From Chelativorans sp. (GTDB taxonomy: Bacteria; Pseudomonadota; Alphaproteobacteria; Rhizobiales; Rhizobiaceae): a DNA stretch of 64,000 bases. Below the pieces are notes generated by a model. It did no database searches. It saw only the letters and a program-made list of their open reading frames with translations, and was not told the origin of the DNA. The translations under genes were made by a program, and so were the position numbers. Position 1 is the stretch's first letter, and each line of letters begins with the position of its first letter. Shown here in pieces: positions 1-64,000 of this stretch. The stretch covers positions 62,001-126,000 of the forward strand of contig NZ_JAPSLH010000004.1 of NCBI RefSeq assembly GCF_031180965.1, given 5' to 3'.

Positions 1-185
1 TGCGAGACATCGACGGCTAGGGGCAGCGCCGCCGAGCCGATCTCCTTCGCCACCCGTTCGGCGCCCTCGCCGTTCAGGTCCGCGATCACGACCTTCGCCC
101 CCTCGTCCGCGAAGCGCCGGGCCATGGCCTCGCCGAAGCCCGACGCGGCACCTGTGATGACTGCTACCTTGTCCTTGAGCCGCAA
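1..185 (-). CDS. Short-chain dehydrogenase/reductase, N-terminal part only
   Basis: This is the first ~61 codons of an NAD(P)-dependent short-chain dehydrogenase; the rest lies beyond the left edge of the window. The translation carries the Rossmann glycine motif TGAASGFG and, after the second strand, an acidic residue (VVIADLN) that usually selects NAD over NADP. The start is taken as a TTG preceded by a GGAGGGCGGAGCA stretch; the only nearby ATG is in another frame. It lies 34 bp downstream of the aldehyde dehydrogenase gene on the same strand, so the two are probably co-transcribed and may carry out consecutive oxidations. The substrate cannot be inferred from this fragment. Confidence 0.8.
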   Translation of the reverse strand, partial: MRLKDKVAVITGAASGFGEAMARRFADEGAKVVIADLNGEGAERVAKEIGSAALPLAVDVS

Positions 186-219
186 TGCTCCGCCCTCCCC
201 TTCTCTCCATGTCCTGACA

Positions 220-1692
220 TCAGCCGTGATTGAACACGATGGTCTTGGTGGCCGACATGTCGAAGAGCGCCTCGAAGCCCTTCTCGCGGCCATGGCCGGA
301 TTTCTTGAAGCCGCCGAAGGGCAGTTCAACGCCGCCGCCCGCGCCATAGGCGTTCACATAGACTTGCCCGGCGCGGACGCGCTTGGCCACCCGATGCTGG
401 CGGGCGCCGTCACGCGTCCAAACGCCGGCCACGAGCCCGTATTCCGTATGGTTGGCAAGGCGCACCGCTTCCGCCTCATCCTCGAAGGGGAACAGCGAGA
501 GCACCGGCCCAAAGACCTCTTCCTGAGCCAGCGCCGAATCCGGATCCACCTCTCCGAAAAGCACGGGCGCGTAGTAGAAGCCGGACTGCGGCGCGCCCGG
601 ATCGATGCGGCCGCGCGACAGGACAGGCAGGCCGGTCTCTTCGGCGGCGCGCACATAGGCTTCGACGCGCTGTTTCTGGGCGAGGGTTATGAGCGGCCCC
701 AGATCGAGATCCGCATCGTGCGGGCCGGCGGTGAGCGCGGCGAACCGCTCGGCAAGCGCGGCGGCAAGCTTTTCGTAGATCGGCTTCTCGATCAGCACGC
801 GGCTGCCGGCCGAGCATGTCTGGCCGCCATTCTGGATGATGGCGTTCACCAGCACCGGCAGGGCGGCGTCGAGGTCAGCATCGGCGAAAACGATCTGCGG
901 AGACTTGCCGCCGAGCTCCATTGTCACGCCGCGATTGTTGATGGCAGCAGCCTGCTGGATGGCGGTCCCGGTCGCGGGCGAGCCGGTGAAGGTGACGTAG
1001 TCGACCATCGGATGCGCCGAAACCGCCGCGCCCGCCGTGCCGCCATAGCCCGTCACCACATTGAACACGCCGGCCGGAATTCCCGCCTCCAGCGCCAGCT
1101 CGGCAATGCGGATCGTGGTGAGCGAGGCATCCTCCGCCGGCTTGACCACCAAGGTATTGCCCATGGCGAGCGCTGCCCCCGCCACGCGGGCGAGGATCTG
1201 CAGGGGATAGTTCCAGGGAATGATCCCGGCGACCACGCCATGCGGCTCGCGCAGGGTGAGCGCGGTGTAGCCTTCCAGAAAGGGAATGGTGTCGCCGTGG
1301 ATCTTGTCCGCCGCGCCGCCATAGAACTCGTAATAACGGAGCGCGGCGGCGACATCGGCCTTGCCCTGGCGGATCGGCTTTCCGGTATCGCGCGATTCGA
1401 GCGCGGCGAGTTCCTCCGCGTTCTTCTCCACCAGCAGGCCGAGCCGCGTCAGGCAGCGGCCACGCTCGAACGCCGGCATGCGGCTCCATGGCCCGTCAAA
1501 GGCGGCGCGCGCCGCACGCATGGCGCGGTCCACATCGGCCGCACCCGATGCGGGAATGGAGGCGAAAACCCGGCCGTCCGACGGGCAGACGACGTCGATC
1601 CTCTCGCCGGACAGCGCGTCCATCGGCCGGCCCTCGATCACCTGCATGAAGGCGCGTCCTTCGGCCACCGTTCTCGATAGGTGAGTGCCCAT
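220..1692 (-). CDS. Aldehyde dehydrogenase family protein
   Basis: NAD(P)-dependent aldehyde dehydrogenase of 490 residues, the normal length for the soluble ALDH superfamily. The IPWN motif is at about residues 158-161, the general-base glutamate sits in MELGGK (Glu259) and the catalytic cysteine in GGQTCSAG (Cys293). An ATG 45 bp further upstream is in frame, but this start is preferred because GGAGCGGAAGT directly precedes it and the longer version has no ribosome site. The subgroup looks close to betaine-aldehyde or other broad-specificity dehydrogenases, but the substrate is not determinable by eye. It is followed by the SDR fragment and is divergent from zwf. Confidence 0.9.
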   Translation of the reverse strand: MGTHLSRTVAEGRAFMQVIEGRPMDALSGERIDVVCPSDGRVFASIPASGAADVDRAMRAARAAFDGPWSRMPAFERGRCLTRLGLLVEKNAEELAALESRDTGKPIRQGKADVAAALRYYEFYGGAADKIHGDTIPFLEGYTALTLREPHGVVAGIIPWNYPLQILARVAGAALAMGNTLVVKPAEDASLTTIRIAELALEAGIPAGVFNVVTGYGGTAGAAVSAHPMVDYVTFTGSPATGTAIQQAAAINNRGVTMELGGKSPQIVFADADLDAALPVLVNAIIQNGGQTCSAGSRVLIEKPIYEKLAAALAERFAALTAGPHDADLDLGPLITLAQKQRVEAYVRAAEETGLPVLSRGRIDPGAPQSGFYYAPVLFGEVDPDSALAQEEVFGPVLSLFPFEDEAEAVRLANHTEYGLVAGVWTRDGARQHRVAKRVRAGQVYVNAYGAGGGVELPFGGFKKSGHGREKGFEALFDMSATKTIVFNHG

Positions 1693-1843
1693 ACTTCCGC
1701 TCCAGTTGCGCGCGAGCCGAGACCAGGAAAAGGTCATCGTGCTTGCATGCTCTCGGCATAAGCCTATCTTGCGCGCCCAGATGCGGAAAGGCCGCTTTTT
1801 TGCTGCGCTGCGGCAAAAAGGCGGCAGGCAGCCTCTGGCGCTG

Positions 1844-1856
1844 CTAAATCGATTAG
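1844..1856. promoter_or_regulatory. AT-rich palindromic element upstream of zwf, possible operator
   Basis: CTAAATCGATTAG lies 25 bp before the zwf start and contains the perfect 8-bp palindrome AATCGATT. A short palindrome with a central CG is typical of LacI-family operators, and it stands out in otherwise GC-rich DNA. It does not match the HexR consensus known for zwf-edd control in gamma-proteobacteria. The regulatory role is inference. Confidence 0.3.
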
Positions 1857-1880
1857 ACTATCTAGCGGCCACGGCGAGGA

Positions 1881-3368
1881 ATGGACGCAAAGCGGATGAC
1901 GAGCCAGACAATACCGGTCGAACCCTTCGATATCGTGGTCTTCGGGGCCACGGGCGACCTGTGCGAACGCAAGCTCTTGCCTGCGCTGTATCAGCGCCAG
2001 CGCGCCGGCCAGTTCAGCGAGCCGACGCGAATCATCGGCTCCTCCCGGTCGGAATTCAGCAACGAGCAGTACCGGGCGCTGGCCAAGGAGGCGATCCAGG
2101 CCCATGTGGCCGAGGCGGAGATCGAGGGCGGCGAGCTCGAGCGCTTCCTTGCCAGGGTTTCTTATGTTTCGGCGGACGGCACGACTGGCCGAGGTTTCGA
2201 GGAGCTCAAGGCCGCCATCGGCGAGAGCCCGCATGTGCAAGCCTTCTATCTCGCGGTGGCGCCCACGCTTTTCGGCGATATCGTCGACAAGATCGACAAG
2301 TTCGGCTTGGCCAGCCCATCCTCCCGCGTGATCGTGGAAAAGCCGATCGGGCGCAGCCTTGAGACTGCGCGCGAGGTGAACAACGCGATCGGCCGCGTGT
2401 TCGACGAAACGCGCATCTTCCGCATCGACCACTACCTCGGCAAGGAGACGGTGCAGAACCTGATGGCGCTGCGCTTCGCCAACGCGCTCTATGAGCCGCT
2501 GTGGAACTCGGCCCATGTGGACCATGTGCAGATCACGGTGGCCGAGTCGGTCGGGCTCGAAGGCCGCGCCGACTATTACGACAAGGCCGGCGCGCTGCGC
2601 GACATGGTGCAGAACCATATCATGCAGCTCCTCTGCCTCGTGGCCATGGAGGTGCCCTCCTCGCTCGATGCCGACGCCGTGCGCGACGAGAAGCTGAAAG
2701 TGCTGCGGGCGCTGAAGCCCATCAACGCACTCAACGCGGAGCGGGTCACTGTGCGCGGGCAGTATCGCGCCGGCGCCTCCAATGGCGGCGCGGTGAAGGG
2801 CTATCTCGAGGAGCTTTCGGGCGGCGTCAGCGATACGGAAACCTTCGTCGCCCTAAAGGCGGAGATCGGCAACTGGCGCTGGTCGGGCGTTCCCTTCTAC
2901 CTGCGCACCGGAAAGCGCATGGCGACGCGCGTCTCGGAGATCGTCATCGAGTTCAAGCCGATCCCGCATTCCATCTTCGGCGAGGCGGCAGGACGCATCT
3001 TCGCCAACCAGCTGGTCATCCGCCTGCAGCCGAACGAGGGCGTGAAGCAGTGGATCATGATCAAGGATCCTGGACCGGGCGGGATGCGGCTGCGCCAGAT
3101 CCCGCTCGACATGAGCTTTGCCGAATCCTTCCACGAGCGGAATCCGGATGCCTATGAAAGGCTGATCATGGATGTGATCCGGGGCAACCAGACGCTGTTC
3201 ATGCGCCGCGACGAGGTGGAAGCAGCCTGGCAATGGATCGACCCGATCGTGGCCGCCTGGGAGGAACGCGGCCAGACCGTCCAGTCCTACACGGCCGGCA
3301 CATGGGGACCTTCGGCTTCCATCGCCCTTATCGAGCGTGACGGCCGGACCTGGCACGAGAGCTTTTGA
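1881..3368 (+). CDS. zwf: Glucose-6-phosphate 1-dehydrogenase
   Basis: Oxidises glucose 6-phosphate to 6-phosphogluconolactone in the cytosol, the entry step of the Entner-Doudoroff and oxidative pentose phosphate routes. The 495-residue protein has the dinucleotide-binding FGATGDL at residues 21-27 and the substrate and active-site motif RIDHYLGKE at 181-189. A second ATG 15 bp downstream is an equally possible start, since GAGGA abuts the first ATG with no spacer. First gene of a tight zwf-pgl-edd operon; its TGA shares one base with the ATG of pgl. Confidence 0.97.
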   Translation: MDAKRMTSQTIPVEPFDIVVFGATGDLCERKLLPALYQRQRAGQFSEPTRIIGSSRSEFSNEQYRALAKEAIQAHVAEAEIEGGELERFLARVSYVSADGTTGRGFEELKAAIGESPHVQAFYLAVAPTLFGDIVDKIDKFGLASPSSRVIVEKPIGRSLETAREVNNAIGRVFDETRIFRIDHYLGKETVQNLMALRFANALYEPLWNSAHVDHVQITVAESVGLEGRADYYDKAGALRDMVQNHIMQLLCLVAMEVPSSLDADAVRDEKLKVLRALKPINALNAERVTVRGQYRAGASNGGAVKGYLEELSGGVSDTETFVALKAEIGNWRWSGVPFYLRTGKRMATRVSEIVIEFKPIPHSIFGEAAGRIFANQLVIRLQPNEGVKQWIMIKDPGPGGMRLRQIPLDMSFAESFHERNPDAYERLIMDVIRGNQTLFMRRDEVEAAWQWIDPIVAAWEERGQTVQSYTAGTWGPSASIALIERDGRTWHESF

Positions 3369-4111
3369 TGGCGAATGTAATCTGGCACGAATTCCCGGCG
3401 AGCGAGGCCCTCGCCGAGGCGCTGGCGGACGCGGTGGCGCGCAGCCTCGCCGAGGCATTGGAGACGCGTGGGCAGGCAGGCCTCGCCGTTTCCGGCGGCA
3501 ACACGCCGGTCGCCTTCTTCCAGGCGCTTTCCCGCAAGGATCTGGACTGGCCGCGGGTGACCGTGACGCTCGTAGACGAGCGCTTCGTGCCGCCGTCCTC
3601 GGAGCGCTCCAATGCCGCGCTCGCCGCACAGCACCTTCTGCAAAACGAGGCGGCGCAGGCCAGGTTCGTTGGCCTCCATCACGACCTACAGACAGTGGAG
3701 GAAGCGGCCGACAGGGCGGATGAGGATATCGGCAGGATCCCCCTGCCCCTCGATGCGGCGGTGCTCGGTATGGGGCTCGACGGCCACACCGCATCCTTCT
3801 TCCCGGACGCGGAAGACATCGCGCTGAAGCTCGGGGTCGATGATCGACGCGTGTTGCCGATCCATGCCAGGAGCGCGGGCGAGCCGCGGCTCACGCTTTC
3901 CGTGCCCCTCATCTGCAAGGCCCGCCTCCTCACCCTCCATATTGAGGGCGAAGAGAAGCGCAGGGTGATCGAGGCGGCACTCGCCGAAGAGGCGGGCGCA
4001 AAGCTGCCCGTCCGCGTCGTCGTGGAACAGGCGGGCGAGCCTGTCCATATCTACTGGGCGCCGAACGCGGCAAGCACTCCGTCCGGCGCACCGACAGCAC
4101 CGACATCTTGA
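3368..4111 (+). CDS. pgl: 6-phosphogluconolactonase
   Basis: Hydrolyses 6-phosphogluconolactone to 6-phosphogluconate, the second step of the operon's pathway. The 247-residue protein has the family motifs SGGNTP near residue 43, VDERFVP near 69 and [13 protein letters not shown] near 136. The ATG overlaps the zwf stop as TGATG, which indicates translational coupling. The glucosamine-6-phosphate isomerase-like fold means some nagB-type proteins look similar, but the gene order makes the lactonase assignment firm. Confidence 0.95.
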
Positions 4112-4161
4112 GCATAACGGCCGGAGCCCGATCGGGCACCTGCCGCGACAGGACGAAAGCC

Positions 4162-5976
4162 ATGACCGCAAGGCGAGAGATCGAAGCCGTCACCGCCCGC
4201 ATTCGCGAGCGCTCGCGCGCAAGCCGGGAGGTCTATCTGGCCCGCCTGAACGAAGCCGCGGCAAAGGGCGTCCACCGCGCCACGCTTTCCTGCGGCAACC
4301 TCGCACATGGTTTTGCCGCCTGCGCGCCGCACGACAAGCAGGCGCTGGCCGGGGATACGGTACCAAATCTCGGCATCATCACATCCTACAACGACATGCT
4401 CTCGGCACATCAGCCCTACGAGGACTATCCGCGGATCATCAAGGAGGCAGTGCGCGAGGTGGGCGCGGTGGCGCAGGTGGCGGGCGGCGTGCCCGCCATG
4501 TGCGACGGCGTCACCCAGGGCCAGCCGGGCATGCAGCTCTCGCTGTTCTCGCGCGACGTGATCGCGCTCGCCACCGCGGTCGGCCTTTCGCACAACATGT
4601 TCGATGCCGCCGTCTATCTTGGCATCTGCGACAAGATCGTGCCGGGGCTCACCATCGCCGCCCTCACCTTCGGCCACCTGCCTGCCGTCTTCGTCCCGGC
4701 CGGGCCGATGACGAGCGGGCTGCCGAACGACGAGAAGTCGCGCATCCGCCAGCTCTATGCGGAAGGAAAGGTCGGCCGCGAAGCCCTGCTCGATGCGGAA
4801 GCGAAATCCTATCACGGGCCGGGCACCTGCACCTTCTACGGTACGGCGAATTCCAACCAGATGCTGATGGAGATCATGGGCCTGCACACGCCCGGCTCCT
4901 CCTTCGTCAACCCGAATACGCCGCTGCGCGAGGCGCTGACGAAGGAGGCGGCCAAGCGGGCGCTGGCGATCACCGCACTCGGCAACGAGTTCACGCCCGT
5001 GGGGCGCATGATCGATGAGCGTTCGGTCGTGAACGGTGTGATCGGGCTCAACGCCACCGGCGGCTCGACCAACCACACGATGCATCTGGTCGCCATGGCC
5101 GCCGCAGCCGGGATAAAGCTCACCTGGGCGGATATCGCCGAGATTTCCGAGCATGTGCCGCTGCTCGCGCGCATCTACCCGAACGGACTTGCGGACGTGA
5201 ACCATTTCCATGCCGCGGGTGGGCTCGGCTTCCTCATTCGCGAGTTGCTCGATGCCGGCTTGCTGCATGAGGATGTCCAGACGGTCTGGGGCCCGGGGTT
5301 GCGACCCTATGCCGTCGAGGCGAGGCTTGGGGCCGACGGCACCGTTGTGCGGGAGCCCGCGCCGGAAAGGAGCGGCGACGAAAAAGTGCTGGTGCCGGTT
5401 GCGAAGGCATTCCAGCCCACCGGGGGCCTGCGCGTGCTCCAGGGCAATCTCGGCCAGGCGATCATAAAGACCTCAGCCGTGAAGCCGCAGCATCGCGTCG
5501 TCGAGGCGCCGGCGATCGTCTTCGACGCCCAGGAAGAGCTCCAGGCTGCCTTCAAGGCGGGCGAGCTTGACCGCGACTTCATTGCCGTCATCCGCTTCCA
5601 GGGCCCGAAGGCCAATGGAATGCCGGAGCTGCACAAGCTCACCCCCGTGCTCGGCGTGCTGCAGGACCGAGGGTACAAGGTGGCCCTGGTGACCGATGGG
5701 CGCATGTCCGGCGCGTCGGGCAAGGTGCCGGCGGCGATCCATGTCACGCCCGAGGCCGCGGACGGCGGCGCGCTCGCCAAGGTGAGGGACGGCGACTTTC
5801 TGCGGCTAGACGCCGAGAAGGGGACGCTGGAAGTGCTCATCGGAGCGGAGGAGCTTTCAGGCCGCGAACCGGCTTCCGCCGACCTTTCGCGCGAGCATTT
5901 CGGCATGGGACGCGAGCTTTTCGCCGGCTTTCGACAGCTTGTCTCGCGTGCAGATCAGGGCGCGTCGGTGTTTTGA
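4162..5976 (+). CDS. edd: Phosphogluconate dehydratase
   Basis: Dehydrates 6-phosphogluconate to 2-keto-3-deoxy-6-phosphogluconate, the defining Entner-Doudoroff step. It belongs to the iron-sulfur IlvD/Edd family. At 604 residues it matches the usual length, with CGNLAHG near residue 37, [11 protein letters not shown] near 115, GICDK near 155 and the C-terminal [10 protein letters not shown]. The ATG at 4162 has AGGACGAAAGCC before it and gives the standard N-terminus; a TTG at 4108 overlapping the pgl stop would add 18 atypical residues. The partner aldolase (eda) is not in the window. Confidence 0.96.
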
Positions 5977-5994
5977 ATCCGACTGGCGGAGAGG

Positions 5995-6064
5995 GGTAGC
6001 GGCCCTTCGTACCTCCTCTGGCAGGCCAGAGGGGATGGTGTCGCACCATCTCTCCGGCCGTTAC
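5995..6064. terminator. Hairpin cluster between convergent genes
   Basis: Two perfect hairpins follow edd: CCTCTGGC/GCCAGAGG (6015-6032, 2-nt loop) and GATGGTG/CACCATC (6034-6050, 3-nt loop). They are bracketed by the near-complementary arms GTAGCGGCC and GGCCGTTAC. No T-tract is present, so this is a structured intergenic spacer that may stop both convergent transcripts rather than a classical intrinsic terminator. Confidence 0.4.
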
Positions 6065-7536
6065 GCTTGGCCGCGCGCCGTCGCGAAATAGATGTGCCGC
6101 TTGCCGCCCTTGAGCGGCTGATCTGCCTTGATGTCGAAATGAGCCGACAGAAGCTCGCGGAAGACCTCCGGATGGTAGTCGTCATACTGGTCTTCGCGGT
6201 TGGCGAGCAGCGTCTCGACCATCTCGTCGTCGCGGCCGACGAACTCGATCACCAGGGAGGTTCCGAGCCCGGCCAGCCAGGCGATGAAATCGGCGAGCGG
6301 GATGTTGGCCGAAATAACGATATGGTGGATGAGCGCCAGGCACAGAGTAAGTTCGGGCTTTCCGCGCTCGGTGATCGCCTTCCGCTCCTGTCCGCGCCAG
6401 CCCTGGCTCGGCGAGGCGTCGGCGAGGTTTACCACCAGCGGCAGGATGTTCTTCGTGCCGTCCCGGGCCTTCTCGCGGCGATAGAGGTGCTCGATGGCCA
6501 TCCAGTCGCCGTCCATCGCGACGACATAGTCGGAGTGGTCGGCGACAACGCGTGAGAAGGTGCCCGTGTTGCAGCCGAGATCCCAGGCCAGCCGCCAGCG
6601 CCGCGTGGAAGCGGCCTGCCGCACGAAGCCGATCTTCTTGTTCAGCTCCGCATCGTCATAGGAATGCGTGCGGTCGTAGTCGGCCCAGGTGGTCTCGGTG
6701 TTGGCCGGCTCCAGCCTGGAGACGAGCCGCGTGAGCTTCTCCACATTGCGCTCTATCAACGCCTTGCCGAATCCGGCCTCCGCCAGCGCGCCGCGCATAT
6801 TCTGCTTGCCGCCGGAATAACGCTTCTGCAGCGCGCTCTGCGCCGCCACATGCAGGAGGACGCCGGGCCGCAACAGGTCTCGCGAGGACATCAGCGCCCG
6901 CATCTCGTCGGCCGGTATGCCGTCGATGCGGCCGCGCAGCCATGGCCGGTAATCCACGCCCTTATAGGCCTGCAGCATCAGCGGATAGAGGAAGAGCTCA
7001 CAGAATTGGCGGTAGCCCACCCACGGCTCGCCCGGAGCGAGCGTCTCGAAGGAGGGAATGTCGATGAAGACGGGTTGCGCGCCCTGCCATTGCATATTGT
7101 AGGCGGACGAGTCCTTCAGGATCATGTCGGCAGACAGCGCGCTCTTCATCAGCTCCAGATGAAGCAGCGCCGCATCCTTCAGCATGCCGAAGGACCACTC
7201 GTAGGGGTAGGAAATGAACGGAATGCGCGCATGCTCCAGCATGCCCGCCCAGTGTCCCAACTCCAGCCCCTCGGCCAGCGGATCGACGCTCCTCGTCTCC
7301 ACCACATGGCGCTGGTTGCGCAGTGCCTGAAAGAAGGGCGCCTGTTCGAGCGCGCGCCAGTTGCCGAGCGCTGTCGGGCTCAAATAACGGAAGACACGGC
7401 CGTCGCGGTAGAAAACCGCGCCGTCGCGGTCGCGGTAGGAGCCGGGCTCGCGCTCGATCTGCAGCGACTGTTCGATGCGGGCCGAACTGTCGGCAACGCT
7501 CGTCGGCTCCGCTCTGAGCGGACGAGCCTCGTTCAC
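6061..7536 (-). CDS. NoeA-like class I SAM-dependent methyltransferase with extra N-terminal domain
   Basis: 491 residues. The C-terminal half is a class I SAM methyltransferase with motif I AWDLGCNTGTF at about 317-327 and an acidic residue ending the next strand (VVAMDGD). The N-terminal ~300 residues contain LKDSSAYN (Asp142, Asn147) followed by FID (Asp159), a spacing that resembles kinase-fold active sites. Proteins of this architecture have been annotated as nodulation protein NoeA-like in rhizobia; the substrate is unknown to me. The start is a GTG overlapping the upstream stop as GTGA, so translation is coupled to the small YLDAGTGS protein. No nod genes are present nearby, so a nodulation role should not be assumed. 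Confidence 0.75.
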   Translation of the reverse strand: MNEARPLRAEPTSVADSSARIEQSLQIEREPGSYRDRDGAVFYRDGRVFRYLSPTALGNWRALEQAPFFQALRNQRHVVETRSVDPLAEGLELGHWAGMLEHARIPFISYPYEWSFGMLKDAALLHLELMKSALSADMILKDSSAYNMQWQGAQPVFIDIPSFETLAPGEPWVGYRQFCELFLYPLMLQAYKGVDYRPWLRGRIDGIPADEMRALMSSRDLLRPGVLLHVAAQSALQKRYSGGKQNMRGALAEAGFGKALIERNVEKLTRLVSRLEPANTETTWADYDRTHSYDDAELNKKIGFVRQAASTRRWRLAWDLGCNTGTFSRVVADHSDYVVAMDGDWMAIEHLYRREKARDGTKNILPLVVNLADASPSQGWRGQERKAITERGKPELTLCLALIHHIVISANIPLADFIAWLAGLGTSLVIEFVGRDDEMVETLLANREDQYDDYHPEVFRELLSAHFDIKADQPLKGGKRHIYFATARGQA

Positions 7537-7796
7537 CTATCGGCCTGCAATCCGCCGGAGGACTTCTTGACTTCCACCGGCTGGGGCGCTTCGCGCCGCA
7601 CGCCGATCGCGGTCAGGAACTTGTGCCAGTAAAGCTTGCCGGCAATCGCAAGGCCGGCGATGCCGCCAAGGAGGACCTGAAGGATCATGCTGCCGGTGCC
7701 AGCGTCGAGATAGGCATGCGCGCCGGACGTGGAAATGCCGACGAACAGCAGGGAAAGCGTAAGCGGAAAAAGACCGGCTGCGAAATTCAGTCGCAT
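7533..7796 (-). CDS. Small membrane or secreted protein with YLDAGTGS motif
   Basis: 87 residues: a hydrophobic N-terminal segment that looks like a signal peptide ending near AHA (about residue 27), then YLDAGTGSMILQ, then a second hydrophobic stretch (about 38-52) and a short basic tail. Small proteins with a YLDPGTGS-type motif recur in bacterial genomes beside alkaline-phosphatase-fold proteins and methyltransferases; no biochemical function is known to me. The start chosen has AAGGAAAGG upstream; a longer in-frame version exists but has no ribosome site. It is first of two coupled genes and divergent from the sulfatase-like gene. Confidence 0.7.
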   Translation of the reverse strand: MRLNFAAGLFPLTLSLLFVGISTSGAHAYLDAGTGSMILQVLLGGIAGLAIAGKLYWHKFLTAIGVRREAPQPVEVKKSSGGLQADR

Positions 7797-7992
7797 CAGA
7801 ATTGCCTTTCCTTCGTATTGGACCTGTCCCAACGGAGGCCGGAACGTCGTCAATCGTCAGACGTTCCTTTCTCTTTTAAAAAAATGTCGTAAATCTGTCA
7901 TATATGAAACGGGTGGGCCAGGTCCATCCGGAACTTCGAAGGTTTTTCAGTGGCATGGCTGGTCGCGCGCGGCCGAAAGGGAGGTGATGTTC

Positions 7993-9660
7993 ATGGCCGG
8001 GGATCGCGAGCCGGATGCCATGGCCGGCAAAGCGCCGGGACGGCGCGGAACGTTTTCGGGCGACCGCTCCTATCCCCTGCACCCCTTCCTGTTCGCGGTC
8101 GCTTCCGTCCTCGTCATGATGGCGAGGAACCTCGACCACACGTCCGTTGCCGACATCGTGCCCTCCCTCGCCGGCGCGCTCCTTTTCGCGCTTCTCGTTT
8201 ACCTGCTGGTCGCAGCGCTGCGGCAGCGCTTCGACCGGCTGACTGCGGTCATCGCCAGCATCTGGGTGGTGGGCTGTCTCTTCTATGCCGGCCTGTTCGG
8301 GCGGCTGAACGGACTCGTCGATGGCGGCTATCCAATGGCGCGCACGCTGCCCTTCGCCATTGCCGCGCTTGCGGGCGTGACGTTGCTGGCGCTCTTATTG
8401 CGCAGGGCCGCCGGCCTGATGCACAGCGTGCTCAACGGCATCGCCGTCGTCCTGCTGATAAGCCCGGCATGGCAAGCCGTCGCCTATGAATGGGAGCACG
8501 GCGCCGCCCGCGAGGTCTATGATCCGGACCAAGCGGTGGCCGAGGTCGAGCCTTATGTCGCGCCCACAGGACAAACAGGCGGAGACAAGCGGCCGCCGGA
8601 CATCTATCACTTCATCTTCGACCGCTATGCTTCCGAAGACGTGCTGAAGGATCATTACGCGCTCGACAACAGCGCCATCGGCCGGTTCCTGGAGGAGCGC
8701 GGCTTCTATCTCGCCCGCGGCAGCAACTCCAACTACCACAAGACCGGTCCCTCCGTAGCCTCGACCTTCTATATGGATTACTTGGACCTTCTGGGGAGCG
8801 ACGAGCGCGTCAAGGACAGCAACTGGCATCCCATCTACGAGATGCTGGACGACCACCGGGTTGCCCGGATCCTGAAATCGCGCGGCTACGAGTACATCCA
8901 GTTCGGCTCCTGGTGGGTGGGGACCTACCACAATCCCGTCGCCGACGAGAACCACCCGCACGGGTTCAGCGAATTCGAAATGCTCTATCTCAGGCGCACA
9001 ATCCTGCGCCCGCTGTTCCACGTGCTTCCCGACACGCCGCTGACAATGCGGCTCGACTGGGACAACGCGCAGTGCCAGCGGGTCGGGCCGCAGGTGGAGC
9101 AGATCAAAGCACTCGGAGAGCGAGACAAGCCGCTCTATGTCTTCGCCCATTTCCTTCTGCCGCACGGCCCGTTCAACTTCACTGCCGATGGACAGTGCCT
9201 TACCATCGAGGAGCAGACGGAAAGAGGCGAGGAGCAGGGCTATCTCGACGCGATCGCCTATGCGAACAGCATCATCCGCGACATCGTGACCACGCTGCAG
9301 AGCCCTGACCGCGAGCCGCCGGTGATCCTGATCCAGGCGGACGAGGGACCCTTCCCCGCGCGGGACGACCGCGTGCCGTGGCAGCAGGCGCCGGCGGACG
9401 AGCTGCGCATCAAGAGCGGCATCCTCAACGCCTATTACTTCCCCAATGGCGACTACAGCGCGCTTCGGCCGGATGTCACGCCGGTGAACAGCTACCGGGT
9501 GCTGTTCAACACCTATCTCGGAACGAATTTTCCGCTGCTGCCGGACCGCATCTTCTTCTTTCCCAATGACGGCAACCTCTATGAGTACCACGACGTGACG
9601 GAGAAGGTGCGCGGGCCCAGCATCGCCGGCCGGGCAGATGCCCATCCAGTGCATCGGTGA
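7993..9660 (+). CDS. Membrane-anchored sulfatase/LTA-synthase-fold hydrolase
   Basis: 555 residues. About four hydrophobic segments in the first 150 residues are followed by an alkaline-phosphatase-superfamily domain facing the periplasm. Visible metal-site-like motifs are FIFDRYAS near residue 210, HKTGPSVAST (nucleophile region), LPHGPFNF and QADEGPF. There is no CxPxR formylglycine motif, so it is not a classical type I sulfatase; phospho-group transfer to a glycan, as in LtaS/OpgB-like proteins, is more likely. The ATG at 7993 follows GGGAGGTG with good spacing. It is divergent from the YLDAGTGS/methyltransferase pair, suggesting a shared function in surface modification. Substrate unknown. 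Confidence 0.75.
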   Translation: MAGDREPDAMAGKAPGRRGTFSGDRSYPLHPFLFAVASVLVMMARNLDHTSVADIVPSLAGALLFALLVYLLVAALRQRFDRLTAVIASIWVVGCLFYAGLFGRLNGLVDGGYPMARTLPFAIAALAGVTLLALLLRRAAGLMHSVLNGIAVVLLISPAWQAVAYEWEHGAAREVYDPDQAVAEVEPYVAPTGQTGGDKRPPDIYHFIFDRYASEDVLKDHYALDNSAIGRFLEERGFYLARGSNSNYHKTGPSVASTFYMDYLDLLGSDERVKDSNWHPIYEMLDDHRVARILKSRGYEYIQFGSWWVGTYHNPVADENHPHGFSEFEMLYLRRTILRPLFHVLPDTPLTMRLDWDNAQCQRVGPQVEQIKALGERDKPLYVFAHFLLPHGPFNFTADGQCLTIEEQTERGEEQGYLDAIAYANSIIRDIVTTLQSPDREPPVILIQADEGPFPARDDRVPWQQAPADELRIKSGILNAYYFPNGDYSALRPDVTPVNSYRVLFNTYLGTNFPLLPDRIFFFPNDGNLYEYHDVTEKVRGPSIAGRADAHPVHR

Positions 9661-9761
9661 TTCCGTCCTTGAGCTCCACAGCCGCTTGACGCCGCCCTCC
9701 GGTTAGGCGAGGCGTATCCCGGCGCTGCTGCGCTGCAGCACCGGTCGTCGAGGAAGCGGAG

Positions 9762-11159
9762 ATGGGCGAGTTTTCCACGGATCTGCCGGCGCAGGCCGCC
9801 GCACCCGGGCATCAGATCCCTTTCTCTGAGGGCGTGAAGGTGTGGTTCCGCGTCGCGGCGCTGAGCTTCGGCGGGCCTGCCGGGCAGATCGCGGTCATGC
9901 ATCGGATCATCGTGGAGGAGAAGCGCTGGCTCGGCGAGAACCGATTCCTCCACGCGCTCAATTACTGCATGCTGCTTCCCGGCCCCGAAGCGCAGCAGCT
10001 TGCCGTCTATATCGGCTGGCTTCTGCACCGCACCGCAGGGGGCATCGTGGCCGGCACCCTATTCGTGCTGCCCGGCTTCCTGTCGATCCTGGCGCTGAGC
10101 TACATCTACGCCGCCTTCGGCAATGTGAACATCGTGGAGGGCCTGTTCTTCGGGCTGAAAGCGGCGGTGCTCGCCGTCGTGCTCCATGCGGTGGTGCGGA
10201 TCGGAAAACGCGCGCTGAAGAACCGCGCCATGGTGGCGATCGCGGCCGCCGCCTTCATCGCCATCTTCTTCTTCGATGTGCCCTTTCCGCTCATCATCCT
10301 CGCCGCCGCCCTGGTCGGCTATTTCGGCGGCAGGGGCGGATCGCCCCTGTTCCGGATCGGCGGCGGCCACGGAGGCGCTGCCGGCCCGGTGCTGGCCGAC
10401 AGCCAGTCCGTGCTCGGCGAGGAGACCCCGGCGCATGCGCGCCCCAATCTCGGCTGGTCGCTGAAGATCTCGGCCATCCTGCTGGCGCTGTGGCTCGTTC
10501 CGGTGCTGCTCCTGCTGGCGACCCTCGGCCCCGAAAATGTGTTCAGCCAGATCGCGATCTTCTTCAGCCAAATGGCGGTCGTCACATTCGGCGGCGCCTA
10601 CGCGGTGCTCGCCTATGTAGCGCAGCAGGCGGTCGAGCATTATGGCTGGCTCCGGCCCGGCGAAATGCTCGACGGGCTGGGCATGGCGGAGACGACGCCT
10701 GGGCCGCTCATCATGGTGGTCCAGTTCGTCGGCTTCATGGCCGCCTACCGCGATCCGGGCGGGCTCGACCCGATGCTGGCGGCCACCCTTGCCGCCATGC
10801 TCACCACCTGGGTCACCTTCGTGCCCTGCTTCCTGTGGATCTTCCTCGGCGCGCCTTTCATCGAGACCCTGCGCGAGAACCGCGCCATGACGGGCGCCAT
10901 GTCCGCGATCACGGCGGCCGTGGTCGGCGTTATCCTCAATCTCGCCATCTGGTTTTCCCTCCACGTTCTCTTCCGCGAGGTCTTTTCCTGGACCGGTTTC
11001 GGCATGGACATCGAGGTGCCGGTCTGGTCGAGCGTGAACGTCCCGGCCCTGGTACTCACCGCGGCGGCCATCCTCGCCATCTTTCGCTTCGGCGTGCCGC
11101 TTCTCGCAGTGCTGCTCCTCGCCGCCCTCGCCGGGCTGTCGTGGAGCGCGGCCAGCTAA
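9762..11159 (+). CDS. chrA: Chromate transporter (two-domain CHR family)
   Basis: Inner-membrane protein of 465 residues with about ten hydrophobic segments and the internal duplication of long CHR-family members. The N-terminal copy has FGGPAGQIAVMH near residue 36 and PGPEAQQLA near 73; the C-terminal copy has TFGGAYAVLAYVAQQ near 276 and ETTPGPL near 310. The family exports chromate by proton-coupled transport. No chrB-type regulator adjoins it, so chromate resistance specifically is inferred from family alone. It stands as a single gene, with GAGGAAGCGGAG before the ATG. Confidence 0.9.
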   Translation: MGEFSTDLPAQAAAPGHQIPFSEGVKVWFRVAALSFGGPAGQIAVMHRIIVEEKRWLGENRFLHALNYCMLLPGPEAQQLAVYIGWLLHRTAGGIVAGTLFVLPGFLSILALSYIYAAFGNVNIVEGLFFGLKAAVLAVVLHAVVRIGKRALKNRAMVAIAAAAFIAIFFFDVPFPLIILAAALVGYFGGRGGSPLFRIGGGHGGAAGPVLADSQSVLGEETPAHARPNLGWSLKISAILLALWLVPVLLLLATLGPENVFSQIAIFFSQMAVVTFGGAYAVLAYVAQQAVEHYGWLRPGEMLDGLGMAETTPGPLIMVVQFVGFMAAYRDPGGLDPMLAATLAAMLTTWVTFVPCFLWIFLGAPFIETLRENRAMTGAMSAITAAVVGVILNLAIWFSLHVLFREVFSWTGFGMDIEVPVWSSVNVPALVLTAAAILAIFRFGVPLLAVLLLAALAGLSWSAAS

Positions 11160-11648
11160 GGAGCGCGCAAGCGCCATCGTCCCCGCGCCCCCTTTCGAGC
11201 CGGGCTGTTCCAAGAAGAAAGCGGGAAGCGGGGCGCATCAAGCGGGCTTCTCACTTTCATTTCACAGGCGCGGATTGACGCGCCCCGCCGGTGTCGCTTC
11301 CGCCGTCGGCCAGCCGGTCTTCCGTCCGCCGGAACCGTTGCCAGCTCTTTCGAGCACCCCCGTTGCCAAATCCCGCCGACGACCTCCTTTCTCAGCCCCG
11401 AGGAGCTCAGGATCATGGCCGTCCGGCAGGCCGGAAGCGCCGACCTGTCGCGGAACCTTTCCGCCGCGGATCTCGGTTCCGCCGCAAAAAGGTCCTCCAC
11501 CGCCGCCCTTCCGAACCCCGCTGCGCATCGGTTCCCGCAAGGACGATGGGAGCAGTATAGGAGCGGCAAAAAACGCGTGGATAAACTTTTCTGTCGGATT
11601 GAGCAAAAACAAGGGTTTGGCCGGGAAATAGGCGAAATCCATCCACGT
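11160..11648. other. Intergenic region with no recognised gene
   Basis: 489 bp between chrA and the end of the GlxA-type regulator. Several short open frames occur on both strands, but none shows a ribosome site with a recognisable protein, and they look like chance frames in GC-rich DNA. I looked for tRNA, SRP RNA and tmRNA signatures and saw none. A short A/T-rich stretch lies at about 11565-11610. Confidence 0.5.
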
Positions 11649-12611
11649 TTAATAGGTCGTTCGCCGTTCGTCGGAGGGCGGGCGGCCGAAAAGGAGCCGG
11701 TAGCTCTGGGCGAAATAGGAATGGGAGGTGAAGCCGGTGGCGATCGCCACGTCGAGAATGGGCATGTTCGTCTGGCGCAGGAGCTCGCGCGCCCGCTCCA
11801 GCCTTAGACGCATATAGTAGCGGCCCGGTGTCATGCCGAGATGGCGCAGGAAAAGCCGCTCCACCTGGCGCACGGAAAGCCCGACGCCCTTGGCCAGCTC
11901 GACGGCGGAAAAGGGCTCGTCGAGGTTTTCCGCCATGAGGGCGACGATCTTCTTCAGCTTGTCCGATTTGCCGGAAAGCTCGCGTTCCGGTCCGACGCGC
12001 TGCCGGTCCGCCTGGGAGCGGACGCGCTCGTGCTGGAACTGGTTGGCCACCTCGTTGACGAGGTCACTGCCGAAATCGGAGCGGATGATCTCCAGCATCA
12101 GGTCGATGGAGGTGGTGACGCCCGCGCAGGTGTAGCGTTTGCGGTCGATCTCATAGACATTGCCGGTGCAGTCGATATCGGGAAAACGCTCGCGGAAGCC
12201 GGCGCGGTTTTCCCAATGAATGGTGCAGCGGTGGCCGTCGAGCTGGCCGGCTTCGGCAAGCAGCAGCGAGCCCGCTGAAAGCGCGCCGAGCGCCCGCCCC
12301 TGCCGGCCCCAGGAGCGCAGGGCCGCCAGGACCTTGCTCTTGCCGGGAAACTCGGTCGCAAGACCCACGCAGACGAAGAGAATGTCAGCCGGCGGCAGGT
12401 CGCCGATGGCATAGTCCACCTTGATGGGCAGCCCGTTCGAGGCCATCACCGCCTCGCCGTCGGCCGACGCGGTCGTCCAGCTGTAGAAGTTGCGGTCGAG
12501 CAGGCGGTTGGCGGACCGGCATGTATCGATCGCCGCCGACAGCGAGAACATGGAAAACCGGTCGACCAGCAGGAATGCGAACTGCCGGCCTTCCGCCCTG
12601 CCCTCGATCAT
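11649..12611 (-). CDS. GlxA-family AraC-type transcriptional regulator
   Basis: 320-residue regulator: an N-terminal DJ-1/PfpI-like domain (about 10-190, without an obvious catalytic cysteine set) followed by a C-terminal AraC/XylS double helix-turn-helix (about 225-315, with GLSVRQVERLF and the second motif ATGFTSHSYFAQSYR). Members sense small metabolites; GbdR and CdhR of Pseudomonas, which answer to glycine betaine and carnitine derivatives, have this layout. The ATG at 12611 has GGTGGAGGG upstream and is preferred over one 42 bp earlier. It sits 48 bp downstream of folD on the same strand, which hints at one-carbon or methylated-amine metabolism, but this is inference. Confidence 0.85.
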   Translation of the reverse strand: MIEGRAEGRQFAFLLVDRFSMFSLSAAIDTCRSANRLLDRNFYSWTTASADGEAVMASNGLPIKVDYAIGDLPPADILFVCVGLATEFPGKSKVLAALRSWGRQGRALGALSAGSLLLAEAGQLDGHRCTIHWENRAGFRERFPDIDCTGNVYEIDRKRYTCAGVTTSIDLMLEIIRSDFGSDLVNEVANQFQHERVRSQADRQRVGPERELSGKSDKLKKIVALMAENLDEPFSAVELAKGVGLSVRQVERLFLRHLGMTPGRYYMRLRLERARELLRQTNMPILDVAIATGFTSHSYFAQSYRLLFGRPPSDERRTTY

Positions 12612-12659
12612 GGCGGAGCCCTCCACCAAATGGGACGGAGGCCGGTAGCGCATCGAGGG

Positions 12660-13556
12660 CTACATGGCCGGCGGCTCGCGCCTGGCCGCGCGGTAGGCGG
12701 AGGCCAATGTATTGGCCATCAGCATGGCGATGGTCATCGGCCCGACGCCGCCAGGCACCGGCGTGATTGCGCCCGCCACCTTCTCGGCTTCGGCATAGGC
12801 CACGTCGCCCACGAGCCGCGTCTTGCCTTCGCCCTTCTCTGGCGCCGGGACGCGGTTGATGCCGACATCGATGATCGTCGCGCCGGGCTTGATCCAGTCG
12901 CCCTTCACCATCTCCGCGCGTCCGACGGCCGCCACCAGGATGTCCGCACGGTGGCACACCTCCGGCAGATCAGCCGTTCGGCTGTGGGCGATGGTGACGG
13001 TCGCATTGGCCGCAAGCAGCAGATTGGCCATGGGCTTGCCGACGATGTTGGAGCGGCCGAGCACCACCGCAGAGAGGCCGGAAAGATCCTTGCCGTGAAC
13101 GCCTTCGATCAGCAGCATGGCCCCGGCGGGTGTGCAGGGGACCAGCGCCTTGGTGATCGCGCCGGTACCAAGCATGCCGACATTCAGGATGTGGAACCCG
13201 TCTACATCCTTCTCCGGAGCGATCGTGTGGATGATGCGTTCTGAATTGATCTGCTTGGGAAGCGGCAGCTGCACGAGGATACCGTGAATGGCGGGATCGC
13301 GATTGAGCGATTCAACCAGCTGCACGAGCTCTTCCTCTGCGGTATCCTCCGGCAGCGAATGCTGGACCGAGTGGAAGCCGCATTCCGTCGCCTTCCTGCC
13401 CTTCGACGCGACATAGACCTGGCTGGCAGGGTCTTCGCCCACGATGACGACGGCAAGACCGGGCGTCGTGCCTGCCGCCTTCAGCTCCGCAGCCCCTTTC
13501 GTCACCTTGCGAACGATCTCTTCCGCGACCGCCTTCCCGTCGATGACCTGTGTCAT
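12660..13556 (-). CDS. folD: Bifunctional methylenetetrahydrofolate dehydrogenase/cyclohydrolase
   Basis: Interconverts 5,10-methylene-, methenyl- and 10-formyl-tetrahydrofolate in the cytosol. The 298-residue protein has all the family marks: [13 protein letters not shown] with the catalytic lysine near residue 53, VQLPLP near 98, the nucleotide-binding GRSNIVGKP near 165, DVGINR near 234 and [10 protein letters not shown] near 266. The start follows GAGGAGGGTCTG; a longer in-frame start upstream would add a non-homologous leader. It is followed by the GlxA-type regulator on the same strand. Confidence 0.96.
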
Positions 13557-13647
13557 CAGACCCTCCTCGCTCGAGTAGCTGCCCTTGGAATATGCGGCAA
13601 AGGGCCGTGCGCGCAATCCCGCGAAATGCCGCAATCGCCGAAAAGCT

Positions 13648-15858
13648 TCAGCGGCCGGGGCGAGAGCGCTCCTTCACCAGGGCGTCGAGCTCGCGGCGGA
13701 GCTCTTGCAGGCTCTCCCGGATCTGCTCGGGGGAGGAGAGCTCCGGTTCGTCCGCCCGCCGGGATTCGGCAGCGCGTGAACTCCGCCCGTCGGGGGGAGA
13801 AGCCTCCTGCAAGGGAGACAGCCGAGCGGTCGACCGCCCCCGGCCCGTCCGCGTCCTTGCGACAAGGCGCTGCCGACCACCGGCCGCCGCAGCAGCGTAA
13901 TTTCCTCCGCGATCGGCGCTCCCTTCCGGCGGCGGGTCGAAGTCGTCGTAGTCCTCGTCCCGCCGACGGTAAGTCCCAGCCGTAGCGGAGCGGCGGGGTG
14001 CCATGGGGGGTGCCGAGCGGCGCGCCGCCGTGTTCTCGCGGAGGCTTTCCAGCGTGCCGCGCGCCGCGCCGATGCCGATGCCCGCCAGGAAGCCGAGGAT
14101 CGTGCCGGCGATCGCCATGGAAGCGCGGCTGGTGCCCGTCGGCAGAAGCGGCGGATAGGCCGTGGAGATGATGCTGAAATTGGCCGTGTTCAGGCTGCGC
14201 TGCTGGCCGGTCTCTCGCGCGCGCAGAAGGAAGGATTCGTAGACGGCGCGGCGCGCGGCGGCTTCGCGCTCGAGTTCGCGCAGCTGCACCCGCTGCGCCT
14301 CAAGGTCGCCCTTCTCGACCTTCAGCTGCGCCAGACGGCTGGCGAGTTCCTGCTCGAGCTGCCGGGCGCGACTGAGCTCGACCTGCGTCGAGGCCGTCAC
14401 CCGCTGCAGCTCGCTTGCGATGGCCTGCCGCGCGCCGGCGAGCTCCGCCTGGATCGCCTGGTTGCTCGGATGGCGCGGGCCAAGGCTCGTGGCGGCGCGG
14501 TCGGCCTGCTGCTTCAGGCCCGCATATTGGGCAAGCAGCTCGGTCATCACCGGCGAGGATACCTGCTCCGGAAGCGCGCCTCCAAGAACCTGTTCCACGC
14601 CCAGATCGCGGGCCGAGTCGACACGCGCTTGCAGCTCCGCCGTACGAGCCCGGGCGGTGGAAAGCTGATCGTTCAGGCGAACGATCTCGTCGTCAGTGAT
14701 CAGGCGCCCGTCGGCATCGATGATGTCATGCCGCGCCTTGAAGTCCGCCACCGCCCGTTCGGCTGCCTCGACCTGGCCCTGCAATTCCTGCAAGCCGCCG
14801 CTGATCTCCGTGGTCGCCCTGTTCGCCGTCTGGCGCTGCATTTCGCCCGTCTGCTCGACAAAGACCTCCGCCGTGGTGTTGGCGATCCGCGCCGACTTTT
14901 CCGGATCCTCGGTGGTTGCGCCGATATGGATGACGAAGGTGCGCTCGTTGCGCTCCACATTCAGCTTTTCCGCAAGGTTCTGCACCGCCAGCGCTTGCTG
15001 CCTCTGCGCGTCGTCTTCGCCGCCGCTGCTGCCGAAGGACAGCAACGCACGCGGATTGAGCAGCGTGCCGAGAAGGCTGCCGCCCTGGCCGTTGAATTCA
15101 GGATCGGCGGCAAGGTTTAGGCGCTCGGCCACCTTGGTGAGAACCGTGCCCGAGCGGATGATCGCGACCTGGTTCTCAATCAGAGCCAACGTGGCATCCG
15201 ACGGCAGATTGCCTCCGGTCAGCTCGCGCTCGACGATCTGCAGGTCGCGCGGATCAAACAGGATTTCCGTCGCGGAATAATACTGCTTCGGCGTGGCGAG
15301 CGCGACGAGAACACCGAGAACGGCGCCCAGGATCGTCGTGAGCAGGATCAGCCACTTCGCGCGAAAAATCCCGGATAGAACCCGCATCGGATCGATGACG
15401 GGCCGCCAATAGGCATCCTCCTGCGCACGGCGCGCTGGTGCCCGGCTTTCCTCGTCAAGCGGCCGCGGGGCGGACCTGCGCACCGCCGGGGATGGCGAGA
15501 GCAGCCCCTTGTGCCGGGCCGGCTCCTCGATGGACGGGCGCGGCCGCAGCGGCTCGGCGGCCCTGGCGGGAACGGGCGAAGGCTTGGACCGGGCGGCTGA
15601 AAGGCGATCGGCCGCCTGCCGCAGCCAGGAGCGCCACCCCCTCTTCCCGAGAGGCTCCGCGCCGGCGGCCGGCGCGGAAGCTGGCGGGAGCGCGGCAGGC
15701 GAAGGCTCAGCGTCGCTGCGCGCCTGGGGCTCGGATCGAGCCTGTCCCGGAATGCGCGAAAGCAGGGATTCGCCGCGCGTGGACGCGGCCATGGCATTGC
15801 TCAAGGAGAGGAGCGACCGGTTTTCCCAGTTCTTTTGAGGATGGTCTGGATCGAACAT
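13648..15858 (-). CDS. Wzz/GumC-like polysaccharide chain-length or export protein
   Basis: 736-residue inner-membrane polysaccharide co-polymerase. A basic, proline-rich cytoplasmic N-terminus (1-150) leads to a first membrane segment (about 165-190). A large periplasmic region with long coiled-coil helices follows (about 330-560, rich in heptads of A, L, E, R and Q), then a second membrane segment (about 580-600) and a charged C-terminal tail ending in another predicted coiled coil. There is no Walker motif after the second segment, so unlike ExoP or Wzc it has no tyrosine-kinase domain; a separate kinase would be needed and is not in the window. It is divergent from the flippase gene, as expected for a surface polysaccharide cluster. 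Confidence 0.85.
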
Positions 15859-16111
15859 TGGCGGCCGCGCTACCGTATCCTTTGGGCCGCGGGCGCATGC
15901 CCCCGCGCTTTTCCTTAAGCTAGCCTAAAGAGATAGCGCAAACAAAATGTTAATCGCGGCCAAGAAGACCGCGCGCCCGCCGTCCCATAGAATAGCGGCT
16001 GTGCGGCGAAAGAACGGCAGGTTAAGCTTTGCCTGATAGCGCTCAGGCGGACGAGGCGCGACCGAGGTCAGGGCGATTTCCATTGCAGCCTTCATAGCGG
16101 CCAGGCAGAAA

Positions 16112-17332
16112 GTGCTGCGCGACTATTTCGCGGCGATCAGCGGCTCAGCCGGGCGGCTGGTCTTTTCCCTCGCCTATTTCGTCGTGCTGGCGAACGCGCT
16201 CTCCATCTCCGATTTCGGCCTCTTCGCCACGGCGTCGGCGGCCGGCGTCATGCTGTCGCGTATCCTCGCATTCGGCTTCATTGCCCCGCTCTACCGCATC
16301 GCGACCGTCAAGCCGCGGCTCATCGGCACCTATACGGCAGGCTTCCTGCTGATGAGCCTCATCTCGCTGCCCCTGCTGGCCGTGGCCAGCCTTGCCGTTT
16401 ATCTGCTGTTCTTTCGCGGCGACATGGCCGCTTCCGCCTTCGCGGTCGTGGTGGTTACGGAGGCGCTTCTCTGGAGGCCGACGGAAGCCGTCATCATCGT
16501 CAACAACGGTCTCAACCGCTTCGCGCCCGCGGCTTTCCTGACGATCCTCGGCACGGCCTTCCGCGCGCTGGCGGCCGGGCTTTTCGTGCTCAGCCCGACA
16601 CGGGACCTTTGGACCTGGACCCTCCTCTACCTCGCCGCCAACGCGCTTTCACTGGCGATCGCGGCCGGCTTCTTCTATCCGCGACAAAGGCTGAAACTCC
16701 AGCCGTCGCTATACCGGCAGCGCCTGGCGGACGCCGTCTATGTCGCCATAGCCGAGGTGCTGTTCTACCTGCAGAGCGAACTCGACAAGCTTTTGGTGCT
16801 GGCGCTGGGCGGGGCGCGGCTCGCCGGCATCTACTCCATCATCATGCGCCTCGTGGATCTCACGGCGATCCCCATCCGCACCTTCTCCATGCTCCTGGTG
16901 CAGAAGATGATGCGGGCGCCCGACATGATCGCCCGGCTCCGCGTCCGCTTCGGCATAGAGGCCGGGATATTCGCCGTCTCCACCCTTGCCATATTGGCGC
17001 TCGCCGTGCTGCTCCACTTCTACCCGACCATCCTCGGCCGCAACGTGGCCGAAGCCGCGCCGCTCGTGATCCTCGCGCTGTGCATTCCGGGGCTGCGGAA
17101 CCTCGTGGAGTATCAGGCCGAGCTTCTGTTCGCGCGCGGCCAGACATTCCTGCGGGCCCTCAATCTGGCCCTGCTCACGCTGGTGAAGGGTGCGCTGCTC
17201 GCCTTCGTGCTCAAGCGCTATGCCGAGACCGGAGATATCGTGCTGGCGCTCAACTGGGTCTTCGTTACGATGTACGTGGTCTCGCTGATTTTCACCTACA
17301 GCGTGTTGAGGCTTCCCGCAAAGCGCGTCTGA
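16112..17332 (+). CDS. Polysaccharide flippase-like membrane protein
   Basis: About 406 residues and 10-12 hydrophobic segments, resembling the oligosaccharide flippase (Wzx/MATE-like) superfamily: an early conserved SGSAGRLVFSLAYF stretch and a central amphipathic region containing ELDKLLV. It would move lipid-linked repeat units across the inner membrane. The start is tentatively the GTG at 16112 with AGGCAGAAA before it; an ATT 30 bp upstream is also open. It is divergent from the Wzz-like gene and convergent with the glycosyltransferase genes. Confidence 0.75.
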   Translation: MLRDYFAAISGSAGRLVFSLAYFVVLANALSISDFGLFATASAAGVMLSRILAFGFIAPLYRIATVKPRLIGTYTAGFLLMSLISLPLLAVASLAVYLLFFRGDMAASAFAVVVVTEALLWRPTEAVIIVNNGLNRFAPAAFLTILGTAFRALAAGLFVLSPTRDLWTWTLLYLAANALSLAIAAGFFYPRQRLKLQPSLYRQRLADAVYVAIAEVLFYLQSELDKLLVLALGGARLAGIYSIIMRLVDLTAIPIRTFSMLLVQKMMRAPDMIARLRVRFGIEAGIFAVSTLAILALAVLLHFYPTILGRNVAEAAPLVILALCIPGLRNLVEYQAELLFARGQTFLRALNLALLTLVKGALLAFVLKRYAETGDIVLALNWVFVTMYVVSLIFTYSVLRLPAKRV

Positions 17333-17334
17333 GC

Positions 17335-18249
17335 CTAGCCGACGAGACGGCGCACAGCGTCGAGGTCCGTTCCCATGAAGGATTGGACGCCGATCGCCAC
17401 CTGCGCCGGCTCCATCTCTTCGACCAGCCTGCGCAATCCGTCCGCGTCAAGAGGCGGCCCGAACCAATAGACGCGGCAAAACTGCGTCGCATCGTGGAAA
17501 TGGCCGCGGCCCTCCAGGACCTCATCCACATAGCGGCCGTAGAGGATGCATTCGGAGAAGCGGCGGCGCGAGGCGATCACCTCCACCCAGTGACGATGAT
17601 GATGCTCTTCGATATGGCGCATCATCGAGATCACCGTCTCGCGGCGCCAGGCGATGACGGTGGAGATATAATCGTGCAGGTGCGCCGGCTGCGGCGGCAG
17701 GGAGAGCACGTGCCCCGCATTGACCAGCCATTCCGCGTGATTGCCGACCGGTCCTCCGACGGGAAGCGCGCCGTCCCGGCGATAGAGCCGCACCGCGCCG
17801 TTGCGCCAGAATACGGAGACATCGAGCGGCTTCAGGAAGGCAACGTCCGAGTCGCAGTAGACCAGCGCCGCTTCAGGCACTTTTTCGGCGATGGCGATCC
17901 GGCGCAGCTGCTGCACGTGCCAGCCGCGCAGCGGCGCCGTGCGGGTGCTCAGCCAGACATGACGGCGGAACAGACTCAGGGGATCGCGCACCCCATGAAG
18001 CCAAGGGGGCAGCAGGTCGCGCTCATCGATCACGATGCGGTTGGCGCTCTCCAGCGCCCGGAACCGCGCCACGTCGTGGCCGGCCACCAGCAGATAATGC
18101 TTCGTGGCGCCGGTCACGAACCGGTCCACTGTTTCGCAGAGCAGCCGGCAACGCTCGAAATCCCCGGCATAACTCGGCGTGACCAGCGCGGCCGTCTCGG
18201 TCTGGTACCGTGTTTGTTGCGGGATCGGGTCGGGCGCCATGTCGTTCAA
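17335..18249 (-). CDS. DUF6492-type putative glycosyltransferase
   Basis: 304 residues. VTPSYAGDFERC near residue 23 marks the start of a GT-A-like nucleotide-sugar fold, and YCDSDVAFLKP near 130 supplies a DxD-type metal and sugar-nucleotide motif. I recognise it as resembling the DUF6492 family found in alphaproteobacterial polysaccharide clusters; donor and acceptor are unknown. The start overlaps the stop of the upstream WecG-like gene as ATGA (18246-18249), so it is the last of three overlapping glycosyltransferase genes on the minus strand. Confidence 0.75.
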   Translation of the reverse strand: MNDMAPDPIPQQTRYQTETAALVTPSYAGDFERCRLLCETVDRFVTGATKHYLLVAGHDVARFRALESANRIVIDERDLLPPWLHGVRDPLSLFRRHVWLSTRTAPLRGWHVQQLRRIAIAEKVPEAALVYCDSDVAFLKPLDVSVFWRNGAVRLYRRDGALPVGGPVGNHAEWLVNAGHVLSLPPQPAHLHDYISTVIAWRRETVISMMRHIEEHHHRHWVEVIASRRRFSECILYGRYVDEVLEGRGHFHDATQFCRVYWFGPPLDADGLRRLVEEMEPAQVAIGVQSFMGTDLDAVRRLVG

Positions 18250-19028
18250 GGCTGCGCCCTCCGCTGCGACAGGCGCTGCACCAGCACGCGGGTGAGGAAT
18301 AGCGGGTTGCCCACGATATAGCGCCGCCAGAGCCGCTTCGGTTCAATGGCGAGGCGGAATACCCATTCCATGCGCAGCCGCCGCATCCAAGCCGGTGCAC
18401 GGGGCACCGCCCCGCTCAGGAAATCGAGCAGAGCCCCGACGGCGATAGGCATGGTGCAGTGCCGCTCGGTGATGTTGCGCGCGATCCAAAGTTCCTGGCG
18501 CGGCACGCCCATGGCAACGAGCAGGATGTCCGGCCGCAGGTCCTCGATCCTGGCGAGGATCTCCGGCTCTTCCCCCGGAGTGAAGAAGCCGTCATTGATG
18601 AAAATGAAACTGTGCTGCGGTGCGACGGTGGACAGCTTTGCCGCTGCGGCCTGCGCGTTCTCGCGCTTGGCGCCGATGAGGCCCACCTTGAGCGGCCGTT
18701 CCTCCGCCGCAAGCAGCGCCGGCACGAAATCCGTGCCGTTGAGGTTCGCCGGAAAAGACTCGCCATAAAGAAGCTTGGCTGCGATATCGACGCCGATCCC
18801 GTCGGGAAGCACGAGGAAGCCGTTCAGAGCCTCGGCGAATTCCGGCTCGCGGGCGGCTATGTTGGCATTGTGGGCGTTGAGGAAGGTCACTTTCGTGAAG
18901 CGGCGCTCGGCGAGGAGCCGACGCATGAGGGCGAGGCACTCGTCCCATTCGAGCGAGGCCACCGGCGAGCCGAGAATGGTGCGCCAGCGCAGGGTCTTCA
19001 TGCCCGTGGGTGCGGCTTGGGCGCTCAT
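18246..19028 (-). CDS. WecB/TagA/CpsF-family glycosyltransferase
   Basis: 260-residue GT26-family enzyme. The family transfers UDP-ManNAc, UDP-ManNAcA or related sugars onto a lipid-linked acceptor on the cytoplasmic face of the inner membrane. Visible signatures are FLNAHNANIAARE near residue 48, PDGIGVD near 73, GTDFVPAL near 97, and MGVPRQELWI near 172 with the trailing GALLDFLSG. It overlaps its neighbours by 4 bp on both sides, so it is the middle gene of a translationally coupled trio. Confidence 0.92.
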   Translation of the reverse strand: MSAQAAPTGMKTLRWRTILGSPVASLEWDECLALMRRLLAERRFTKVTFLNAHNANIAAREPEFAEALNGFLVLPDGIGVDIAAKLLYGESFPANLNGTDFVPALLAAEERPLKVGLIGAKRENAQAAAAKLSTVAPQHSFIFINDGFFTPGEEPEILARIEDLRPDILLVAMGVPRQELWIARNITERHCTMPIAVGALLDFLSGAVPRAPAWMRRLRMEWVFRLAIEPKRLWRRYIVGNPLFLTRVLVQRLSQRRAQP

Positions 19029-20194
19029 GCGGCCGCGCCCTCGGGGACCCGCCCGAACACCGCCAGACCACGCCTTATCTGCCGGTCCAGCGCCGTGCGC
19101 TGGGCGCGATGGAACGCGCTTCCGTCCAGATCCCGGCCGTCTCGCGACATTTTTTGGAGAGCGTCGGCGAAGGCTCGCGGCTCATCAGCAATCACGCAGT
19201 TTCCCGGCAGTTGCGCAATGCCGCGCACCGAGCGGCTGGTCGCAACCGAGGGCAAGCCGAGCTCGAAGGTCTCGATGGTCTTGAGCTGGACGCCCGTCCC
19301 TGCGCGGCTGATGAGCGGGATCACCCGCCCCCTGCGCACGAATTCCGTGGCGTCCGGCACGCGCCCGACAAACTCGACGCGCCGATGCGCTTCGGCAAGG
19401 CCGGCCGGCGCCCGACCGGCGACGGCCACAGTGAAGCCGTCCGGGAGCAGAGGCACGACCTCGCGCAAGAACCATTCGAGGCCGATGAGGTTGGGCTGCC
19501 AGGTCCAGGTGCCGATCAAAGCGGCATCGTAGACCGGCTCTCGGGTCACCCGCGCGGGCGCCGCCGCCCGGGTGACGAGGGGCAGAGCGGCGGACCTGCC
19601 GTCGTCCGCAACGCCGAGCAGCGGCCGGTCCTCCTCCGCCAGGGTGAAGACGAACCGGGCCCTGGAGCAGAGCCGCTCTTCCAGCGCCTTGAGCAGGCGC
19701 GCCTCGCGCCTATAGAGCAGACGGCCCGGCAGGCTGGCAGATGCGGCGGCGTTTTCCTCTGCCGACAGGTATTCGACATTGTGCGCCACATAGACCGAGG
19801 GCAGGTCGGCGAAGACGCCCTCAAAGGCGCCGGCAAGCTGCACCGAGTTGAGGATCACGCCGTCGATCGGCTGCAGGGCGTCCAGCGCCGACCGCACCGC
19901 GGCGGGCGAGACGATGCGCAGCTTGGCCGAGCCGAAAGTGAGCCCATGGGAAACGGCAGCGGCGAGCCAACGAAGCTTCTGGCCAGCAGGCGCACCCGCC
20001 GTCGTCACATCGACGCTGCCGAGCACGACCGTGCTGTCGGGATTGGAAGGAGCTTTGCCCGGCCAGGTGAAGCCGAGCACGGTGACGCGCACGCCGGCGC
20101 GCGCCAGCGCGTCCAGCATGGCGGCATTGGCGATCTCGTAGCCGGTCTCCGGTGTCCCACAGGGGACGATGGATGTTGCAAACACCAGATGCAT
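19025..20194 (-). CDS. Glycosyltransferase, GT4/GT1-like
   Basis: 389-residue GT-B-fold enzyme. The N-terminal domain includes SVYVAHNVEYL near residue 140; the C-terminal domain has LIGTWTWQPNLIGLEWFL near 235 and the donor-binding region GTGVQLKTIETFELGLPSV near 307. The enzyme adds a sugar to the growing surface polysaccharide unit; donor unknown. The ATG at 20194 has AGGGAAGACC upstream, better than an in-frame start 30 bp earlier. First gene of the overlapping GT4-WecG-DUF6492 operon. Confidence 0.85.
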   Translation of the reverse strand: MHLVFATSIVPCGTPETGYEIANAAMLDALARAGVRVTVLGFTWPGKAPSNPDSTVVLGSVDVTTAGAPAGQKLRWLAAAVSHGLTFGSAKLRIVSPAAVRSALDALQPIDGVILNSVQLAGAFEGVFADLPSVYVAHNVEYLSAEENAAASASLPGRLLYRREARLLKALEERLCSRARFVFTLAEEDRPLLGVADDGRSAALPLVTRAAAPARVTREPVYDAALIGTWTWQPNLIGLEWFLREVVPLLPDGFTVAVAGRAPAGLAEAHRRVEFVGRVPDATEFVRRGRVIPLISRAGTGVQLKTIETFELGLPSVATSRSVRGIAQLPGNCVIADEPRAFADALQKMSRDGRDLDGSAFHRAQRTALDRQIRRGLAVFGRVPEGAAA

Positions 20195-20391
20195 GCGGTC
20201 TTCCCTGTCGCCTCGCATTACCAAGGCGGCCGTGAAGTGTTGATTAAGACTGAGGGTAAACGATCCCGCGGCAAAGCAAATTGCCGCTTCACGCGCAAAG
20301 TGTTTAATGAAAGTTTAAGCGCAAGCGAGTCTAATCTGCTCAGGAACCGCCCTTGCGCGCGGCAACTCTCGGCAATCGGCAGGAAACTTGC

Positions 20392-21390
20392 TTGAACACC
20401 CAGTCCGAACATGATCTCGTCTCCATCGCCGCGCGCACGCCGAACCTGGCGGCGGAAGCGGTGGAGTGCGTTGTCACCGTGCCCACATTCAAACGCCCGG
20501 ACCAGCTTTTGGCGACGCTCGCTTCTCTGGCGCGGCAGGAGACGAAGCGGCGCCTTGCCGTCATCGTCATCGAGAACGAGGCGACGGAGCGCGCGGGCGC
20601 CGAGGCGGCGGCGCCGCTCTTCGAGCGGGGTGAGATTTCGGGTCTTGTCATCATCGCCCATCAGCGCGGCAACTGCGCCGCCTACAACGCCGGATGGGAA
20701 ACGGCGCTGAACACCTTTCCCAATTTCCGCAACCTGCTCGTCATTGACGACGACGAGATCGCCTCGCCCGGCTGGCTCGAAGCGATGTGCCGTACGGCGG
20801 AGACCCTTCCGGCCGATATCGTCGGCGGGCCGCAGGCCCCGGTCTTTGCCGATCCCTCGCACGAGGCTTTCGGCAGCCACCCGGTGTTCCGGCCGCCTTA
20901 CGACAGGACCGGTCGCGTGCCCGCCCTTTATTCTTCTGGCAACCTGCTGATCGTCCGGCACGTGCTCGAAGTGATGGAGCGGCCCTTCCTGGACCTCAGA
21001 TTCAATTTCATGGGGGGCGGCGATTCGGATTTCCTCAGCCGCGCGTCGCAAAAGGGCTTCCGGCTCGGATGGTGTGCCGAAGCGCCGGTGCACGAGGCCG
21101 TGCCGGCGCGCAGGATCGAGGCGGACTGGATCCGCGCACGCAGCCTGCGCAACGGCGTGATCTCAACCCTTGTGGAGAAGAAGAAGCGATCCGCCGAGCC
21201 GCTCGGCAGGGCCCGCGTGCTCGCCAAGAGCATCGCTCTTTTGGCCGCCTCACCGTTTCGCGCCGCGCGCCAGCTTGCCGCCACGCGTAAGACGTCCATC
21301 GCCATGTATCCGGTCTATGTGGGGCTCGGCCGGCTGCTCGCCGAATTCGGCTATGCCAACGAGCAGTACCGCGAACCCGAGAAGAACTGA
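20392..21390 (+). CDS. Glycosyltransferase family 2
   Basis: 332-residue GT-A enzyme. VTVPTFKRPDQL near residue 31 begins the nucleotide-binding fold, VIDDDEI near 118 is the DxD-type motif, and GGGDSDFLSRA near 208 with PVHE further on resembles the acceptor-side ED/EH region. The start is probably a TTG at 20392, seven bases after AGGA; a TTG at 20353 is an alternative. It is divergent from the GT4 gene and belongs functionally to the same polysaccharide cluster. Confidence 0.85.
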   Translation: MNTQSEHDLVSIAARTPNLAAEAVECVVTVPTFKRPDQLLATLASLARQETKRRLAVIVIENEATERAGAEAAAPLFERGEISGLVIIAHQRGNCAAYNAGWETALNTFPNFRNLLVIDDDEIASPGWLEAMCRTAETLPADIVGGPQAPVFADPSHEAFGSHPVFRPPYDRTGRVPALYSSGNLLIVRHVLEVMERPFLDLRFNFMGGGDSDFLSRASQKGFRLGWCAEAPVHEAVPARRIEADWIRARSLRNGVISTLVEKKKRSAEPLGRARVLAKSIALLAASPFRAARQLAATRKTSIAMYPVYVGLGRLLAEFGYANEQYREPEKN

Positions 21391-21506
21391 GCGCCCTTCC
21401 CGCAATCCGCCCCTGCGGCCGGTCCCAAGTCGGCTGAAAATCCGCCAGCGGCATTGCATCGCGCATGCGGACGCGCCATTCCTTGCGGCAGCGTCAGGAG
21501 GGAAGA

Positions 21507-22313
21507 ATGCGCAGGAAGGTGGTTCTCGTCGGCTGCGGAAACATGGGTTACGCGATGCTGAAAGGCTGGCTCGCGGCGGGGAAGCTGGCGGCGTCGGATG
21601 TCGCCGTCGTCGAGCCCAACGATCAACTGCGCAGCCGCGCGGTAGAGCATGGAGTAACCGTAGCCAAAGACGCGCGGGAGCTCGCCATTGCCGCCGACCT
21701 GGTGCTCTTCGCGGTGAAGCCGCAGGTGATCCGCGACGTGGCGCCGGCCTATCGCCGCTTTGCGCCGGGCGCGACCTTCCTCAGCGTCGCCGCCGGAACG
21801 CCCGTTGCCACTTTCGAGGAGATCCTCGGTCCCGACGCGCCGGTCATCCGCTGCATGCCGAACACGCCCGCCGCCATCGGCAAGGGTATGCTGGTCATCT
21901 TCTCCAATCGGAATGTGCGGGCGGACGCGAACGACTTCGTGCTGGACCTTCTCGCCGCCAGCGGCGCGGTGGCCACGGTGGATGACGAGGGGCTAATGGA
22001 TGCCGTGACCGCGGTGTCCGGCTCCGGCCCGGCCTATCTTTTCCATTTCATCGAATGCCTGACGGCGGCGGGCGAGAAGGCAGGCCTGCCCCCCGAGACC
22101 GCAAAGCTCCTCGCCATGCAGACCGTCTACGGCGCAGCGGTCCTCGCAAAGGAAAGCGGCGAGGAGCCCGGCAGGCTGCGGGAACAGGTGACGAGCCCCA
22201 ACGGCACGACGGCGGCCGCCCTGGGTGTGCTGATGGGGGAGAATCGGCTGCTCGATCTGGTGAGCGAGGCGGTGGAGGCGGCGAGGAAACGGTCGATCGA
22301 GCTGGGAATCTAG
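21507..22313 (+). CDS. proC: Pyrroline-5-carboxylate reductase
   Basis: Catalyses the last step of proline synthesis, reducing 1-pyrroline-5-carboxylate with NAD(P)H in the cytosol. The 268-residue protein has the N-terminal VLVGCGNMGYAM Rossmann motif, RCMPNTPAAIG near residue 114, and the C-terminal signature SGSGPAYLFHFIECL near 172 with TSPNGTTAAAL near 230. The ATG is preceded by CAGGAGGGAAGA. It appears monocistronic, unrelated to the polysaccharide genes to its left. Confidence 0.96.
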   Translation: MRRKVVLVGCGNMGYAMLKGWLAAGKLAASDVAVVEPNDQLRSRAVEHGVTVAKDARELAIAADLVLFAVKPQVIRDVAPAYRRFAPGATFLSVAAGTPVATFEEILGPDAPVIRCMPNTPAAIGKGMLVIFSNRNVRADANDFVLDLLAASGAVATVDDEGLMDAVTAVSGSGPAYLFHFIECLTAAGEKAGLPPETAKLLAMQTVYGAAVLAKESGEEPGRLREQVTSPNGTTAAALGVLMGENRLLDLVSEAVEAARKRSIELGI

Positions 22314-22321
22314 GCTGCGGG

Positions 22322-22687
22322 CTACTCCAGGTTCACATAGCAGTCCGGCCGGAAGCGCGGGACGCAGAGACAGTAGAACTCCAGATCTCCTGTGCCCGTA
22401 TTGGTGATGCGCTGCGGCACATCCGCCGGGATCACGACCTGATCACCCACCGCGACCGGACGGGTCTGCCCGCCGACCTCGACGATGCCTTCACCCTTGC
22501 GCAGGATATAGCGTTCGGATGTGCCGGCCAGCTTGTGAAGCTGCGTCGTCACGCCCGGCTCCACGCGGGCAATGGCAAGGGAAGCTTCCGGCGAGGAGGG
22601 GTCGTTGAGCAATTCGGTGATATAGCAGCGTTCGGTTGTCCAGAACTCCTGCCAACCCTTGTCCGCGACATACCAGTCAGGCGGCAT
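22322..22687 (-). CDS. Cupin-domain protein
   Basis: 121-residue single-domain cupin. The barrel includes a metal-site-like TTQLHKLAGTSERYILRKGEG (about 47-67) and PADVPQRITNTG near 91. Small cupins of this type are often sugar isomerases, dioxygenase-like or binding proteins; nothing here fixes the role. The second of two ATGs is chosen because AAGGAGG lies six bases before it. It converges with proC and is divergent from the nucleoside ABC operon, whose promoter lies 40 bp upstream of its start. Confidence 0.8.
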   Translation of the reverse strand: MPPDWYVADKGWQEFWTTERCYITELLNDPSSPEASLAIARVEPGVTTQLHKLAGTSERYILRKGEGIVEVGGQTRPVAVGDQVVIPADVPQRITNTGTGDLEFYCLCVPRFRPDCYVNLE

Positions 22688-22727
22688 CGGCATCCTCCTT
22701 CGACCCAATCAGCAAAAACCAGCTTCC

Positions 22728-22756
22728 TTGACAATTGTTAGAAAGCGCCCTGTTAT
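22728..22756 (+). promoter_or_regulatory. Sigma-70-type promoter of the BMP/nucleoside ABC operon
   Basis: A perfect -35 hexamer TTGACA (22728-22733) is separated by exactly 17 bp from TGTTAT (22751-22756), which matches four of six -10 positions. The predicted transcript would begin near 22763 and reach the BMP-protein ATG at 22786 after a very short leader. Confidence 0.65.
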
Positions 22757-22785
22757 CTGTCAAAACTCAGGTGATGGAGACGGGC

Positions 22786-23793
22786 ATGCGGTTCTGGAAA
22801 GCGTTTGTGGCTGCGGGATTCGGGGCGGTGGCCTTGGCTTCCAGCGCTGCGGCCCAGGACCGGCTGTTCGTCTATGTCTCGCCCGATCCGATCGGCGTCA
22901 ATCCCTTCCTGCAGCTGGGCAGGACCGGCATCGAGGCGGCCGGCGAGCAATATGGCGCGGAGGTGGTCACCTATGAGAGCCGAACCGCAGCCGAGCGCGT
23001 GGAGAACGTGAACGCGGCGGTCAACGAGGGCGCCGACATCGTCGTCCTGCTGGGCTTCGAGTTCAACGATGTCGTGCGGGAGGTTGCGCCGACTGCGCCC
23101 GACACGCAATTCCTCATCGTCGACCAGTGCATCGAGGACCGGCCGGAGAATGTCCATTGCGCCGTATTCCGCGAGTATGAGGCAAGCTATCTCCTCGGAG
23201 TGGAAGCCGGGATGCTGTCCGAATCAAAGCGGGTCGGCGTCGTCGGGGCGCTGGACATCCCCTTCCTGCACCGCCACACGGATGGGTTTTCGCAAGGGGC
23301 GAAGTCGGTCGCGGCAGATATCGAGGTGGACGTCAGATGGGTGGGCGGGGAAAACCCCTTTGCCGACCCCGTGCGCGCCAAGGAGCAGGCCGTCGCCATG
23401 CAGGCGGCAGGGGCCGACCACATCCTCGCCGCCACCTCGGGCGGCGATTTCGGCATCTTCGAGGCGGCGAAGGAGCGGGGCTTCAAGGTTTTCGGCGTGG
23501 ATGTGAACCATTGCCCCCAAGCGCCGGGCCAGGTGATCGACATCATGCTGAAGCGCGTCGACAGTGCCATGGTGCAGGCGATCGGCGCGATCCTCGACGG
23601 CCGGACCGACGTCATGATGTCGCTGGGTCTCAAGGAAGGCGGCATGTCGACCATATCGCTGCAGGAGGATATGCTCGCCGGAAGCCAGTGCGTCATTGCC
23701 GAACATCCGGAGGTGATCGAGAAGGTGCGCAGCGTCGCCCAAAGCATCAAGAACGGATCGCTGCAGCTCAAGGACCCGATGTTCGCGCAGTGA
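22786..23793 (+). CDS. BMP-family ABC transporter substrate-binding protein
   Basis: 335-residue periplasmic protein with a classical Sec signal peptide (FVAAGFGAVALASSAAAQ, cleavage near residue 23) and no lipobox cysteine. It is of the basic membrane protein (BMP/PnrA) family that binds purine nucleosides or related compounds: GIEAAGEQYGAEV near 50, VDQCIEDRPEN near 116 and the late FGVDVNHCPQ. The ATG follows GGAGACGGGC; another ATG 12 bp upstream is possible. It starts an operon with one ATPase, two permeases, a deaminase-type amidohydrolase and a nucleoside phosphorylase, which supports purine nucleosides or bases as ligands. Confidence 0.9.
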   Translation: MRFWKAFVAAGFGAVALASSAAAQDRLFVYVSPDPIGVNPFLQLGRTGIEAAGEQYGAEVVTYESRTAAERVENVNAAVNEGADIVVLLGFEFNDVVREVAPTAPDTQFLIVDQCIEDRPENVHCAVFREYEASYLLGVEAGMLSESKRVGVVGALDIPFLHRHTDGFSQGAKSVAADIEVDVRWVGGENPFADPVRAKEQAVAMQAAGADHILAATSGGDFGIFEAAKERGFKVFGVDVNHCPQAPGQVIDIMLKRVDSAMVQAIGAILDGRTDVMMSLGLKEGGMSTISLQEDMLAGSQCVIAEHPEVIEKVRSVAQSIKNGSLQLKDPMFAQ

Positions 23794-23848
23794 GGCTTCG
23801 TACCAGCCGGCGCTCGGTTCGCCATAAAAATCCCTAGCGAGTCCGCCG

Positions 23849-25366
23849 ATGCGTGTAGCCCTTTCCGGCATCACCGTCCGCTTCGGCGAGTTGATGGCCG
23901 TCGATGACGTCTCGCTCACCATCGAGCCGGGCGAGATCCACGCGATCCTGGGGGAGAACGGCGCCGGCAAGACGACTCTTATGAACGCGCTCTTCGGCCT
24001 CGTCCGGCTGGCGGCGGGGACAATCACCATCGACGGGACGGAACGGCGCTGGAGCTCGCCCCAGGATGCCATCCGCGCCGGGCTCGGCATGGTGCACCAG
24101 CACTTCATGCTGCAGGACACCATGACGGTGCTGGAGAACATCGTGCTGTGCGCCGAGCCGGTCGGCCGCCTCGGCTTCGTCGATTTTGCAACGGCGCGCA
24201 GGCGTCTTCACGAAAAGGCGGAGACGCACGGTATTTCGCTGCCCCTGGGCCGCCAGGTCGGCGCGCTCTCCGTGGGCGAGAAGCAGGTGGTCGAAATCCT
24301 CAAGCTGCTTTACCGGGACGCCGAGGTCCTGATCCTCGACGAGCCCACCTCCGTGCTGACTCCGGAGGAGAAGGATCGGCTCTTCTCGGTGCTCCGCAGT
24401 TTCCGCGCCGAAGGCAAGGCCATCGTGCTCATCACGCACAAGCTTGACGAGGTGATGGAGAGCGCCGACCGCGTCAGCGTAATGCGCGGCGGCAGGCTTG
24501 TCTCGTCCAGCCCCCTCGCTGCCACCTCCAAGGAGCGCATCGGCCGCGAGATCATCGGCGGTGAGCTCCCGAGCCCGCGGACGCGCGGCGAATACCGGCC
24601 CGGAGAGACGGTGCTTTCCGTCGAGGGGCTGCGGATCGCGAGCCGCGCAGGCAGCGTCGGCCCCATTTCCTTCGAGGTTCGCGCCGGAGAGATCCTCGGC
24701 ATAGCGGGCGTGAGCGGCAACGGGCAGGCGGAGCTTGTCCAGGCACTTGTCGGCCTCAAACGCCCGCTTTCGGGCGAAATCGCTCTATTCGGCCGGCGCC
24801 TCGACACGCTGGACATCGCGGCGAGACGGCGGATCGGCATGAGCTACATCCCCGAGGACCGCCAGCGCACGGGCCTGGCGCTCGCCGCGACGGTAAGCGA
24901 GAACGCCAATGCGGGCCGCGAGGACGCCCGCGCCTATACGCGCGGGCCCTTTCTCAATCGTGCGGCCATGGCCCGCTTCGCCCGCGGGCTGATCGACCGG
25001 TACCGAATACGCGTCGCGGGGCCGCACGCGCGCGCGGCAACCATGTCCGGCGGCAACAAGCAGAAGCTCGTCGTCGGACGCGAGTTGGCGCGCGCAACGC
25101 CGCTCACCATCGCGGAGAACCCCACCTGGGGCGTGGATATCGGCGCGATGGACTTCATCCACGGCGAGCTGATGCGCATGCGCGACGAAGGCCACGCCGT
25201 CCTGCTTGTCTCGACGGAGCTCGACGAGATCCTGGCGCTGTCGGATCGTATTCTCGTGATGTATGAGGGCCGGATCGCCGGCGAGGTCGCCGGGAGAGAG
25301 GCGGACCGCGAGCGCATCGGCAGATTGATGACGTCGCGCGCCGAAGCTTTGCCGGAGGTGGCATGA
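23849..25366 (+). CDS. Nucleoside-type ABC transporter ATPase (duplicated, YufO/NupO-like)
   Basis: 505-residue fused ATPase with two ABC cassettes. The first is canonical: GENGAGKT near residue 36, signature LSVGEKQ near 138, Walker B VLILDEPT near 160. The second is degenerate: GVSGNGQAE in place of a P-loop, signature MSGGNKQK, and IAENPT in place of Walker B, as is usual in this family, where only one site hydrolyses ATP efficiently. It powers uptake through the two permeases downstream. Its stop overlaps the first permease start by 4 bp. Confidence 0.93.
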   Translation: MRVALSGITVRFGELMAVDDVSLTIEPGEIHAILGENGAGKTTLMNALFGLVRLAAGTITIDGTERRWSSPQDAIRAGLGMVHQHFMLQDTMTVLENIVLCAEPVGRLGFVDFATARRRLHEKAETHGISLPLGRQVGALSVGEKQVVEILKLLYRDAEVLILDEPTSVLTPEEKDRLFSVLRSFRAEGKAIVLITHKLDEVMESADRVSVMRGGRLVSSSPLAATSKERIGREIIGGELPSPRTRGEYRPGETVLSVEGLRIASRAGSVGPISFEVRAGEILGIAGVSGNGQAELVQALVGLKRPLSGEIALFGRRLDTLDIAARRRIGMSYIPEDRQRTGLALAATVSENANAGREDARAYTRGPFLNRAAMARFARGLIDRYRIRVAGPHARAATMSGGNKQKLVVGRELARATPLTIAENPTWGVDIGAMDFIHGELMRMRDEGHAVLLVSTELDEILALSDRILVMYEGRIAGEVAGREADRERIGRLMTSRAEALPEVA

Positions 25367-26421
25367 GCGCGCGCGGAATAGCATCCGGAGAGGCGCTTTC
25401 CTGGATCGGCGCGGCGGCGGCCATCCTCGCTGTCTTCTTCCTGCTGATGCTGATGGTCGGCGCGCCGGTCGGCGAGGCGCTGCAGGGCTTCTTCAACGGC
25501 GCGTTTGGCGGGCGGCGCTTCTCCTATCTGATGACGACCTTGAGCCGCGCGGCGCTGATCATCGGCATGGCCGTTTCGGTCATGCTGAGTTTCCGGGCCG
25601 GGCTCTTCAATATCGGCGGCGAGGGCCAGCTGGTGGCGGGCGGCCTGGTCGCGGCGCTCGCGGCCATTCTCCTGCCTGGACCGCCGCTTCTCGTGCTCGT
25701 GGTCTCGATCCTTGCCGCCATGCTGGCGGGCGCTGTTTGGGCCCTTCTGGCGGGTGTGCTCCAGCTCTATGTCGGCGTGCCGCTGCTCGTCGGCTCCCTG
25801 TTGCTCAATTATCCGGCGCGCTACATCGCCTCCTATCTCGTGGCGCATCCCTTCCGAGATGTGCAGTCGGGCATGCTGCAGTCACATCTGGTCCCGCAGG
25901 ATATGTGGCTGCCCTATTTTCCGGGCACGCGGCTCGATATCGGCATCCTGCTCATCGGATTCGTCGCCGTCGGGGCGATCGTCTACAGCTACACGACCCT
26001 CCACGGCTACCGCGCGCGCATGAACGGGCTCTCGCCCGATTTCGCCCGCGCCGTCGGCCTGCCGGTGACGAGGCTCGCGCTGAGCACGCTCGCCATGAGC
26101 GGCGCGATCGCGGGCCTCGTCGGCGCGGTCGCCGTCTTCGGCATCCATCACCGCTATATCGACGGCATGCTCGTACAGCCGCTCTATGCCTGGACCGGGA
26201 TCATCGCCGTTCTCCTGGTCGGCATGGCGCCATGGGCCGTGCCTCTCTCCGGCCTGTTCTTCGCCGCCGTGCAAACGGGCGCGGCCGGAATGGAGCGCGC
26301 CGCAGGCGTTCCGAAGGAGATCGCGCTGATCATGCAGGCGGTCATCATCCTGTTTGTCGCAACGCGGGTGTCGGGCGCGCTCCTTGCCTCCTCCGAGCGC
26401 CGGGGGGCCGACGGTGCTTGA
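25363..26421 (+). CDS. Nucleoside-type ABC transporter permease 1
   Basis: 352-residue inner-membrane permease of the BPD_transp_2 family, with about nine or ten hydrophobic segments and FRAGLFNIGGEGQLV near residue 75, the signature of nucleoside/BMP permeases (NupP/YufP-like). The start overlaps the ATPase stop as ATGA. It pairs with the next gene to form the membrane channel of the importer. Confidence 0.92.
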   Translation: MSARGIASGEALSWIGAAAAILAVFFLLMLMVGAPVGEALQGFFNGAFGGRRFSYLMTTLSRAALIIGMAVSVMLSFRAGLFNIGGEGQLVAGGLVAALAAILLPGPPLLVLVVSILAAMLAGAVWALLAGVLQLYVGVPLLVGSLLLNYPARYIASYLVAHPFRDVQSGMLQSHLVPQDMWLPYFPGTRLDIGILLIGFVAVGAIVYSYTTLHGYRARMNGLSPDFARAVGLPVTRLALSTLAMSGAIAGLVGAVAVFGIHHRYIDGMLVQPLYAWTGIIAVLLVGMAPWAVPLSGLFFAAVQTGAAGMERAAGVPKEIALIMQAVIILFVATRVSGALLASSERRGADGA

Positions 26422-27316
26422 CCTCCTGTTCGATTCCTCCTTTGCCGCGTCGGTCCCGCGTTTCGTCACGCCGATCCTGTTAGCAGCCCTCGGCGGGGCG
26501 CTTTGCGAGCGCGCGGGCGTGTTCAACATAGCACTCGAAGGATTCATCCTCGTCGGCGCCTTCTTCGCCGTGCTCGGCTCCTATTTCACCGGCTCGCCCT
26601 GGTTCGGAGCGCTCGCAGCAATCCTTGCCGGCATCGGCATGGGGCTGATCTTCGCAGAGTTCAACCTGCGGCGCGGCGGCGATCCGATCGTGGTGTCGAT
26701 CGCGATCAACCTGCTTGCCGCCGGGCTCACAACCTATCTCCTGCGCGCGATCTTCGACGTCATCGGCGCCTTCACCGACCCGAATATCGTCGGCTTCCGC
26801 CCCATCAAGGTTCCGGTCATCGAGTCCATTCCGCTGCTCGGCCCGATCCTCAGCGGACAGCCCATCCTGTTCTATGTGGCGCTCGCGGCGGTGCCGGCCG
26901 TCCACTATTTCCTTGCGCGCCACCGGCTGGGCCTGCGCATGCGCGCTGCCGGCGAGAATGCGGCGGCGCTGCAGGCCGGCGGCGTGAGCCCGCAGAAAGT
27001 GCGGCTCTGGGCGCTGGTCGCCTGCGGCATGCTCTGCGGCCTGGCGGGAGCGCAGCTCTCCATCGCCAATGTCAGCCTGTTCGTGGAGAATATGAGCGCG
27101 GGGCGCGGCTGGATCGCCGTCGTCGCCGTCCTGCTCACGCGCGGGCGCCCGCTGCCGCTGTTCCTCATCGCCGTCATCTTTGGCGCGGTGGACAGTTTTT
27201 CCTTCCGCGTGCAGGGGCTGGGGCTTGCGCAGCAGTTCACGGATATGATGCCTTATTTGGCCACACTGCTTATGCTGGTGGGGCTTTCCTGGTGGCGCAG
27301 GCGGCAGGAGGTCTGA
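26414..27316 (+). CDS. Nucleoside-type ABC transporter permease 2
   Basis: 300-residue BPD_transp_2 permease (NupQ/YufQ-like) with about eight hydrophobic segments and CERAGVFNIALEGFIL near residue 30, the counterpart of the motif in permease 1. The start is a GTG that overlaps the end of permease 1 by 8 bp, with a GGGGGG run just upstream. Nine bases separate its stop from the amidohydrolase ATG. Confidence 0.92.
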   Translation: MLDLLFDSSFAASVPRFVTPILLAALGGALCERAGVFNIALEGFILVGAFFAVLGSYFTGSPWFGALAAILAGIGMGLIFAEFNLRRGGDPIVVSIAINLLAAGLTTYLLRAIFDVIGAFTDPNIVGFRPIKVPVIESIPLLGPILSGQPILFYVALAAVPAVHYFLARHRLGLRMRAAGENAAALQAGGVSPQKVRLWALVACGMLCGLAGAQLSIANVSLFVENMSAGRGWIAVVAVLLTRGRPLPLFLIAVIFGAVDSFSFRVQGLGLAQQFTDMMPYLATLLMLVGLSWWRRRQEV

Positions 27317-27325
27317 GGAAAAGCC

Positions 27326-28642
27326 ATGACGGATCTGGTGATCAAGAATGCCACGGTCGTGACCTGCGATCAAAACGGCACGGTGATCGCCGACGGTGGC
27401 GTGGCGGTCGAGAACGGCCGGATCGTGCATGTAGGCCCTTCGGCTGAGCTTGAAGCGCTTGCGGCAAAAGCCCGGGAAGTGGTGGACGGCTCGAAGCACA
27501 TCCTCATGCCCGGTCTCGTCAACACGCATTGCCACGCGGCGGACAGCCTGTTCCGCGGGCTCGTCGAGGACCTGCCGCTCGAGCCATGGCTGCAGAAGGT
27601 CTGGAAGGCCGAAGGCGCCATCCTCAACCGCGAAACCACCTATCTCGGCAGCGTCCTCGGCTTTGCGGAGTTGCTCCTTGCCGGGGTCACGACAGTGATG
27701 GACATGTTCTGGTACCCGGACGAGGCTGTGCGCGCAGCGCGGACTTTGGGACTGCGCATCTCGACCGGCGGCATCTTCTTCGACCCGCCCGGGGTGACCG
27801 GCCATGATCTGAAGGGCCGCATTGCGGAAGCGGAACGCTTCTTCGACGAGTTCGGCCGTGCCGACGACGTCTTTCCCGCCATCCTGCCGCACGGCGCCTA
27901 TACCGTCTCCCCTGAGAATCTGCGGGTTGCAAAGGAGATCGCCGACCGGCACGGGGCGCTTTTCTGCACCCATGCTGCGGAAACCCGCGCCGAGCAGGCC
28001 GATGTGACCAGCCGCTACGGACGTTCGGTGATCCGCCACCTCGACCACCTTGGGCTCCTCGGCGAGCGCACGGTGCTCGCCCATTGCGTTCATCTCGACG
28101 ACGAGGAGATCGAGATACTTGCGCGCACCGGCACCTCGGTCGCGCACAATCCCATGTCGAACATGAAGCTCGCCTCCGGTTTCGCGCGCGTCCCCGACAT
28201 GCTTTCCGCGAGCGTCAATGTATCGCTCGGCACGGACGGGGCGATCAGCGGGAATGATCTGGATATGTGGATGGCCCTGCGCCTCGCAGCCACGATTCAC
28301 AAGGCCTTCACCGGCCGGGCGGACGCAATCTCCACGGCTGAGGCGCTCGGTATGGCGACCAACGCAGGCGCCAAGGCGCTCGGTGCCGCCGATCGCATCG
28401 GCAGCCTCGAGGTCGGGAAATTCGCCGATATGATCCTGATCGATCTGAAGCGCCCGCACGCCGTGCCGGTTTTCGATCCGGTCACGCATCTGGTCTATTC
28501 GACGGCGAAATCCGACGTGCGTCACGTCTTCGTGGGCGGGAGGCAGGTGGTGCGCGACGGCGTGCTCACCCGCCACCGGATCGAAGACACCATCGCCGCC
28601 GTCGAGGACCTGCAGCCCAGGATCGCCGCCAGCATCGCCTGA
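27326..28642 (+). CDS. Amidohydrolase of the purine deaminase/TRZ-ATZ type
   Basis: 438-residue metal-dependent amidohydrolase, probably deaminating a purine or related heterocycle (guanine, 8-oxoguanine or adenosine-like). The metal ligands are visible in order: NTHCHA near residue 66 (HxH), CTHAAE near 213, LAHCVHL near 249 and LGTDGA near 305, with AHNPMSNMKLASG between the last two. That set matches the MtaD/GuaD/ATZ branch. Being next to nucleoside permeases and a purine nucleoside phosphorylase favours a salvage role. The exact substrate is not resolved by sequence inspection. Confidence 0.85.
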   Translation: MTDLVIKNATVVTCDQNGTVIADGGVAVENGRIVHVGPSAELEALAAKAREVVDGSKHILMPGLVNTHCHAADSLFRGLVEDLPLEPWLQKVWKAEGAILNRETTYLGSVLGFAELLLAGVTTVMDMFWYPDEAVRAARTLGLRISTGGIFFDPPGVTGHDLKGRIAEAERFFDEFGRADDVFPAILPHGAYTVSPENLRVAKEIADRHGALFCTHAAETRAEQADVTSRYGRSVIRHLDHLGLLGERTVLAHCVHLDDEEIEILARTGTSVAHNPMSNMKLASGFARVPDMLSASVNVSLGTDGAISGNDLDMWMALRLAATIHKAFTGRADAISTAEALGMATNAGAKALGAADRIGSLEVGKFADMILIDLKRPHAVPVFDPVTHLVYSTAKSDVRHVFVGGRQVVRDGVLTRHRIEDTIAAVEDLQPRIAASIA

Positions 28643-28653
28643 AGGAGCCCCGA

Positions 28654-29496
28654 ATGAGCGAAAGCCAGCTTTCCCGCCTCGACCGCGCCCATGCCTCGAT
28701 CGCCCACCGCGCGGGCCCGCCCGCGGAAATCGCGATCATGCTAGGCTCCGGCCTTGGCCACCTCGCCGATGCCGTGCAGGGCGCCACCGTGATCCCCTAT
28801 GCCGAGATTGCAGGCTTCCCCCTCTCGACCGCGCCGAGTCACAAGGGCCAGCTCGTCATCGGCAGCCTCTTTGGCCGGCGTGCTGTGGTGATGCAGGGTC
28901 GGCTCCATCTATACGAGGGCTGGGCGCCCCGGGATATCAGCCTTGCCGTCTATCTGCTGAAGCGGCTGGGCAGCAACAGCCTTATCGTCACCAACGCGGC
29001 GGGCGGGCTCAACCCGGATTATCGGCCGGGCGACGTGATGCTGATCGAGGATCATCTGAACTTCACCGGGTTCAACCCGCTTGTCGGGCCGAACGACGAT
29101 GCGATCGGCCTGCGTTTCCCGGATATGTCGCGTGCCTACGATCCGGACCTCCTGGAGTTGGCCGCGGAGGCCGCAGACCGAACCCTGCAACCGGTTCACC
29201 GCGGCATCTATGCAGGCATCCTCGGCCCTTCCCTCGAGACTTCAGCCGAGCGCCGCTTCCTGCGCGCGGCGGGCGGCGACGCGGTGGGCATGTCGACGGT
29301 CACCGAGGTGATCGCCGCCGTGCATGCGGGCCTGCGCGTCGTCGGCCTTTCGGCCATCACCAACGCGGCAACGGGCGGTCCGGACCAACAGCCGGACACG
29401 GTGGAGGAAGTGCTCGCCAATGCGGCGATCTGCGGCGACAAGATCGAGGCGATCCTGCGGGAGCTTCTGCCCGTGCTGCCCCAGCGGATGAGCTGA
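28654..29496 (+). CDS. Purine nucleoside phosphorylase (trimeric type)
   Basis: 280-residue enzyme that splits purine nucleosides with phosphate to base and (deoxy)ribose 1-phosphate. The PNP/MTAP family I motifs are clear: GSGLGHL near residue 31, GRLHLYEG near 83 (phosphate and ribose site), TNAAGGLNP near 112, GPSLETSAE near 187 and DAVGMSTVTEV near 206. The Glu of LETSAE and the Asn of ITNAA correspond to the residues that select 6-oxopurines in human PNP, so inosine/guanosine preference is expected. Its location completes an import-phosphorolysis-deamination set. Confidence 0.93.
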   Translation: MSESQLSRLDRAHASIAHRAGPPAEIAIMLGSGLGHLADAVQGATVIPYAEIAGFPLSTAPSHKGQLVIGSLFGRRAVVMQGRLHLYEGWAPRDISLAVYLLKRLGSNSLIVTNAAGGLNPDYRPGDVMLIEDHLNFTGFNPLVGPNDDAIGLRFPDMSRAYDPDLLELAAEAADRTLQPVHRGIYAGILGPSLETSAERRFLRAAGGDAVGMSTVTEVIAAVHAGLRVVGLSAITNAATGGPDQQPDTVEEVLANAAICGDKIEAILRELLPVLPQRMS

Positions 29497-29499
29497 GGC

Positions 29500-30288
29500 A
29501 TGGTCGACGCTCCGCCGGTCTCGCGCCTGTTCGACCTTTCCGGCCGTACGGCCGTGGTCACGGGCGCCAGCGGCGGCATCGGCGCAGGCATCGCGCAGCG
29601 GCTGGCGGAGGCCGGCGCGCAGGTGGTCTGCCACTATCGCGGCAACAAGGCGATAGCGGAAAGGCTGGTCGAGGAGGTCGGGAACGCCGGCGGCCGCGCC
29701 GTAGCGATCGGCGCCGAGATTTCCACTCAGTCCGGCGCAGATGCACTCATCGAAGGAGCACTCGGGCATTTCGGAGCGTTGCATATCCTGGTGAACACTG
29801 CCGGCCATCAGCCGGTGGAGCCGCTGCCAGCGATCTCCGAAGAAAGCTGGCGGACCATGATGGCGGTCAATGCGGGGGGTCCATTCCTGCTGATGCGGGC
29901 TTTCGTCGAGCATGTGAAGGCAGCGGGATCCGGCGGCGCCATCGTCAATATCGCGTCCATCGAAGGCCATCAGCCGGCGCCGGGCCACGCCCACTACGCC
30001 GCCTCTAAGGCGGCGCTCCTCATGTTCACGAAAGCAGCTGCGCTCGAGCTCGGGCCATTGGGAATACGCGTGAATGCCGTCTCGCCGGGGCTCATCCACC
30101 GCGAGGGCATCGAACAATCCTGGCCGGAAGGCGTTGCGCGCTGGAAGGGGGCCGCGCCGCTCGGCCGGCTCGGTCAGCCGGAGGACATTGCCGACGCGGT
30201 CCTCTTCCTCGCCTCCGACGCGGCGCGCTGGATCACCGGCGCCGAACTCGTGGTCGATGGGGGCGTCAGCACTCGCCCGACCTGGTAA
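29500..30288 (+). CDS. Short-chain dehydrogenase/reductase
   Basis: 262-residue classical SDR: TGASGGIG near residue 22, NTAGH near 99, and an active-site Ser/Tyr/Lys set with IASIEG and HYAASKAA (Tyr and Lys near 166-170). It ends with the common VVDGGVS tail. It lies 3 bp after the phosphorylase stop, so it is very probably part of the nucleoside operon. An SDR is not a standard salvage enzyme; it might act on the released pentose or on an unusual nucleoside sugar, but that is conjecture. Confidence 0.9.
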   Translation: MVDAPPVSRLFDLSGRTAVVTGASGGIGAGIAQRLAEAGAQVVCHYRGNKAIAERLVEEVGNAGGRAVAIGAEISTQSGADALIEGALGHFGALHILVNTAGHQPVEPLPAISEESWRTMMAVNAGGPFLLMRAFVEHVKAAGSGGAIVNIASIEGHQPAPGHAHYAASKAALLMFTKAAALELGPLGIRVNAVSPGLIHREGIEQSWPEGVARWKGAAPLGRLGQPEDIADAVLFLASDAARWITGAELVVDGGVSTRPTW

Positions 30289-30352
30289 TCAGGCAGTAAC
30301 AGCGGGCGACAGCTCTAGCCCTCCCTTCGGGCCAGCCGGGCTTATGGCTCCG

Positions 30353-30910
30353 TCAAGCATTCCTTAGTGCCAGGCCGGCAGCAATCCAGCCGACGCCAGC
30401 GAAGATCAGGTCGACGCCGAGGAAGATGCCCAGCGTGACCAGGCTTGTGGCCGGCCATCCGGCGACGATGATCAGGCCGACCGCCACCGTGATGACGGCC
30501 GACAGGAGCACCCATCCCCATCCGGCCTCTTCGCGCAACCGCACCGCCAGGATGCCGCGGAAGATTCCGGCGGCGATCAGGCCAATGCCGAGCATGAGAG
30601 TGAACACCGCCGACGCAAGCAGCGGATCGGCGAAGGCGATGACGCCAGCCGCAACATAGAGAGCGCCGATCACGATCCAGAGGAAGAAGCGGCCCCAGCT
30701 GCGCATCTGGAAGCCGTGCACGATTTCGGCGACCCCGGAGAGTACCATCATCACGCCGACGACGAAGATGCTGGCAACCGTCGCCGCCACGACACTCGTC
30801 AGCGCAATAACGCCGCCGATGAGGAAGATGACGCCGAGCGCCACGATCCAGCCCCACCGCGCCTTGAGGTCCGGTCCACCCGGAGCCGCCACGTCCGTCG
30901 TGCTAGCCAT
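30353..30910 (-). CDS. HdeD/DUF308-family membrane protein
   Basis: 185 residues with six hydrophobic segments arranged as three similar hairpins, the pattern of the HdeD/DUF308 family. In E. coli HdeD is linked to acid resistance at high cell density; no function is established for most relatives. The ATG is preceded by GAGGAGACGGAGG; the upstream in-frame extension is basic and unlike the family. It converges with the SDR gene. Confidence 0.85.
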   Translation of the reverse strand: MASTTDVAAPGGPDLKARWGWIVALGVIFLIGGVIALTSVVAATVASIFVVGVMMVLSGVAEIVHGFQMRSWGRFFLWIVIGALYVAAGVIAFADPLLASAVFTLMLGIGLIAAGIFRGILAVRLREEAGWGWVLLSAVITVAVGLIIVAGWPATSLVTLGIFLGVDLIFAGVGWIAAGLALRNA

Positions 30911-31025
30911 CCTCCGTCTCCTCTTCGGACAAGAGATGCGGACGCCGCGGCGGCGCCCGTCGGAGAAAGCTCTCATTTCGCCCCAGCCCTGTCAAACCGA
31001 GGGCGGGAGCACGGTTTTCCGATCG

Positions 31026-32054
31026 TTACGAAGTTCTGCCGGATTGGCTGCCGGCAATCACGGCAGCCTTGGCCTGCGCCTCGAGGGCAAGGCGGCAGAC
31101 TTCGAATACGTGGCGCTGTGGTACGGCCGTCTCCGTACGGTCGCGCACGTCTTTCGCGAAGGCGGCGAAATACTCGATCGGCTCGTTGGAGCAGTCGATA
31201 TGCCGCGTGCCGGAATGATCTACGAGGAACAGGTGATCCTTCCCTTCCCGGCCGGCTATGTCGATATATTTCCGGAGCTCGATATAGCCCTCGGTGCCGA
31301 GGATGGTGAGCCGCCCGTCGCCCCAAGTCGGCAGCCCGTCCGGCGTGAACCAGTCGACGCGGATGTAGCCTGAAGCCTTGTCGCTGCGCAGCAGGACCTC
31401 GCCGAAATCCTGGAACTCGGCCGATTGCGGCGTGCCGAAGTTGCCAACCGAGCTTGCCACCACTTCGGCTGTCTGCGAGCCGGTGTAGAAGAGGAACTGG
31501 TCTATTTGATGCGAGGCGATGTCGTTGATGATGCCGCCATAGGCGTCCAGATCGAAGAACCAGTCGGGGCGGGTGTGGAGCTGCTTGCGATGTGGGCCGA
31601 GGCCCACCGTCTGCACGACCCGGCCAATGGCGCCGTCTGCGACCAGCTTGCCGGCGAGAACCGCGGAGCGAACCCGAAGCCTTTCGGAAAAGCAGACGGA
31701 GAAGATGCGGCGGGTCCGCTCGACTGTTCTCTTCACTTCGTCGAGCTGGGCGAAGGTGGTGACGCCAGGCTTATCCACCATAACGTCCTTGCCCGCCTCC
31801 ATGGCCCTGATCGCCAGCCCTGCCCGGTCGCGCGGGATGGCGGCGATGCAGATCACGTCGATGGATGGGTCGGCGAAGATGGCATCGCGGTCGAGCGGCC
31901 GTGCCTCCGGATAGGCGGCGCGGAATTTTTCAAGCAGTGCCGGGACGGAAGTCTGCGGACAATAACCAGCGAATTCGGCGCCGGCGGCCAACAGGCCCTC
32001 GACATGATCGAAGATATGCGTGTGGTCGAGCCCGACCGCTGCGAATTTCAGCAT
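31026..32054 (-). CDS. Gfo/Idh/MocA-family oxidoreductase
   Basis: 342 residues: an N-terminal NAD(P)-binding domain (variant glycine motif VGLDHTHIFDH, with MVDKPG near residue 92 corresponding to the usual EKP) and a C-terminal alpha/beta domain with GGIINDIASHQIDQ near 172 that aligns with the family's active-site Asp/His. These enzymes oxidise or reduce sugars and polyols. It lies 89 bp downstream of rhaI on the same strand, so it may be co-transcribed with the rhamnose genes, but known rhizobial rhamnose catabolism does not need it. Confidence 0.85.
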   Translation of the reverse strand: MLKFAAVGLDHTHIFDHVEGLLAAGAEFAGYCPQTSVPALLEKFRAAYPEARPLDRDAIFADPSIDVICIAAIPRDRAGLAIRAMEAGKDVMVDKPGVTTFAQLDEVKRTVERTRRIFSVCFSERLRVRSAVLAGKLVADGAIGRVVQTVGLGPHRKQLHTRPDWFFDLDAYGGIINDIASHQIDQFLFYTGSQTAEVVASSVGNFGTPQSAEFQDFGEVLLRSDKASGYIRVDWFTPDGLPTWGDGRLTILGTEGYIELRKYIDIAGREGKDHLFLVDHSGTRHIDCSNEPIEYFAAFAKDVRDRTETAVPQRHVFEVCRLALEAQAKAAVIAGSQSGRTS

Positions 32055-32143
32055 TTTTCCATCCTCGGCAACCGTCGCTTTGAAGCGGCCTTGTTGGTGC
32101 TCTAACGGAATATTGCGGTGCGGGTCCAGCCTGCCCCGGGAAC

Positions 32144-33433
32144 TTACACGATGCCGCCGCCGGCACCCTTCACGGCCGGACGCTCTTCGGCCACCTTGCG
32201 GCGGTAGCCGCTTTCGCGATAGGCGGCCACGGGATCGGCGGCTCCGCCGCTTTCCACGCGCGCCATGGCGAGGATCGGCTCCACATCGGTGCGGAAGGCG
32301 GACTTGAGCGTCTGGGTGGCCATCAGCGCGTCGTTCGCCTCCTGATGCGCTTCGAGAGCGGCGCGGTCGACAAGAAGAGCCTGCGCATAGGAGCGCACCA
32401 CTTCGGTGGCCGAGATCATCAGGCTCTCGATGGGGTCGGTCACGTTGTGGCTCTGGTCGAGCATGTGCGCCGGGTTGAATCCCGGCGCGTTGCGGTGCTC
32501 GGCATCGACCAGCTCGTTGAAGACGAGGAAAAGCCGGTAGGGATCGACCGAGCCGGCATCGAGGTCGTCGTCGCCATATTTGGAATCGTTGAAGTGGAAG
32601 CCGCCGAGCTTGCCGAACTGGATGAGGCGCGCGACGATCATCTCGATGTTCACGTTCGGCGCGTGGTGGCCGAGGTCGACGAGGCAGAAGGCCTTCGGTC
32701 CGAGTTCCTGGGCGATGAGGTAGTTGGTGCCCCAGTCCTGCACGACCGTGGAGTAGAAGGCCGGCTCGTACATCTTGTGCTCGGTGAAGATGCGCCAGTC
32801 CTCAGGGAGCGCTTCATATACCTCGCGCATGGATGAAAGATAGCGCTCGAAAGCCCGGGTGAAATTACTCTGCCCGGGGAAATTCGAGCCGTCGCCGATC
32901 CAGACCGTCAACGCCTTGGAGCCGATCGTCTTGCCGATCTCGATGCACTCGATGTTGTGGTCGACCGCCTGGCGGCGCGTGGCGGCGTCGGTGTGGGAGA
33001 GGGAGCCGAACTTGTAGGAATAGCGGTCGTCCGGGTGGTCCTGGAAGGTGTTGGAGTTCATCGCGTCGAAGCGGAGACCGTAGCTTTCGGCGGTGTCTTT
33101 CAGCCGCTTCGGATCCGCCTTGTCCCAGGGAATGTGGAGCGAGACGCTGCGCGTGGCGCGGGTGAGGCTCTGGATCGCCGCGCAGTCGGCGAGCTTGTCA
33201 AAGATGTCGCGCGGCTCGCCGGGACCGGGGAAGCGTGCGAAGCGCGTGCCGCCGGTGCCCACGCCCCAGGAGGGGATGGCCACGCCGAAGCCCGCGACCT
33301 TCCTCTTGATGGATTCGATGGCGATGCCGCGCCGGTCGAGCTGCTCGCCGAGGGTTTCATAGTCGCGCTTGAGCGAAGGCAAGCGGGACGCGTTGTGGCG
33401 TTCCAGCAGGGCTGTGTTGATGAGTTCGCTCAT
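32144..33433 (-). CDS. rhaI: L-rhamnose isomerase, RhaI (TIM-barrel, Pseudomonas/rhizobial type)
   Basis: 429-residue TIM-barrel isomerase that converts L-rhamnose to L-rhamnulose, second in the pathway after uptake. Consistent with xylose-isomerase-like metal sites are TEHKMYEPAFY near residue 229, LVDLGHHAPN near 262 and FHFNDSKYGDDDLDAG near 290. It is the family found in rhizobia and pseudomonads rather than E. coli RhaA. The ATG has the strong site TAGGAGGAAGA upstream. It is second in the rhaDI transcription unit, separated from rhaD by a palindromic repeat element. Confidence 0.93.
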   Translation of the reverse strand: MSELINTALLERHNASRLPSLKRDYETLGEQLDRRGIAIESIKRKVAGFGVAIPSWGVGTGGTRFARFPGPGEPRDIFDKLADCAAIQSLTRATRSVSLHIPWDKADPKRLKDTAESYGLRFDAMNSNTFQDHPDDRYSYKFGSLSHTDAATRRQAVDHNIECIEIGKTIGSKALTVWIGDGSNFPGQSNFTRAFERYLSSMREVYEALPEDWRIFTEHKMYEPAFYSTVVQDWGTNYLIAQELGPKAFCLVDLGHHAPNVNIEMIVARLIQFGKLGGFHFNDSKYGDDDLDAGSVDPYRLFLVFNELVDAEHRNAPGFNPAHMLDQSHNVTDPIESLMISATEVVRSYAQALLVDRAALEAHQEANDALMATQTLKSAFRTDVEPILAMARVESGGAADPVAAYRESGYRRKVAEERPAVKGAGGGIV

Positions 33434-33453
33434 TCTTCTTCCTCCTAAAACTT

Positions 33454-33625
33454 CCCCCTCTCCGGCTCGGCTTCGCCTCGCCACCTCTCCCCCACTTCGT
33501 GGGGGCGAGGAAGGGCGCCCTTCATCGCGGCTCGGCTCTTCCTCGGCCCCGCCTGCGGGGGATCGGCTCTTCCTCGCCCCCGCTTGCGGGGGAGAGGTGC
33601 CGAGCGCAGCGAGGCGGAGAGGGGG
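33454..33625. repeat. Palindromic intergenic repeat element between rhaD and rhaI
   Basis: About 172 bp whose ends are inverted copies of each other (left arm 33454-33510, right arm 33572-33625), each arm itself rich in hairpins such as CCCCCAC/GTGGGGG. The middle holds a tandem duplication of about 31 bp (33532-33562 and 33563-33593, each starting TCGGCTCTTCCTCG). This resembles the short mosaic palindromes (RIME/REP-like) scattered through rhizobial genomes. It would fold into a long RNA hairpin between the two cistrons and could stabilise or separate them. Confidence 0.75.
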
Positions 33626-33727
33626 TGAATATAGCTCCTACCCCACCCCGCCTCGCCAAGCCGCTGCGTAACCAAGGTCCGCGACCCTCGCCACCCCTTC
33701 TGCAATCTCAGGAGGGGAGGTGGGCGC

Positions 33728-35830
33728 TTACCGCGTAAAGCTCTGCGCGTTGCCGGCGTCGACGTTGAGGATGTTGCCGGTCGACTTGGCCGAGACATCC
33801 GACACGAAGAAGAACACCGCTTCCGCAATGTCTTCCGGAAAAACGTTGAGCTTCAGCAGCGAGCGCTTGCGATAGTGCTCTTCCAACTCGTCCGGGCTCA
33901 TATTGTAGGCGGCGGCGCGCTGCTCGCGCCACTCGCCCGACCAGATCTTCGAGCCGCGCAGCACGGCGTCCGGGTTGACCGTGTTGACGCGGATGCCGAA
34001 CTCCGCGCCTTCGAGCGCCAGGCAGCGGGCGAGGTGGATTTCCGCGGCCTTGGCCGTGCAATAGGCGGCGGCGTTGGGCGACGCGGCAAGCCCGTTCTTC
34101 GACGCGATGAAGACGATCGCGCCGCCCGTCTTCTGCCGCTTCATCAGCCGGAAGGCTTCGCGGGAGACAAGGAAATAGCCGGTGGAGAGGATGTCCATGT
34201 TGCGATTCCACATGGAAAGCTCCGTCTCGTCCACCGGGGCGGCGGACGAGATGCCTGCATTGGACACGAGGATGTCCAGCCCGCCATATTCGCGCGCCGC
34301 GAAGGCGAAGGCTTGGGCAACCTCGCCTTCGCTGGTCACATTTAGGCGCACGCTGCGCACCACATCCGCCGTGAAGCGGGAGCCCAGCTCCGCGTTGGCC
34401 TCTTCGAGCGACTTCTCGTCGATGTCGGCAAGCACCACGCAGGCGCCCTCGCGGAGCAGCCGCTCGGCAGTGGCCTTGCCGATGCCGCCGGCGCCGCCGG
34501 TGACCAGCGCCACCTTGCCGGCGAGCGGCTTGGGCTTGGGCAGGCGCTGCAGCTTTGCCTCCTCCAGCACCCAGTATTCGATGTCGAAGGCCTCCTGCTC
34601 GGGGAGGCCGACATAGGACGAGACGCTGGACGCCCCGCGCATCACATTGATGGCGTTGACGTAGAACTCGGCCGAAACGCGCGCGGTCGCCTTGTCCTTG
34701 GCAAAGGTGATCATGCCGACACCGGGCACCAGGTAGACCACCGCGTTCGGGTCGCGCATGGGTGGGCTTTCCGGCCGCTTGCAGCGCTCGTAATAGGCGG
34801 CATGGCCTTTGCGGTATTCCTCGACGGCCCCGCTCAAGCCCTCAAGCGTCTTTTCGATATTGGACTGGGCCGGATCGAAGCCCACCACCAACGGGTTGCG
34901 CTTGGTGCGCAGAAAGTGGTCGGGACAGCTGGTGCCGAGTTCGGCAAGCCGCTCCATGTCTCGCGACGAAATAAATTCCAGCACCGCGTCGGAATCGTCG
35001 AAATGGCCGACCTTGCGCTCGGCCGCCGAGATCATGCCGCGGATGGCGGGCATCAGCCTTTCCGCAACCGCGCGGCGCTCCTCGGCCGGCAAGGCGGGGC
35101 GGACCGCTCCGCCGAAGGCCGGCTTGCCGCCGGCCCGCTGCTCGAACCATTCCATAGCCCGGTTGATGATGCGGATGGTGGTCTCGTAGCATTCCCTGGC
35201 CGTATCGCCCCAGGTGAAGAGGCCGTGCCCAGCGAGGACGACGCCCTGGGCGCTGGGGTTTTCTCGGCAGAATTTTTCCAGCCACAGGCCGAGCTCGAAG
35301 CCCGGCCGCTTCCAGGGCAGCCAGCCGATTCCGCCGCCGAAAATTTCCGCCGTCAGCTCCCTGCTGTTCTGAGCGGCGGCGATGGCGATGACCGCGTCGG
35401 GGTGCATGTGGTCCACATGCTTCCTCGGCACGAAGGCGTGCAGCGGCGTGTCGATCGATGCCGCGCGTGGATTGAGGCTGAAGGTGCAGTGGGGGAGGTA
35501 ACCCACCATCTCATCCTCGTGCTCCACGCCGCGATAGAGGTTTTTCAGCCTCTCCAGCTTTTCCATGTAGAGCGTGGCGAAACCGTCGAGCTTGATGGTG
35601 CCGACATCGCCGCCCGAGCCCTTTACCCACAGCACTTCGACCTTTTCGCCCGTGAGCGGATCCTTCTCCATCACCTTGGCGGAGGTGTTGCCGCCGCCGT
35701 AGTTGGTGATGCGCTTGTCGGACCCGAGCAGGTTTGAGCGGTAGACGAGCCGTTCGGGCTCGCTCATCGAGGCCGCTTTCGCTTCGTCCCAGAGATTGGC
35801 CAGCCGCGCGGCGGGGCTTTTGTCGAGCAT
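33728..35830 (-). CDS. rhaD: Bifunctional rhamnulose-1-phosphate aldolase/short-chain dehydrogenase
   Basis: 700-residue fusion. The N-terminal class II aldolase/adducin-like domain (about 30-270) carries zinc-site motifs HMHPDA near residue 140 and AGHGLFTWG near 202. The C-terminal SDR domain (about 430-690) carries TGGAGGIGKA, SNAGISS and the active-site YCTAKAA. In rhizobia this protein splits L-rhamnulose 1-phosphate to dihydroxyacetone phosphate and L-lactaldehyde, which the second domain is thought to oxidise. The start follows GGGAGGACTCCG. It leads the rhaDI unit and is divergent from rhaR. Confidence 0.95.
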   Translation of the reverse strand: MLDKSPAARLANLWDEAKAASMSEPERLVYRSNLLGSDKRITNYGGGNTSAKVMEKDPLTGEKVEVLWVKGSGGDVGTIKLDGFATLYMEKLERLKNLYRGVEHEDEMVGYLPHCTFSLNPRAASIDTPLHAFVPRKHVDHMHPDAVIAIAAAQNSRELTAEIFGGGIGWLPWKRPGFELGLWLEKFCRENPSAQGVVLAGHGLFTWGDTARECYETTIRIINRAMEWFEQRAGGKPAFGGAVRPALPAEERRAVAERLMPAIRGMISAAERKVGHFDDSDAVLEFISSRDMERLAELGTSCPDHFLRTKRNPLVVGFDPAQSNIEKTLEGLSGAVEEYRKGHAAYYERCKRPESPPMRDPNAVVYLVPGVGMITFAKDKATARVSAEFYVNAINVMRGASSVSSYVGLPEQEAFDIEYWVLEEAKLQRLPKPKPLAGKVALVTGGAGGIGKATAERLLREGACVVLADIDEKSLEEANAELGSRFTADVVRSVRLNVTSEGEVAQAFAFAAREYGGLDILVSNAGISSAAPVDETELSMWNRNMDILSTGYFLVSREAFRLMKRQKTGGAIVFIASKNGLAASPNAAAYCTAKAAEIHLARCLALEGAEFGIRVNTVNPDAVLRGSKIWSGEWREQRAAAYNMSPDELEEHYRKRSLLKLNVFPEDIAEAVFFFVSDVSAKSTGNILNVDAGNAQSFTR

Positions 35831-35900
35831 CGGAGTCCTCCCATGGCGCGCGAAAACCAGCGCGCAAGCAGCGGCTAAGTTCACACCCGCGAGGAGCTGG

Positions 35901-35973
35901 TGTCAATCACAAACGATCAAGAACAGTCATGCTGCAGTGCATCATGCGAAGTCATGATCGAAATTGATTGACA
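35901..35973. promoter_or_regulatory. Inverted pair of 19-bp motifs in the rhaD/rhaR divergent promoter
   Basis: TGTCAATCA-N4-CGATCA occurs at 35901-35919 and again, inverted, at 35955-35973, with 35 bp between. All 15 specified positions are identical. Each copy contains TTGACA reading outward toward its own gene (rhaD to the left, rhaR to the right), so the motifs overlap the likely -35 boxes of both promoters. They are the best candidates for binding sites of the DeoR-family regulator encoded next door. Confidence 0.6.
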
Positions 35974-36015
35974 GTGCACGGACATGCTGCCCTTAATACC
36001 GGCGCTGGAGGAGCC

Positions 36016-36825
36016 ATGCACGAAAAGGAACGCCATCGGATCATTCTGTCGGCCGTCCAGGAGAAGCCTGTCGCAACGGTGCAGGAACTGGTCGAGCTGA
36101 CCTCGTCTTCCGAGGCCACGATCAGGCGCGACATCGCCGCTCTTCATGTGCAGAAGCGGCTGCGGCGCGTGCGCGGCGGGGCGGAAGCGCTCAACCCGCC
36201 GCAGATCGTTGGCCTTGCGGGCCGTCCCTTCCATGTGAACGAGGGGCTGCACGCGGCCGAGAAGCGCGCGATTGCCCGCGAGGCTGTGGATCTGTGCAGC
36301 GACGGCGAGCCGATCATCATCAATGGCGGCACGACCACCTTCCAGATGGTGCATTTCCTCGCCAACCGGCGCATGCCGATCCTGACCAATTCCTTTGCGA
36401 TCGCCGAGCACCTGATCAAGCACTCCAAGAACACCGTGGTGCTTTCCGGCGGCACCGTCTATCGCGAGCAGAACATCATCCTGTCGCCGTTCGACAATGA
36501 CGTGACGCGCAATTTCTATGCGCGGCGCATGTTCATGGGGGCGCAGGGGCTGGGGCCGCTGGGCCTCATGGAGGGCGACCCGCTTCTCATCCAGGCGGAG
36601 CAGAAGCTGATCGACCAGGCGGACGAACTGGTGGTGCTGGTCGACTCGTCGAAATTCCGCCAGCGCTCGAGCCTGATCCTGTGCCGGCTGGAGCGGATTT
36701 CCACCGTGATCACCGATGAGGGCATCACGGAGCGGGAGGCGAAGATGCTGGAGCAGGCGGGGATCACGTTGGTGGTTGCCCGCCTCAACCAGTCGAAGCG
36801 GGAGCAGACTTCGCTGCCCGCATGA
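36016..36825 (+). CDS. rhaR: DeoR-family regulator of rhamnose genes
   Basis: 269-residue repressor: an N-terminal winged helix-turn-helix (residues 5-58, with TVQELVELTSSSEATIRRDI) and a C-terminal DeoR sensor domain (about 75-250, with NGGTTTFQMV, LSGGTVYRE and LVDSSKF) that binds a phosphorylated sugar. The same gene order in Rhizobium leguminosarum (rhaRSTPQUK opposite rhaDI) has RhaR as negative regulator. The ATG follows GGAGGAGCC; an upstream in-frame start is less well placed. It is divergent from rhaD across 185 bp. Confidence 0.9.
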   Translation: MHEKERHRIILSAVQEKPVATVQELVELTSSSEATIRRDIAALHVQKRLRRVRGGAEALNPPQIVGLAGRPFHVNEGLHAAEKRAIAREAVDLCSDGEPIIINGGTTTFQMVHFLANRRMPILTNSFAIAEHLIKHSKNTVVLSGGTVYREQNIILSPFDNDVTRNFYARRMFMGAQGLGPLGLMEGDPLLIQAEQKLIDQADELVVLVDSSKFRQRSSLILCRLERISTVITDEGITEREAKMLEQAGITLVVARLNQSKREQTSLPA

Positions 36826-36863
36826 GGCGGGCGGCACTTGAAGCAACCAAAGGGAGGAATACC

Positions 36864-37859
36864 ATGTCGATAGTGAGAAAACTGCTTGCGGCGGCGGCGA
36901 TCACCGCCGTGTTCGCCGCAACGCCGGCGATGGCCGAGCCGGTGAAGATCGCGCTGGTGGTCAAGTCGCTTGGCAACGGCTTCTTCGATGCCGCAAACAA
37001 GGGCGCTCAGGAAGCGGCGAAGGAGATCGGCGACGTCGAGGTGATCTACACCGGCCCGACCTCGGCCACGGCGGAAGGGCAGATCGAGATCATCAACTCG
37101 CTGATCGCCCAGCAGGTGGACGCCATCGCCATCTCGGCCAACGATCCGGACGCGCTGGTGCCGGCGCTGAAGAAGGCGATGGACCGCGGCATCACCGTGA
37201 TCTCCTGGGATTCCGGCGTGGCGCCCGAGGGCCGCGAGATGCATCTCAATCCATCCGACACTGATCTGATCGGCGAGACGATCATCAAGCTTGCCGCGGA
37301 CTATCTGCCGGAGGGCGGCGACGTCGCCATTCTTTCAGCATCGTCCACCGCAACCAACCAGAACGCCTGGATCGAGGCGGCCAAGAAGGTGCTGCCGGAG
37401 AAGTTCCCCAACATAAACCTGGTGACGGTGGTCTATGGCGATGACGACTCGGTCAAGAGCACCAACGAGGCCAAGGGCCTGATCGCCTCTCACCCGAACC
37501 TGAAGGCGATCATCGCGCCCACCACGGTCGGCGTCGTGGCGGCCGCGCAGGTGGTCACCGACCAGAACCTGATCGGCAAGATCAATGTCACGGGCCTGGC
37601 GCTGCCATCCGAGTTCAAGAAGTTCATCGACAACGGCGCCAGCCAGGCGGTGGCGCTGTGGAACCCGATCGACCTTGGCTATTCGGCGGTTTATCTCGCC
37701 CACCAGCTCGCGACCGACAAGGCGGAAGCCAAGCCCGGCGCCAAGCTCTCCATCGGGCGGGTCGGCGAGGTGACGCTGGACGAGACGAACGCGGCGGCGA
37801 TGGCTGCTCCGTTCAAGTTCGACAAGTCGAACATCGAGGAGTTTTCCAAGATCTATTGA
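36864..37859 (+). CDS. rhaS: Rhamnose ABC transporter substrate-binding protein
   Basis: 331-residue periplasmic protein with a Sec signal peptide (LLAAAAITAVFAATPAMA, cleavage near residue 24). It has the periplasmic-binding-protein-like I fold of RbsB-type sugar binders: VVKSLGNGFFDAANKG near 32 and ISWDSGVAPEG near 112. It captures rhamnose for the RhaTPQ importer. The start has AAAGGGAGGAATACC upstream. A palindromic repeat separates it from rhaT, so the stoichiometric excess of binding protein over ATPase may be set there. Confidence 0.93.
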   Translation: MSIVRKLLAAAAITAVFAATPAMAEPVKIALVVKSLGNGFFDAANKGAQEAAKEIGDVEVIYTGPTSATAEGQIEIINSLIAQQVDAIAISANDPDALVPALKKAMDRGITVISWDSGVAPEGREMHLNPSDTDLIGETIIKLAADYLPEGGDVAILSASSTATNQNAWIEAAKKVLPEKFPNINLVTVVYGDDDSVKSTNEAKGLIASHPNLKAIIAPTTVGVVAAAQVVTDQNLIGKINVTGLALPSEFKKFIDNGASQAVALWNPIDLGYSAVYLAHQLATDKAEAKPGAKLSIGRVGEVTLDETNAAAMAAPFKFDKSNIEEFSKIY

Positions 37860-37866
37860 CCGAGCT

Positions 37867-38034
37867 CCCCACCCTCCCCCTCCGTGGGGGAGGGTCGTCG
37901 GGCCAGCTTCGCAGAAGATGGAACGACGGGGTGGGGGCTGGAGAGGACGCCGGAATATCAGATGTAGATTATGTTGCATCACCCCCACCCCGCTCACGTT
38001 GTTCGCGACCCTCCCCACGAGGGGGAGGGTGGGG
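37867..38034. repeat. Palindromic repeat element between rhaS and rhaT
   Basis: About 168 bp bounded by inverted arms of about 30 bp (37867-37897 and 38006-38034), built on ACCCTCCCC/GGGGAGGGT. An inner complementary pair CGGGGTGGGGG / CCCCCACCCCG also occurs. It is the same style as the element between rhaD and rhaI but different in sequence. Its right end touches the coding part of rhaT, so the element contributes the sequence where the rhaT start must lie. Confidence 0.75.
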
Positions 38035-39521
38035 CGTCCCTGCTCACGCTCTCCGGCGTGAGCAAGAGCTTTCCGGGCGTGCGCGCGCTGTCGGGCGTGA
38101 GCCTGTCGCTCTATCCAGGCGAGGTGACGGCGCTGGTGGGCGAGAACGGCGCCGGCAAGTCGACGCTGGTGAAGATCCTGACCGGCATCTACCAGCCTGA
38201 CGAGGGCGAGATCCGCATCGGCGGCGCGCCTGTAAAGCTGCCCACGGCGCATGCGGCCTTCGAGCAGGGCATCACGGCCATCCACCAGGAAACGGTGCTC
38301 TTCGACCACCTCACGGTGGCCGAGAACATTTTTCTGGGCCACGCGCCGCGCACGTGGCTCGGCACCATCGACTGGCGCACCATGCGCGACAATGCGCGCG
38401 AAGTGCTGGAGACGATGGGGGCCGGTATTGACCCGGACGCGCTCCTTTCCGATCTCGGCATTGCCAACAAGCACCTAGTGGCGATCGCCCGCGCCATGTC
38501 GATCGATGCGCGCATCGTCATCATGGACGAGCCAACGGCGGCACTTTCGGCCAAGGAGATCGAGGAGCTGTTCCTGCTCATCGAGTTCCTGAAGAGCCAG
38601 AAGAAGGCGATCCTCTTCATCAGCCACAAGTTCGATGAGATCTTTCGCATCGCCGACCGCTACACGGTGTTCCGCGACGGGCAGATGGTGGGCGAGGGCC
38701 TGCTTGCCGGCACCACCCAGAACCAACTGGTGCGCATGATGGTGGGGCGCGCGGTGGACCAAATCTTTCCCGAGCGCCAGCCGAAGATCGGCGCCCCGCT
38801 GCTTGCGGTCTCCGGCCTGTCGCATCCGACCGAATTCGACGACATCAGCTTCGAGCTGCGCCAAGGCGAGATCCTCGGCTTTTACGGGCTGGTCGGCGCC
38901 GGGCGCAGCGAGGTGATGCAGGCGATCGCCGGCATGACGCGGGTAAGCCGTGGAACGATCACGCTCGGCCGACGCGAGATCGCGCCGAAATCGGCGGCCG
39001 ACGCCATTGATGCCGGCATCGTCTACGTGCCCGAGGAGCGCGGTCGGCAGGGGGTGGTGATCGGGCTGCCCATTTTCCAGAACGTGTCGCTGCCTTCGCT
39101 CAAGCGCACGTCGAAATCCGGCGTGCTGCGGCTGGCCGAAGAATTTCGCCTGGCGCGCACCTATACGGAGCGGCTCGACCTTCGCGCTTCATCGCTCAGC
39201 CAGGATGTGGGCACGCTTTCGGGCGGCAACCAGCAGAAGGTGGTGATCGCCAAATGGCTGGCGACCGAGCCCAAGGTCATCATCCTCGACGAGCCAACCA
39301 AGGGCATCGACATCGCCTCCAAGGCGGCGGTTCACGGCTTCATGGCGGAGCTGGTGGCGGAGGGGCTGTCGGTCATCATGGTCTCCTCCGAGCTGCCGGA
39401 AATCCTGGGCATGTCGGACCGCGTGGTCGTCATGCGCGAGGGCCGCATGGTGGCAATCCGGGAGAACCGCGACCTCGATGCCGAGACGCTGGTCAGGTTT
39501 GCCGCGGGGATCGCCCCATGA
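37971..39521 (+). CDS. rhaT: Rhamnose ABC transporter ATP-binding protein
   Basis: Duplicated sugar-import ATPase of the RbsA/AraG class, up to 516 residues. The first cassette has GENGAGKST near residue 55 and Walker B VIMDEPT near 182; the second has GLVGAGRSE, signature LSGGNQQK and Walker B IILDEPT. The recognisable domain begins at LLTLSGVSKSF (residue 24). The 23 residues before it are encoded entirely by a palindromic repeat, and neither of the in-frame ATG/TTG codons there has a clear ribosome site. A CTG at 38040 behind GGGGGAGGGTGGGG is the alternative start. It overlaps rhaP by 4 bp. Confidence 0.9.
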   Translation: MLHHPHPAHVVRDPPHEGEGGASLLTLSGVSKSFPGVRALSGVSLSLYPGEVTALVGENGAGKSTLVKILTGIYQPDEGEIRIGGAPVKLPTAHAAFEQGITAIHQETVLFDHLTVAENIFLGHAPRTWLGTIDWRTMRDNAREVLETMGAGIDPDALLSDLGIANKHLVAIARAMSIDARIVIMDEPTAALSAKEIEELFLLIEFLKSQKKAILFISHKFDEIFRIADRYTVFRDGQMVGEGLLAGTTQNQLVRMMVGRAVDQIFPERQPKIGAPLLAVSGLSHPTEFDDISFELRQGEILGFYGLVGAGRSEVMQAIAGMTRVSRGTITLGRREIAPKSAADAIDAGIVYVPEERGRQGVVIGLPIFQNVSLPSLKRTSKSGVLRLAEEFRLARTYTERLDLRASSLSQDVGTLSGGNQQKVVIAKWLATEPKVIILDEPTKGIDIASKAAVHGFMAELVAEGLSVIMVSSELPEILGMSDRVVVMREGRMVAIRENRDLDAETLVRFAAGIAP

Positions 39522-40492
39522 AGGCGCTCGCCAAAAACCGGGAAACTTGGCTGCTTGCGGCCATCGCGCTGCTGGTCGCGGTCATCGCGCTGCGCTTTCC
39601 CGCTTTCGCCCGGCCGGGCAACCTTCTGTCGGTCTTCAACGACACCTCGATCCTCATCATCCTGGCGCTCGGCCAGATGGCGGTGATCCTGACGCGCTCG
39701 ATCGATCTTTCCATGGCCTCCAACCTGGCCTTTACGGGGATGGCGGTGGCCATGACCAACGCGGCTTATCCGGAGATCCCGGTGGTGCTCCTGATCGTCA
39801 TGGCGATGGCGGTGGGGACGGCGCTGGGCGCGCTCAACGGCGCGCTCGTCTGGAAGCTCGGCATTCCGCCGATCGTGGTGACGCTGGGCACGCTCACCAT
39901 CTTTCGCGGCGCGACATTCGTTCTTTCGGGCGGGGCGTGGGTGAACGCCGACCAGATGAGCCAGGGCTTCATCGCGCTTCCGCGCACGGCCATTCTCGGC
40001 TTGCCCATGCTTTCCTGGTTTGCCATCGCGGCGATCGCGGCATTCCATCTCCTGATGACGCGGACGGCGCTCGGCCGCTCGATCTATGCGGCCGGCATCA
40101 ACCCGACCGCCGCGGTCTATGCAGGCATCGATGTAGGGCGCACGAAATTCCTCGCCTTCTGCCTTTCCGGCATGGTGGCGGGGCTGTCAGGCTATCTGTG
40201 GATCTCACGCTACGTGATCGCTTCTGTTGAGGTGGCGAACGGCTATGAGCTCAGCATCATCGCCGCCTGCGTGATCGGCGGCGTGTCGATTGCCGGCGGT
40301 ATTGGCAGCGTGGCCGGCGCAGGGCTCGGCGCGTTGTTCCTCGGCATTATCGGCAGCGCGCTTCCAGTCATCAACATCTCGCCCTTCTGGCAGCTGGCGA
40401 TCTCCGGCAGCGCCATCATCCTGGCGGTGGTGCTGAACGCGCGCGGCGAGCGCCGGCAGGGCCGTATCATCCTGAGGAGGGCCGAGGCATGA
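39518..40492 (+). CDS. rhaP: Rhamnose ABC transporter permease 1
   Basis: 324-residue inner-membrane permease of the RbsC/BPD_transp_2 family with about nine or ten hydrophobic segments. [18 protein letters not shown] near residue 58 and the loop near 210 ([16 protein letters not shown]) are typical of sugar permeases that dock on the ATPase. The ATG overlaps the rhaT stop as ATGA, which indicates coupled synthesis with the ATPase. Confidence 0.92.
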
Positions 40493-41484
40493 CGACGGAT
40501 ACCGCCCGCCACGTTCCCGACCGGCTGGACAGCCCGCTCCGATCGGCCGTGTTCAGCTGGGAGATGCTGCTGGTGCTGGTCGCCGTTGCGATCTTCATCG
40601 TCAACAGCATCTCGTCCCCCTATTTCCTCAATGCCTGGTCGCTTTCCGATCTCACCTTCAATTTCACGGAAAAGGGGCTGATCGCGCTCGCCATGGCGCT
40701 GCTCATCATCGCCGGCGAGATCGACCTTTCCGTTGCGGCGATCATCGCGCTGGCATCGACGCTGATGGGGATGGCGCTGCAGGCGGGGGCGGACACGCCG
40801 TTGCTGGTGGCGATCGGCATCGGCGTCGGTCTTCTCTGCGGAGCGTTCAACGGGCTGCTGGTCACCAGGCTCGGGCTGCCTTCGATTGTTGTGACCATCG
40901 GAACGATGAGCCTCTTTCGCGGCATCGCCTACATCATCCTCGGCGACCAGGCCTACAAGGGCTATCCGCAAAACTTCGCCTTCTTCGGACAGGGCTATGT
41001 CGGCTGGGTGATCTCGTTCGAGCTGACGCTGTTCCTGGCAGCCGCGGTCGTCTTCTGGTTCCTCCTGCACCGGACAAGCTTCGGGCGTGCGGTGTTCGCT
41101 ATCGGCAACAACCCGGTCGCCTCGGCCTTCTCCGGCGTGCGGGTGGAGCGGGTGAAATTCATCCTGTTCCTGCTCACCGGGCTCATGTCCGGGATTGCCG
41201 CGGTGCTGATCACGTCGCGGCTGGGCTCGACCCGGCCGTCCATTGCCCAGGGCTACGAGCTGGAAGTCATCACCATGGTGGTGCTGGGCGGCGTCAACAT
41301 TCTGGGCGGTGCGGGCTCGATCCTGGGCGTGGTGCTGGCGGCCTTCATCATGGGGCTGGTCACCTTCGGGCTCGGCCTGATGAATGTGCCGGGCATCGTG
41401 ATGTCGATCTTTGTCGGCCTGCTTCTGATCGCCGTGATCGCGCTGCCCATCATCTGGAGCCGTTTCAGGGAGCGGAGGGCCTGA
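40489..41484 (+). CDS. rhaQ: Rhamnose ABC transporter permease 2
   Basis: 331-residue RbsC-type permease, second membrane subunit of the rhamnose importer. It shows about nine or ten hydrophobic segments, [16 protein letters not shown] near residue 75 and the docking loop [16 protein letters not shown] near 205. The ATG overlaps the rhaP stop by 4 bp and its own stop shares one base with the rhaU ATG, so rhaTPQU are translationally coupled. Confidence 0.92.
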
Positions 41485-41801
41485 TGCCGGAAAAATACGC
41501 GTTCAAGATGAAGCTCAATCCGGGCATGCGCGAGGAATACAAGCGCCGGCACGACGAGATCTGGCCGGAGCTTGTGGCTCTGCTCAAGGATGCCGGGGTG
41601 TCGGATTATTCGATCCACCTCGACGCGGAGACGAATACGCTCTTTGCCGTGCTTTGGCGGCGCGACGATCACACCATGGCGGACCTGCCGAACCATCCGG
41701 TGATGAAGCGCTGGTGGGCGCATATGGCCGACATTATGGAGACGAAGCCCGACAACCAGCCGGTCGCCTCTCCGCTCGACACCGTCTTCCATATGGAATA
41801 G
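41484..41801 (+). CDS. rhaU: L-rhamnose mutarotase
   Basis: 105-residue cytosolic enzyme that interconverts alpha- and beta-L-rhamnose so the isomerase receives the right anomer. Family marks are [12 protein letters not shown] near residues 19-30 with the catalytic His, SDYSIHLD near 41 and the tryptophan pair in [11 protein letters not shown] near 75. Length is standard for the YiiL/RhaM/RhaU family. It lies between the permease and kinase genes, as in other rhizobial rhamnose loci. Confidence 0.94.
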
Positions 41802-41807
41802 CCGGCC

Positions 41808-43175
41808 ATGCGCCATGTGGCCGTCATCGATATCGGCAAGTCGAACGCCAAACTGGCGCTCGTCGATCTCGACGCGCTTGCCGAGATTTCGGTCCGAAAA
41901 ATGCCGAACCGGGTGCTGCGGGACGGGCCATATCCCCACTACGATGTGGATGCGCTTTGGCATTTTATCCTCGATGGCCTCCGCGAGATCGGCCGCGAGC
42001 GGAAGGTCGACGCCATCTCGGTGACCACGCATGGCGCCACGGCGGCGCTGGTTTCCGATGATGGCGGTTTGGCCCTTCCGGTGCTCGATTATGAGCATGA
42101 CGGGCCGGATACTCTGCGGGGCGAATATGAGGAAGTGCGGCCGCCCTTTGCGGAAACCGGATCGGCTTCGCTGCCGATCGGCCTCAATCTCGGCGCGCAG
42201 CTTTTCTGGCAAAGCCGGATGTTTCCGGAGGCGTTTTTGCGCGCCACCGGGATCCTGATGTATCCGCAATATTGGACGTACCGGCTGACCGGCGTTCTTG
42301 CGAGCGAGGTGACGTCGCTCGGCTGCCACACGGATCTGTGGAATCCCGAGGGAGGAAAATTTTCATCGCTGGTGGAGCGGATGGGATGGGGCGAAAATTT
42401 TCCGCCGCTGCGGTCGGCGCGTGACATTCTCGGGCCAATTTTGCCCGAGGTGGCTGCGCGGACGGGGCTCGATCCGGCGACACCGGTGCTCTGCGGCATT
42501 CACGATTCCAACGCGTCTCTCTTTCCGCATCTCCTCTGGCGGGAAGCGCCCTTCTCCGTGGTCTCGACCGGGACGTGGGTGGTTTCGATGGCAGTGGGCG
42601 GCGCGAAGGTCACGCTCGATCCGGCCCGCGACACGCTCATCAACGTCAACGCGCTGGGCGATCCGGTTCCGTCGGCGCGCTTCATGGGCGGGCGGGAACA
42701 CGAGATCCTGACGGGAGGGCAGGGAACGGAGTGGGCGCAGAGCGACCTCGACACCGTGCTTGAGAACGGCATCATGCTTCTGCCATCGGTGCAGACCGGC
42801 TGCGGACCGTTTCCCGACAGCCAATCGCGGTGGTTTGCCACCGGCGAGGTCTCGCAAGGGGAGCGCAGCGTCGCGTCGGCGTTCTACCTGGCCATGATGA
42901 CGGCTACTTGCCTCGAACTCATCGGCGCCAAGGGCGATATCGTTGTCGAGGGGCCGTTTGCGGGCAATGCGCTCTATCTCGAAATGCTGCAGGCCGCGAC
43001 TGGCCGCCCTGTCCCGGCCCAGATCGGGCAGGCGACGGGCACCAGCATCGGCGCGGCCCTGCTGGCCGAAAGACACCAGCCCAGCCCCCCCGCCCAGACA
43101 CCGCGGCAAAGCCAGGCCGATCTGCGCTGGAAAGCCTATGCGGAAAAGTGGCGGCGGGCGGTGGCGGGTTCCTAA
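41808..43175 (+). CDS. rhaK: Rhamnulokinase, FGGY family
   Basis: 455-residue carbohydrate kinase that phosphorylates L-rhamnulose before aldolase cleavage. VIDIGKSNAKLALVD at residues 6-20 is the phosphate-binding DxGxS/T-type motif, VTTHGATAALV near 72 is the start of the substrate site, and GIHDSNASLFPH near 226 holds the catalytic aspartate (DxN). The last ~30 residues are glutamine- and proline-rich and look like a variable tail. In R. leguminosarum the kinase is also needed for transport of rhamnose, which may explain its place in the transporter operon. Confidence 0.93.
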   Translation: MRHVAVIDIGKSNAKLALVDLDALAEISVRKMPNRVLRDGPYPHYDVDALWHFILDGLREIGRERKVDAISVTTHGATAALVSDDGGLALPVLDYEHDGPDTLRGEYEEVRPPFAETGSASLPIGLNLGAQLFWQSRMFPEAFLRATGILMYPQYWTYRLTGVLASEVTSLGCHTDLWNPEGGKFSSLVERMGWGENFPPLRSARDILGPILPEVAARTGLDPATPVLCGIHDSNASLFPHLLWREAPFSVVSTGTWVVSMAVGGAKVTLDPARDTLINVNALGDPVPSARFMGGREHEILTGGQGTEWAQSDLDTVLENGIMLLPSVQTGCGPFPDSQSRWFATGEVSQGERSVASAFYLAMMTATCLELIGAKGDIVVEGPFAGNALYLEMLQAATGRPVPAQIGQATGTSIGAALLAERHQPSPPAQTPRQSQADLRWKAYAEKWRRAVAGS

Positions 43176-43289
43176 CCGCAGCCTCCCCTCCGCCGATCAG
43201 CAGGCCCGATTGCCGTTCCCTTGCGATTGCGGCAACATGCCTGCCGATGCCGCACTATTGCCGCGACCGCCATCGCCGAAGGAAACCCC

Positions 43290-44801
43290 TTGAAAACGGT
43301 CTTTGTCCTCTTCGATTCGCTCAACCGCCACATCCTCGGCTGCTATGGCGGAAGGCGCGTGCCGACACCGAACTTCGACCGGCTAGCCACGCGCACCCTC
43401 GTGCATGACCGCCACTATGTCGGCTCCCTGCCTTGCATGCCGGCGCGGCGCGATCTGCTGACCGGCCGCCTCACCTTCCTGCACCGCAGCTGGGGGCCAC
43501 TCGAGCCTTTCGACAACGCATTCCCCGAACTTCTCAAGGAGAAGGGCGTCCATTCCCACCTGGTCACCGATCACTATCACTACTGGGAGGATGGCGGCGC
43601 CACCTATCACAATCGGTACTCGACCTATGAGTTCGTGCGCGGGCAGGAGAGCGATGCCTGGAAGGCGATGGTGCAGCCGCATTGGGAGCGGCTGCGCGAG
43701 AAATATCACGAGCGCCAGGCCGGCGGCGGCGACGCGATCAGCAAATATTCCACCCACATCATCAACCGCGAGTTCATCCGCAAGGAGGAGGATTTTCCTT
43801 CCGTCCAATGCTTTGCGCATGGGTTCGACTTCCTCGACATGAACCGGCAGGCCGACAACTGGCTGCTGCAGATCGAGACGTTCGACCCGCACGAGCCCTT
43901 CTTCGCGCCCGAACGGTTCAAGGAGCCGTTTAGGACCGGCTGGAACGGCCCGATCCGTGATTGGCCGCGCTACGGCCGCGTGGACGAGCTGCCGGAAGAA
44001 GCGGAGGAACTGCGCGCCAATTACTATGCGACGGTCGCTCTCTGCGACCACCTACTAGGCAAGCTGCTCGACTATTTCGAGGAGCACGAGCTGTGGGGGG
44101 ACACTGCCCTGATCGTCACCACCGATCACGGGTTTCTGCTCGGAGAGCACGATTTCTGGGCGAAGAACCGGATGAACATGTATGAGGAGATCGTCCACAT
44201 ACCTCTCTTCATCCACGATCCGCGGCGGCCGCAGGCAGGCCGCACCAAACGCCTCACCCAATCGATCGACATGGCGCCGACGATCCTCGACCTCTACGGG
44301 ATCGAACCGCCGCCCGAGACGGAAGGCAAGTCCCTCTTGAGCAAGGGGAATCGCGAGGCGGCGATCTTCGGCTATTTCGGCGGAGCCGTGAACGTCACCG
44401 ACGGCCGCTATACCTATCACCGATTCCCCGAGGATCTGAGCAGGCAGGAGATCTACCAGTACACGGTGATGCCGACGCATATGGCGCAGCGCTTTACCCC
44501 GGAGGAGCTTTCCACGGCGACGCTCGCCAAGCCCTTTGGCTGGACGAAGGAGGTGCCGCTCCTCAAGGTGCCGGTGATCAAGCGCTCGCCGATGTATGCC
44601 AATTACGGGCCGGGCTCGATCCTCGAAAGCGACACCCGCCTCTACGACCTTGAAGCTGATCCAGGCCAGGAGAGGCCGATGGAGGACGCCGCCATCGAGG
44701 CGCGGATGATCGGCCTCATGCGCGGCCTGATGACGAGAAACGAGGCGCCGCCGGAGGCTTTCACCAGGCTAGGGCTGGAGCCGGCGGAAGCCGTCGGGTA
44801 G
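43290..44801 (+). CDS. Type I sulfatase/phosphonate monoester hydrolase family protein
   Basis: 503-residue cytosolic hydrolase of the alkaline phosphatase superfamily. Cys49 lies in CMPARRDLLTG, matching the CxPxR signature where a maturase converts Cys to formylglycine. Metal-site residues are suggested by LFDSLNRHILGCYGG at the N-terminus and TTDHGFLLGEHDFW near 276. No signal peptide is seen. The start is a TTG behind AAGGAAA. Substrates may be sulfate esters or phosphonate/phosphate diesters; sequence reading cannot separate these. The formylglycine-generating enzyme is not in the window. It lies 114 bp after rhaK on the same strand, but with its own ribosome site. Confidence 0.88.
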   Translation: MKTVFVLFDSLNRHILGCYGGRRVPTPNFDRLATRTLVHDRHYVGSLPCMPARRDLLTGRLTFLHRSWGPLEPFDNAFPELLKEKGVHSHLVTDHYHYWEDGGATYHNRYSTYEFVRGQESDAWKAMVQPHWERLREKYHERQAGGGDAISKYSTHIINREFIRKEEDFPSVQCFAHGFDFLDMNRQADNWLLQIETFDPHEPFFAPERFKEPFRTGWNGPIRDWPRYGRVDELPEEAEELRANYYATVALCDHLLGKLLDYFEEHELWGDTALIVTTDHGFLLGEHDFWAKNRMNMYEEIVHIPLFIHDPRRPQAGRTKRLTQSIDMAPTILDLYGIEPPPETEGKSLLSKGNREAAIFGYFGGAVNVTDGRYTYHRFPEDLSRQEIYQYTVMPTHMAQRFTPEELSTATLAKPFGWTKEVPLLKVPVIKRSPMYANYGPGSILESDTRLYDLEADPGQERPMEDAAIEARMIGLMRGLMTRNEAPPEAFTRLGLEPAEAVG

Positions 44802-44827
44802 GCGCCCCTCCCGCCGTGGCGGGCGCC
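44801..44827. terminator. Hairpin between convergent sulfatase and Gfo/Idh genes
   Basis: GGCGCCC...GGGCGCC encloses a second perfect stem CCCGCC-GT-GGCGGG. The structure starts at the last base of the sulfatase stop codon. There is no T-tract on either strand, so it is a plausible but atypical transcription stop for both convergent genes. Confidence 0.45.
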
Positions 44828-44840
44828 GGACCGCGTCTCC

Positions 44841-45890
44841 TCAGGCGTGCACCAGCGCGGGCGCGGGCTGCTCGGAGCCCGCCGCCATGTCCAGGATGCG
44901 CTGCAGATTTGCGGCGTGGCGGAAGCTTGGCTCAGTCGCAGCCATGTTGAGCCGCACCGCGTTGACGAAGCGCTCGTAGTTGGTTGCAACCGGCGCGGCC
45001 GGCATATCGCGCCAGGTGGCTGTCTCGGCGTCCTCGTCGAGACAGACCCTCAGGTGAGACGCCTGCGGCGTGTGCTGCACTTCGATGCCGCCCTTGTCCC
45101 CATAGATGCGGACCTTCAGCTCGTTTATGTGGCCGGTGGCCCACCGCGTGGCGTGGACCACTCCAAGGGCGCCATTGGCGAAGTCCGCCGTCATGACGAA
45201 GCTATCATTGGCGTCCAGCGCATATTCGCCAATCCGGTCGCCCTCGGCCTTGTGGAAGGTTTTCAGGCGGCAGGTGATCGAGTCGATATCCGTCGCAGCG
45301 CCATAGGAGGCGAAGTCGAGGATGTGAATGCCGATGTCGCCAAGCGTACCGTTTGAGCCGTGCGCCTTGGAAAGACGCCATAGCCACTGCGGGCCGCTGC
45401 GCCAGTCACCCCAAGCCTTGGAAACGAGCCAGCTCTGCAGATAGGAGGCCTCCACATGCTTGACCCCGCCAATTCGCCCGGAGAGAACGAGATCGCGCGC
45501 GGCGTGGATTTCGGCCACGTTCCGGTAGCTCAGATTCACCATGGCCACCAGGCCCGCCCTTTCGGCGGCATCGGCCATTTCAGAAGCTTCGGCGTAGTTC
45601 GTGGCAAGCGGCTTTTCGCAGAGGACATGCTTGCCCGCGGCAATGCAGAGCATGCTGGTCGGATAATGGGCCGCGTCAGGCGTCACATTGGTGACTGCGT
45701 CGAAATCGCCCCAGGCAAGCGCCTCCTCGGCTGTCGCGAAGCGGCGCTCGATCTTGTGCAGCTCGCAAAAGGCCGCGAGCCGCTCGGGATTTGTGTCCAC
45801 CGCGCCGACGAGACGGACGCCGGGGATGGCCGCGAAGCGCGTGGCATGCTGGTTGGCCATCTTCCCAGTGCCGAGGATGAGCAAACGCAT
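44841..45890 (-). CDS. Gfo/Idh/MocA-family oxidoreductase (ThuB-like position)
   Basis: 349-residue NAD(P)-dependent sugar oxidoreductase: LILGTGKMA at residues 4-12 (Rossmann), CEKPLATNYAEA near 95 with the conserved EKP lysine, and GTLGDIGIHILDFASYG near 184 supplying the Asp and His of the active site. It follows the ThuA-like gene by 14 bp on the same strand. A ThuA plus Gfo/Idh pair (ThuA/ThuB) acts in trehalose and other disaccharide oxidation in Sinorhizobium, so a related keto-sugar role is a reasonable guess, not proven. Confidence 0.87.
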   Translation of the reverse strand: MRLLILGTGKMANQHATRFAAIPGVRLVGAVDTNPERLAAFCELHKIERRFATAEEALAWGDFDAVTNVTPDAAHYPTSMLCIAAGKHVLCEKPLATNYAEASEMADAAERAGLVAMVNLSYRNVAEIHAARDLVLSGRIGGVKHVEASYLQSWLVSKAWGDWRSGPQWLWRLSKAHGSNGTLGDIGIHILDFASYGAATDIDSITCRLKTFHKAEGDRIGEYALDANDSFVMTADFANGALGVVHATRWATGHINELKVRIYGDKGGIEVQHTPQASHLRVCLDEDAETATWRDMPAAPVATNYERFVNAVRLNMAATEPSFRHAANLQRILDMAAGSEQPAPALVHA

Positions 45891-45904
45891 ATGAAAAATC
45901 TTTC

Positions 45905-46690
45905 CTATCTGAAACCGGCTTCGCCCGGAGCGTGCAGCTTCGGCCCGCGTTCGACGATGGGTTCGGGAGCCTGGTCCACCGGCACGTTTGGAGCATTGTG
46001 GATGGCGGTGAAGGCTGGCGCGGCCGGATGAGCCCAGCGCACCGCATTGCGCAGCACCTTGCCCACCGTTGCGTCGTGATAGGTGGGATAGGCTTCGTGG
46101 CCCGGCCGGAAATAAAAGATGTTGCCGGCGCCGCGCCGGTAGGTCAGGCCCGAGCGGAACACCTCCCCGCCTTGGAACCAGGAGATGAAGACGGTCTCGA
46201 GCGGCTCGGGAACGGAGAAGGGCTCGCCATACATCTCCTCCTGCTCCAGCTCGAAATATTGCGGCAGGCCGCGGGCGATGGGATGTCCGGGATTGACCAC
46301 CCAGACCCGTTCGCGCTCGCCCGCCTCGCGCCATTTCAGCGCGCAGGGCGTACCCATCAGCCGCTTGAAGATCTTGGAGAAATGGGCCGAATGGAGAAGG
46401 ATGAGGCCCATCCCTTCCCAGACCCGCTTCGCCACCCGCTCGACAATCTCGTCGCTCACCTGGCGGTGGGCCTTGTGGCCCCACCAGACAAGCACATCGG
46501 TCTCCGCCAATGCCTGTTCCGTCAAGCCGTGTTCGGGATCCTGCAGGACCGCTGTCCGGACAGAGATATCACCTTCGGCAGCGATCGCATTGGCGATGGT
46601 CGTGTGCATGCCTTCGGGGTAGATCGACCGCACGAGCTCGCTTTGCTGCTCATGTACGTTTTCGCCCCACACAAATGCTTTGATGCTCAT
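45905..46690 (-). CDS. ThuA-domain protein
   Basis: 261-residue protein spanning one ThuA (glutamine-amidotransferase-like fold) domain: WWGHKAHRQVSDE near residue 69, LLHSAHFSK near 98, and the conserved FYFRPGHEAYPTYHD near 193. Such proteins act in utilisation of trehalose and other saccharides, probably on 3-keto intermediates. It forms a pair with the following Gfo/Idh gene. It is upstream of nothing else on its strand, so its promoter must lie in the 423-bp gap to the right. Confidence 0.85.
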   Translation of the reverse strand: MSIKAFVWGENVHEQQSELVRSIYPEGMHTTIANAIAAEGDISVRTAVLQDPEHGLTEQALAETDVLVWWGHKAHRQVSDEIVERVAKRVWEGMGLILLHSAHFSKIFKRLMGTPCALKWREAGERERVWVVNPGHPIARGLPQYFELEQEEMYGEPFSVPEPLETVFISWFQGGEVFRSGLTYRRGAGNIFYFRPGHEAYPTYHDATVGKVLRNAVRWAHPAAPAFTAIHNAPNVPVDQAPEPIVERGPKLHAPGEAGFR

Positions 46691-47113
46691 CCAAGCATCC
46701 CTTTTTTGTCTTATTTGGATTGTGCGCGAGGGAGCATCCCGCCCGGTCCCAAGCGCTTCATCTGAAAGCAGGCCCCGCCAGAGGAGAAACGCGCGACCAA
46801 CTTGAACTTCGGATCAAGACCTCTGCTATTGAAAAGATAAACCCGCTTTAAGCACTTATGGTGCAGTGGTTCGGGTCGGCCTCCTGCCGATGTATTGCGG
46901 TCCAAAGCGATTTTTGCTGCTTACTTTCAGAAAACGCCGCGCCCTGATTGCCGTTCTGTTCCCATTCCCTCCCCCAGTCAAGGATTTTTGCGGCCGGTCA
47001 CAAGGATGTCACCAACTGTGTGATGTTACTGGCACAATTGCGTAAAATGCAGTGCGATTGGTTGCCTAGTGGCCAGTGCCTGGTCCAACATCCGGCCCAA
47101 GCTGAACCTCGGG
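46691..47113. other. Intergenic promoter region between divergent ThuA and GDPD-like genes
   Basis: 423 bp with lower GC than its surroundings, especially at 46820-46860 and 46990-47060, as expected for two divergent promoters. I could not identify a confident -35/-10 pair, an operator palindrome like those at 55.4 kb, or a credible small gene. A 64-codon frame on the minus strand (46711-46905) has no ribosome site and no recognisable features. Confidence 0.5.
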
Positions 47114-48025
47114 ATGTTACATATGGAGAGCAAAGCCCGTGAGGGCGCAAGTCCAACCGACGGGGCCACGGGTGTGGCCATCAACCATGCCGGCCGGCGC
47201 GTCCTCCTGAAATGGCACCGGCTGCGGCGCAGCGCACAAGACCCGCTCTTCAGCGCCCACGTGCTCGCGGAGGGTCTTAGGCTCGGAGCTTCGATGGAGA
47301 TCGATCTCCGGGTCACGCGGGACGGCGGCTTTGCGGTGTTGCATGACGAGAGGCTCGACGAGGAGACGAGCGGCGCGGGACTTGTCGCCGAACGGACGGG
47401 CGAGGAGATCAGGGAGCTTCACTATGCTGAGCCCGCCAGAGACGGCGCGCCGCGCGCGGTGATGCTCGCCGAGGATATCGCGGAGCTTCTCGGCCCAGCG
47501 CATCCGGATGCCCTGCTTCAGCTCGATATGAAGGACGACTTGTCCGAGGGACGCCGGGGGGTGGACCGGCTGGCGGAGCTTTTCGCCGGCCATCAAAAGC
47601 ATCTGGTCGTCAGCGGCGACGACACGGATTTGACGCGTGCCATCGGCGAGAAGCTGCCCGGGATGAAGCAGGGCCTGGAGCCCTCCTTCCGGCTGCTCGA
47701 CCTCTACCGCGCCGGGGAGAAAGACAAACTGGCGAGCCAGCTTTCCGGCGAGCTTGGCGGCCCCGTCCGGCCATATATCGTCTATCTCTGGTGGCAGCTC
47801 GTGCTGGACGCGGATGCCGACGGCATCGACCTCATCCGCGTCTGCCACGACCGCGGTGCGCTCGTGGACGCCTGGACTTTCAATCTCGCTGACCCGGGTG
47901 CTGGCTTCAGCGATGAGGAGTGGCGAAAATTCTCGCGGCTGCTTGAGCTCGGCGCCGATCAGATCAGCACCGACGAGGCGATCGCCACTGAGCGGGCCTA
48001 CTACATGCGGGCTTCCGCCGGCTGA
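47114..48025 (+). CDS. Divergent glycerophosphodiester phosphodiesterase-family protein
   Basis: About 303 residues of GDPD-like TIM barrel. Active-site remnants are visible: His35-Arg36 (KWHRLR), Glu62 and Asp64 (MEIDLR), His77 (VLHDERL) and a QLDMKDD strand near 136. The usual ENT motif after the first His-Arg is missing, so metal binding or specificity may differ from ordinary GDPD. The start is uncertain (ATG at 47114, ATG at 47123 or GTG at 47069), and none has a strong ribosome site. It converges on the IMPase gene with only 6 bp between, and probably acts with the transporter/GDPD/IMPase operon on phosphodiester substrates. Confidence 0.75.
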   Translation: MLHMESKAREGASPTDGATGVAINHAGRRVLLKWHRLRRSAQDPLFSAHVLAEGLRLGASMEIDLRVTRDGGFAVLHDERLDEETSGAGLVAERTGEEIRELHYAEPARDGAPRAVMLAEDIAELLGPAHPDALLQLDMKDDLSEGRRGVDRLAELFAGHQKHLVVSGDDTDLTRAIGEKLPGMKQGLEPSFRLLDLYRAGEKDKLASQLSGELGGPVRPYIVYLWWQLVLDADADGIDLIRVCHDRGALVDAWTFNLADPGAGFSDEEWRKFSRLLELGADQISTDEAIATERAYYMRASAG

Positions 48026-48031
48026 AGCTGC

Positions 48032-48850
48032 TTACGCGGCCTGCACCAGGTCGTGCAGAAATCCCAGATGCGGGCCAAGGCTGGGGGCGTGAGCCGCGAG
48101 CGGCCCGCCGCGCTCCAGCATGACACTGAGCGGAGGCATGTCCACCACCGCGCCGGCCTCGCGCGCAATAAGTGCGCCCGCCATGACGTCCCACGCATTC
48201 ACATGCGCCTCGTAATAGAGATCGGCCACACCAGAGGCCACGCGCACAAGGCCGAGCGCTGCCGAACCCAAGCGGCGGTAGTCCACGCCAAGATGATAGA
48301 GCCGCCGTTGTACGGACTGGTAGTCGTCGAAGCTGGTCCGCCGCGAGCAGCCCAGTATGGCGAGGCCTTCGTCGGGATCTTCACGCCGGGAGACGGCAAT
48401 CGGCCGCTCCTCGCGAAATGCCCCATGCCCCCGAGCCGCCGAATAGACCTGACCCGTCGTCGCGTCATAGATGCAGCCGATTTCGATCTCGCCGCCCCGC
48501 ACGAAGGCGATGGAAACGCACCAGTGGCGCAGGCCGCGGATATAATTGGTCGTACCGTCAATGGGATCGACGACCCAGACGCTTTCCTCGCCGGATGCAC
48601 CGCCGGTTTCCTCGCCGACAAAGCCGTCCTCCGGGAAGGCAGCGCCGAGGGCAGCCTTGATCGTCTCCTCCGCCTTCTGGTCCGCGGCCGTGACGAAGTC
48701 CTGGAGCCCCTTACGCCGGAAGGCTATGCCGGCATCCTGGCGGAAAACCTCGATCTCATGGCCGACGGCGACGGCAAGCGTGCGGGCAAGGGCCAGCCGC
48801 TCGGATAGCCCGGTCTCGCTCGCCGCCTCCTTCACCTCATCCTCCCTCAT
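48032..48850 (-). CDS. Inositol monophosphatase-family phosphatase
   Basis: 272-residue Mg-dependent sugar or polyol phosphatase. Metal ligands are GEE at 79-81 and DPIDGTTN at 95-102, with the third-site motif NAWDVMAGALIAREAGA near 219. The family dephosphorylates myo-inositol 1-phosphate, sugar phosphates or glycerol 2-phosphate; the substrate here is not fixed. It is the last gene of the operon and its ATG overlaps the LacI stop by 4 bp. With the GDPD genes, it suggests stepwise removal of phosphate from an imported phosphodiester. Confidence 0.9.
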   Translation of the reverse strand: MREDEVKEAASETGLSERLALARTLAVAVGHEIEVFRQDAGIAFRRKGLQDFVTAADQKAEETIKAALGAAFPEDGFVGEETGGASGEESVWVVDPIDGTTNYIRGLRHWCVSIAFVRGGEIEIGCIYDATTGQVYSAARGHGAFREERPIAVSRREDPDEGLAILGCSRRTSFDDYQSVQRRLYHLGVDYRRLGSAALGLVRVASGVADLYYEAHVNAWDVMAGALIAREAGAVVDMPPLSVMLERGGPLAAHAPSLGPHLGFLHDLVQAA

Positions 48851-49842
48851 GCCGTGCCGCGCCGCACCAGGGAAACAGGCGTCACTTCGAGCCGCTCCGG
48901 CTGCGCTGGCTCGTCCATGCGGCTCACGAGCAGATTGACCGCCTGTTCCGCCTGCACGTCGCAGGGCTGGCTTATGGTGGTCAGGTCATAGGCGGACCAG
49001 GCGGCCTGCGGGATATCGTCGTGCCCAACAATGCGGATGCTGTCCCTCCCGCCCTGCCGATGCAAACCGTCGATCAGCCCGCAAGCCATGTAGTCGTTGA
49101 CGCAGAAGACGCCGTCCACGCCATCAAGGCAGGAAGCGGCCGCAAGGCCGTGCCTGTAGCTGTTGTATTCGACCGGGATGACGCGCACATCCCGCTGCAG
49201 GGCATAGCAAGCGGATACGAAAGCCTGCTGCCGGCAGCGGGCAGTATAGGACGTGGCGCTCGAGACGATCACGGCCAATTTGCGCGCGCCGGCCTCCACC
49301 AGGGTCGCGGCGGCAAGCTTGCCGGCTGCATTGTTGTCGGAAACCACCCGATCGACGGAAGGGATCGTATCGGCCTTGTTGATGAGCACGATGGGCACGC
49401 CCGCGGCGGCGAACTCGGCGCAAAGCGCGGTCGGCGGGGCGTCGGACGTGACCAGCACGCCGGAGACATTATAGTGGAGAAGCTGGTCCATCACGTGGTC
49501 GGCGCTCTCGCCGTGGTCGGCCGGCAAAAGGATGGGCTTGAAGTTGCGGCGCACGAGATTCTTGGTGATCTGCTCGATCTGCATCGCGCGGTAGGGATTG
49601 TCCATGCCGGCCGCGATCACGCCGACGAAGTCCGAACGCCTGTTGATCAGCCCGCGCGCCAGATAATTGACACGGTAACCGAGCTCCTTCGCCGCCCGCA
49701 CCACCTTCTCGCGCGTCTCGGGCGACACGCTGGCATTGGGCGTGAAGCTGCGAGACACGGCGGCGCGGGACACGCCGGCGCGCTGCGCCACGTCAAAGGA
49801 GGTGACCTTGCGGCCGCGCGCGGGCTTCTCGGGTCCGTTCAT
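48847..49842 (-). CDS. LacI-family transcriptional regulator
   Basis: 331-residue repressor: an N-terminal helix-turn-helix plus hinge (about 14-62, with VTSFDVAQRAGVSRAAVSRSF) and a periplasmic-binding-like effector domain (about 68-330). It is encoded inside the operon, overlapping the GDPD stop and the IMPase start by 4 bp each, so it is made with the enzymes it presumably controls. Two CACGTG-centred palindromes in front of the operon fit the operator type of this family. The inducer would be the imported ligand or a derivative. Confidence 0.92.
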   Translation of the reverse strand: MNGPEKPARGRKVTSFDVAQRAGVSRAAVSRSFTPNASVSPETREKVVRAAKELGYRVNYLARGLINRRSDFVGVIAAGMDNPYRAMQIEQITKNLVRRNFKPILLPADHGESADHVMDQLLHYNVSGVLVTSDAPPTALCAEFAAAGVPIVLINKADTIPSVDRVVSDNNAAGKLAAATLVEAGARKLAVIVSSATSYTARCRQQAFVSACYALQRDVRVIPVEYNSYRHGLAAASCLDGVDGVFCVNDYMACGLIDGLHRQGGRDSIRIVGHDDIPQAAWSAYDLTTISQPCDVQAEQAVNLLVSRMDEPAQPERLEVTPVSLVRRGTA

Positions 49843-50603
49843 GCAGGGACCTTGTCTCTTGCCTCGCATAGACGCTCCGGCAGATCGGAGCAAATGCCGA
49901 GAACCGGCAGCGTCATGAGGTCGCCAATAATCTCCGGCCGCTCCTCGTGCCAGAGAACGATCTGGCGGCCGCTGTCGAGGATTGTCTTCGTCAAGTCCGG
50001 CGTGACCAGATCCTGCGGCCGCTCGCCTCCCCGTTCCCAGCACAGATGCACGATATCCGCACCCGCACGCTCGGCCTCTTCGATGGGGTCCGCGCCGAGC
50101 CGGACGAGCACGGAGAGCGGAAAGTCGCAGCCTTCCTCCCGCAAAAGCCGCACGGGCGCAGTGTCGAAGGAGCCGAGGGCGGCGAAACGCTGCTCTTGCT
50201 CCTTCAGATGGCGCCAGACCAGAGGGGCAGCGTCCGGCGCCTTGATCTCCACATAGAGCCCGGCGCCCCGCGCGCGTGCAAGCGCGGCCACCTCCGTGAA
50301 GGTCGGCACCTCCAGGCCCGGCAGTTCTTTGAGCTCCGCCGCCGTCAGCTCCGATACATGCGCATCGACCCCGAACACGCGCTGCAAGTGATCGTCGTGG
50401 CTGACGACGCAAACACCGTCGCGCGTCACCTGCGCGTCAAGCTCCCACATCTCGGCCCCCAAATCGGAGGCGCGGGCGAAGGCGGCAAGCGTATTCTCCG
50501 TCGCATGGCCGCTTGCGCCGCGATGCCCGATCACCAGCGGATATGTCTGCCCCGCAGGCCAGCGGAAACGGCTGGCGAAGGCGGGGATGTCGTTGTCGCT
50601 CAA
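49839..50603 (-). CDS. Glycerophosphodiester phosphodiesterase
   Basis: 254-residue GDPD-family enzyme with an intact active site: IGHRGASGHATENT (His27, Arg28, Glu36), WELDAQ (Glu54, Asp56), SHDDHLQR (His69) and the EIK strand near 127. The family hydrolyses glycerophosphodiesters to sn-glycerol 3-phosphate and an alcohol. No signal peptide, so it acts on imported substrate in the cytosol. It starts with a TTG that overlaps the ATPase stop (TTTGAGC), preceded by GGGGAG, and so is coupled to the transporter. A UgpQ-like role is the simplest reading; specificity for a sugar phosphodiester is also possible. Confidence 0.92.
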   Translation of the reverse strand: MSDNDIPAFASRFRWPAGQTYPLVIGHRGASGHATENTLAAFARASDLGAEMWELDAQVTRDGVCVVSHDDHLQRVFGVDAHVSELTAAELKELPGLEVPTFTEVAALARARGAGLYVEIKAPDAAPLVWRHLKEQEQRFAALGSFDTAPVRLLREEGCDFPLSVLVRLGADPIEEAERAGADIVHLCWERGGERPQDLVTPDLTKTILDSGRQIVLWHEERPEIIGDLMTLPVLGICSDLPERLCEARDKVPA

Positions 50604-51658
50604 AGCCGCTCCCCGTTTTGGGCGAACAGGAAAAGCTGGTCGCTCCTGACGCGCCACTCCACCTCGTCATGCAGCGAGACATCGTCGCGCACCCGCTGGA
50701 TCGAGCGCAGAACCTTTCCGTTCGCAAGGGTGATGTCGTAGAGATTTTCTCGCCCCTGGGTTTCGATGAAGCTCACGCGCCCGCGGATGGCGGCATCACC
50801 CTCCGTGCCGAGATTCTCCGGCCGGATGCCGACCACCACAGGTGTACCTTCGGGGACCCGGTCTGCCTCGCGCGGGATGGGCAGGCGGATGTCGGCATTC
50901 TCGACTGCAAGCATACCGTCTCTGGCCACCGCATCGATGAAGGCGATGGGAGGATTGCCCAAGAATCCAGCGACGAAGGCGGTGCGGGGATTGCGGTACA
51001 TTTCCTGCGGCGTGGCGATCTGGATGATCTGCCCATTGTTCATGATGGCGATGCGGTCACACATGCTCATCGCCTCCACCTGGTCGTGCGTGACCAGGAT
51101 GGCGGTGATGCCGGTCTCGAGCTGGATGCGACGGATCTCCGAGCGCATTTCCAATCTGAGCTTGGCGTCGAGATTGGCGAGCGGCTCGTCGAGCAGAAGC
51201 ACGTTGGGCCGGCGCACCAACGCCCGCGCCAGCGCCACGCGCTGCTGCTGCCCGCCGGAAAGCTCGGCCGGCCGGCGATCGAGCAGGCTGCCGATGTGCA
51301 CGAGCCCTGCCATCTCATTGACCAGCCGCTTGATCTCGGCTTCGGGAAGGCTGCGGATGCGCAGCGGAAAGGCGATGTTCTCGCGCACGGTCATGTGCGG
51401 GTAGAGGGCGTAGGACTGGAAGACCACGCCCACATTGCGCTCCTGCGAGGAAACATTGGTGACGTCGCGGTCGCCGAAGAGGATGCGGCCGGACGTCACC
51501 TTATGGATGCCGCAGATGGCAAAGAGCGTGGTCGACTTGCCGCAGCCGGACGGGCCGAGAAGCGCCAGCATCTCGCCATCCTTTATCTCGAGCGTCATGT
51601 CGTCGATCACGCGGACGGAGCCGAAGGACTTCGAGAAGTGGTCAAGCAGGATACGCAT
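50600..51658 (-). CDS. Carbohydrate-type ABC transporter ATPase (UgpC/MalK-like)
   Basis: 352-residue ATPase: Walker A GPSGCGKST at about 35-43, Q-loop VVFQSYALYP, signature LSGGQQQR near 132, Walker B LLLDEPLANLD near 152, H-loop VTHDQ, and a C-terminal TOBE-type regulatory domain (about 240-350, with GIRPENL). It energises uptake of a sugar or glycerophosphodiester through the two permeases. Its ATG shares a base with the stop of the upstream permease, and its stop overlaps the GDPD start. Confidence 0.93.
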   Translation of the reverse strand: MRILLDHFSKSFGSVRVIDDMTLEIKDGEMLALLGPSGCGKSTTLFAICGIHKVTSGRILFGDRDVTNVSSQERNVGVVFQSYALYPHMTVRENIAFPLRIRSLPEAEIKRLVNEMAGLVHIGSLLDRRPAELSGGQQQRVALARALVRRPNVLLLDEPLANLDAKLRLEMRSEIRRIQLETGITAILVTHDQVEAMSMCDRIAIMNNGQIIQIATPQEMYRNPRTAFVAGFLGNPPIAFIDAVARDGMLAVENADIRLPIPREADRVPEGTPVVVGIRPENLGTEGDAAIRGRVSFIETQGRENLYDITLANGKVLRSIQRVRDDVSLHDEVEWRVRSDQLFLFAQNGERL

Positions 51659-52482
51659 CAGCCCTTGGTGCCTCCCCCGTAGATGTTCATCAGATACTTC
51701 TGGAAGAAGAGGAACAGGATGAGGACGGGCGCGATGTAGAAGAGCCCGACCGACTTGAACATCGCCATGTCGAAATTGTTGTCGTCGGCGATCAGCCCGG
51801 CCAGATAGACGGAGAGCACCTGCACGTCGCCGCCGGGCGCCAGCACCTGCGGCAGGATGAACTCGCTCCAGCCAAGCAGGAAGGCGAAGAGACCCAGCGC
51901 AAAAAGCCCCGGCTTCACCTGCGGCAGGACCAGCTTGCGCCAGACGGTGAAGCGGCTCGCCCCGTCGGCAATGCCGGCCATCTCGATCTCCCAGGGAACC
52001 GTGTCGTAGAAGCCCTTCATGATCCAGATGCCTAAGGGCATGTCGATCGCCGCCTTTACCAGGATCACGCCGATCAGAGAATTGTAGAGCCCGACCATCT
52101 GCAGAACGAGGAAGATGGCCACGATCAAAGTGACGGCCGGGAAGGCGTGCAGCACCATGACGCCGGCCAGGAAGAAGGCGCGGCCGGGGACGTTGAGCCG
52201 CGAGAGCACATAGCCCGCCGTGGAGGAGACCACGAGCACCACGAGACAGCTCGACGAAGCGAACAGGAAGGAATTCAGCGTCACCCGCCAGATGCTTGGT
52301 TTGCCGGGCCTGGTCTCCCAAAGAAAGCGCCAATGCTCCAGCGTGAATTCGTGCGGGATGAAGGAACCCGGCGGGGAGTTCGTGATCGTGTCGATGAAGA
52401 GGTAGGAATACATCAGCACGATCGGCGCGCTGATGATGGAGAGCGCGAGGACAAACGGCCAGCTTTTCAGATGTCCCGTCAT
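51658..52482 (-). CDS. ABC transporter permease, MalG/UgpE type
   Basis: 274-residue inner-membrane permease with six hydrophobic segments and an EAA-type ATPase-docking loop (EIEMAGIADGASRFTVWRKL, about 166-185, ending LPQVKPGL). Together with the larger permease it forms the translocation pore. It is 8 bp after the upstream permease and overlaps the ATPase gene by one base. Confidence 0.92.
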   Translation of the reverse strand: MTGHLKSWPFVLALSIISAPIVLMYSYLFIDTITNSPPGSFIPHEFTLEHWRFLWETRPGKPSIWRVTLNSFLFASSSCLVVLVVSSTAGYVLSRLNVPGRAFFLAGVMVLHAFPAVTLIVAIFLVLQMVGLYNSLIGVILVKAAIDMPLGIWIMKGFYDTVPWEIEMAGIADGASRFTVWRKLVLPQVKPGLFALGLFAFLLGWSEFILPQVLAPGGDVQVLSVYLAGLIADDNNFDMAMFKSVGLFYIAPVLILFLFFQKYLMNIYGGGTKG

Positions 52483-52490
52483 GGCCGCCC

Positions 52491-53891
52491 CTAGAGCTCG
52501 ATGCGCGGCTTTGCCACCAGCGCTCGATAATTGAAGACCCTGAGATAGATGAGCGACAGGACGATGCCGATCACCACGAGCACCAGCGCCATCGCCGCGC
52601 CATAGCCATATTGCAGGTTGCCCGCATAGTTGTTGAGCGCGGTGTGGTAGATGGCCAGCGACCAGATCTCCGTCGCGCCGCCAGGGCCCCCGTCAGTAGC
52701 CAAAAGCGTCTGCTCGATCGAGGTGAGCAGCGACAGCGTCTGGTAGCAGGTGACGAAGAGGATCGGCCATTTGAGCTGCGGCAGGATGATGTGGCGCACC
52801 TGCTGCCAGCGATAAGCGCCGTCCACGCTCGCCGCATGGAACAGCGATTCCGGAATGGCCTTGATGGCGGAGGAAAAGATCACCATCCCCATCGAGGCGC
52901 CGACGAAGCCGTTGATGACGATGACGAAGAACCAGGCGTTCGCCGCCGTATCGAGCATCCAGTTGCGCGGGCGGATGCCGAAATTGTCCAGGAAGGCGCT
53001 CAAAAACCCCGTATCCCAGGCGAACCACTTCCACAAAAGCACATAGATCACCGCCGGCGAGATGCGCGGGAGGAACCAAATGATCCGGAAGATGCCGGCC
53101 GGGCGCTCGGGGATGTAGTGCGTCGTGATCGCCAGCAGCATGGCAAATGCGGTGTTGAAGATGATCAGCGTCGTCGCCACGAAGAAGATCGTGTTGAGGA
53201 GGATGCGGACGGTGTCGCGCGAGGAGGCCATGCGGCGGAAATTGTCCGCGGTCCAGACCCAACCCGTATAGGTAGCCTGGACGAGAGCCGTCTTCTCTTC
53301 CTCTGTGAGTTCGGGATCCACCCCCTCTGCCGCCGCGAGCAGGCTCTCCCTGCTCGAGAACCGTGAATTGGCAAGCGAGCGGCTGAACTCGCCGGAGATG
53401 CGCTTCACCGTCCGCGTGTCCGGCCGCTCCGGCAGGTCGCGCAGCATGCGCTCGAATTCGCGCCGCGAGGCATGGGTCTCGCCGAGGTGGCCTTCTCTTA
53501 GGTCGGCGATGATCGCGGGCTCGATGCCCATCTCCTCAAGCGCCTTCAGCCCCTGTTCGTCCACCACGAAGGAAGGCTGGCCGAGCTTTTCGGCAAGCTC
53601 GTCCATCCCATGACGGTCAGCCAGCTCGCGCAGTGCGCCGGGGGTCACCTGGTAGGTGCCGCCGCTGATCCCGGTCGCAGTGCTCATATTGGTGAAGGCA
53701 AAGACCCCGGTCAGAACGACGGGCATCAGGAAGAACAGCACCACCAGCACGAGGGCGGGCATCAGGAGAATGAGACCCAAGCCGCGCGAGCTGTTCAGCC
53801 AGCCGGCACGCCAGCGCGGAGGATGTGCCGAAGCGGCCGCAGCGCCCGCGGGCACCGCGGCGGCCTCGACGATATCGCGGGACGCGCTCAT
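52491..53891 (-). CDS. ABC transporter permease, MalF/UgpA type with large periplasmic insertion
   Basis: 466 residues, much longer than the ~295 of UgpA. After a first membrane segment (about 38-66) comes an insertion of about 130 mostly charged, helix-prone residues (about 72-205) before the usual GWVWTADNFRRM stretch and the remaining five segments. The EAA loop ESLFHAASVDGAYRWQQVRHIILPQLK is near 365. E. coli MalF has a comparable periplasmic P2 domain between its membrane helices that contacts the binding protein, but this insertion does not obviously resemble it. The gene lies 10 bp after the binding-protein gene. Confidence 0.9.
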   Translation of the reverse strand: MSASRDIVEAAAVPAGAAAASAHPPRWRAGWLNSSRGLGLILLMPALVLVVLFFLMPVVLTGVFAFTNMSTATGISGGTYQVTPGALRELADRHGMDELAEKLGQPSFVVDEQGLKALEEMGIEPAIIADLREGHLGETHASRREFERMLRDLPERPDTRTVKRISGEFSRSLANSRFSSRESLLAAAEGVDPELTEEEKTALVQATYTGWVWTADNFRRMASSRDTVRILLNTIFFVATTLIIFNTAFAMLLAITTHYIPERPAGIFRIIWFLPRISPAVIYVLLWKWFAWDTGFLSAFLDNFGIRPRNWMLDTAANAWFFVIVINGFVGASMGMVIFSSAIKAIPESLFHAASVDGAYRWQQVRHIILPQLKWPILFVTCYQTLSLLTSIEQTLLATDGGPGGATEIWSLAIYHTALNNYAGNLQYGYGAAMALVLVVIGIVLSLIYLRVFNYRALVAKPRIEL

Positions 53892-53901
53892 CTTTTTCCG
53901 C

Positions 53902-55242
53902 TCAGCGGATGACGATGCCTTCGCCCAGGCTGTTCTTCAGTTCGGCCTCCAGATCCTGCACCGCCTGCTCAGGCGTCTTCTGGCCCGTCCAGGATGCTTC
54001 CAGCCCAGCCCACATGGCATTCCAGTAGGTGCCGAACTCGGCGTTGTTGGGCATGGCGTTGGCGTGCGGCAGCAGGCGCTCGGTCGCCTCCCGCGCCCAG
54101 CGGTCATTGGAGTAGAGGTCGATGTTCGACTGCTGCTTGGTGATGCCCAGATGCGCCGACTTGATGGCATGCAGTGTGTTGATGCGCGGTTCGGAGGCGA
54201 TCTTCACCAGTTCCGCCGCGATCGCAACCTCATCCTCGTTGTCCTGCTTGGTCAGCACATAGACGAGCGGATGGGTGAGCGTGTTGGCCTTGCCGCCCTC
54301 GCCTGCCGGAATCAGCGAGAAGGAGATGCTGCCGAAGAAATCCTTCAGGCCTTCCTGGTTGGTGTAGCGCGCATAGTGCCAGGTGCCACCGTGCCAAATG
54401 CCGGCCTTGCCGCTCGCCACTTCCGCCCACCACTGGTCGTTCGGCGTGCCGATATGGTTCTTGCGGGTCACGCCCGCGGCGACGGCATCGACGAAGAACT
54501 GGTAGAAGCGCTGCATTGCAGCCTTGTCGAGGACGAGCTTGCCGTCCTCTTCCATGACGCCACCGAAGCTCGTGTAGAACTGCCAGTAGTCCGGGCCGTT
54601 GTTGGGGCGGGGATAGAAGCCGTAACCAGCGGGCACCACGCCCTGGTCCACCATCTTCTTGGCGTCTTCCAGCACATTGGCGAGCGTGTACTCGCCGCTC
54701 TGGACCTTGTCCGCCAGCCCGTCGAGATCGGCGTCCGTATAGCCGATCTTGCGCATGTACTCCTTCCAGAAGAAGAAGGGCCGCGCCTCGGCGTCCTGCG
54801 GCAGGCCGTAGACGACCCCGCCATAGGACGCAACTTCGAGCAGATTCTCGTAGATGTCGTTGATGGGCCAGGCGTCGAGATTGACGTAGTCCTCGATCGG
54901 CACGATCAGCCCGGATTGGGACCAGGGGCCGATATCCTCATGGCCGGTCACGAGGATGTGCGGCACGTTGCCCGCCTCGGCGGCAAGCGTTACGGCCTGC
55001 TTGAAATCGTCCCAGGTGTTGTCCACCTTCTTCTCGACGGTGATGTTCAGCTCCTCGCCGCGCACCGCCGCCTCGCGCTCCAGAAGATCGGCGGCAATGT
55101 CGATCGCGTCGACACGGTAGACGTCATTGGGGCTGCTGCCGCCCGCCCAGACGCGGATGGTCACATCCTCCGCCAAGGCATAAGTCGCGCTTGAAGCAAG
55201 AGCCACCGCCGCGACGGTGGACCTCAATAGATGCTTCGTCAT
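53902..55242 (-). CDS. Extracellular solute-binding protein (family 1)
   Basis: 446-residue periplasmic binding protein with a Sec signal peptide (STVAAVALASSATYALA, cleavage near residue 24). A type I solute-binding fold follows: IRVWAGGSSPND near 29, NVPHILVTGHEDIGPW near 92, YGLPQDAEARPFFFWK near 144 and IWHGGTWHYARYTN near 283. It carries many aromatic residues, as expected for stacking on sugars. It is the first gene of the phosphodiester operon and therefore under direct control of the operators upstream. Confidence 0.92.
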   Translation of the reverse strand: MTKHLLRSTVAAVALASSATYALAEDVTIRVWAGGSSPNDVYRVDAIDIAADLLEREAAVRGEELNITVEKKVDNTWDDFKQAVTLAAEAGNVPHILVTGHEDIGPWSQSGLIVPIEDYVNLDAWPINDIYENLLEVASYGGVVYGLPQDAEARPFFFWKEYMRKIGYTDADLDGLADKVQSGEYTLANVLEDAKKMVDQGVVPAGYGFYPRPNNGPDYWQFYTSFGGVMEEDGKLVLDKAAMQRFYQFFVDAVAAGVTRKNHIGTPNDQWWAEVASGKAGIWHGGTWHYARYTNQEGLKDFFGSISFSLIPAGEGGKANTLTHPLVYVLTKQDNEDEVAIAAELVKIASEPRINTLHAIKSAHLGITKQQSNIDLYSNDRWAREATERLLPHANAMPNNAEFGTYWNAMWAGLEASWTGQKTPEQAVQDLEAELKNSLGEGIVIR

Positions 55243-55366
55243 CTCGTACGTTCCTCCTTGCGTTTTCCGTCAGGTTTAGGGCGGCAACCAGGACCGTGGC
55301 GGCGAAAGTTGATGGCCGAGCCCACGGCTTCCTCCCTAGTGCCCTTCCCTGACAGTCAGATGACAG

Positions 55367-55382
55367 ATGTGCACGTGTGCAT
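55367..55382. promoter_or_regulatory. LacI-type operator candidate 1
   Basis: ATGTGCACGTGTGCAT, a 16-bp imperfect palindrome with CACGTG at its centre. It shares its core and eleven of sixteen positions with the second site 45 bp away (centre to centre), a distance close to an integral number of helical turns, as for repressors that bind cooperatively. Probably bound by the LacI protein of the operon. Confidence 0.55.
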
Positions 55383-55411
55383 TCTTTTTATTTCAGGCTG
55401 ATCCCTCTATA

Positions 55412-55427
55412 TTGCACACGTGTACAG
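55412..55427. promoter_or_regulatory. LacI-type operator candidate 2
   Basis: TTGCACACGTGTACAG, a palindrome centred on CACGTG; TGCACACGTGTACA deviates from perfect symmetry at a single pair. It lies directly downstream of TATATT, which could be a -10 box for the plus-strand transporter gene. The site may control both divergent transcripts. Confidence 0.55.
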
Positions 55428-55474
55428 TCCCATGCACGATGCCGCCCGTCAAATGTTTTTCCGTCGGGCGCAGC

Positions 55475-55542
55475 GTCTTCGGAAGACTCGCGTTTAGGAA
55501 GACGGCAAACCATTTTGCCGTCTGGAAGGCCCCTGCCGGGGC
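55475..55542 (+). promoter_or_regulatory. Structured 5' leader of the Na/Pi transporter
   Basis: Three perfect hairpins in a row: GTCTTC/GAAGAC (55475-55487), AGACGGCAAA-CCAT-TTTGCCGTCT (55500-55523) and GCCCC-TGCC-GGGGC (55529-55542), ending 20 bases before the ATG. None has a T-tract. The arrangement could be a leader that modulates translation or transcript stability; no known riboswitch class is recognised. Confidence 0.4.
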
Positions 55543-55562
55543 ATGATCGGGAAACGAGCTGA

Positions 55563-57233
55563 ATGAGCGGGTCCGTCTTCTTTTTGCATATGGCCGGCGC
55601 CATCGCGTTGCTGCTTTGGGCGACACGCATGGTGCGCACCGGCGTGGAGCGGGCTTATGGCGAGGCGCTGAAGCAGCGGCTGCGCCGCACGCTGCGCAAC
55701 CCGCTGCTCGCGACCGCGGCGGGCCTGGCTCTCGCCGTCGCGCTGCAAAGCTCGACCGCGGTGACCCTCCTCGTCGGCTCATTCGCCGGTTCGGGCGTGG
55801 TGACGGGCCTGGCCGGCATCCTTGCCGTGCGCGGCGCGGAGGTCGGTTCGGCGCTCGTCGTCAAGATCCTGAGCTTCGATCTGGCGCTGCTCGTGCCCCT
55901 CTGCCTTCTCGCCGGCACCGGGATATTCATGGCCACGGAGCGCCGCTCGTGGCGCCAGGCGGGGCGTATCCTCGTCGGCATCGGCCTTCTGATCCTGTCC
56001 CTGCAGATGATGGGAGAGGCCGCGGAGCCGCTGCGCCAGAGCCGGCTCGTGCCGCTGATCGTCGGCTATCTCTCATCCGACCCGATCACCGCCTTCCTGC
56101 TTGCCGCCGTCGTCACCTATCTCTTCCATTCGAGCATCGCCGCCGTCCTGCTGCTCGCCACCTTCGCCGCGCGGGGGATCGTCACGCCGGAGCTGGGCGT
56201 GGTGATGGTGCTCGGCGTCAATCTTGGCAGTTCCTTCATCGCGCCGATGCTGACGCGCGGCGCGCCGGCCGAATGCCGTGTCGTTCCCCTCGGCAACCTC
56301 CTCATGCGCGGCGTCGGCTCGGTGCTGGGGCTTGCCGCAGTGATGTTCTTCAACCCGCCCTTGGCGTTGCTCGGGAGCGATGCGGCGGACCAGGTCATCC
56401 ATGCGCATATCGCGTTCAACCTGCTCATCCTCGTTGCAGGCATCCCCCTTTCCGGTTTGGTGCTGCGGGCGACGGAAGCGTTGGTGGCGCTATCGCCGGG
56501 CCCCACCCCGGAAGAGAAGCAGAACGCACTGTTGAGCGAAAGCACCGCCCTGGACGAGAACGCGCTGGAGCATCCGCAGCAGGCGCTCGCCAACGTCACA
56601 CGCGAGGCGGTGCGCATGTGCGAGACGGTCGAGTTCATGCTTTGCCGCGTTCTCGAACTCTACGAAAAGCCGGACCGGGAGGCGATCCAGGCGCTTGCTG
56701 ATCTCGACGACTCGCTCGACCGCCGCCATGCGGCAATAAAACTCTATCTTGCCCGCATCAGCCGGGAGGACATGACAAAGGACGAGGCGCACCGGTGCCA
56801 GGAACTTCTCGGCGTTTGCGTCAAGCTGGAGCAAGTGGGGGACATCATCGTCCGCAACCTGCTTGCGCATGTGAGACGAAAGATGGAACGAGGCGTCGAA
56901 TTCACGCCAGAGGGCTGGCGCGAGCTTTCCGACTTCCATGCCGCGGTGCTTGCCAATGCTCGACTTGCCTTCAATCTGCTGGTGACGCAGGACCCGGAGA
57001 CGGCGCGCAAGCTGGTGGCGGAGAAGGACCGGCTGCGCGATGTCGAGAAGACGATGAGCCAGCGCCATTTCGAGCGCCTTCGCAAAGGCGCCGAGCAGAG
57101 TTTGGAAACGAGCTCGATCCATCTCGATACGATTCGCGATTTCAAGCAGATCAACTCGCTGCTCGCCACGCTCGCCTATCCGGTGCTCGAGGCGCAGGGG
57201 TTGCTGCGCGGTACGCGCCTTAAATCGGCCTAG
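55563..57233 (+). CDS. Na/phosphate cotransporter with PhoU-like domain
   Basis: 556 residues: an N-terminal membrane half (about 1-310) with the inverted-repeat signatures QSSTAVTLL near residue 63 and HSSIAAVLL near 186 that mark the NptA/SLC34 phosphate carriers. A C-terminal helical PhoU-like region (about 335-545) follows. It moves phosphate with sodium, and the bacterial PhoU-fused form may work in export or uptake. It is divergent from the GDPD/IMPase transporter operon, whose enzymes would release phosphate inside the cell, and shares its regulatory region. Confidence 0.9.
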   Translation: MSGSVFFLHMAGAIALLLWATRMVRTGVERAYGEALKQRLRRTLRNPLLATAAGLALAVALQSSTAVTLLVGSFAGSGVVTGLAGILAVRGAEVGSALVVKILSFDLALLVPLCLLAGTGIFMATERRSWRQAGRILVGIGLLILSLQMMGEAAEPLRQSRLVPLIVGYLSSDPITAFLLAAVVTYLFHSSIAAVLLLATFAARGIVTPELGVVMVLGVNLGSSFIAPMLTRGAPAECRVVPLGNLLMRGVGSVLGLAAVMFFNPPLALLGSDAADQVIHAHIAFNLLILVAGIPLSGLVLRATEALVALSPGPTPEEKQNALLSESTALDENALEHPQQALANVTREAVRMCETVEFMLCRVLELYEKPDREAIQALADLDDSLDRRHAAIKLYLARISREDMTKDEAHRCQELLGVCVKLEQVGDIIVRNLLAHVRRKMERGVEFTPEGWRELSDFHAAVLANARLAFNLLVTQDPETARKLVAEKDRLRDVEKTMSQRHFERLRKGAEQSLETSSIHLDTIRDFKQINSLLATLAYPVLEAQGLLRGTRLKSA

Positions 57234-57351
57234 CGGCAGTTGGCTCAAGACAAGGCAGGCGCCGCCTACCCGTGTGCGCTTTGACGGCGGAGGCGGTTCG
57301 TTTAGGAATAGGAGCTAAAGTACAACCCGTTGGATTGAGCAAGGGCGCTCC

Positions 57352-58182
57352 ATGGCAAGCCGCGAAACGAGAAATGGCGACCGAGGCGGCCTTCAGGACA
57401 GGTCGGCGGGACGCCTGGGACGAGCCATCGGCTTCATACGGGAGCGCGGGCCGCTCGAGCCTCTGCGGCTGGTCCGCCGCCACGGCATCGCCGAAAGCGG
57501 TCGGTTCGTTCTGCGCAATGTGAGGCATGTGGTCGCCGACCGCCTTGCCCGGAATTGGGACCGCAAATACGGGGTCGACACGGCAGGTTCCATCCGGCTG
57601 GATTCGCTCGATGTCGTCGGCCCCAACCGGGACAAGGGGAACGAGTGCGTCTGCACCTCACCCAAGTCGTTCCGCTTCATCATGAAAAACCTGCCGTCCA
57701 ACTTGTCGGACTATACGTTCATCGACATCGGCTCGGGCAAGTCGCGCACGCTCCTCCTGGCCTCGCATTACCCGTTCCGCGCTGTCGTCGGCGTGGAATT
57801 CGCACGCGAACTGGTGGAGATCGCCCGGCGCAATGTCGAGCAGTATAGGGATCCCGAGCAGAAGTGCCGCGCGATCTTTGTCGTCGAGGCAGATGCCACG
57901 ACCTACGACTTTCCGGAGACGCCCCTGCTCGTCTATTTTTACAATCCCTTTTCCAAAGACCTGTTCGACATCGTGCTCGGGAATCTCGTCTCTTCGCTCG
58001 AGCGGTATCCGAGGGGCTGCTTTGTCGTATACGGGAGCTCCAGCCATCGTGCGATCGACTGGGCACGACCGGCGATCCGCGAGACTGGAGTGTTTGACGA
58101 GCTGAACGTTCCGCCCATGCCGCATTTTCTCGATGCGGTGCGGACGATCGACTACGCCGTCTTCCGCTACCGGAGGGCGTGA
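57352..58182 (+). CDS. Class I SAM-dependent methyltransferase-like protein
   Basis: 276 residues. A basic N-terminal region of ~100 residues is followed by a Rossmann methyltransferase core with motif I FIDIGSGKSRT at about 123-133 and an acidic post-strand residue in VVGVEFAREL near 147. A VYFYNPFS stretch near 194 occupies the position of the catalytic NPP-like loop. The lysine and serine after the glycines are slightly unusual. Substrate unknown; the neighbouring deacetylase and ATP-grasp genes suggest polysaccharide or small-molecule modification. It converges with the deacetylase gene across 11 bp. Confidence 0.75.
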   Translation: MASRETRNGDRGGLQDRSAGRLGRAIGFIRERGPLEPLRLVRRHGIAESGRFVLRNVRHVVADRLARNWDRKYGVDTAGSIRLDSLDVVGPNRDKGNECVCTSPKSFRFIMKNLPSNLSDYTFIDIGSGKSRTLLLASHYPFRAVVGVEFARELVEIARRNVEQYRDPEQKCRAIFVVEADATTYDFPETPLLVYFYNPFSKDLFDIVLGNLVSSLERYPRGCFVVYGSSSHRAIDWARPAIRETGVFDELNVPPMPHFLDAVRTIDYAVFRYRRA

Positions 58183-58193
58183 CCCGCTTCCCG

Positions 58194-59228
58194 CTACATG
58201 AACTTGAACGCCAGGCCGGACAACAACGCCTCGACATAGCGCCTCTTCTGAAAATGGCCGTTGAGCGAAACGCGGTTGAAGGCGGTCGGACGGTGCAGGT
58301 TCTGCTCGGTCAGCACGCCCGGCTGCGTGGTGACGGCAACCGCAAAGCCCGCGCGCGCCGCCGCGTCGATCTCCCGGGCTCCCACAGCGGCAGGAAACCC
58401 ATACGGGTAGGCAAATGAAGCCGGATACCGGCCGACATAGTTCTCGACGGCTTTCGCCGAGGATGCAATCTCCTCATGAAGCCGGGCATCGCTCACGCGG
58501 CGCAAGTTGACGTGGGTGAGCGTATGTGCGCCGAACCTGGCGAGCGGATCTCCCGCCAGGGCGCGCAATTCGTCGGCGTCCATGGTCAGATCGGACACGA
58601 TCGCCAACGGATCTATTCCGCAGCGCAGCGCCAGATCATCAATGCGCCTCACAGCCTCATCCTCGTCGATCGTCTCGACAAAGTTGGCAAAACGGTCATA
58701 GGCGGCCAGCTTCTGAGCGGGCGTACTCACTTCGAGGCGTTCACTGCCGGCGCCGAAATCGAAATCGATCCGCTCCCTCTCGGCCAGGAGCGCAGCAGCC
58801 GTTTGCCACCACATCGAGCGAGACCTCTCGACGAAGCCCGCGGTGATGAAGATCGTGTAGGGGACACCATGCTTGCGAAACACCGGCGCGGCATGCTCAG
58901 CGTTGTCGCGGTATCCGTCATCGAGCGTGAAGCTTACGAAGCTGCGTATGTCGGAGGAGTCTGCAAGAAGCCGCGGCAGATCCTCCACGGCTACCGGAAC
59001 GAGCCCGGCTTCCAGACAGAGGCCGAGCGCGTCGTCCAGGAACTCGGGCGTCACCGCTAGCCCCGCATTGGGGTCGGGGGAGAGCCCGCGCGAGGGCCTG
59101 ACGTGATGCAGCGTGAAGATCACGCCGCGGCCGGCGGCCGAAGGCCACCAGGAGTGCGCACGGGATAGAGCTATGACCTCGAGGCCTGTCCGGATCAGTG
59201 CGTATTTGAACGATCGTCGTGTCGACAT
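58194..59228 (-). CDS. Polysaccharide deacetylase (NodB homology domain)
   Basis: 344-residue carbohydrate esterase family 4 protein that removes N- or O-acetyl groups from sugars. The catalytic TLDDGY is at 101-106 and the metal-binding HxxxH in GAHTLTHVN near 224; YPYGFP near 265 is a typical later motif. There is no clear signal peptide, though a short hydrophobic patch lies at residues 9-21. The ATG has GGGGAGCCC upstream. It is 32 bp downstream of the ATP-grasp gene on the same strand, so the two are probably one operon. Confidence 0.88.
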   Translation of the reverse strand: MSTRRSFKYALIRTGLEVIALSRAHSWWPSAAGRGVIFTLHHVRPSRGLSPDPNAGLAVTPEFLDDALGLCLEAGLVPVAVEDLPRLLADSSDIRSFVSFTLDDGYRDNAEHAAPVFRKHGVPYTIFITAGFVERSRSMWWQTAAALLAERERIDFDFGAGSERLEVSTPAQKLAAYDRFANFVETIDEDEAVRRIDDLALRCGIDPLAIVSDLTMDADELRALAGDPLARFGAHTLTHVNLRRVSDARLHEEIASSAKAVENYVGRYPASFAYPYGFPAAVGAREIDAAARAGFAVAVTTQPGVLTEQNLHRPTAFNRVSLNGHFQKRRYVEALLSGLAFKFM

Positions 59229-59260
59229 CCGTGGGCTCCCCGCCAATCTGCCGCCGAGGC

Positions 59261-60484
59261 TCAATAGATCTTGAAGAAGCGCCTTGTCAGCACGCGCCAG
59301 GCAGTGAGCGGGATGTCGATCAGCGCCGGCATAATGTCGGCTGGCGAAAATGTCGCCCAGGCGCGCACGGAAGCAAAGGACCGCAAATAGGCCCCGACCG
59401 TCAGCCGCCCGGCGGGAACCAATCTCCCGGCTGCCGCCATGTCGCGCACGAGATACATCCAGGACACCCCGGTTCGGGCGGGCGCCGGCGGCGCCAACTC
59501 ACCATCCTCGGCAGCCTTCCAGAGCATGGCGCCGAGATCGACACCGGCGGCGGCGGCAAGCGCGAACCAAGACCACGGGCGCGGATTGACGTCGAGCACA
59601 CGCAGTTTCCCGTCGCGCGCGTCGTGCTTGAACTCCACCTCGACCAGTCCTTCATGCCGGATAGAGCCGAGGAGGCGCCGCGCCGATTCGATCGCCTGCG
59701 GCTCCTCCACCACCTCGACGAAGGTGCTGGTGTAGCCGAACTCGATTGGATATTGCCTTGTCCTCCGGGCCGTGAACTCAGCCACCGGCTGGCCCGCCCT
59801 CCACAGCGCGGCATAGGAGAACTGACTTTCTCCCCCGCCGGGAATGAGCTCCTGAACGACGACATTCTCCACCCCAATCTGCCGCGCGGCGTGCTCAAAG
59901 GCAGCCGCAAAGGATGCGCGATCATCGGCGCGGGCGACCTTCGCCCGCGAGAAGTCGTCATGGCCTCCGCCCATATTGGGCTTCAGGACAACCGGGAAGC
60001 GAACCTCGACTCTGGCGGCCTCTTCCACAGAAGCGAGATGATAGGTGGGCGGGAAGTCGACGCCGAGCTCGGCTGCACGGCGATATAGAAGTGGCTTCTC
60101 ACAAAGCCATCTCAGGTCTTCCCAAGGAGGCAGAAGGATCCTGTAGGCGGACGAAAGCGGGCCAATCGCTTGCGAGACGAGCCGCACCTCCGCGTCGCCG
60201 GCAGGCACGAGGAGAAAGCCGGCCAGACCGCATTCCTTCGCCGCCTCCAGAAGAAACGGTACCGCGTCCGGATCGCCCGGCCCTCGCCAATGCAGCGTTC
60301 GGCGCACATAGCGGGACCAACTGGGCAGCGGGTTGTCGTTGCTGATCAACCACACCGGAACTTTCTGGCGGCCAAGGCTGCGCGCCAGCGCCAGCGTGCC
60401 GTGCGCGCCCCCAAGGATCACGATGCCCGTAGGGCGTTTCGCGACGCCCGAACGATCCTGCGGTGCGTTGCCTTGCATTCCCAT
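59261..60484 (-). CDS. ATP-grasp superfamily ligase
   Basis: 407 residues. An N-terminal Rossmann-like domain (VILGGAHGTLALARSLGRQ near 22-40) precedes an ATP-grasp core with VVLKPNMGGGHDDF near 169, VVQELIPGG near 211, and the metal and phosphate site VEVEFKHD ... VLDVNPRPWSW near 290-315. Such proteins form an amide or ester bond on a carboxylate using ATP (carboxylate-amine ligase type). With the adjacent deacetylase this suggests modification of an amino sugar or surface glycan, but the substrate is unknown. Confidence 0.82.
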   Translation of the reverse strand: MGMQGNAPQDRSGVAKRPTGIVILGGAHGTLALARSLGRQKVPVWLISNDNPLPSWSRYVRRTLHWRGPGDPDAVPFLLEAAKECGLAGFLLVPAGDAEVRLVSQAIGPLSSAYRILLPPWEDLRWLCEKPLLYRRAAELGVDFPPTYHLASVEEAARVEVRFPVVLKPNMGGGHDDFSRAKVARADDRASFAAAFEHAARQIGVENVVVQELIPGGGESQFSYAALWRAGQPVAEFTARRTRQYPIEFGYTSTFVEVVEEPQAIESARRLLGSIRHEGLVEVEFKHDARDGKLRVLDVNPRPWSWFALAAAAGVDLGAMLWKAAEDGELAPPAPARTGVSWMYLVRDMAAAGRLVPAGRLTVGAYLRSFASVRAWATFSPADIMPALIDIPLTAWRVLTRRFFKIY

Positions 60485-60719
60485 CCTACGGCAGACCCGA
60501 CCTTTCTTATCGGAAAGAGCTTAGCTTTGGCCTGCTTCCCGCGGAAAACAGCATATCAAGGACGGCGTTAAAAAACCGCTCCCCCTGCCGCAGCACCGCA
60601 GAGAGGCGATCCTCGGTTCATATGGACACCGGAATCGCCGTCCCTGTCCCGTCCTCGTGAAGCTCGACATCGCCCGCCTCGGGGCCGCAGAAGGCGAGGC
60701 CAGTTTGGCTGGAGGCCCG

Positions 60720-62702
60720 CTACACAGGGCGCGAGCCGCCGCTGATGATCGCCCGCACGCGCATCACGGCATATGGCTTGAGGGCAATCGAGCTCCCCGC
60801 CGGCGGATCGTCGTCGCGCTGGAAATAGCCGGGGTCACCGACGGCTTCAGCAAAGCTTTCCTGATCTAGCATTCGTATCCCGCCGCCCGAAAATCCCTCC
60901 GGCAGGACCACAGTTTGCGGCGAGGCGGTCAGATTGGCGGCCCAGAGGACAAGGCCACCCTCACCTCCATAGGCAAGCGCGGCGATGCGCTGCGGATCAT
61001 CCGGAACGATGCCCAGCCCGGGAGCGCCAGCCGCACGGGAGGCCTCGCGCAACACGTGATAGAGCGGATAGACGGCAGCGTCGGGCATATGATCAAAATA
61101 AGGTTGATCATATTCGGTGCTGGCGTATGCGATCCCGAGCTCGCCCGCCGGCGCGCCCATGATCAGGCGCTCGACACCCGCGCGCGCCGCGGCGGCAATA
61201 TAGCCGAGCGACCAGGCGGCGGCGAACACACCGCGCTGACGCGGATCCATGCGCGCCATCGTATAACGCCCGTTGTCCGGATTGGGCGTGGCGGGCCCGT
61301 AGGGATTGTCATCGAGCCCGATATTTGCGGGCCCCAGCCAATGGGGCTTTCCGCCGCTCAGCATACTGGCAGACTTGATGACCGCCTCGATCGTGGAGAG
61401 CGTCTCCATGACCGAATCATCGTCGCTGTGGTGGACCAGCGCCGAGGTGAGATGCGTCACGAAATCGAGCGGCGCCGCGGGCGGCATGTTGCGGTTGAGC
61501 TCAGCGAAAAAGCCGAAAACGCCGCCGCCGACCAGGACATTCGAAAAGACCCCTCGCGCCGCCTCGGGTATGCGGGCAATCGCCGCGCGGTCCGCCTCGC
61601 CTACCGGATTCATCTGGAGAAGCGGCTTGGCCGGCACTGCGACCACCGCCTCAGGCTCAATATTCGCTCTTTCCAGGGCACGAGCGACGCCTTCAAGCTC
61701 GGCGCGCGGCTCTTTGCCATTGGACACCGTTATTTCCAAGGCCATGGGGCTCCCGATGAGAGCGGCAGTATCGCGATAGCGCGTCAGCAGTTCGCTACCC
61801 TCGCCCGCGGACGGGTCCAGGCGGCAGTGCAGGAAGGCGGGCCTGACCTGCCGAATGAGCTCCGCCACACTTTGTGCTTCATTCAGCCGACCTCGCGGCA
61901 GGCTGAGACCGATCCGCGGCATTTTCCACTGATCCGGGCCGTCCTGCCGGAGGGTCACGGGGTATGGCTGGCGCGGAAGCGCGGCGGCCCGGCTACCCCT
62001 TGCGGCACCCGAGAATGTCAGGGTGACGCTCTGCCGAAGCTCGTCGCCGGCTTTCACGACATAAGGAAAGCCCCATTCCAGCAGCCGCACATAGGTCTTG
62101 AACGACGCGTCGGTCCAGTTGCGGTGATCCTCCATCTCCCACGCGTCGCCCTCCATCATGCATGTGGCGCTGATGCCGGGCGGCAGCTCAATTGTTAGGG
62201 AGCGGATGTTTTTGAAATTCTGGTAAGGCGCGATGAACTCGGGGAAGCTCGACTGCTCCGACGTGCCATCGACGTAACCTACCGTTACAGGGCGACTGGC
62301 CACACCTTCAAGCGGGTGGAGAACGACAAAGCCGGTGCGGCAAGTAAGGAAATCCTGCTCCGGCCGGGCAACGGCGCTGAAGCGGATGCGTCCGTCGAGC
62401 GCACCCTCGATTTCGCCGCGCCAGTCGATTGCGCCGTCCTTGGTCCGGCAGCGGACATCGAAATGCACCGAAAACTGCTCTTCCTGCTGGTCGATTCGGA
62501 GGTTTGATATCTGGGGATTTGCGGTGCCCCAGGCGCTGTCGCGAATCAGGAAGGAGACAGCCCGCAGGACCTCCGTCCCGGCGAATTTGATCCAGCGGAG
62601 GCCGCCATCCTCGAATATGGCCGTCACAGGACCGGCGCGGAGCTCCCGCCGCTCCGGGCTTGTGCTTGTGGTACCGAACAAAGCGATCGCGGCGTCGACC
62701 AT
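60720..62702 (-). CDS. Large three-domain protein resembling D-apionate lactonase
   Basis: 660 residues with three parts: an N-terminal beta-rich domain (about 1-240, beginning RAGPVTAIFEDGGLRWIKF), a central TIM-barrel-like domain (about 260-560, with PAFLHCRLDPSAGEGSE and DDNPYGPATPNPDNGR) and a C-terminal beta domain. The layout and the opening motif recall the D-apionate lactonase (ApnL) family or a glycoside-hydrolase-like relative; I hold this assignment loosely. No signal peptide. The ATG follows GGGGGAGAGGCC; an upstream in-frame region is not protein-like. No other apiose genes are in view. Confidence 0.55.
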   Translation of the reverse strand: MVDAAIALFGTTSTSPERRELRAGPVTAIFEDGGLRWIKFAGTEVLRAVSFLIRDSAWGTANPQISNLRIDQQEEQFSVHFDVRCRTKDGAIDWRGEIEGALDGRIRFSAVARPEQDFLTCRTGFVVLHPLEGVASRPVTVGYVDGTSEQSSFPEFIAPYQNFKNIRSLTIELPPGISATCMMEGDAWEMEDHRNWTDASFKTYVRLLEWGFPYVVKAGDELRQSVTLTFSGAARGSRAAALPRQPYPVTLRQDGPDQWKMPRIGLSLPRGRLNEAQSVAELIRQVRPAFLHCRLDPSAGEGSELLTRYRDTAALIGSPMALEITVSNGKEPRAELEGVARALERANIEPEAVVAVPAKPLLQMNPVGEADRAAIARIPEAARGVFSNVLVGGGVFGFFAELNRNMPPAAPLDFVTHLTSALVHHSDDDSVMETLSTIEAVIKSASMLSGGKPHWLGPANIGLDDNPYGPATPNPDNGRYTMARMDPRQRGVFAAAWSLGYIAAAARAGVERLIMGAPAGELGIAYASTEYDQPYFDHMPDAAVYPLYHVLREASRAAGAPGLGIVPDDPQRIAALAYGGEGGLVLWAANLTASPQTVVLPEGFSGGGIRMLDQESFAEAVGDPGYFQRDDDPPAGSSIALKPYAVMRVRAIISGGSRPV

Positions 62703-63002
62703 GGCCTCTCTCCCCCTTGCAGTGGCATGCCGGGCAAGCGCATGCCAAAGAGGTGACATAAAGGGGCAATTCCGGTCGACGACGCAATCTCCCTTCAAGC
62801 ACCCGCGCAGCAATCGCGCGCGCTTGCCCAACCGGACGGCAGCAATGGCCGCGCGTCTCCGCGGCCTGATAGCTTCTGGCCTGGCGTCAACGGGCGAACG
62901 GCGGTCGGAGCATCCGTACACCCCGCGCGCCTCTTGGCTTGACGAGAAAGAGCACTATCCGCATCGTTTACAAAACAATCGGGTCAGCCATTCCCGTGGA
63001 CG
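62703..63002. other. Intergenic region with no recognised gene
   Basis: About 300 bp between the start of the ApnL-like gene and the integrase remnant. It has GC-rich stretches that translate in several frames without a credible protein, and an A/T-richer part near 62940-62990 that could include a promoter. No repeat or RNA signature was found. Confidence 0.45.
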
Positions 63003-63215
63003 GTGTTTCTAAGGGATATGTATACCATAATCAGCGGAGTTCGGAGCGTAATCCAGCGGGGCGGCAGGCGCAAATACTTGACCGGTGACGAGCGCAGGCG
63101 CTTTCACACTGCTGCCGCCAGGCAACAAAAGGACGTTTACGTATTCTGCCGCGTGCTTCTGGAGACGGGGTGCAGAATCTCGGAGACGCTGAACCTCTCG
63201 CTGGATGTTCGATAA
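63003..63215 (+). pseudogene. Tyrosine recombinase/integrase fragment
   Basis: A 70-codon frame that matches the first part of a phage-type integrase catalytic domain: YLTGDERRRFHTAA, then VFCRVLLETGCRISETLNLSL, where the Arg of CRISE is the first catalytic arginine of the family. The frame then stops. The remaining motifs (HxxR and the nucleophilic Tyr) were not found downstream in any frame, and there is no N-terminal arm-binding domain. It is best read as a decayed remnant of a mobile element; a very short functional protein is less likely. Confidence 0.65.
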
Positions 63216-63273
63216 AGGGCATATCTTCGGCGCCACGCCGACCAGTTCTTCACGTCGCATAGAGCTAATAGGC

Positions 63274-63324
63274 AAAGGGGGAGAAGAGGCCCTGGGGGGC
63301 GTGTCGGACCTCTTCTCCCTTTTT
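63274..63324. terminator. Strong intrinsic terminator
   Basis: A perfect 11-bp stem GGGAGAAGAGG (63279-63289) and CCTCTTCTCCC (63309-63319) with a 19-base loop, followed by TTTTT and preceded by AAAGG, so it can act on plus-strand transcripts and, more weakly, on the opposite strand. It lies between the integrase remnant and the end of the MucR-family gene. Confidence 0.75.
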
Positions 63325-63498
63325 CGGCGGACCGAGGGGGCTTTTCGGAATTCCGCCGAATTCGTGAGCGGATGTCTTTTCCCGTACGGGGATCGGAAGC
63401 GCCGCGAGGGCGGACGGCCCTCTTCTTCCTTCCAGCGCCGAGGGCTTTCGTGCCTCCGCCCCCCAATACGGGACTTCTCCACATCCGCTGATCAGTCG

Positions 63499-63951
63499 CT
63501 AGTGCTTCATGCGCGTGTTGAAGCCCTTCTGCATGGCGATCTGGGAACGCAGCTCGCTATAGGCCGGAGCGACCATGGGGTAGTCCTCCGAGAGCCGCCA
63601 CTTCTGCCGGTATTCCTTGGGCGTCAGGTTGTACGCCTTTTTTAGATAGCGCGTGAGCACCTTCTTCTTCTTGCCATCCTCCAGGCAGATGATGAAGTCG
63701 CGCTGCACCGATTCTTCGATAGGGACGGCAGGCTTAAGGTCGCGAGCCGGCGCGCCCTCCCCGTCAAGTTTAAGCTGCCCAAGTGAATTGTGCACGTCCG
63801 AAATCAGGTTAGGAAGCTCGCGACTCGGCAGCGCGTTATTGGATACATAGGCGGCGACAATTTTGCAGGTCAGCTTGACAGAATCGACGGGAGATCCGCG
63901 CGTCCACTCCTCGGCCTCCCCTCTAAACGCGGCATCATCTTCATCTTGCAT
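63499..63951 (-). CDS. Ros/MucR-family transcriptional regulator lacking zinc ligands
   Basis: 150 residues. The N-terminal oligomerisation region (about 20-60, KIVAAYVSNNALP, LISDVHNSL) and the C-terminal DNA-binding domain (about 85-140, IICLEDGK, LTPKEYRQKW, DYPMVAPAY) are both present. In Ros the zinc ligands are Cys, Cys, His and His; here the corresponding positions read Cys89, Asp92, Tyr102 and Tyr107. The fold is probably held by other contacts, as reported for zinc-free Ros homologues of Mesorhizobium loti. The family controls exopolysaccharide, motility and many silenced AT-rich loci. No transcript partner is visible. Confidence 0.9.
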   Translation of the reverse strand: MQDEDDAAFRGEAEEWTRGSPVDSVKLTCKIVAAYVSNNALPSRELPNLISDVHNSLGQLKLDGEGAPARDLKPAVPIEESVQRDFIICLEDGKKKKVLTRYLKKAYNLTPKEYRQKWRLSEDYPMVAPAYSELRSQIAMQKGFNTRMKH

Positions 63952-64000
63952 TCGCTTCCACCCCTTCCACTCAATGAAGAAGAATCTGGACTGTTCGCCT

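Follow-up and report, generated by a model that had tools for sequence, protein, structure and literature searches.

A putative phosphodiester uptake operon in Chelativorans sp. with a Pho box and LacI-operator-like sites in its promoter region

Phospholipid headgroup diesters are a pool of organic phosphorus in soil. The Ugp system, one of the closest described counterparts of the locus presented here, is under Pho-regulon control. On Ti plasmids, the Acc system of agrocinopine catabolism comprises ABC import of an intact phosphodiester, its breakdown by AccF (a glycerophosphodiesterase, GDPD) and then AccG (a phosphatase), and a repressor (PMC4526662). Glycerol-1-phosphate transport by GpxB/UgpB is likewise ABC uptake of a glycerol phosphate, with UgpB of the CUT1 type (PMC12718374). 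However, that system takes up a phosphomonoester, unlike the diester proposed below, and the words "phosphodiester" and "inositol" are absent from the main text of PMC12718374.

In this study, we analysed a window of 64,000 nucleotides from Chelativorans sp. (Rhizobiaceae), in which ABC transporter, GDPD, inositol-monophosphatase family (IMPase) and LacI-family genes lie together. A search of titles and abstracts in the open literature, covering the top-ranked results and with most subscription journals outside its scope, returned no description of this operon. Three features reported here go beyond the original prediction, which had been made from this DNA alone: the candidate control by Pho box and operator and, among relatives, the fusion of GDPD1 to LacI and a GDPD1 with two GDPD domains.

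Gene content and conservation of the locus

Seven packed or overlapping genes run along the minus strand. They encode a periplasmic CUT1-type binding protein with an N-terminal signal-like stretch (SBP; ORF at 53902..55242; PF13416 SBP_bac_8, 1.2e-16), ABC permease A of 466 aa (52491..53891; PF00528), permease B (51658..52482; PF00528), a MalK/UgpC-like ATPase with OB_MalK and TOBE_2 (50600..51658; PF00005), GDPD1, a glycerophosphodiesterase from a separate clade (49839..50603; PF03009, 4.7e-28), a LacI-family repressor (48847..49842; PF00356 and PF13377) and the IMPase (48032..48850; PF00459, 3.4e-56). Neighbours are separated by gaps of 8-10 bases or overlap by 1-4 bases; hence, the seven genes very likely constitute a single operon. 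The probable TTG start of GDPD1 lies within the overlap with the ATPase stop, the LacI start overlaps the GDPD1 stop, and the IMPase start overlaps the LacI stop. On the plus strand, the gene for a divergent GDPD, GDPD2 (47114..48025, alternative start 47123; partial PF03009 match, 1.5e-12), converges on the IMPase gene, and a divergent gene for a Na/Pi cotransporter with PhoU domains (55563..57233; PF02690 and PF01895) begins 320 bases from the SBP start. Open reading frames and Pfam profiles place all nine genes where the original prediction had located them.

Both GDPDs exceed the PF03009 cut-off of 23.6 bits (GDPD1, 99.4; GDPD2, 48.6). Alignment revealed conservation of H27, R28, E54, D56, H69, K121 and a W-H-E-E motif in GDPD1 (23 rows), and of H32, E59, D61, H74, D135 and K137 in GDPD2 (numbered from 47123). 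We take the conserved His, Glu, Asp and Lys residues to be catalytic positions, and profile and residues together classify both proteins as GDPD family members. Similarly, the IMPase scores 191.2 bits against a PF00459 cut-off of 27, falls under the SuhB and HisN equivalog cut-offs, and has SuhB/IMPase as its nearest PDB sequences. Its identity to AccG is 33% across 207 aa. In the IMPase tree, AccG is a long branch whose placement is not fixed, and the operon sequences do not form one clade (3 changes). The AlphaFold model of the SBP, for which there were eight close sequences, is poor (mean pLDDT 49.7, pTM 0.45).

The conserved co-occurrence of GDPD, IMPase, LacI and ABC genes, which the original prediction proposed as a check, is borne out by the related core loci: GDPD1 is found in 35/35, LacI in all 32 that could be assessed and the IMPase in 27/31 assessable loci, the other four having none beside the operon, although many of these loci are close kin, so that neither these counts nor the promoter counts below are independent. 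The Na/Pi carrier is nearby in only 4 of the 35. The same gene run recurs in at least eight families, which argues that the arrangement goes beyond chance. Kin also occur in Roseobacteraceae and Thermus, and one counterpart of the operon lies in Rhizobium etli CFN42 (RHE_RS22710 to RS22680). In 3 of 14 distant loci no GDPD was found nearby. Pfam scans of ORFs surrounding distant loci were for the most part empty (8 of 10).

GDPD1 itself varies among relatives. Three records from Rhizobiaceae, Neorhizobium included, have GDPD1 fused in frame to LacI as a single reading frame, and in 14 loci a second GDPD domain lies within GDPD1. A strict rule that genomes with single-domain GDPD1 always carry GDPD2 was contradicted once the neighbourhoods of the hits were read. 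On a first count, made without one genome whose GDPD1 is cut by a contig end and without seven distant genomes, GDPD2-family matches were present in 14/14 single-domain genomes (7/7 and 7/7) versus 1/12 double-domain genomes. Matches of 36-40% in three genomes sit in a different type of ABC-GDPD-IMPase locus, and those of 34-36% in two genomes sit in other contexts. For this reason, only close GDPD2 (at least 49%) was counted, and it was present in 10/14 single-domain versus 0/12 double-domain genomes (Fisher 2e-4). The association of close GDPD2 with single-domain GDPD1 is no more than suggestive, the cases being mostly in one clade. Eight stretches around GDPD2-family matches contained neither an operator (at least 13/16) nor a Pho box (at least 12/14), except for one of the other locus type with two operator-like sites.

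Pho box and operator-like sites upstream of the operon

A motif match to the Pho box, whose consensus we take to be two CTGTCAT repeats with a 4-base spacer, lies in operon orientation at 55349..55366 on the minus strand (CTGTCATCTGACTGTCAG; 13/14 consensus positions). It is abutted by a LacI-operator-like site (site 2, 55367..55382, minus strand), and a further one (site 1, 55412..55427, minus strand) lies 45 bases upstream of site 2. The candidate operator is a 16-base, TTGCACACGTGTGCAA-like site found in 33/34 promoters of related loci, namely 26/26 (shuffle mean 0.56) and 7/8. At 11/14 or better, a Pho box is present in 15/26 promoters in forward and 0/26 in reverse orientation (shuffle mean 0.3). 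At 10/14 or better and at a set offset from the operator, it is found in 29/34 promoters, against a mean of 0.03 and a maximum of 1 in 500 shuffles; these offsets were picked after inspection, and offset -39 was second-best in its group, behind -1 (all-site average). Eleven of the 29 score just 10/14, and in 5/34 promoters the Pho box is absent from the expected place.

Within the genome, a Pho box with at most one mismatch occurs in three places, as opposed to none for the reversed-pattern control. These are the present operon, the interval separating phnGHIJ from a GntR-UTRA gene, and the inside of trbL; thus, the sole other intergenic Pho box of such quality precedes phnGHIJ. The reversed operator pattern is as frequent in the genome as the operator itself (1 and 3 against 2 and 2), so that the number of operator matches is uninformative and their position informative. 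The genome encodes a PhoB above its model cut-off. The combination of operator-like site and Pho box at set spacing implies that the operon is jointly controlled by PhoB and LacI, and we infer binding of both proteins from these motifs.

Proposed mechanism and candidate substrates

Judging from protein families and promoter motifs, we consider it likely that a whole diester is imported and broken down in two steps under dual control, whatever the diester may be. The phosphodiester import with two-step release of phosphate that had been predicted is upheld as a reading. The operon would serve in scavenging phosphorus (and polyol carbon). In the periplasm, the SBP would bind a small phosphodiester as a whole molecule, which would then enter the cell through the CUT1-type ABC transporter. 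Cytoplasmic GDPD1, together with GDPD2 or, in relatives, the second GDPD domain, would cleave it into an alcohol and a phosphomonoester, from which the IMPase would take off the phosphate. When Pi is scarce, PhoB would activate the promoter through the Pho box, and LacI would repress it until the inducer appears, so that Pi scarcity and inducer would both be required. The inducer is probably the monoester product of GDPD1, as the analogy with AccR suggests, and this would explain the overlap or fusion of the GDPD1 and LacI genes.

As for the substrate, we guess at an inositol phosphodiester, for instance glycerophosphoinositol, and tentatively regard this as the likeliest single compound. Among the originally predicted candidates it stands best because of the inositol operon of Thermus thermophilus, on whose plasmids a relative of the transporter and GDPD2 kin are located at the end of the iol operon (three loci). 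Identity to the Thermus proteins is 32% for the SBP, 51% over 217 aa for permease A, 46% for permease B and 46% for the ATPase, and the GDPD2 clade includes the Thermus GDPD (support 100/99). The Chelativorans genome has iolD above cut-off, with iolC-, iolE- and iolB-like neighbours. Across genomes, iolD is present in 17/22 with the SBP versus 90/275 others (Fisher 8.6e-5), a comparison uncorrected for kinship or genome size. However, of the 51 loci that were searched, only those of Thermus have iol genes next to the transporter.

Nearly as probable as not is the alternative that the same machinery handles another substrate, either glycerophosphodiesters at large (the choline, ethanolamine and glycerol forms being examples) or glycerophosphosugars. 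The IMPase would then act on glycerol phosphate or a sugar phosphate, and inositol would be a lineage-specific use in Thermus; the odds of this alternative overlap with those of the general mechanism. In line with it, iolD above cut-off is absent from 5/19 core genomes, which rules out a general use of inositol as carbon source. The existence of two GDPD clades and of a double-domain form also hints at more than a single diester or isomer, and IMPase-family enzymes are often promiscuous. Against it, the Thermus inositol operon contains relatives of both the transporter and GDPD2, and the use of a plain glycerophosphodiester can do without an IMPase, as the Ugp system illustrates. The most specific version of the preferred mechanism appears unlikely as a whole: a new inositol-phosphodiester (glycerophosphoinositol) pathway in which GDPD1, as a trigger enzyme, would hand the monoester to a coupled or fused LacI, with PhoB and LacI forming, at a composite promoter, an AND gate that would respond to Pi scarcity together with substrate.

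It is improbable that the operon takes up an agrocinopine-type sugar phosphodiester as a counterpart of Acc off Ti plasmids. ABC, GDPD, IMPase and Na/Pi carrier genes do occur together on pTiCFBP5877 and pTiLBA1191, the former taken as acc by gene content since its record does not name them so, and AccF joins four GDPDs found beside distant transporter relatives (support 100/98). Yet the SBP family differs (no similarity at 1e-3 to the AccA-position protein of locus L058), LacI replaces DeoR, the GDPD1 clade (92/90) is separate from AccF, kin occur in Roseobacteraceae and Thermus, and the Pho box indicates phosphorus nutrition. Least probable is an ordinary sugar ABC transporter operon that GDPD and IMPase have joined as passengers: a CUT1 transporter and a LacI regulator commonly go with sugar uptake, and the nearest PDB sequences of the SBP bind maltose or other sugars, but the universal presence of GDPD1 in core loci, its fusions to LacI and the set spacing of the Pho box speak against it.

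If the proposed mechanism of diester import holds, a dedicated uptake operon widespread in rhizobia would be a further route in soil phosphorus cycling and in root competition. Such an operon would combine a composite promoter, responding to phosphate and substrate, with a phosphodiesterase-repressor fusion, and it would make apparent how the Ti-plasmid opine pathways for sugar phosphodiesters relate to ordinary nutrient systems.

Comparison with known systems

The iol operon of T. thermophilus shares with the present locus a related transporter and a GDPD of the GDPD2 clade. It differs in lying within inositol catabolism genes and having a DeoR regulator, and the stretches read contained no IMPase or LacI match.

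With UgpBAEC-UgpQ of E. coli (L060), the operon has in common a CUT1 transporter and a GDPD gene after the ATPase gene, and its Pho box motif corresponds to the Pho-regulon promoter of Ugp. On the other hand, the SBP has no match to the UgpB model in NCBIfam and no BLASTP match to UgpB at 1e-3; an hhalign profile alignment with only 19% identity (E 8.4e-8) assigns both to the same broad fold family. The ATPase scores 372.1 bits with the UgpC model, under the cut-off of 432, and GDPD1 scores 60.9 with PRK09454, a glycerophosphodiesterase model that we take to represent UgpQ, against a cut-off of 264. The GDPD clades differ as well, and the operon adds LacI and the IMPase. Membership in Ugp was thus rejected, in agreement with the predicted distinction between the two.

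Regarding Acc, that system shares with our reading of the operon the ABC import of a whole diester, the action of a GDPD followed by a phosphatase, and a repressor. The diester handled by Acc is of the pyranose-2-phosphate kind. The resemblance to AccF/AccG logic seen in the original prediction is strengthened by the Na/Pi carrier near the GDPD-IMPase pair on the two Ti plasmids. Nevertheless, Acc has an Opp-type transporter and a DeoR-family regulator whereas the operon has a CUT1 transporter and LacI, GDPD1 falls outside the AccF clade, and the operon carries a Pho box and LacI-operator-like sites; membership in Acc was rejected on transporter type, regulator and GDPD clade. Altogether, the sequence comparisons indicate that the operon resembles agrocinopine catabolism in its predicted working, yet belongs to neither Acc nor Ugp.

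Gene organization and distribution of the operon

The operon comprises seven genes on the minus strand (48032-55242), in the order binding protein (SBP), permease A, permease B, ATPase, the glycerophosphodiesterase GDPD1, LacI and IMPase. They are separated by gaps of 8-10 bases or overlap by 1-4, with GDPD1 and LacI sharing four bases. IMPase and a second glycerophosphodiesterase gene, GDPD2, are convergent, and the binding protein gene is divergent from a Na/Pi-PhoU carrier. The gene set of the original prediction is therefore borne out, as all seven packed genes, GDPD2 and the carrier are present. GDPD2 is adjoined by ThuA (PF06283) and a Gfo/Idh/MocA oxidoreductase gene that we take to be ThuB-like (together 44841-46690, minus strand); directly past this pair lies a sulfatase gene (43221-44801, plus strand). 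In Chelativorans sp. J32 (L119:5693-8853), the GDPD2-ThuA-ThuB block is kept together, but inverted.

The nearest named relatives of the SBP are found in six Chelativorans genomes (83-86% identity); identity reaches 88% to a Rhizobiaceae MAG and 79% to Phyllobacterium brassicacearum. Within the order, the SBP was detected in 22 of 297 genomes, own included (E up to 1e-40), of which 19 are core (58-100% identity) and three distant (31-32%). Counted with the own genome, 6 of 385 class-level genomes and 5 of 398 phylum-level genomes matched an SBP profile (1e-60). Among 72,556 plasmid records, 141 carry the SBP or a relative (130 at 60-80% identity, 11 below), 121 of them from Rhizobium.

Conserved co-occurrence, proposed earlier as a check, was found across 35 core loci (the window, L026-L033, L037-L054, L057, L061, L069, L074, L077, L078, L105 and L106). 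GDPD1 follows the ATPase in all 35 (the contig end cuts it in L031 and L042), LacI is present in 32/32 whose contig continues, and IMPase in 27 of the 31 assessable loci, being absent from L041, L043, L046 and L069. A Na/Pi carrier lies nearby in four (the window, L026, L027 and L037). Among the more distant loci, 11 of 14 have a GDPD nearby, the exceptions being L056, L070 and L071. In Martelella (L076:14217-15743), a metallophosphoesterase gene follows GDPD at the place expected for IMPase, and is possibly its replacement.

Phosphodiesterase clades and the GDPD1-LacI fusion

Fourteen core loci encode GDPD1 as a double enzyme of 466-544 amino acids (longest frame), with a second GDPD making up its C-terminal half. 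GDPD1 is single-domain in the Chelativorans-Phyllobacterium-Rhizobium group, as well as in L049 and L051. A tree built from 57 GDPD domains shows GDPD1 as one clade (92/90), the C-terminal domains of the double enzymes as another (97/90) and GDPD2 as a third (99/95), joined by the GDPD of a Thermus inositol operon (100/99). AccF, the GDPD of agrocinopine catabolism (Acc) in Ti plasmids, groups with four GDPDs from beside distant transporter relatives (100/98). Residues at the positions that we presume to be catalytic are kept across the first three clades. A close GDPD2 occurs in 10/14 single-domain genomes versus 0/12 double-domain genomes; in the window it adjoins the operon, in J32 (L119) it lies a few kb off, behind ThuB-ThuA, and elsewhere it is on another contig. 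Because the single-domain genomes mostly belong to one clade, this pattern is a hint, not proof, of replacement. A second locus type, in which an IMPase and a GDPD2-family enzyme accompany a different ABC transporter, was observed in Ketogulonicigenium, in two Chelativorans genomes and in a further genome (L080, L116, L117 and L118); L118 has a LacI-like gene and operator-like sites as well.

GDPD1 and LacI form a single, stop-free reading frame of 579 amino acids in L039 (genome G295), L078 (Neorhizobium petrolearium) and L106 (N. galegae), and Pfam detected both domains in each. The frames of a fourth locus, L105 (Neorhizobium sp. EC2-8), are broken and were excluded from this count. A separate LacI could arise from an internal ATG at the junction, which is the LacI start in the L078 record.

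The promoter region

We analyzed the promoters of 34 core loci, L031 having no upstream stretch. A LacI-operator-like site, matching at least 12/16 positions of TTGCACACGTGTGCAA, a motif derived from these same promoters, is found in 26/26 promoters (shuffle mean 0.56, maximum 3) and in 7 of 8 further ones, the exception being L074. The distant loci L034, L055 and L056 were examined but excluded (best operator 9-10/16, best Pho box 10/14); the distant L107 has an operator of 12/16 and no Pho box at 11/14. In the whole 4.37-Mb genome, the core motif TGYACACGTGYRCA with at most one mismatch is found twice, each time ahead of this operon; since the reversed-pattern control matches four times, it is the place of these matches that counts, not their number.

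A PhoB-type motif of 14 positions (Pho box), scoring at least 11/14 in the operon orientation, lies upstream in 15/26 promoters (reversed 0/26; shuffle mean 0.3, maximum 2) and in 3/8 further ones. At 10/14 or better, it starts 16-18 bases past the operator start in 17/17 Chelativorans-Phyllobacterium-Rhizobium-Neorhizobium promoters, and 39-40 bases ahead of it in 12 of the remaining 17 (14 double-domain loci, L042, and single-domain L049 and L051), these offsets and the grouping having been taken post hoc from the eighteen 11/14 sites, with +18 a post hoc addition for four Rhizobium-type loci. Eleven 10/14 promoters afterwards matched the chosen offsets, and 500 shuffles within 60-base blocks placed a Pho box there in a mean of 0.03 of 34 promoters (maximum 1). 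When all operator sites are averaged, the first group has its best offset at +16, but in the other group -39 ranks second after -1. In the own genome, the Pho box with at most one mismatch occurs at this operon, between a GntR-UTRA gene and phnGHIJ (C-P lyase), and inside trbL (three places; reversed-pattern control 0), and PhoB is present. Together, the operator site, the spaced Pho box and the PhoB gene make joint control by PhoB and LacI a prediction that is well supported at the sequence level.

Substrate and relation to known systems

On Thermus thermophilus plasmids, a related transporter and GDPD come after iolD, a TIM-barrel gene, iolC, an aldolase gene, iolG, iolB and a DeoR gene, with gaps of at most 24 bases. 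By sequence comparison, the window transporter is nearer to this one than to Ugp (UgpBAEC-UgpQ): its SBP is 32% identical to that of Thermus whereas UgpB gave no BLASTP match, its permeases show 46-51% versus 24-27% identity, and its ATPase 46% versus 43%. In the own genome, iolD is present and has iolC-, iolE- and iolB-like genes as neighbours. In the order, iolD is present in 17/22 SBP-bearing genomes versus 90/275 others; five core genomes lack it, and in the distant genome G015 it shares a contig with the SBP, at a distance of about 15 kb. Among the 51 loci searched, none outside Thermus has iol genes adjoining the transporter. On the basis of the Thermus iol operon, the transporter kinship and the iolD evidence, an inositol phosphodiester is our leading, if tentative, guess for the substrate, and other glycerophosphodiesters follow as candidates. 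The substrate can be tested directly.

The individual parts of the operon are of known kinds. In the literature searched, we found no description of the gene assembly, the composite promoter or the enzyme-repressor fusion. The main text of a LacI regulon survey (PMC4052901) contains neither 'glycerol' nor 'phosphodiester', and an inositol survey (PMC9430895) has no 'phosphodiester', 'glycerophospho' or 'Thermus'.

Membership of the operon in Acc or Ugp was rejected by the family of its parts. The predicted likeness to AccF and the phosphatase AccG holds for the logic, in which a diester is imported intact and acted on by a GDPD and then by a phosphatase. According to one report (PMC4526662), the Acc repressor responds to the monoester produced by AccF. 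This precedent suggests, by analogy, where the LacI inducer may originate: it would probably be the monoester product of GDPD1. The Na/Pi carrier of pTiLBA1191 (L059:9722-12331) is split into two ORFs and shares 95-96% identity with its pTiCFBP5877 counterpart; the pTiLBA1191 IMPase has a two-piece annotation. The carrier lies near genes taken as acc on pTiCFBP5877 and near another ABC-GDPD-IMPase set on pTiLBA1191; hence, the four-part set of ABC transporter, GDPD, IMPase and Na/Pi carrier seems to have been assembled more than once.
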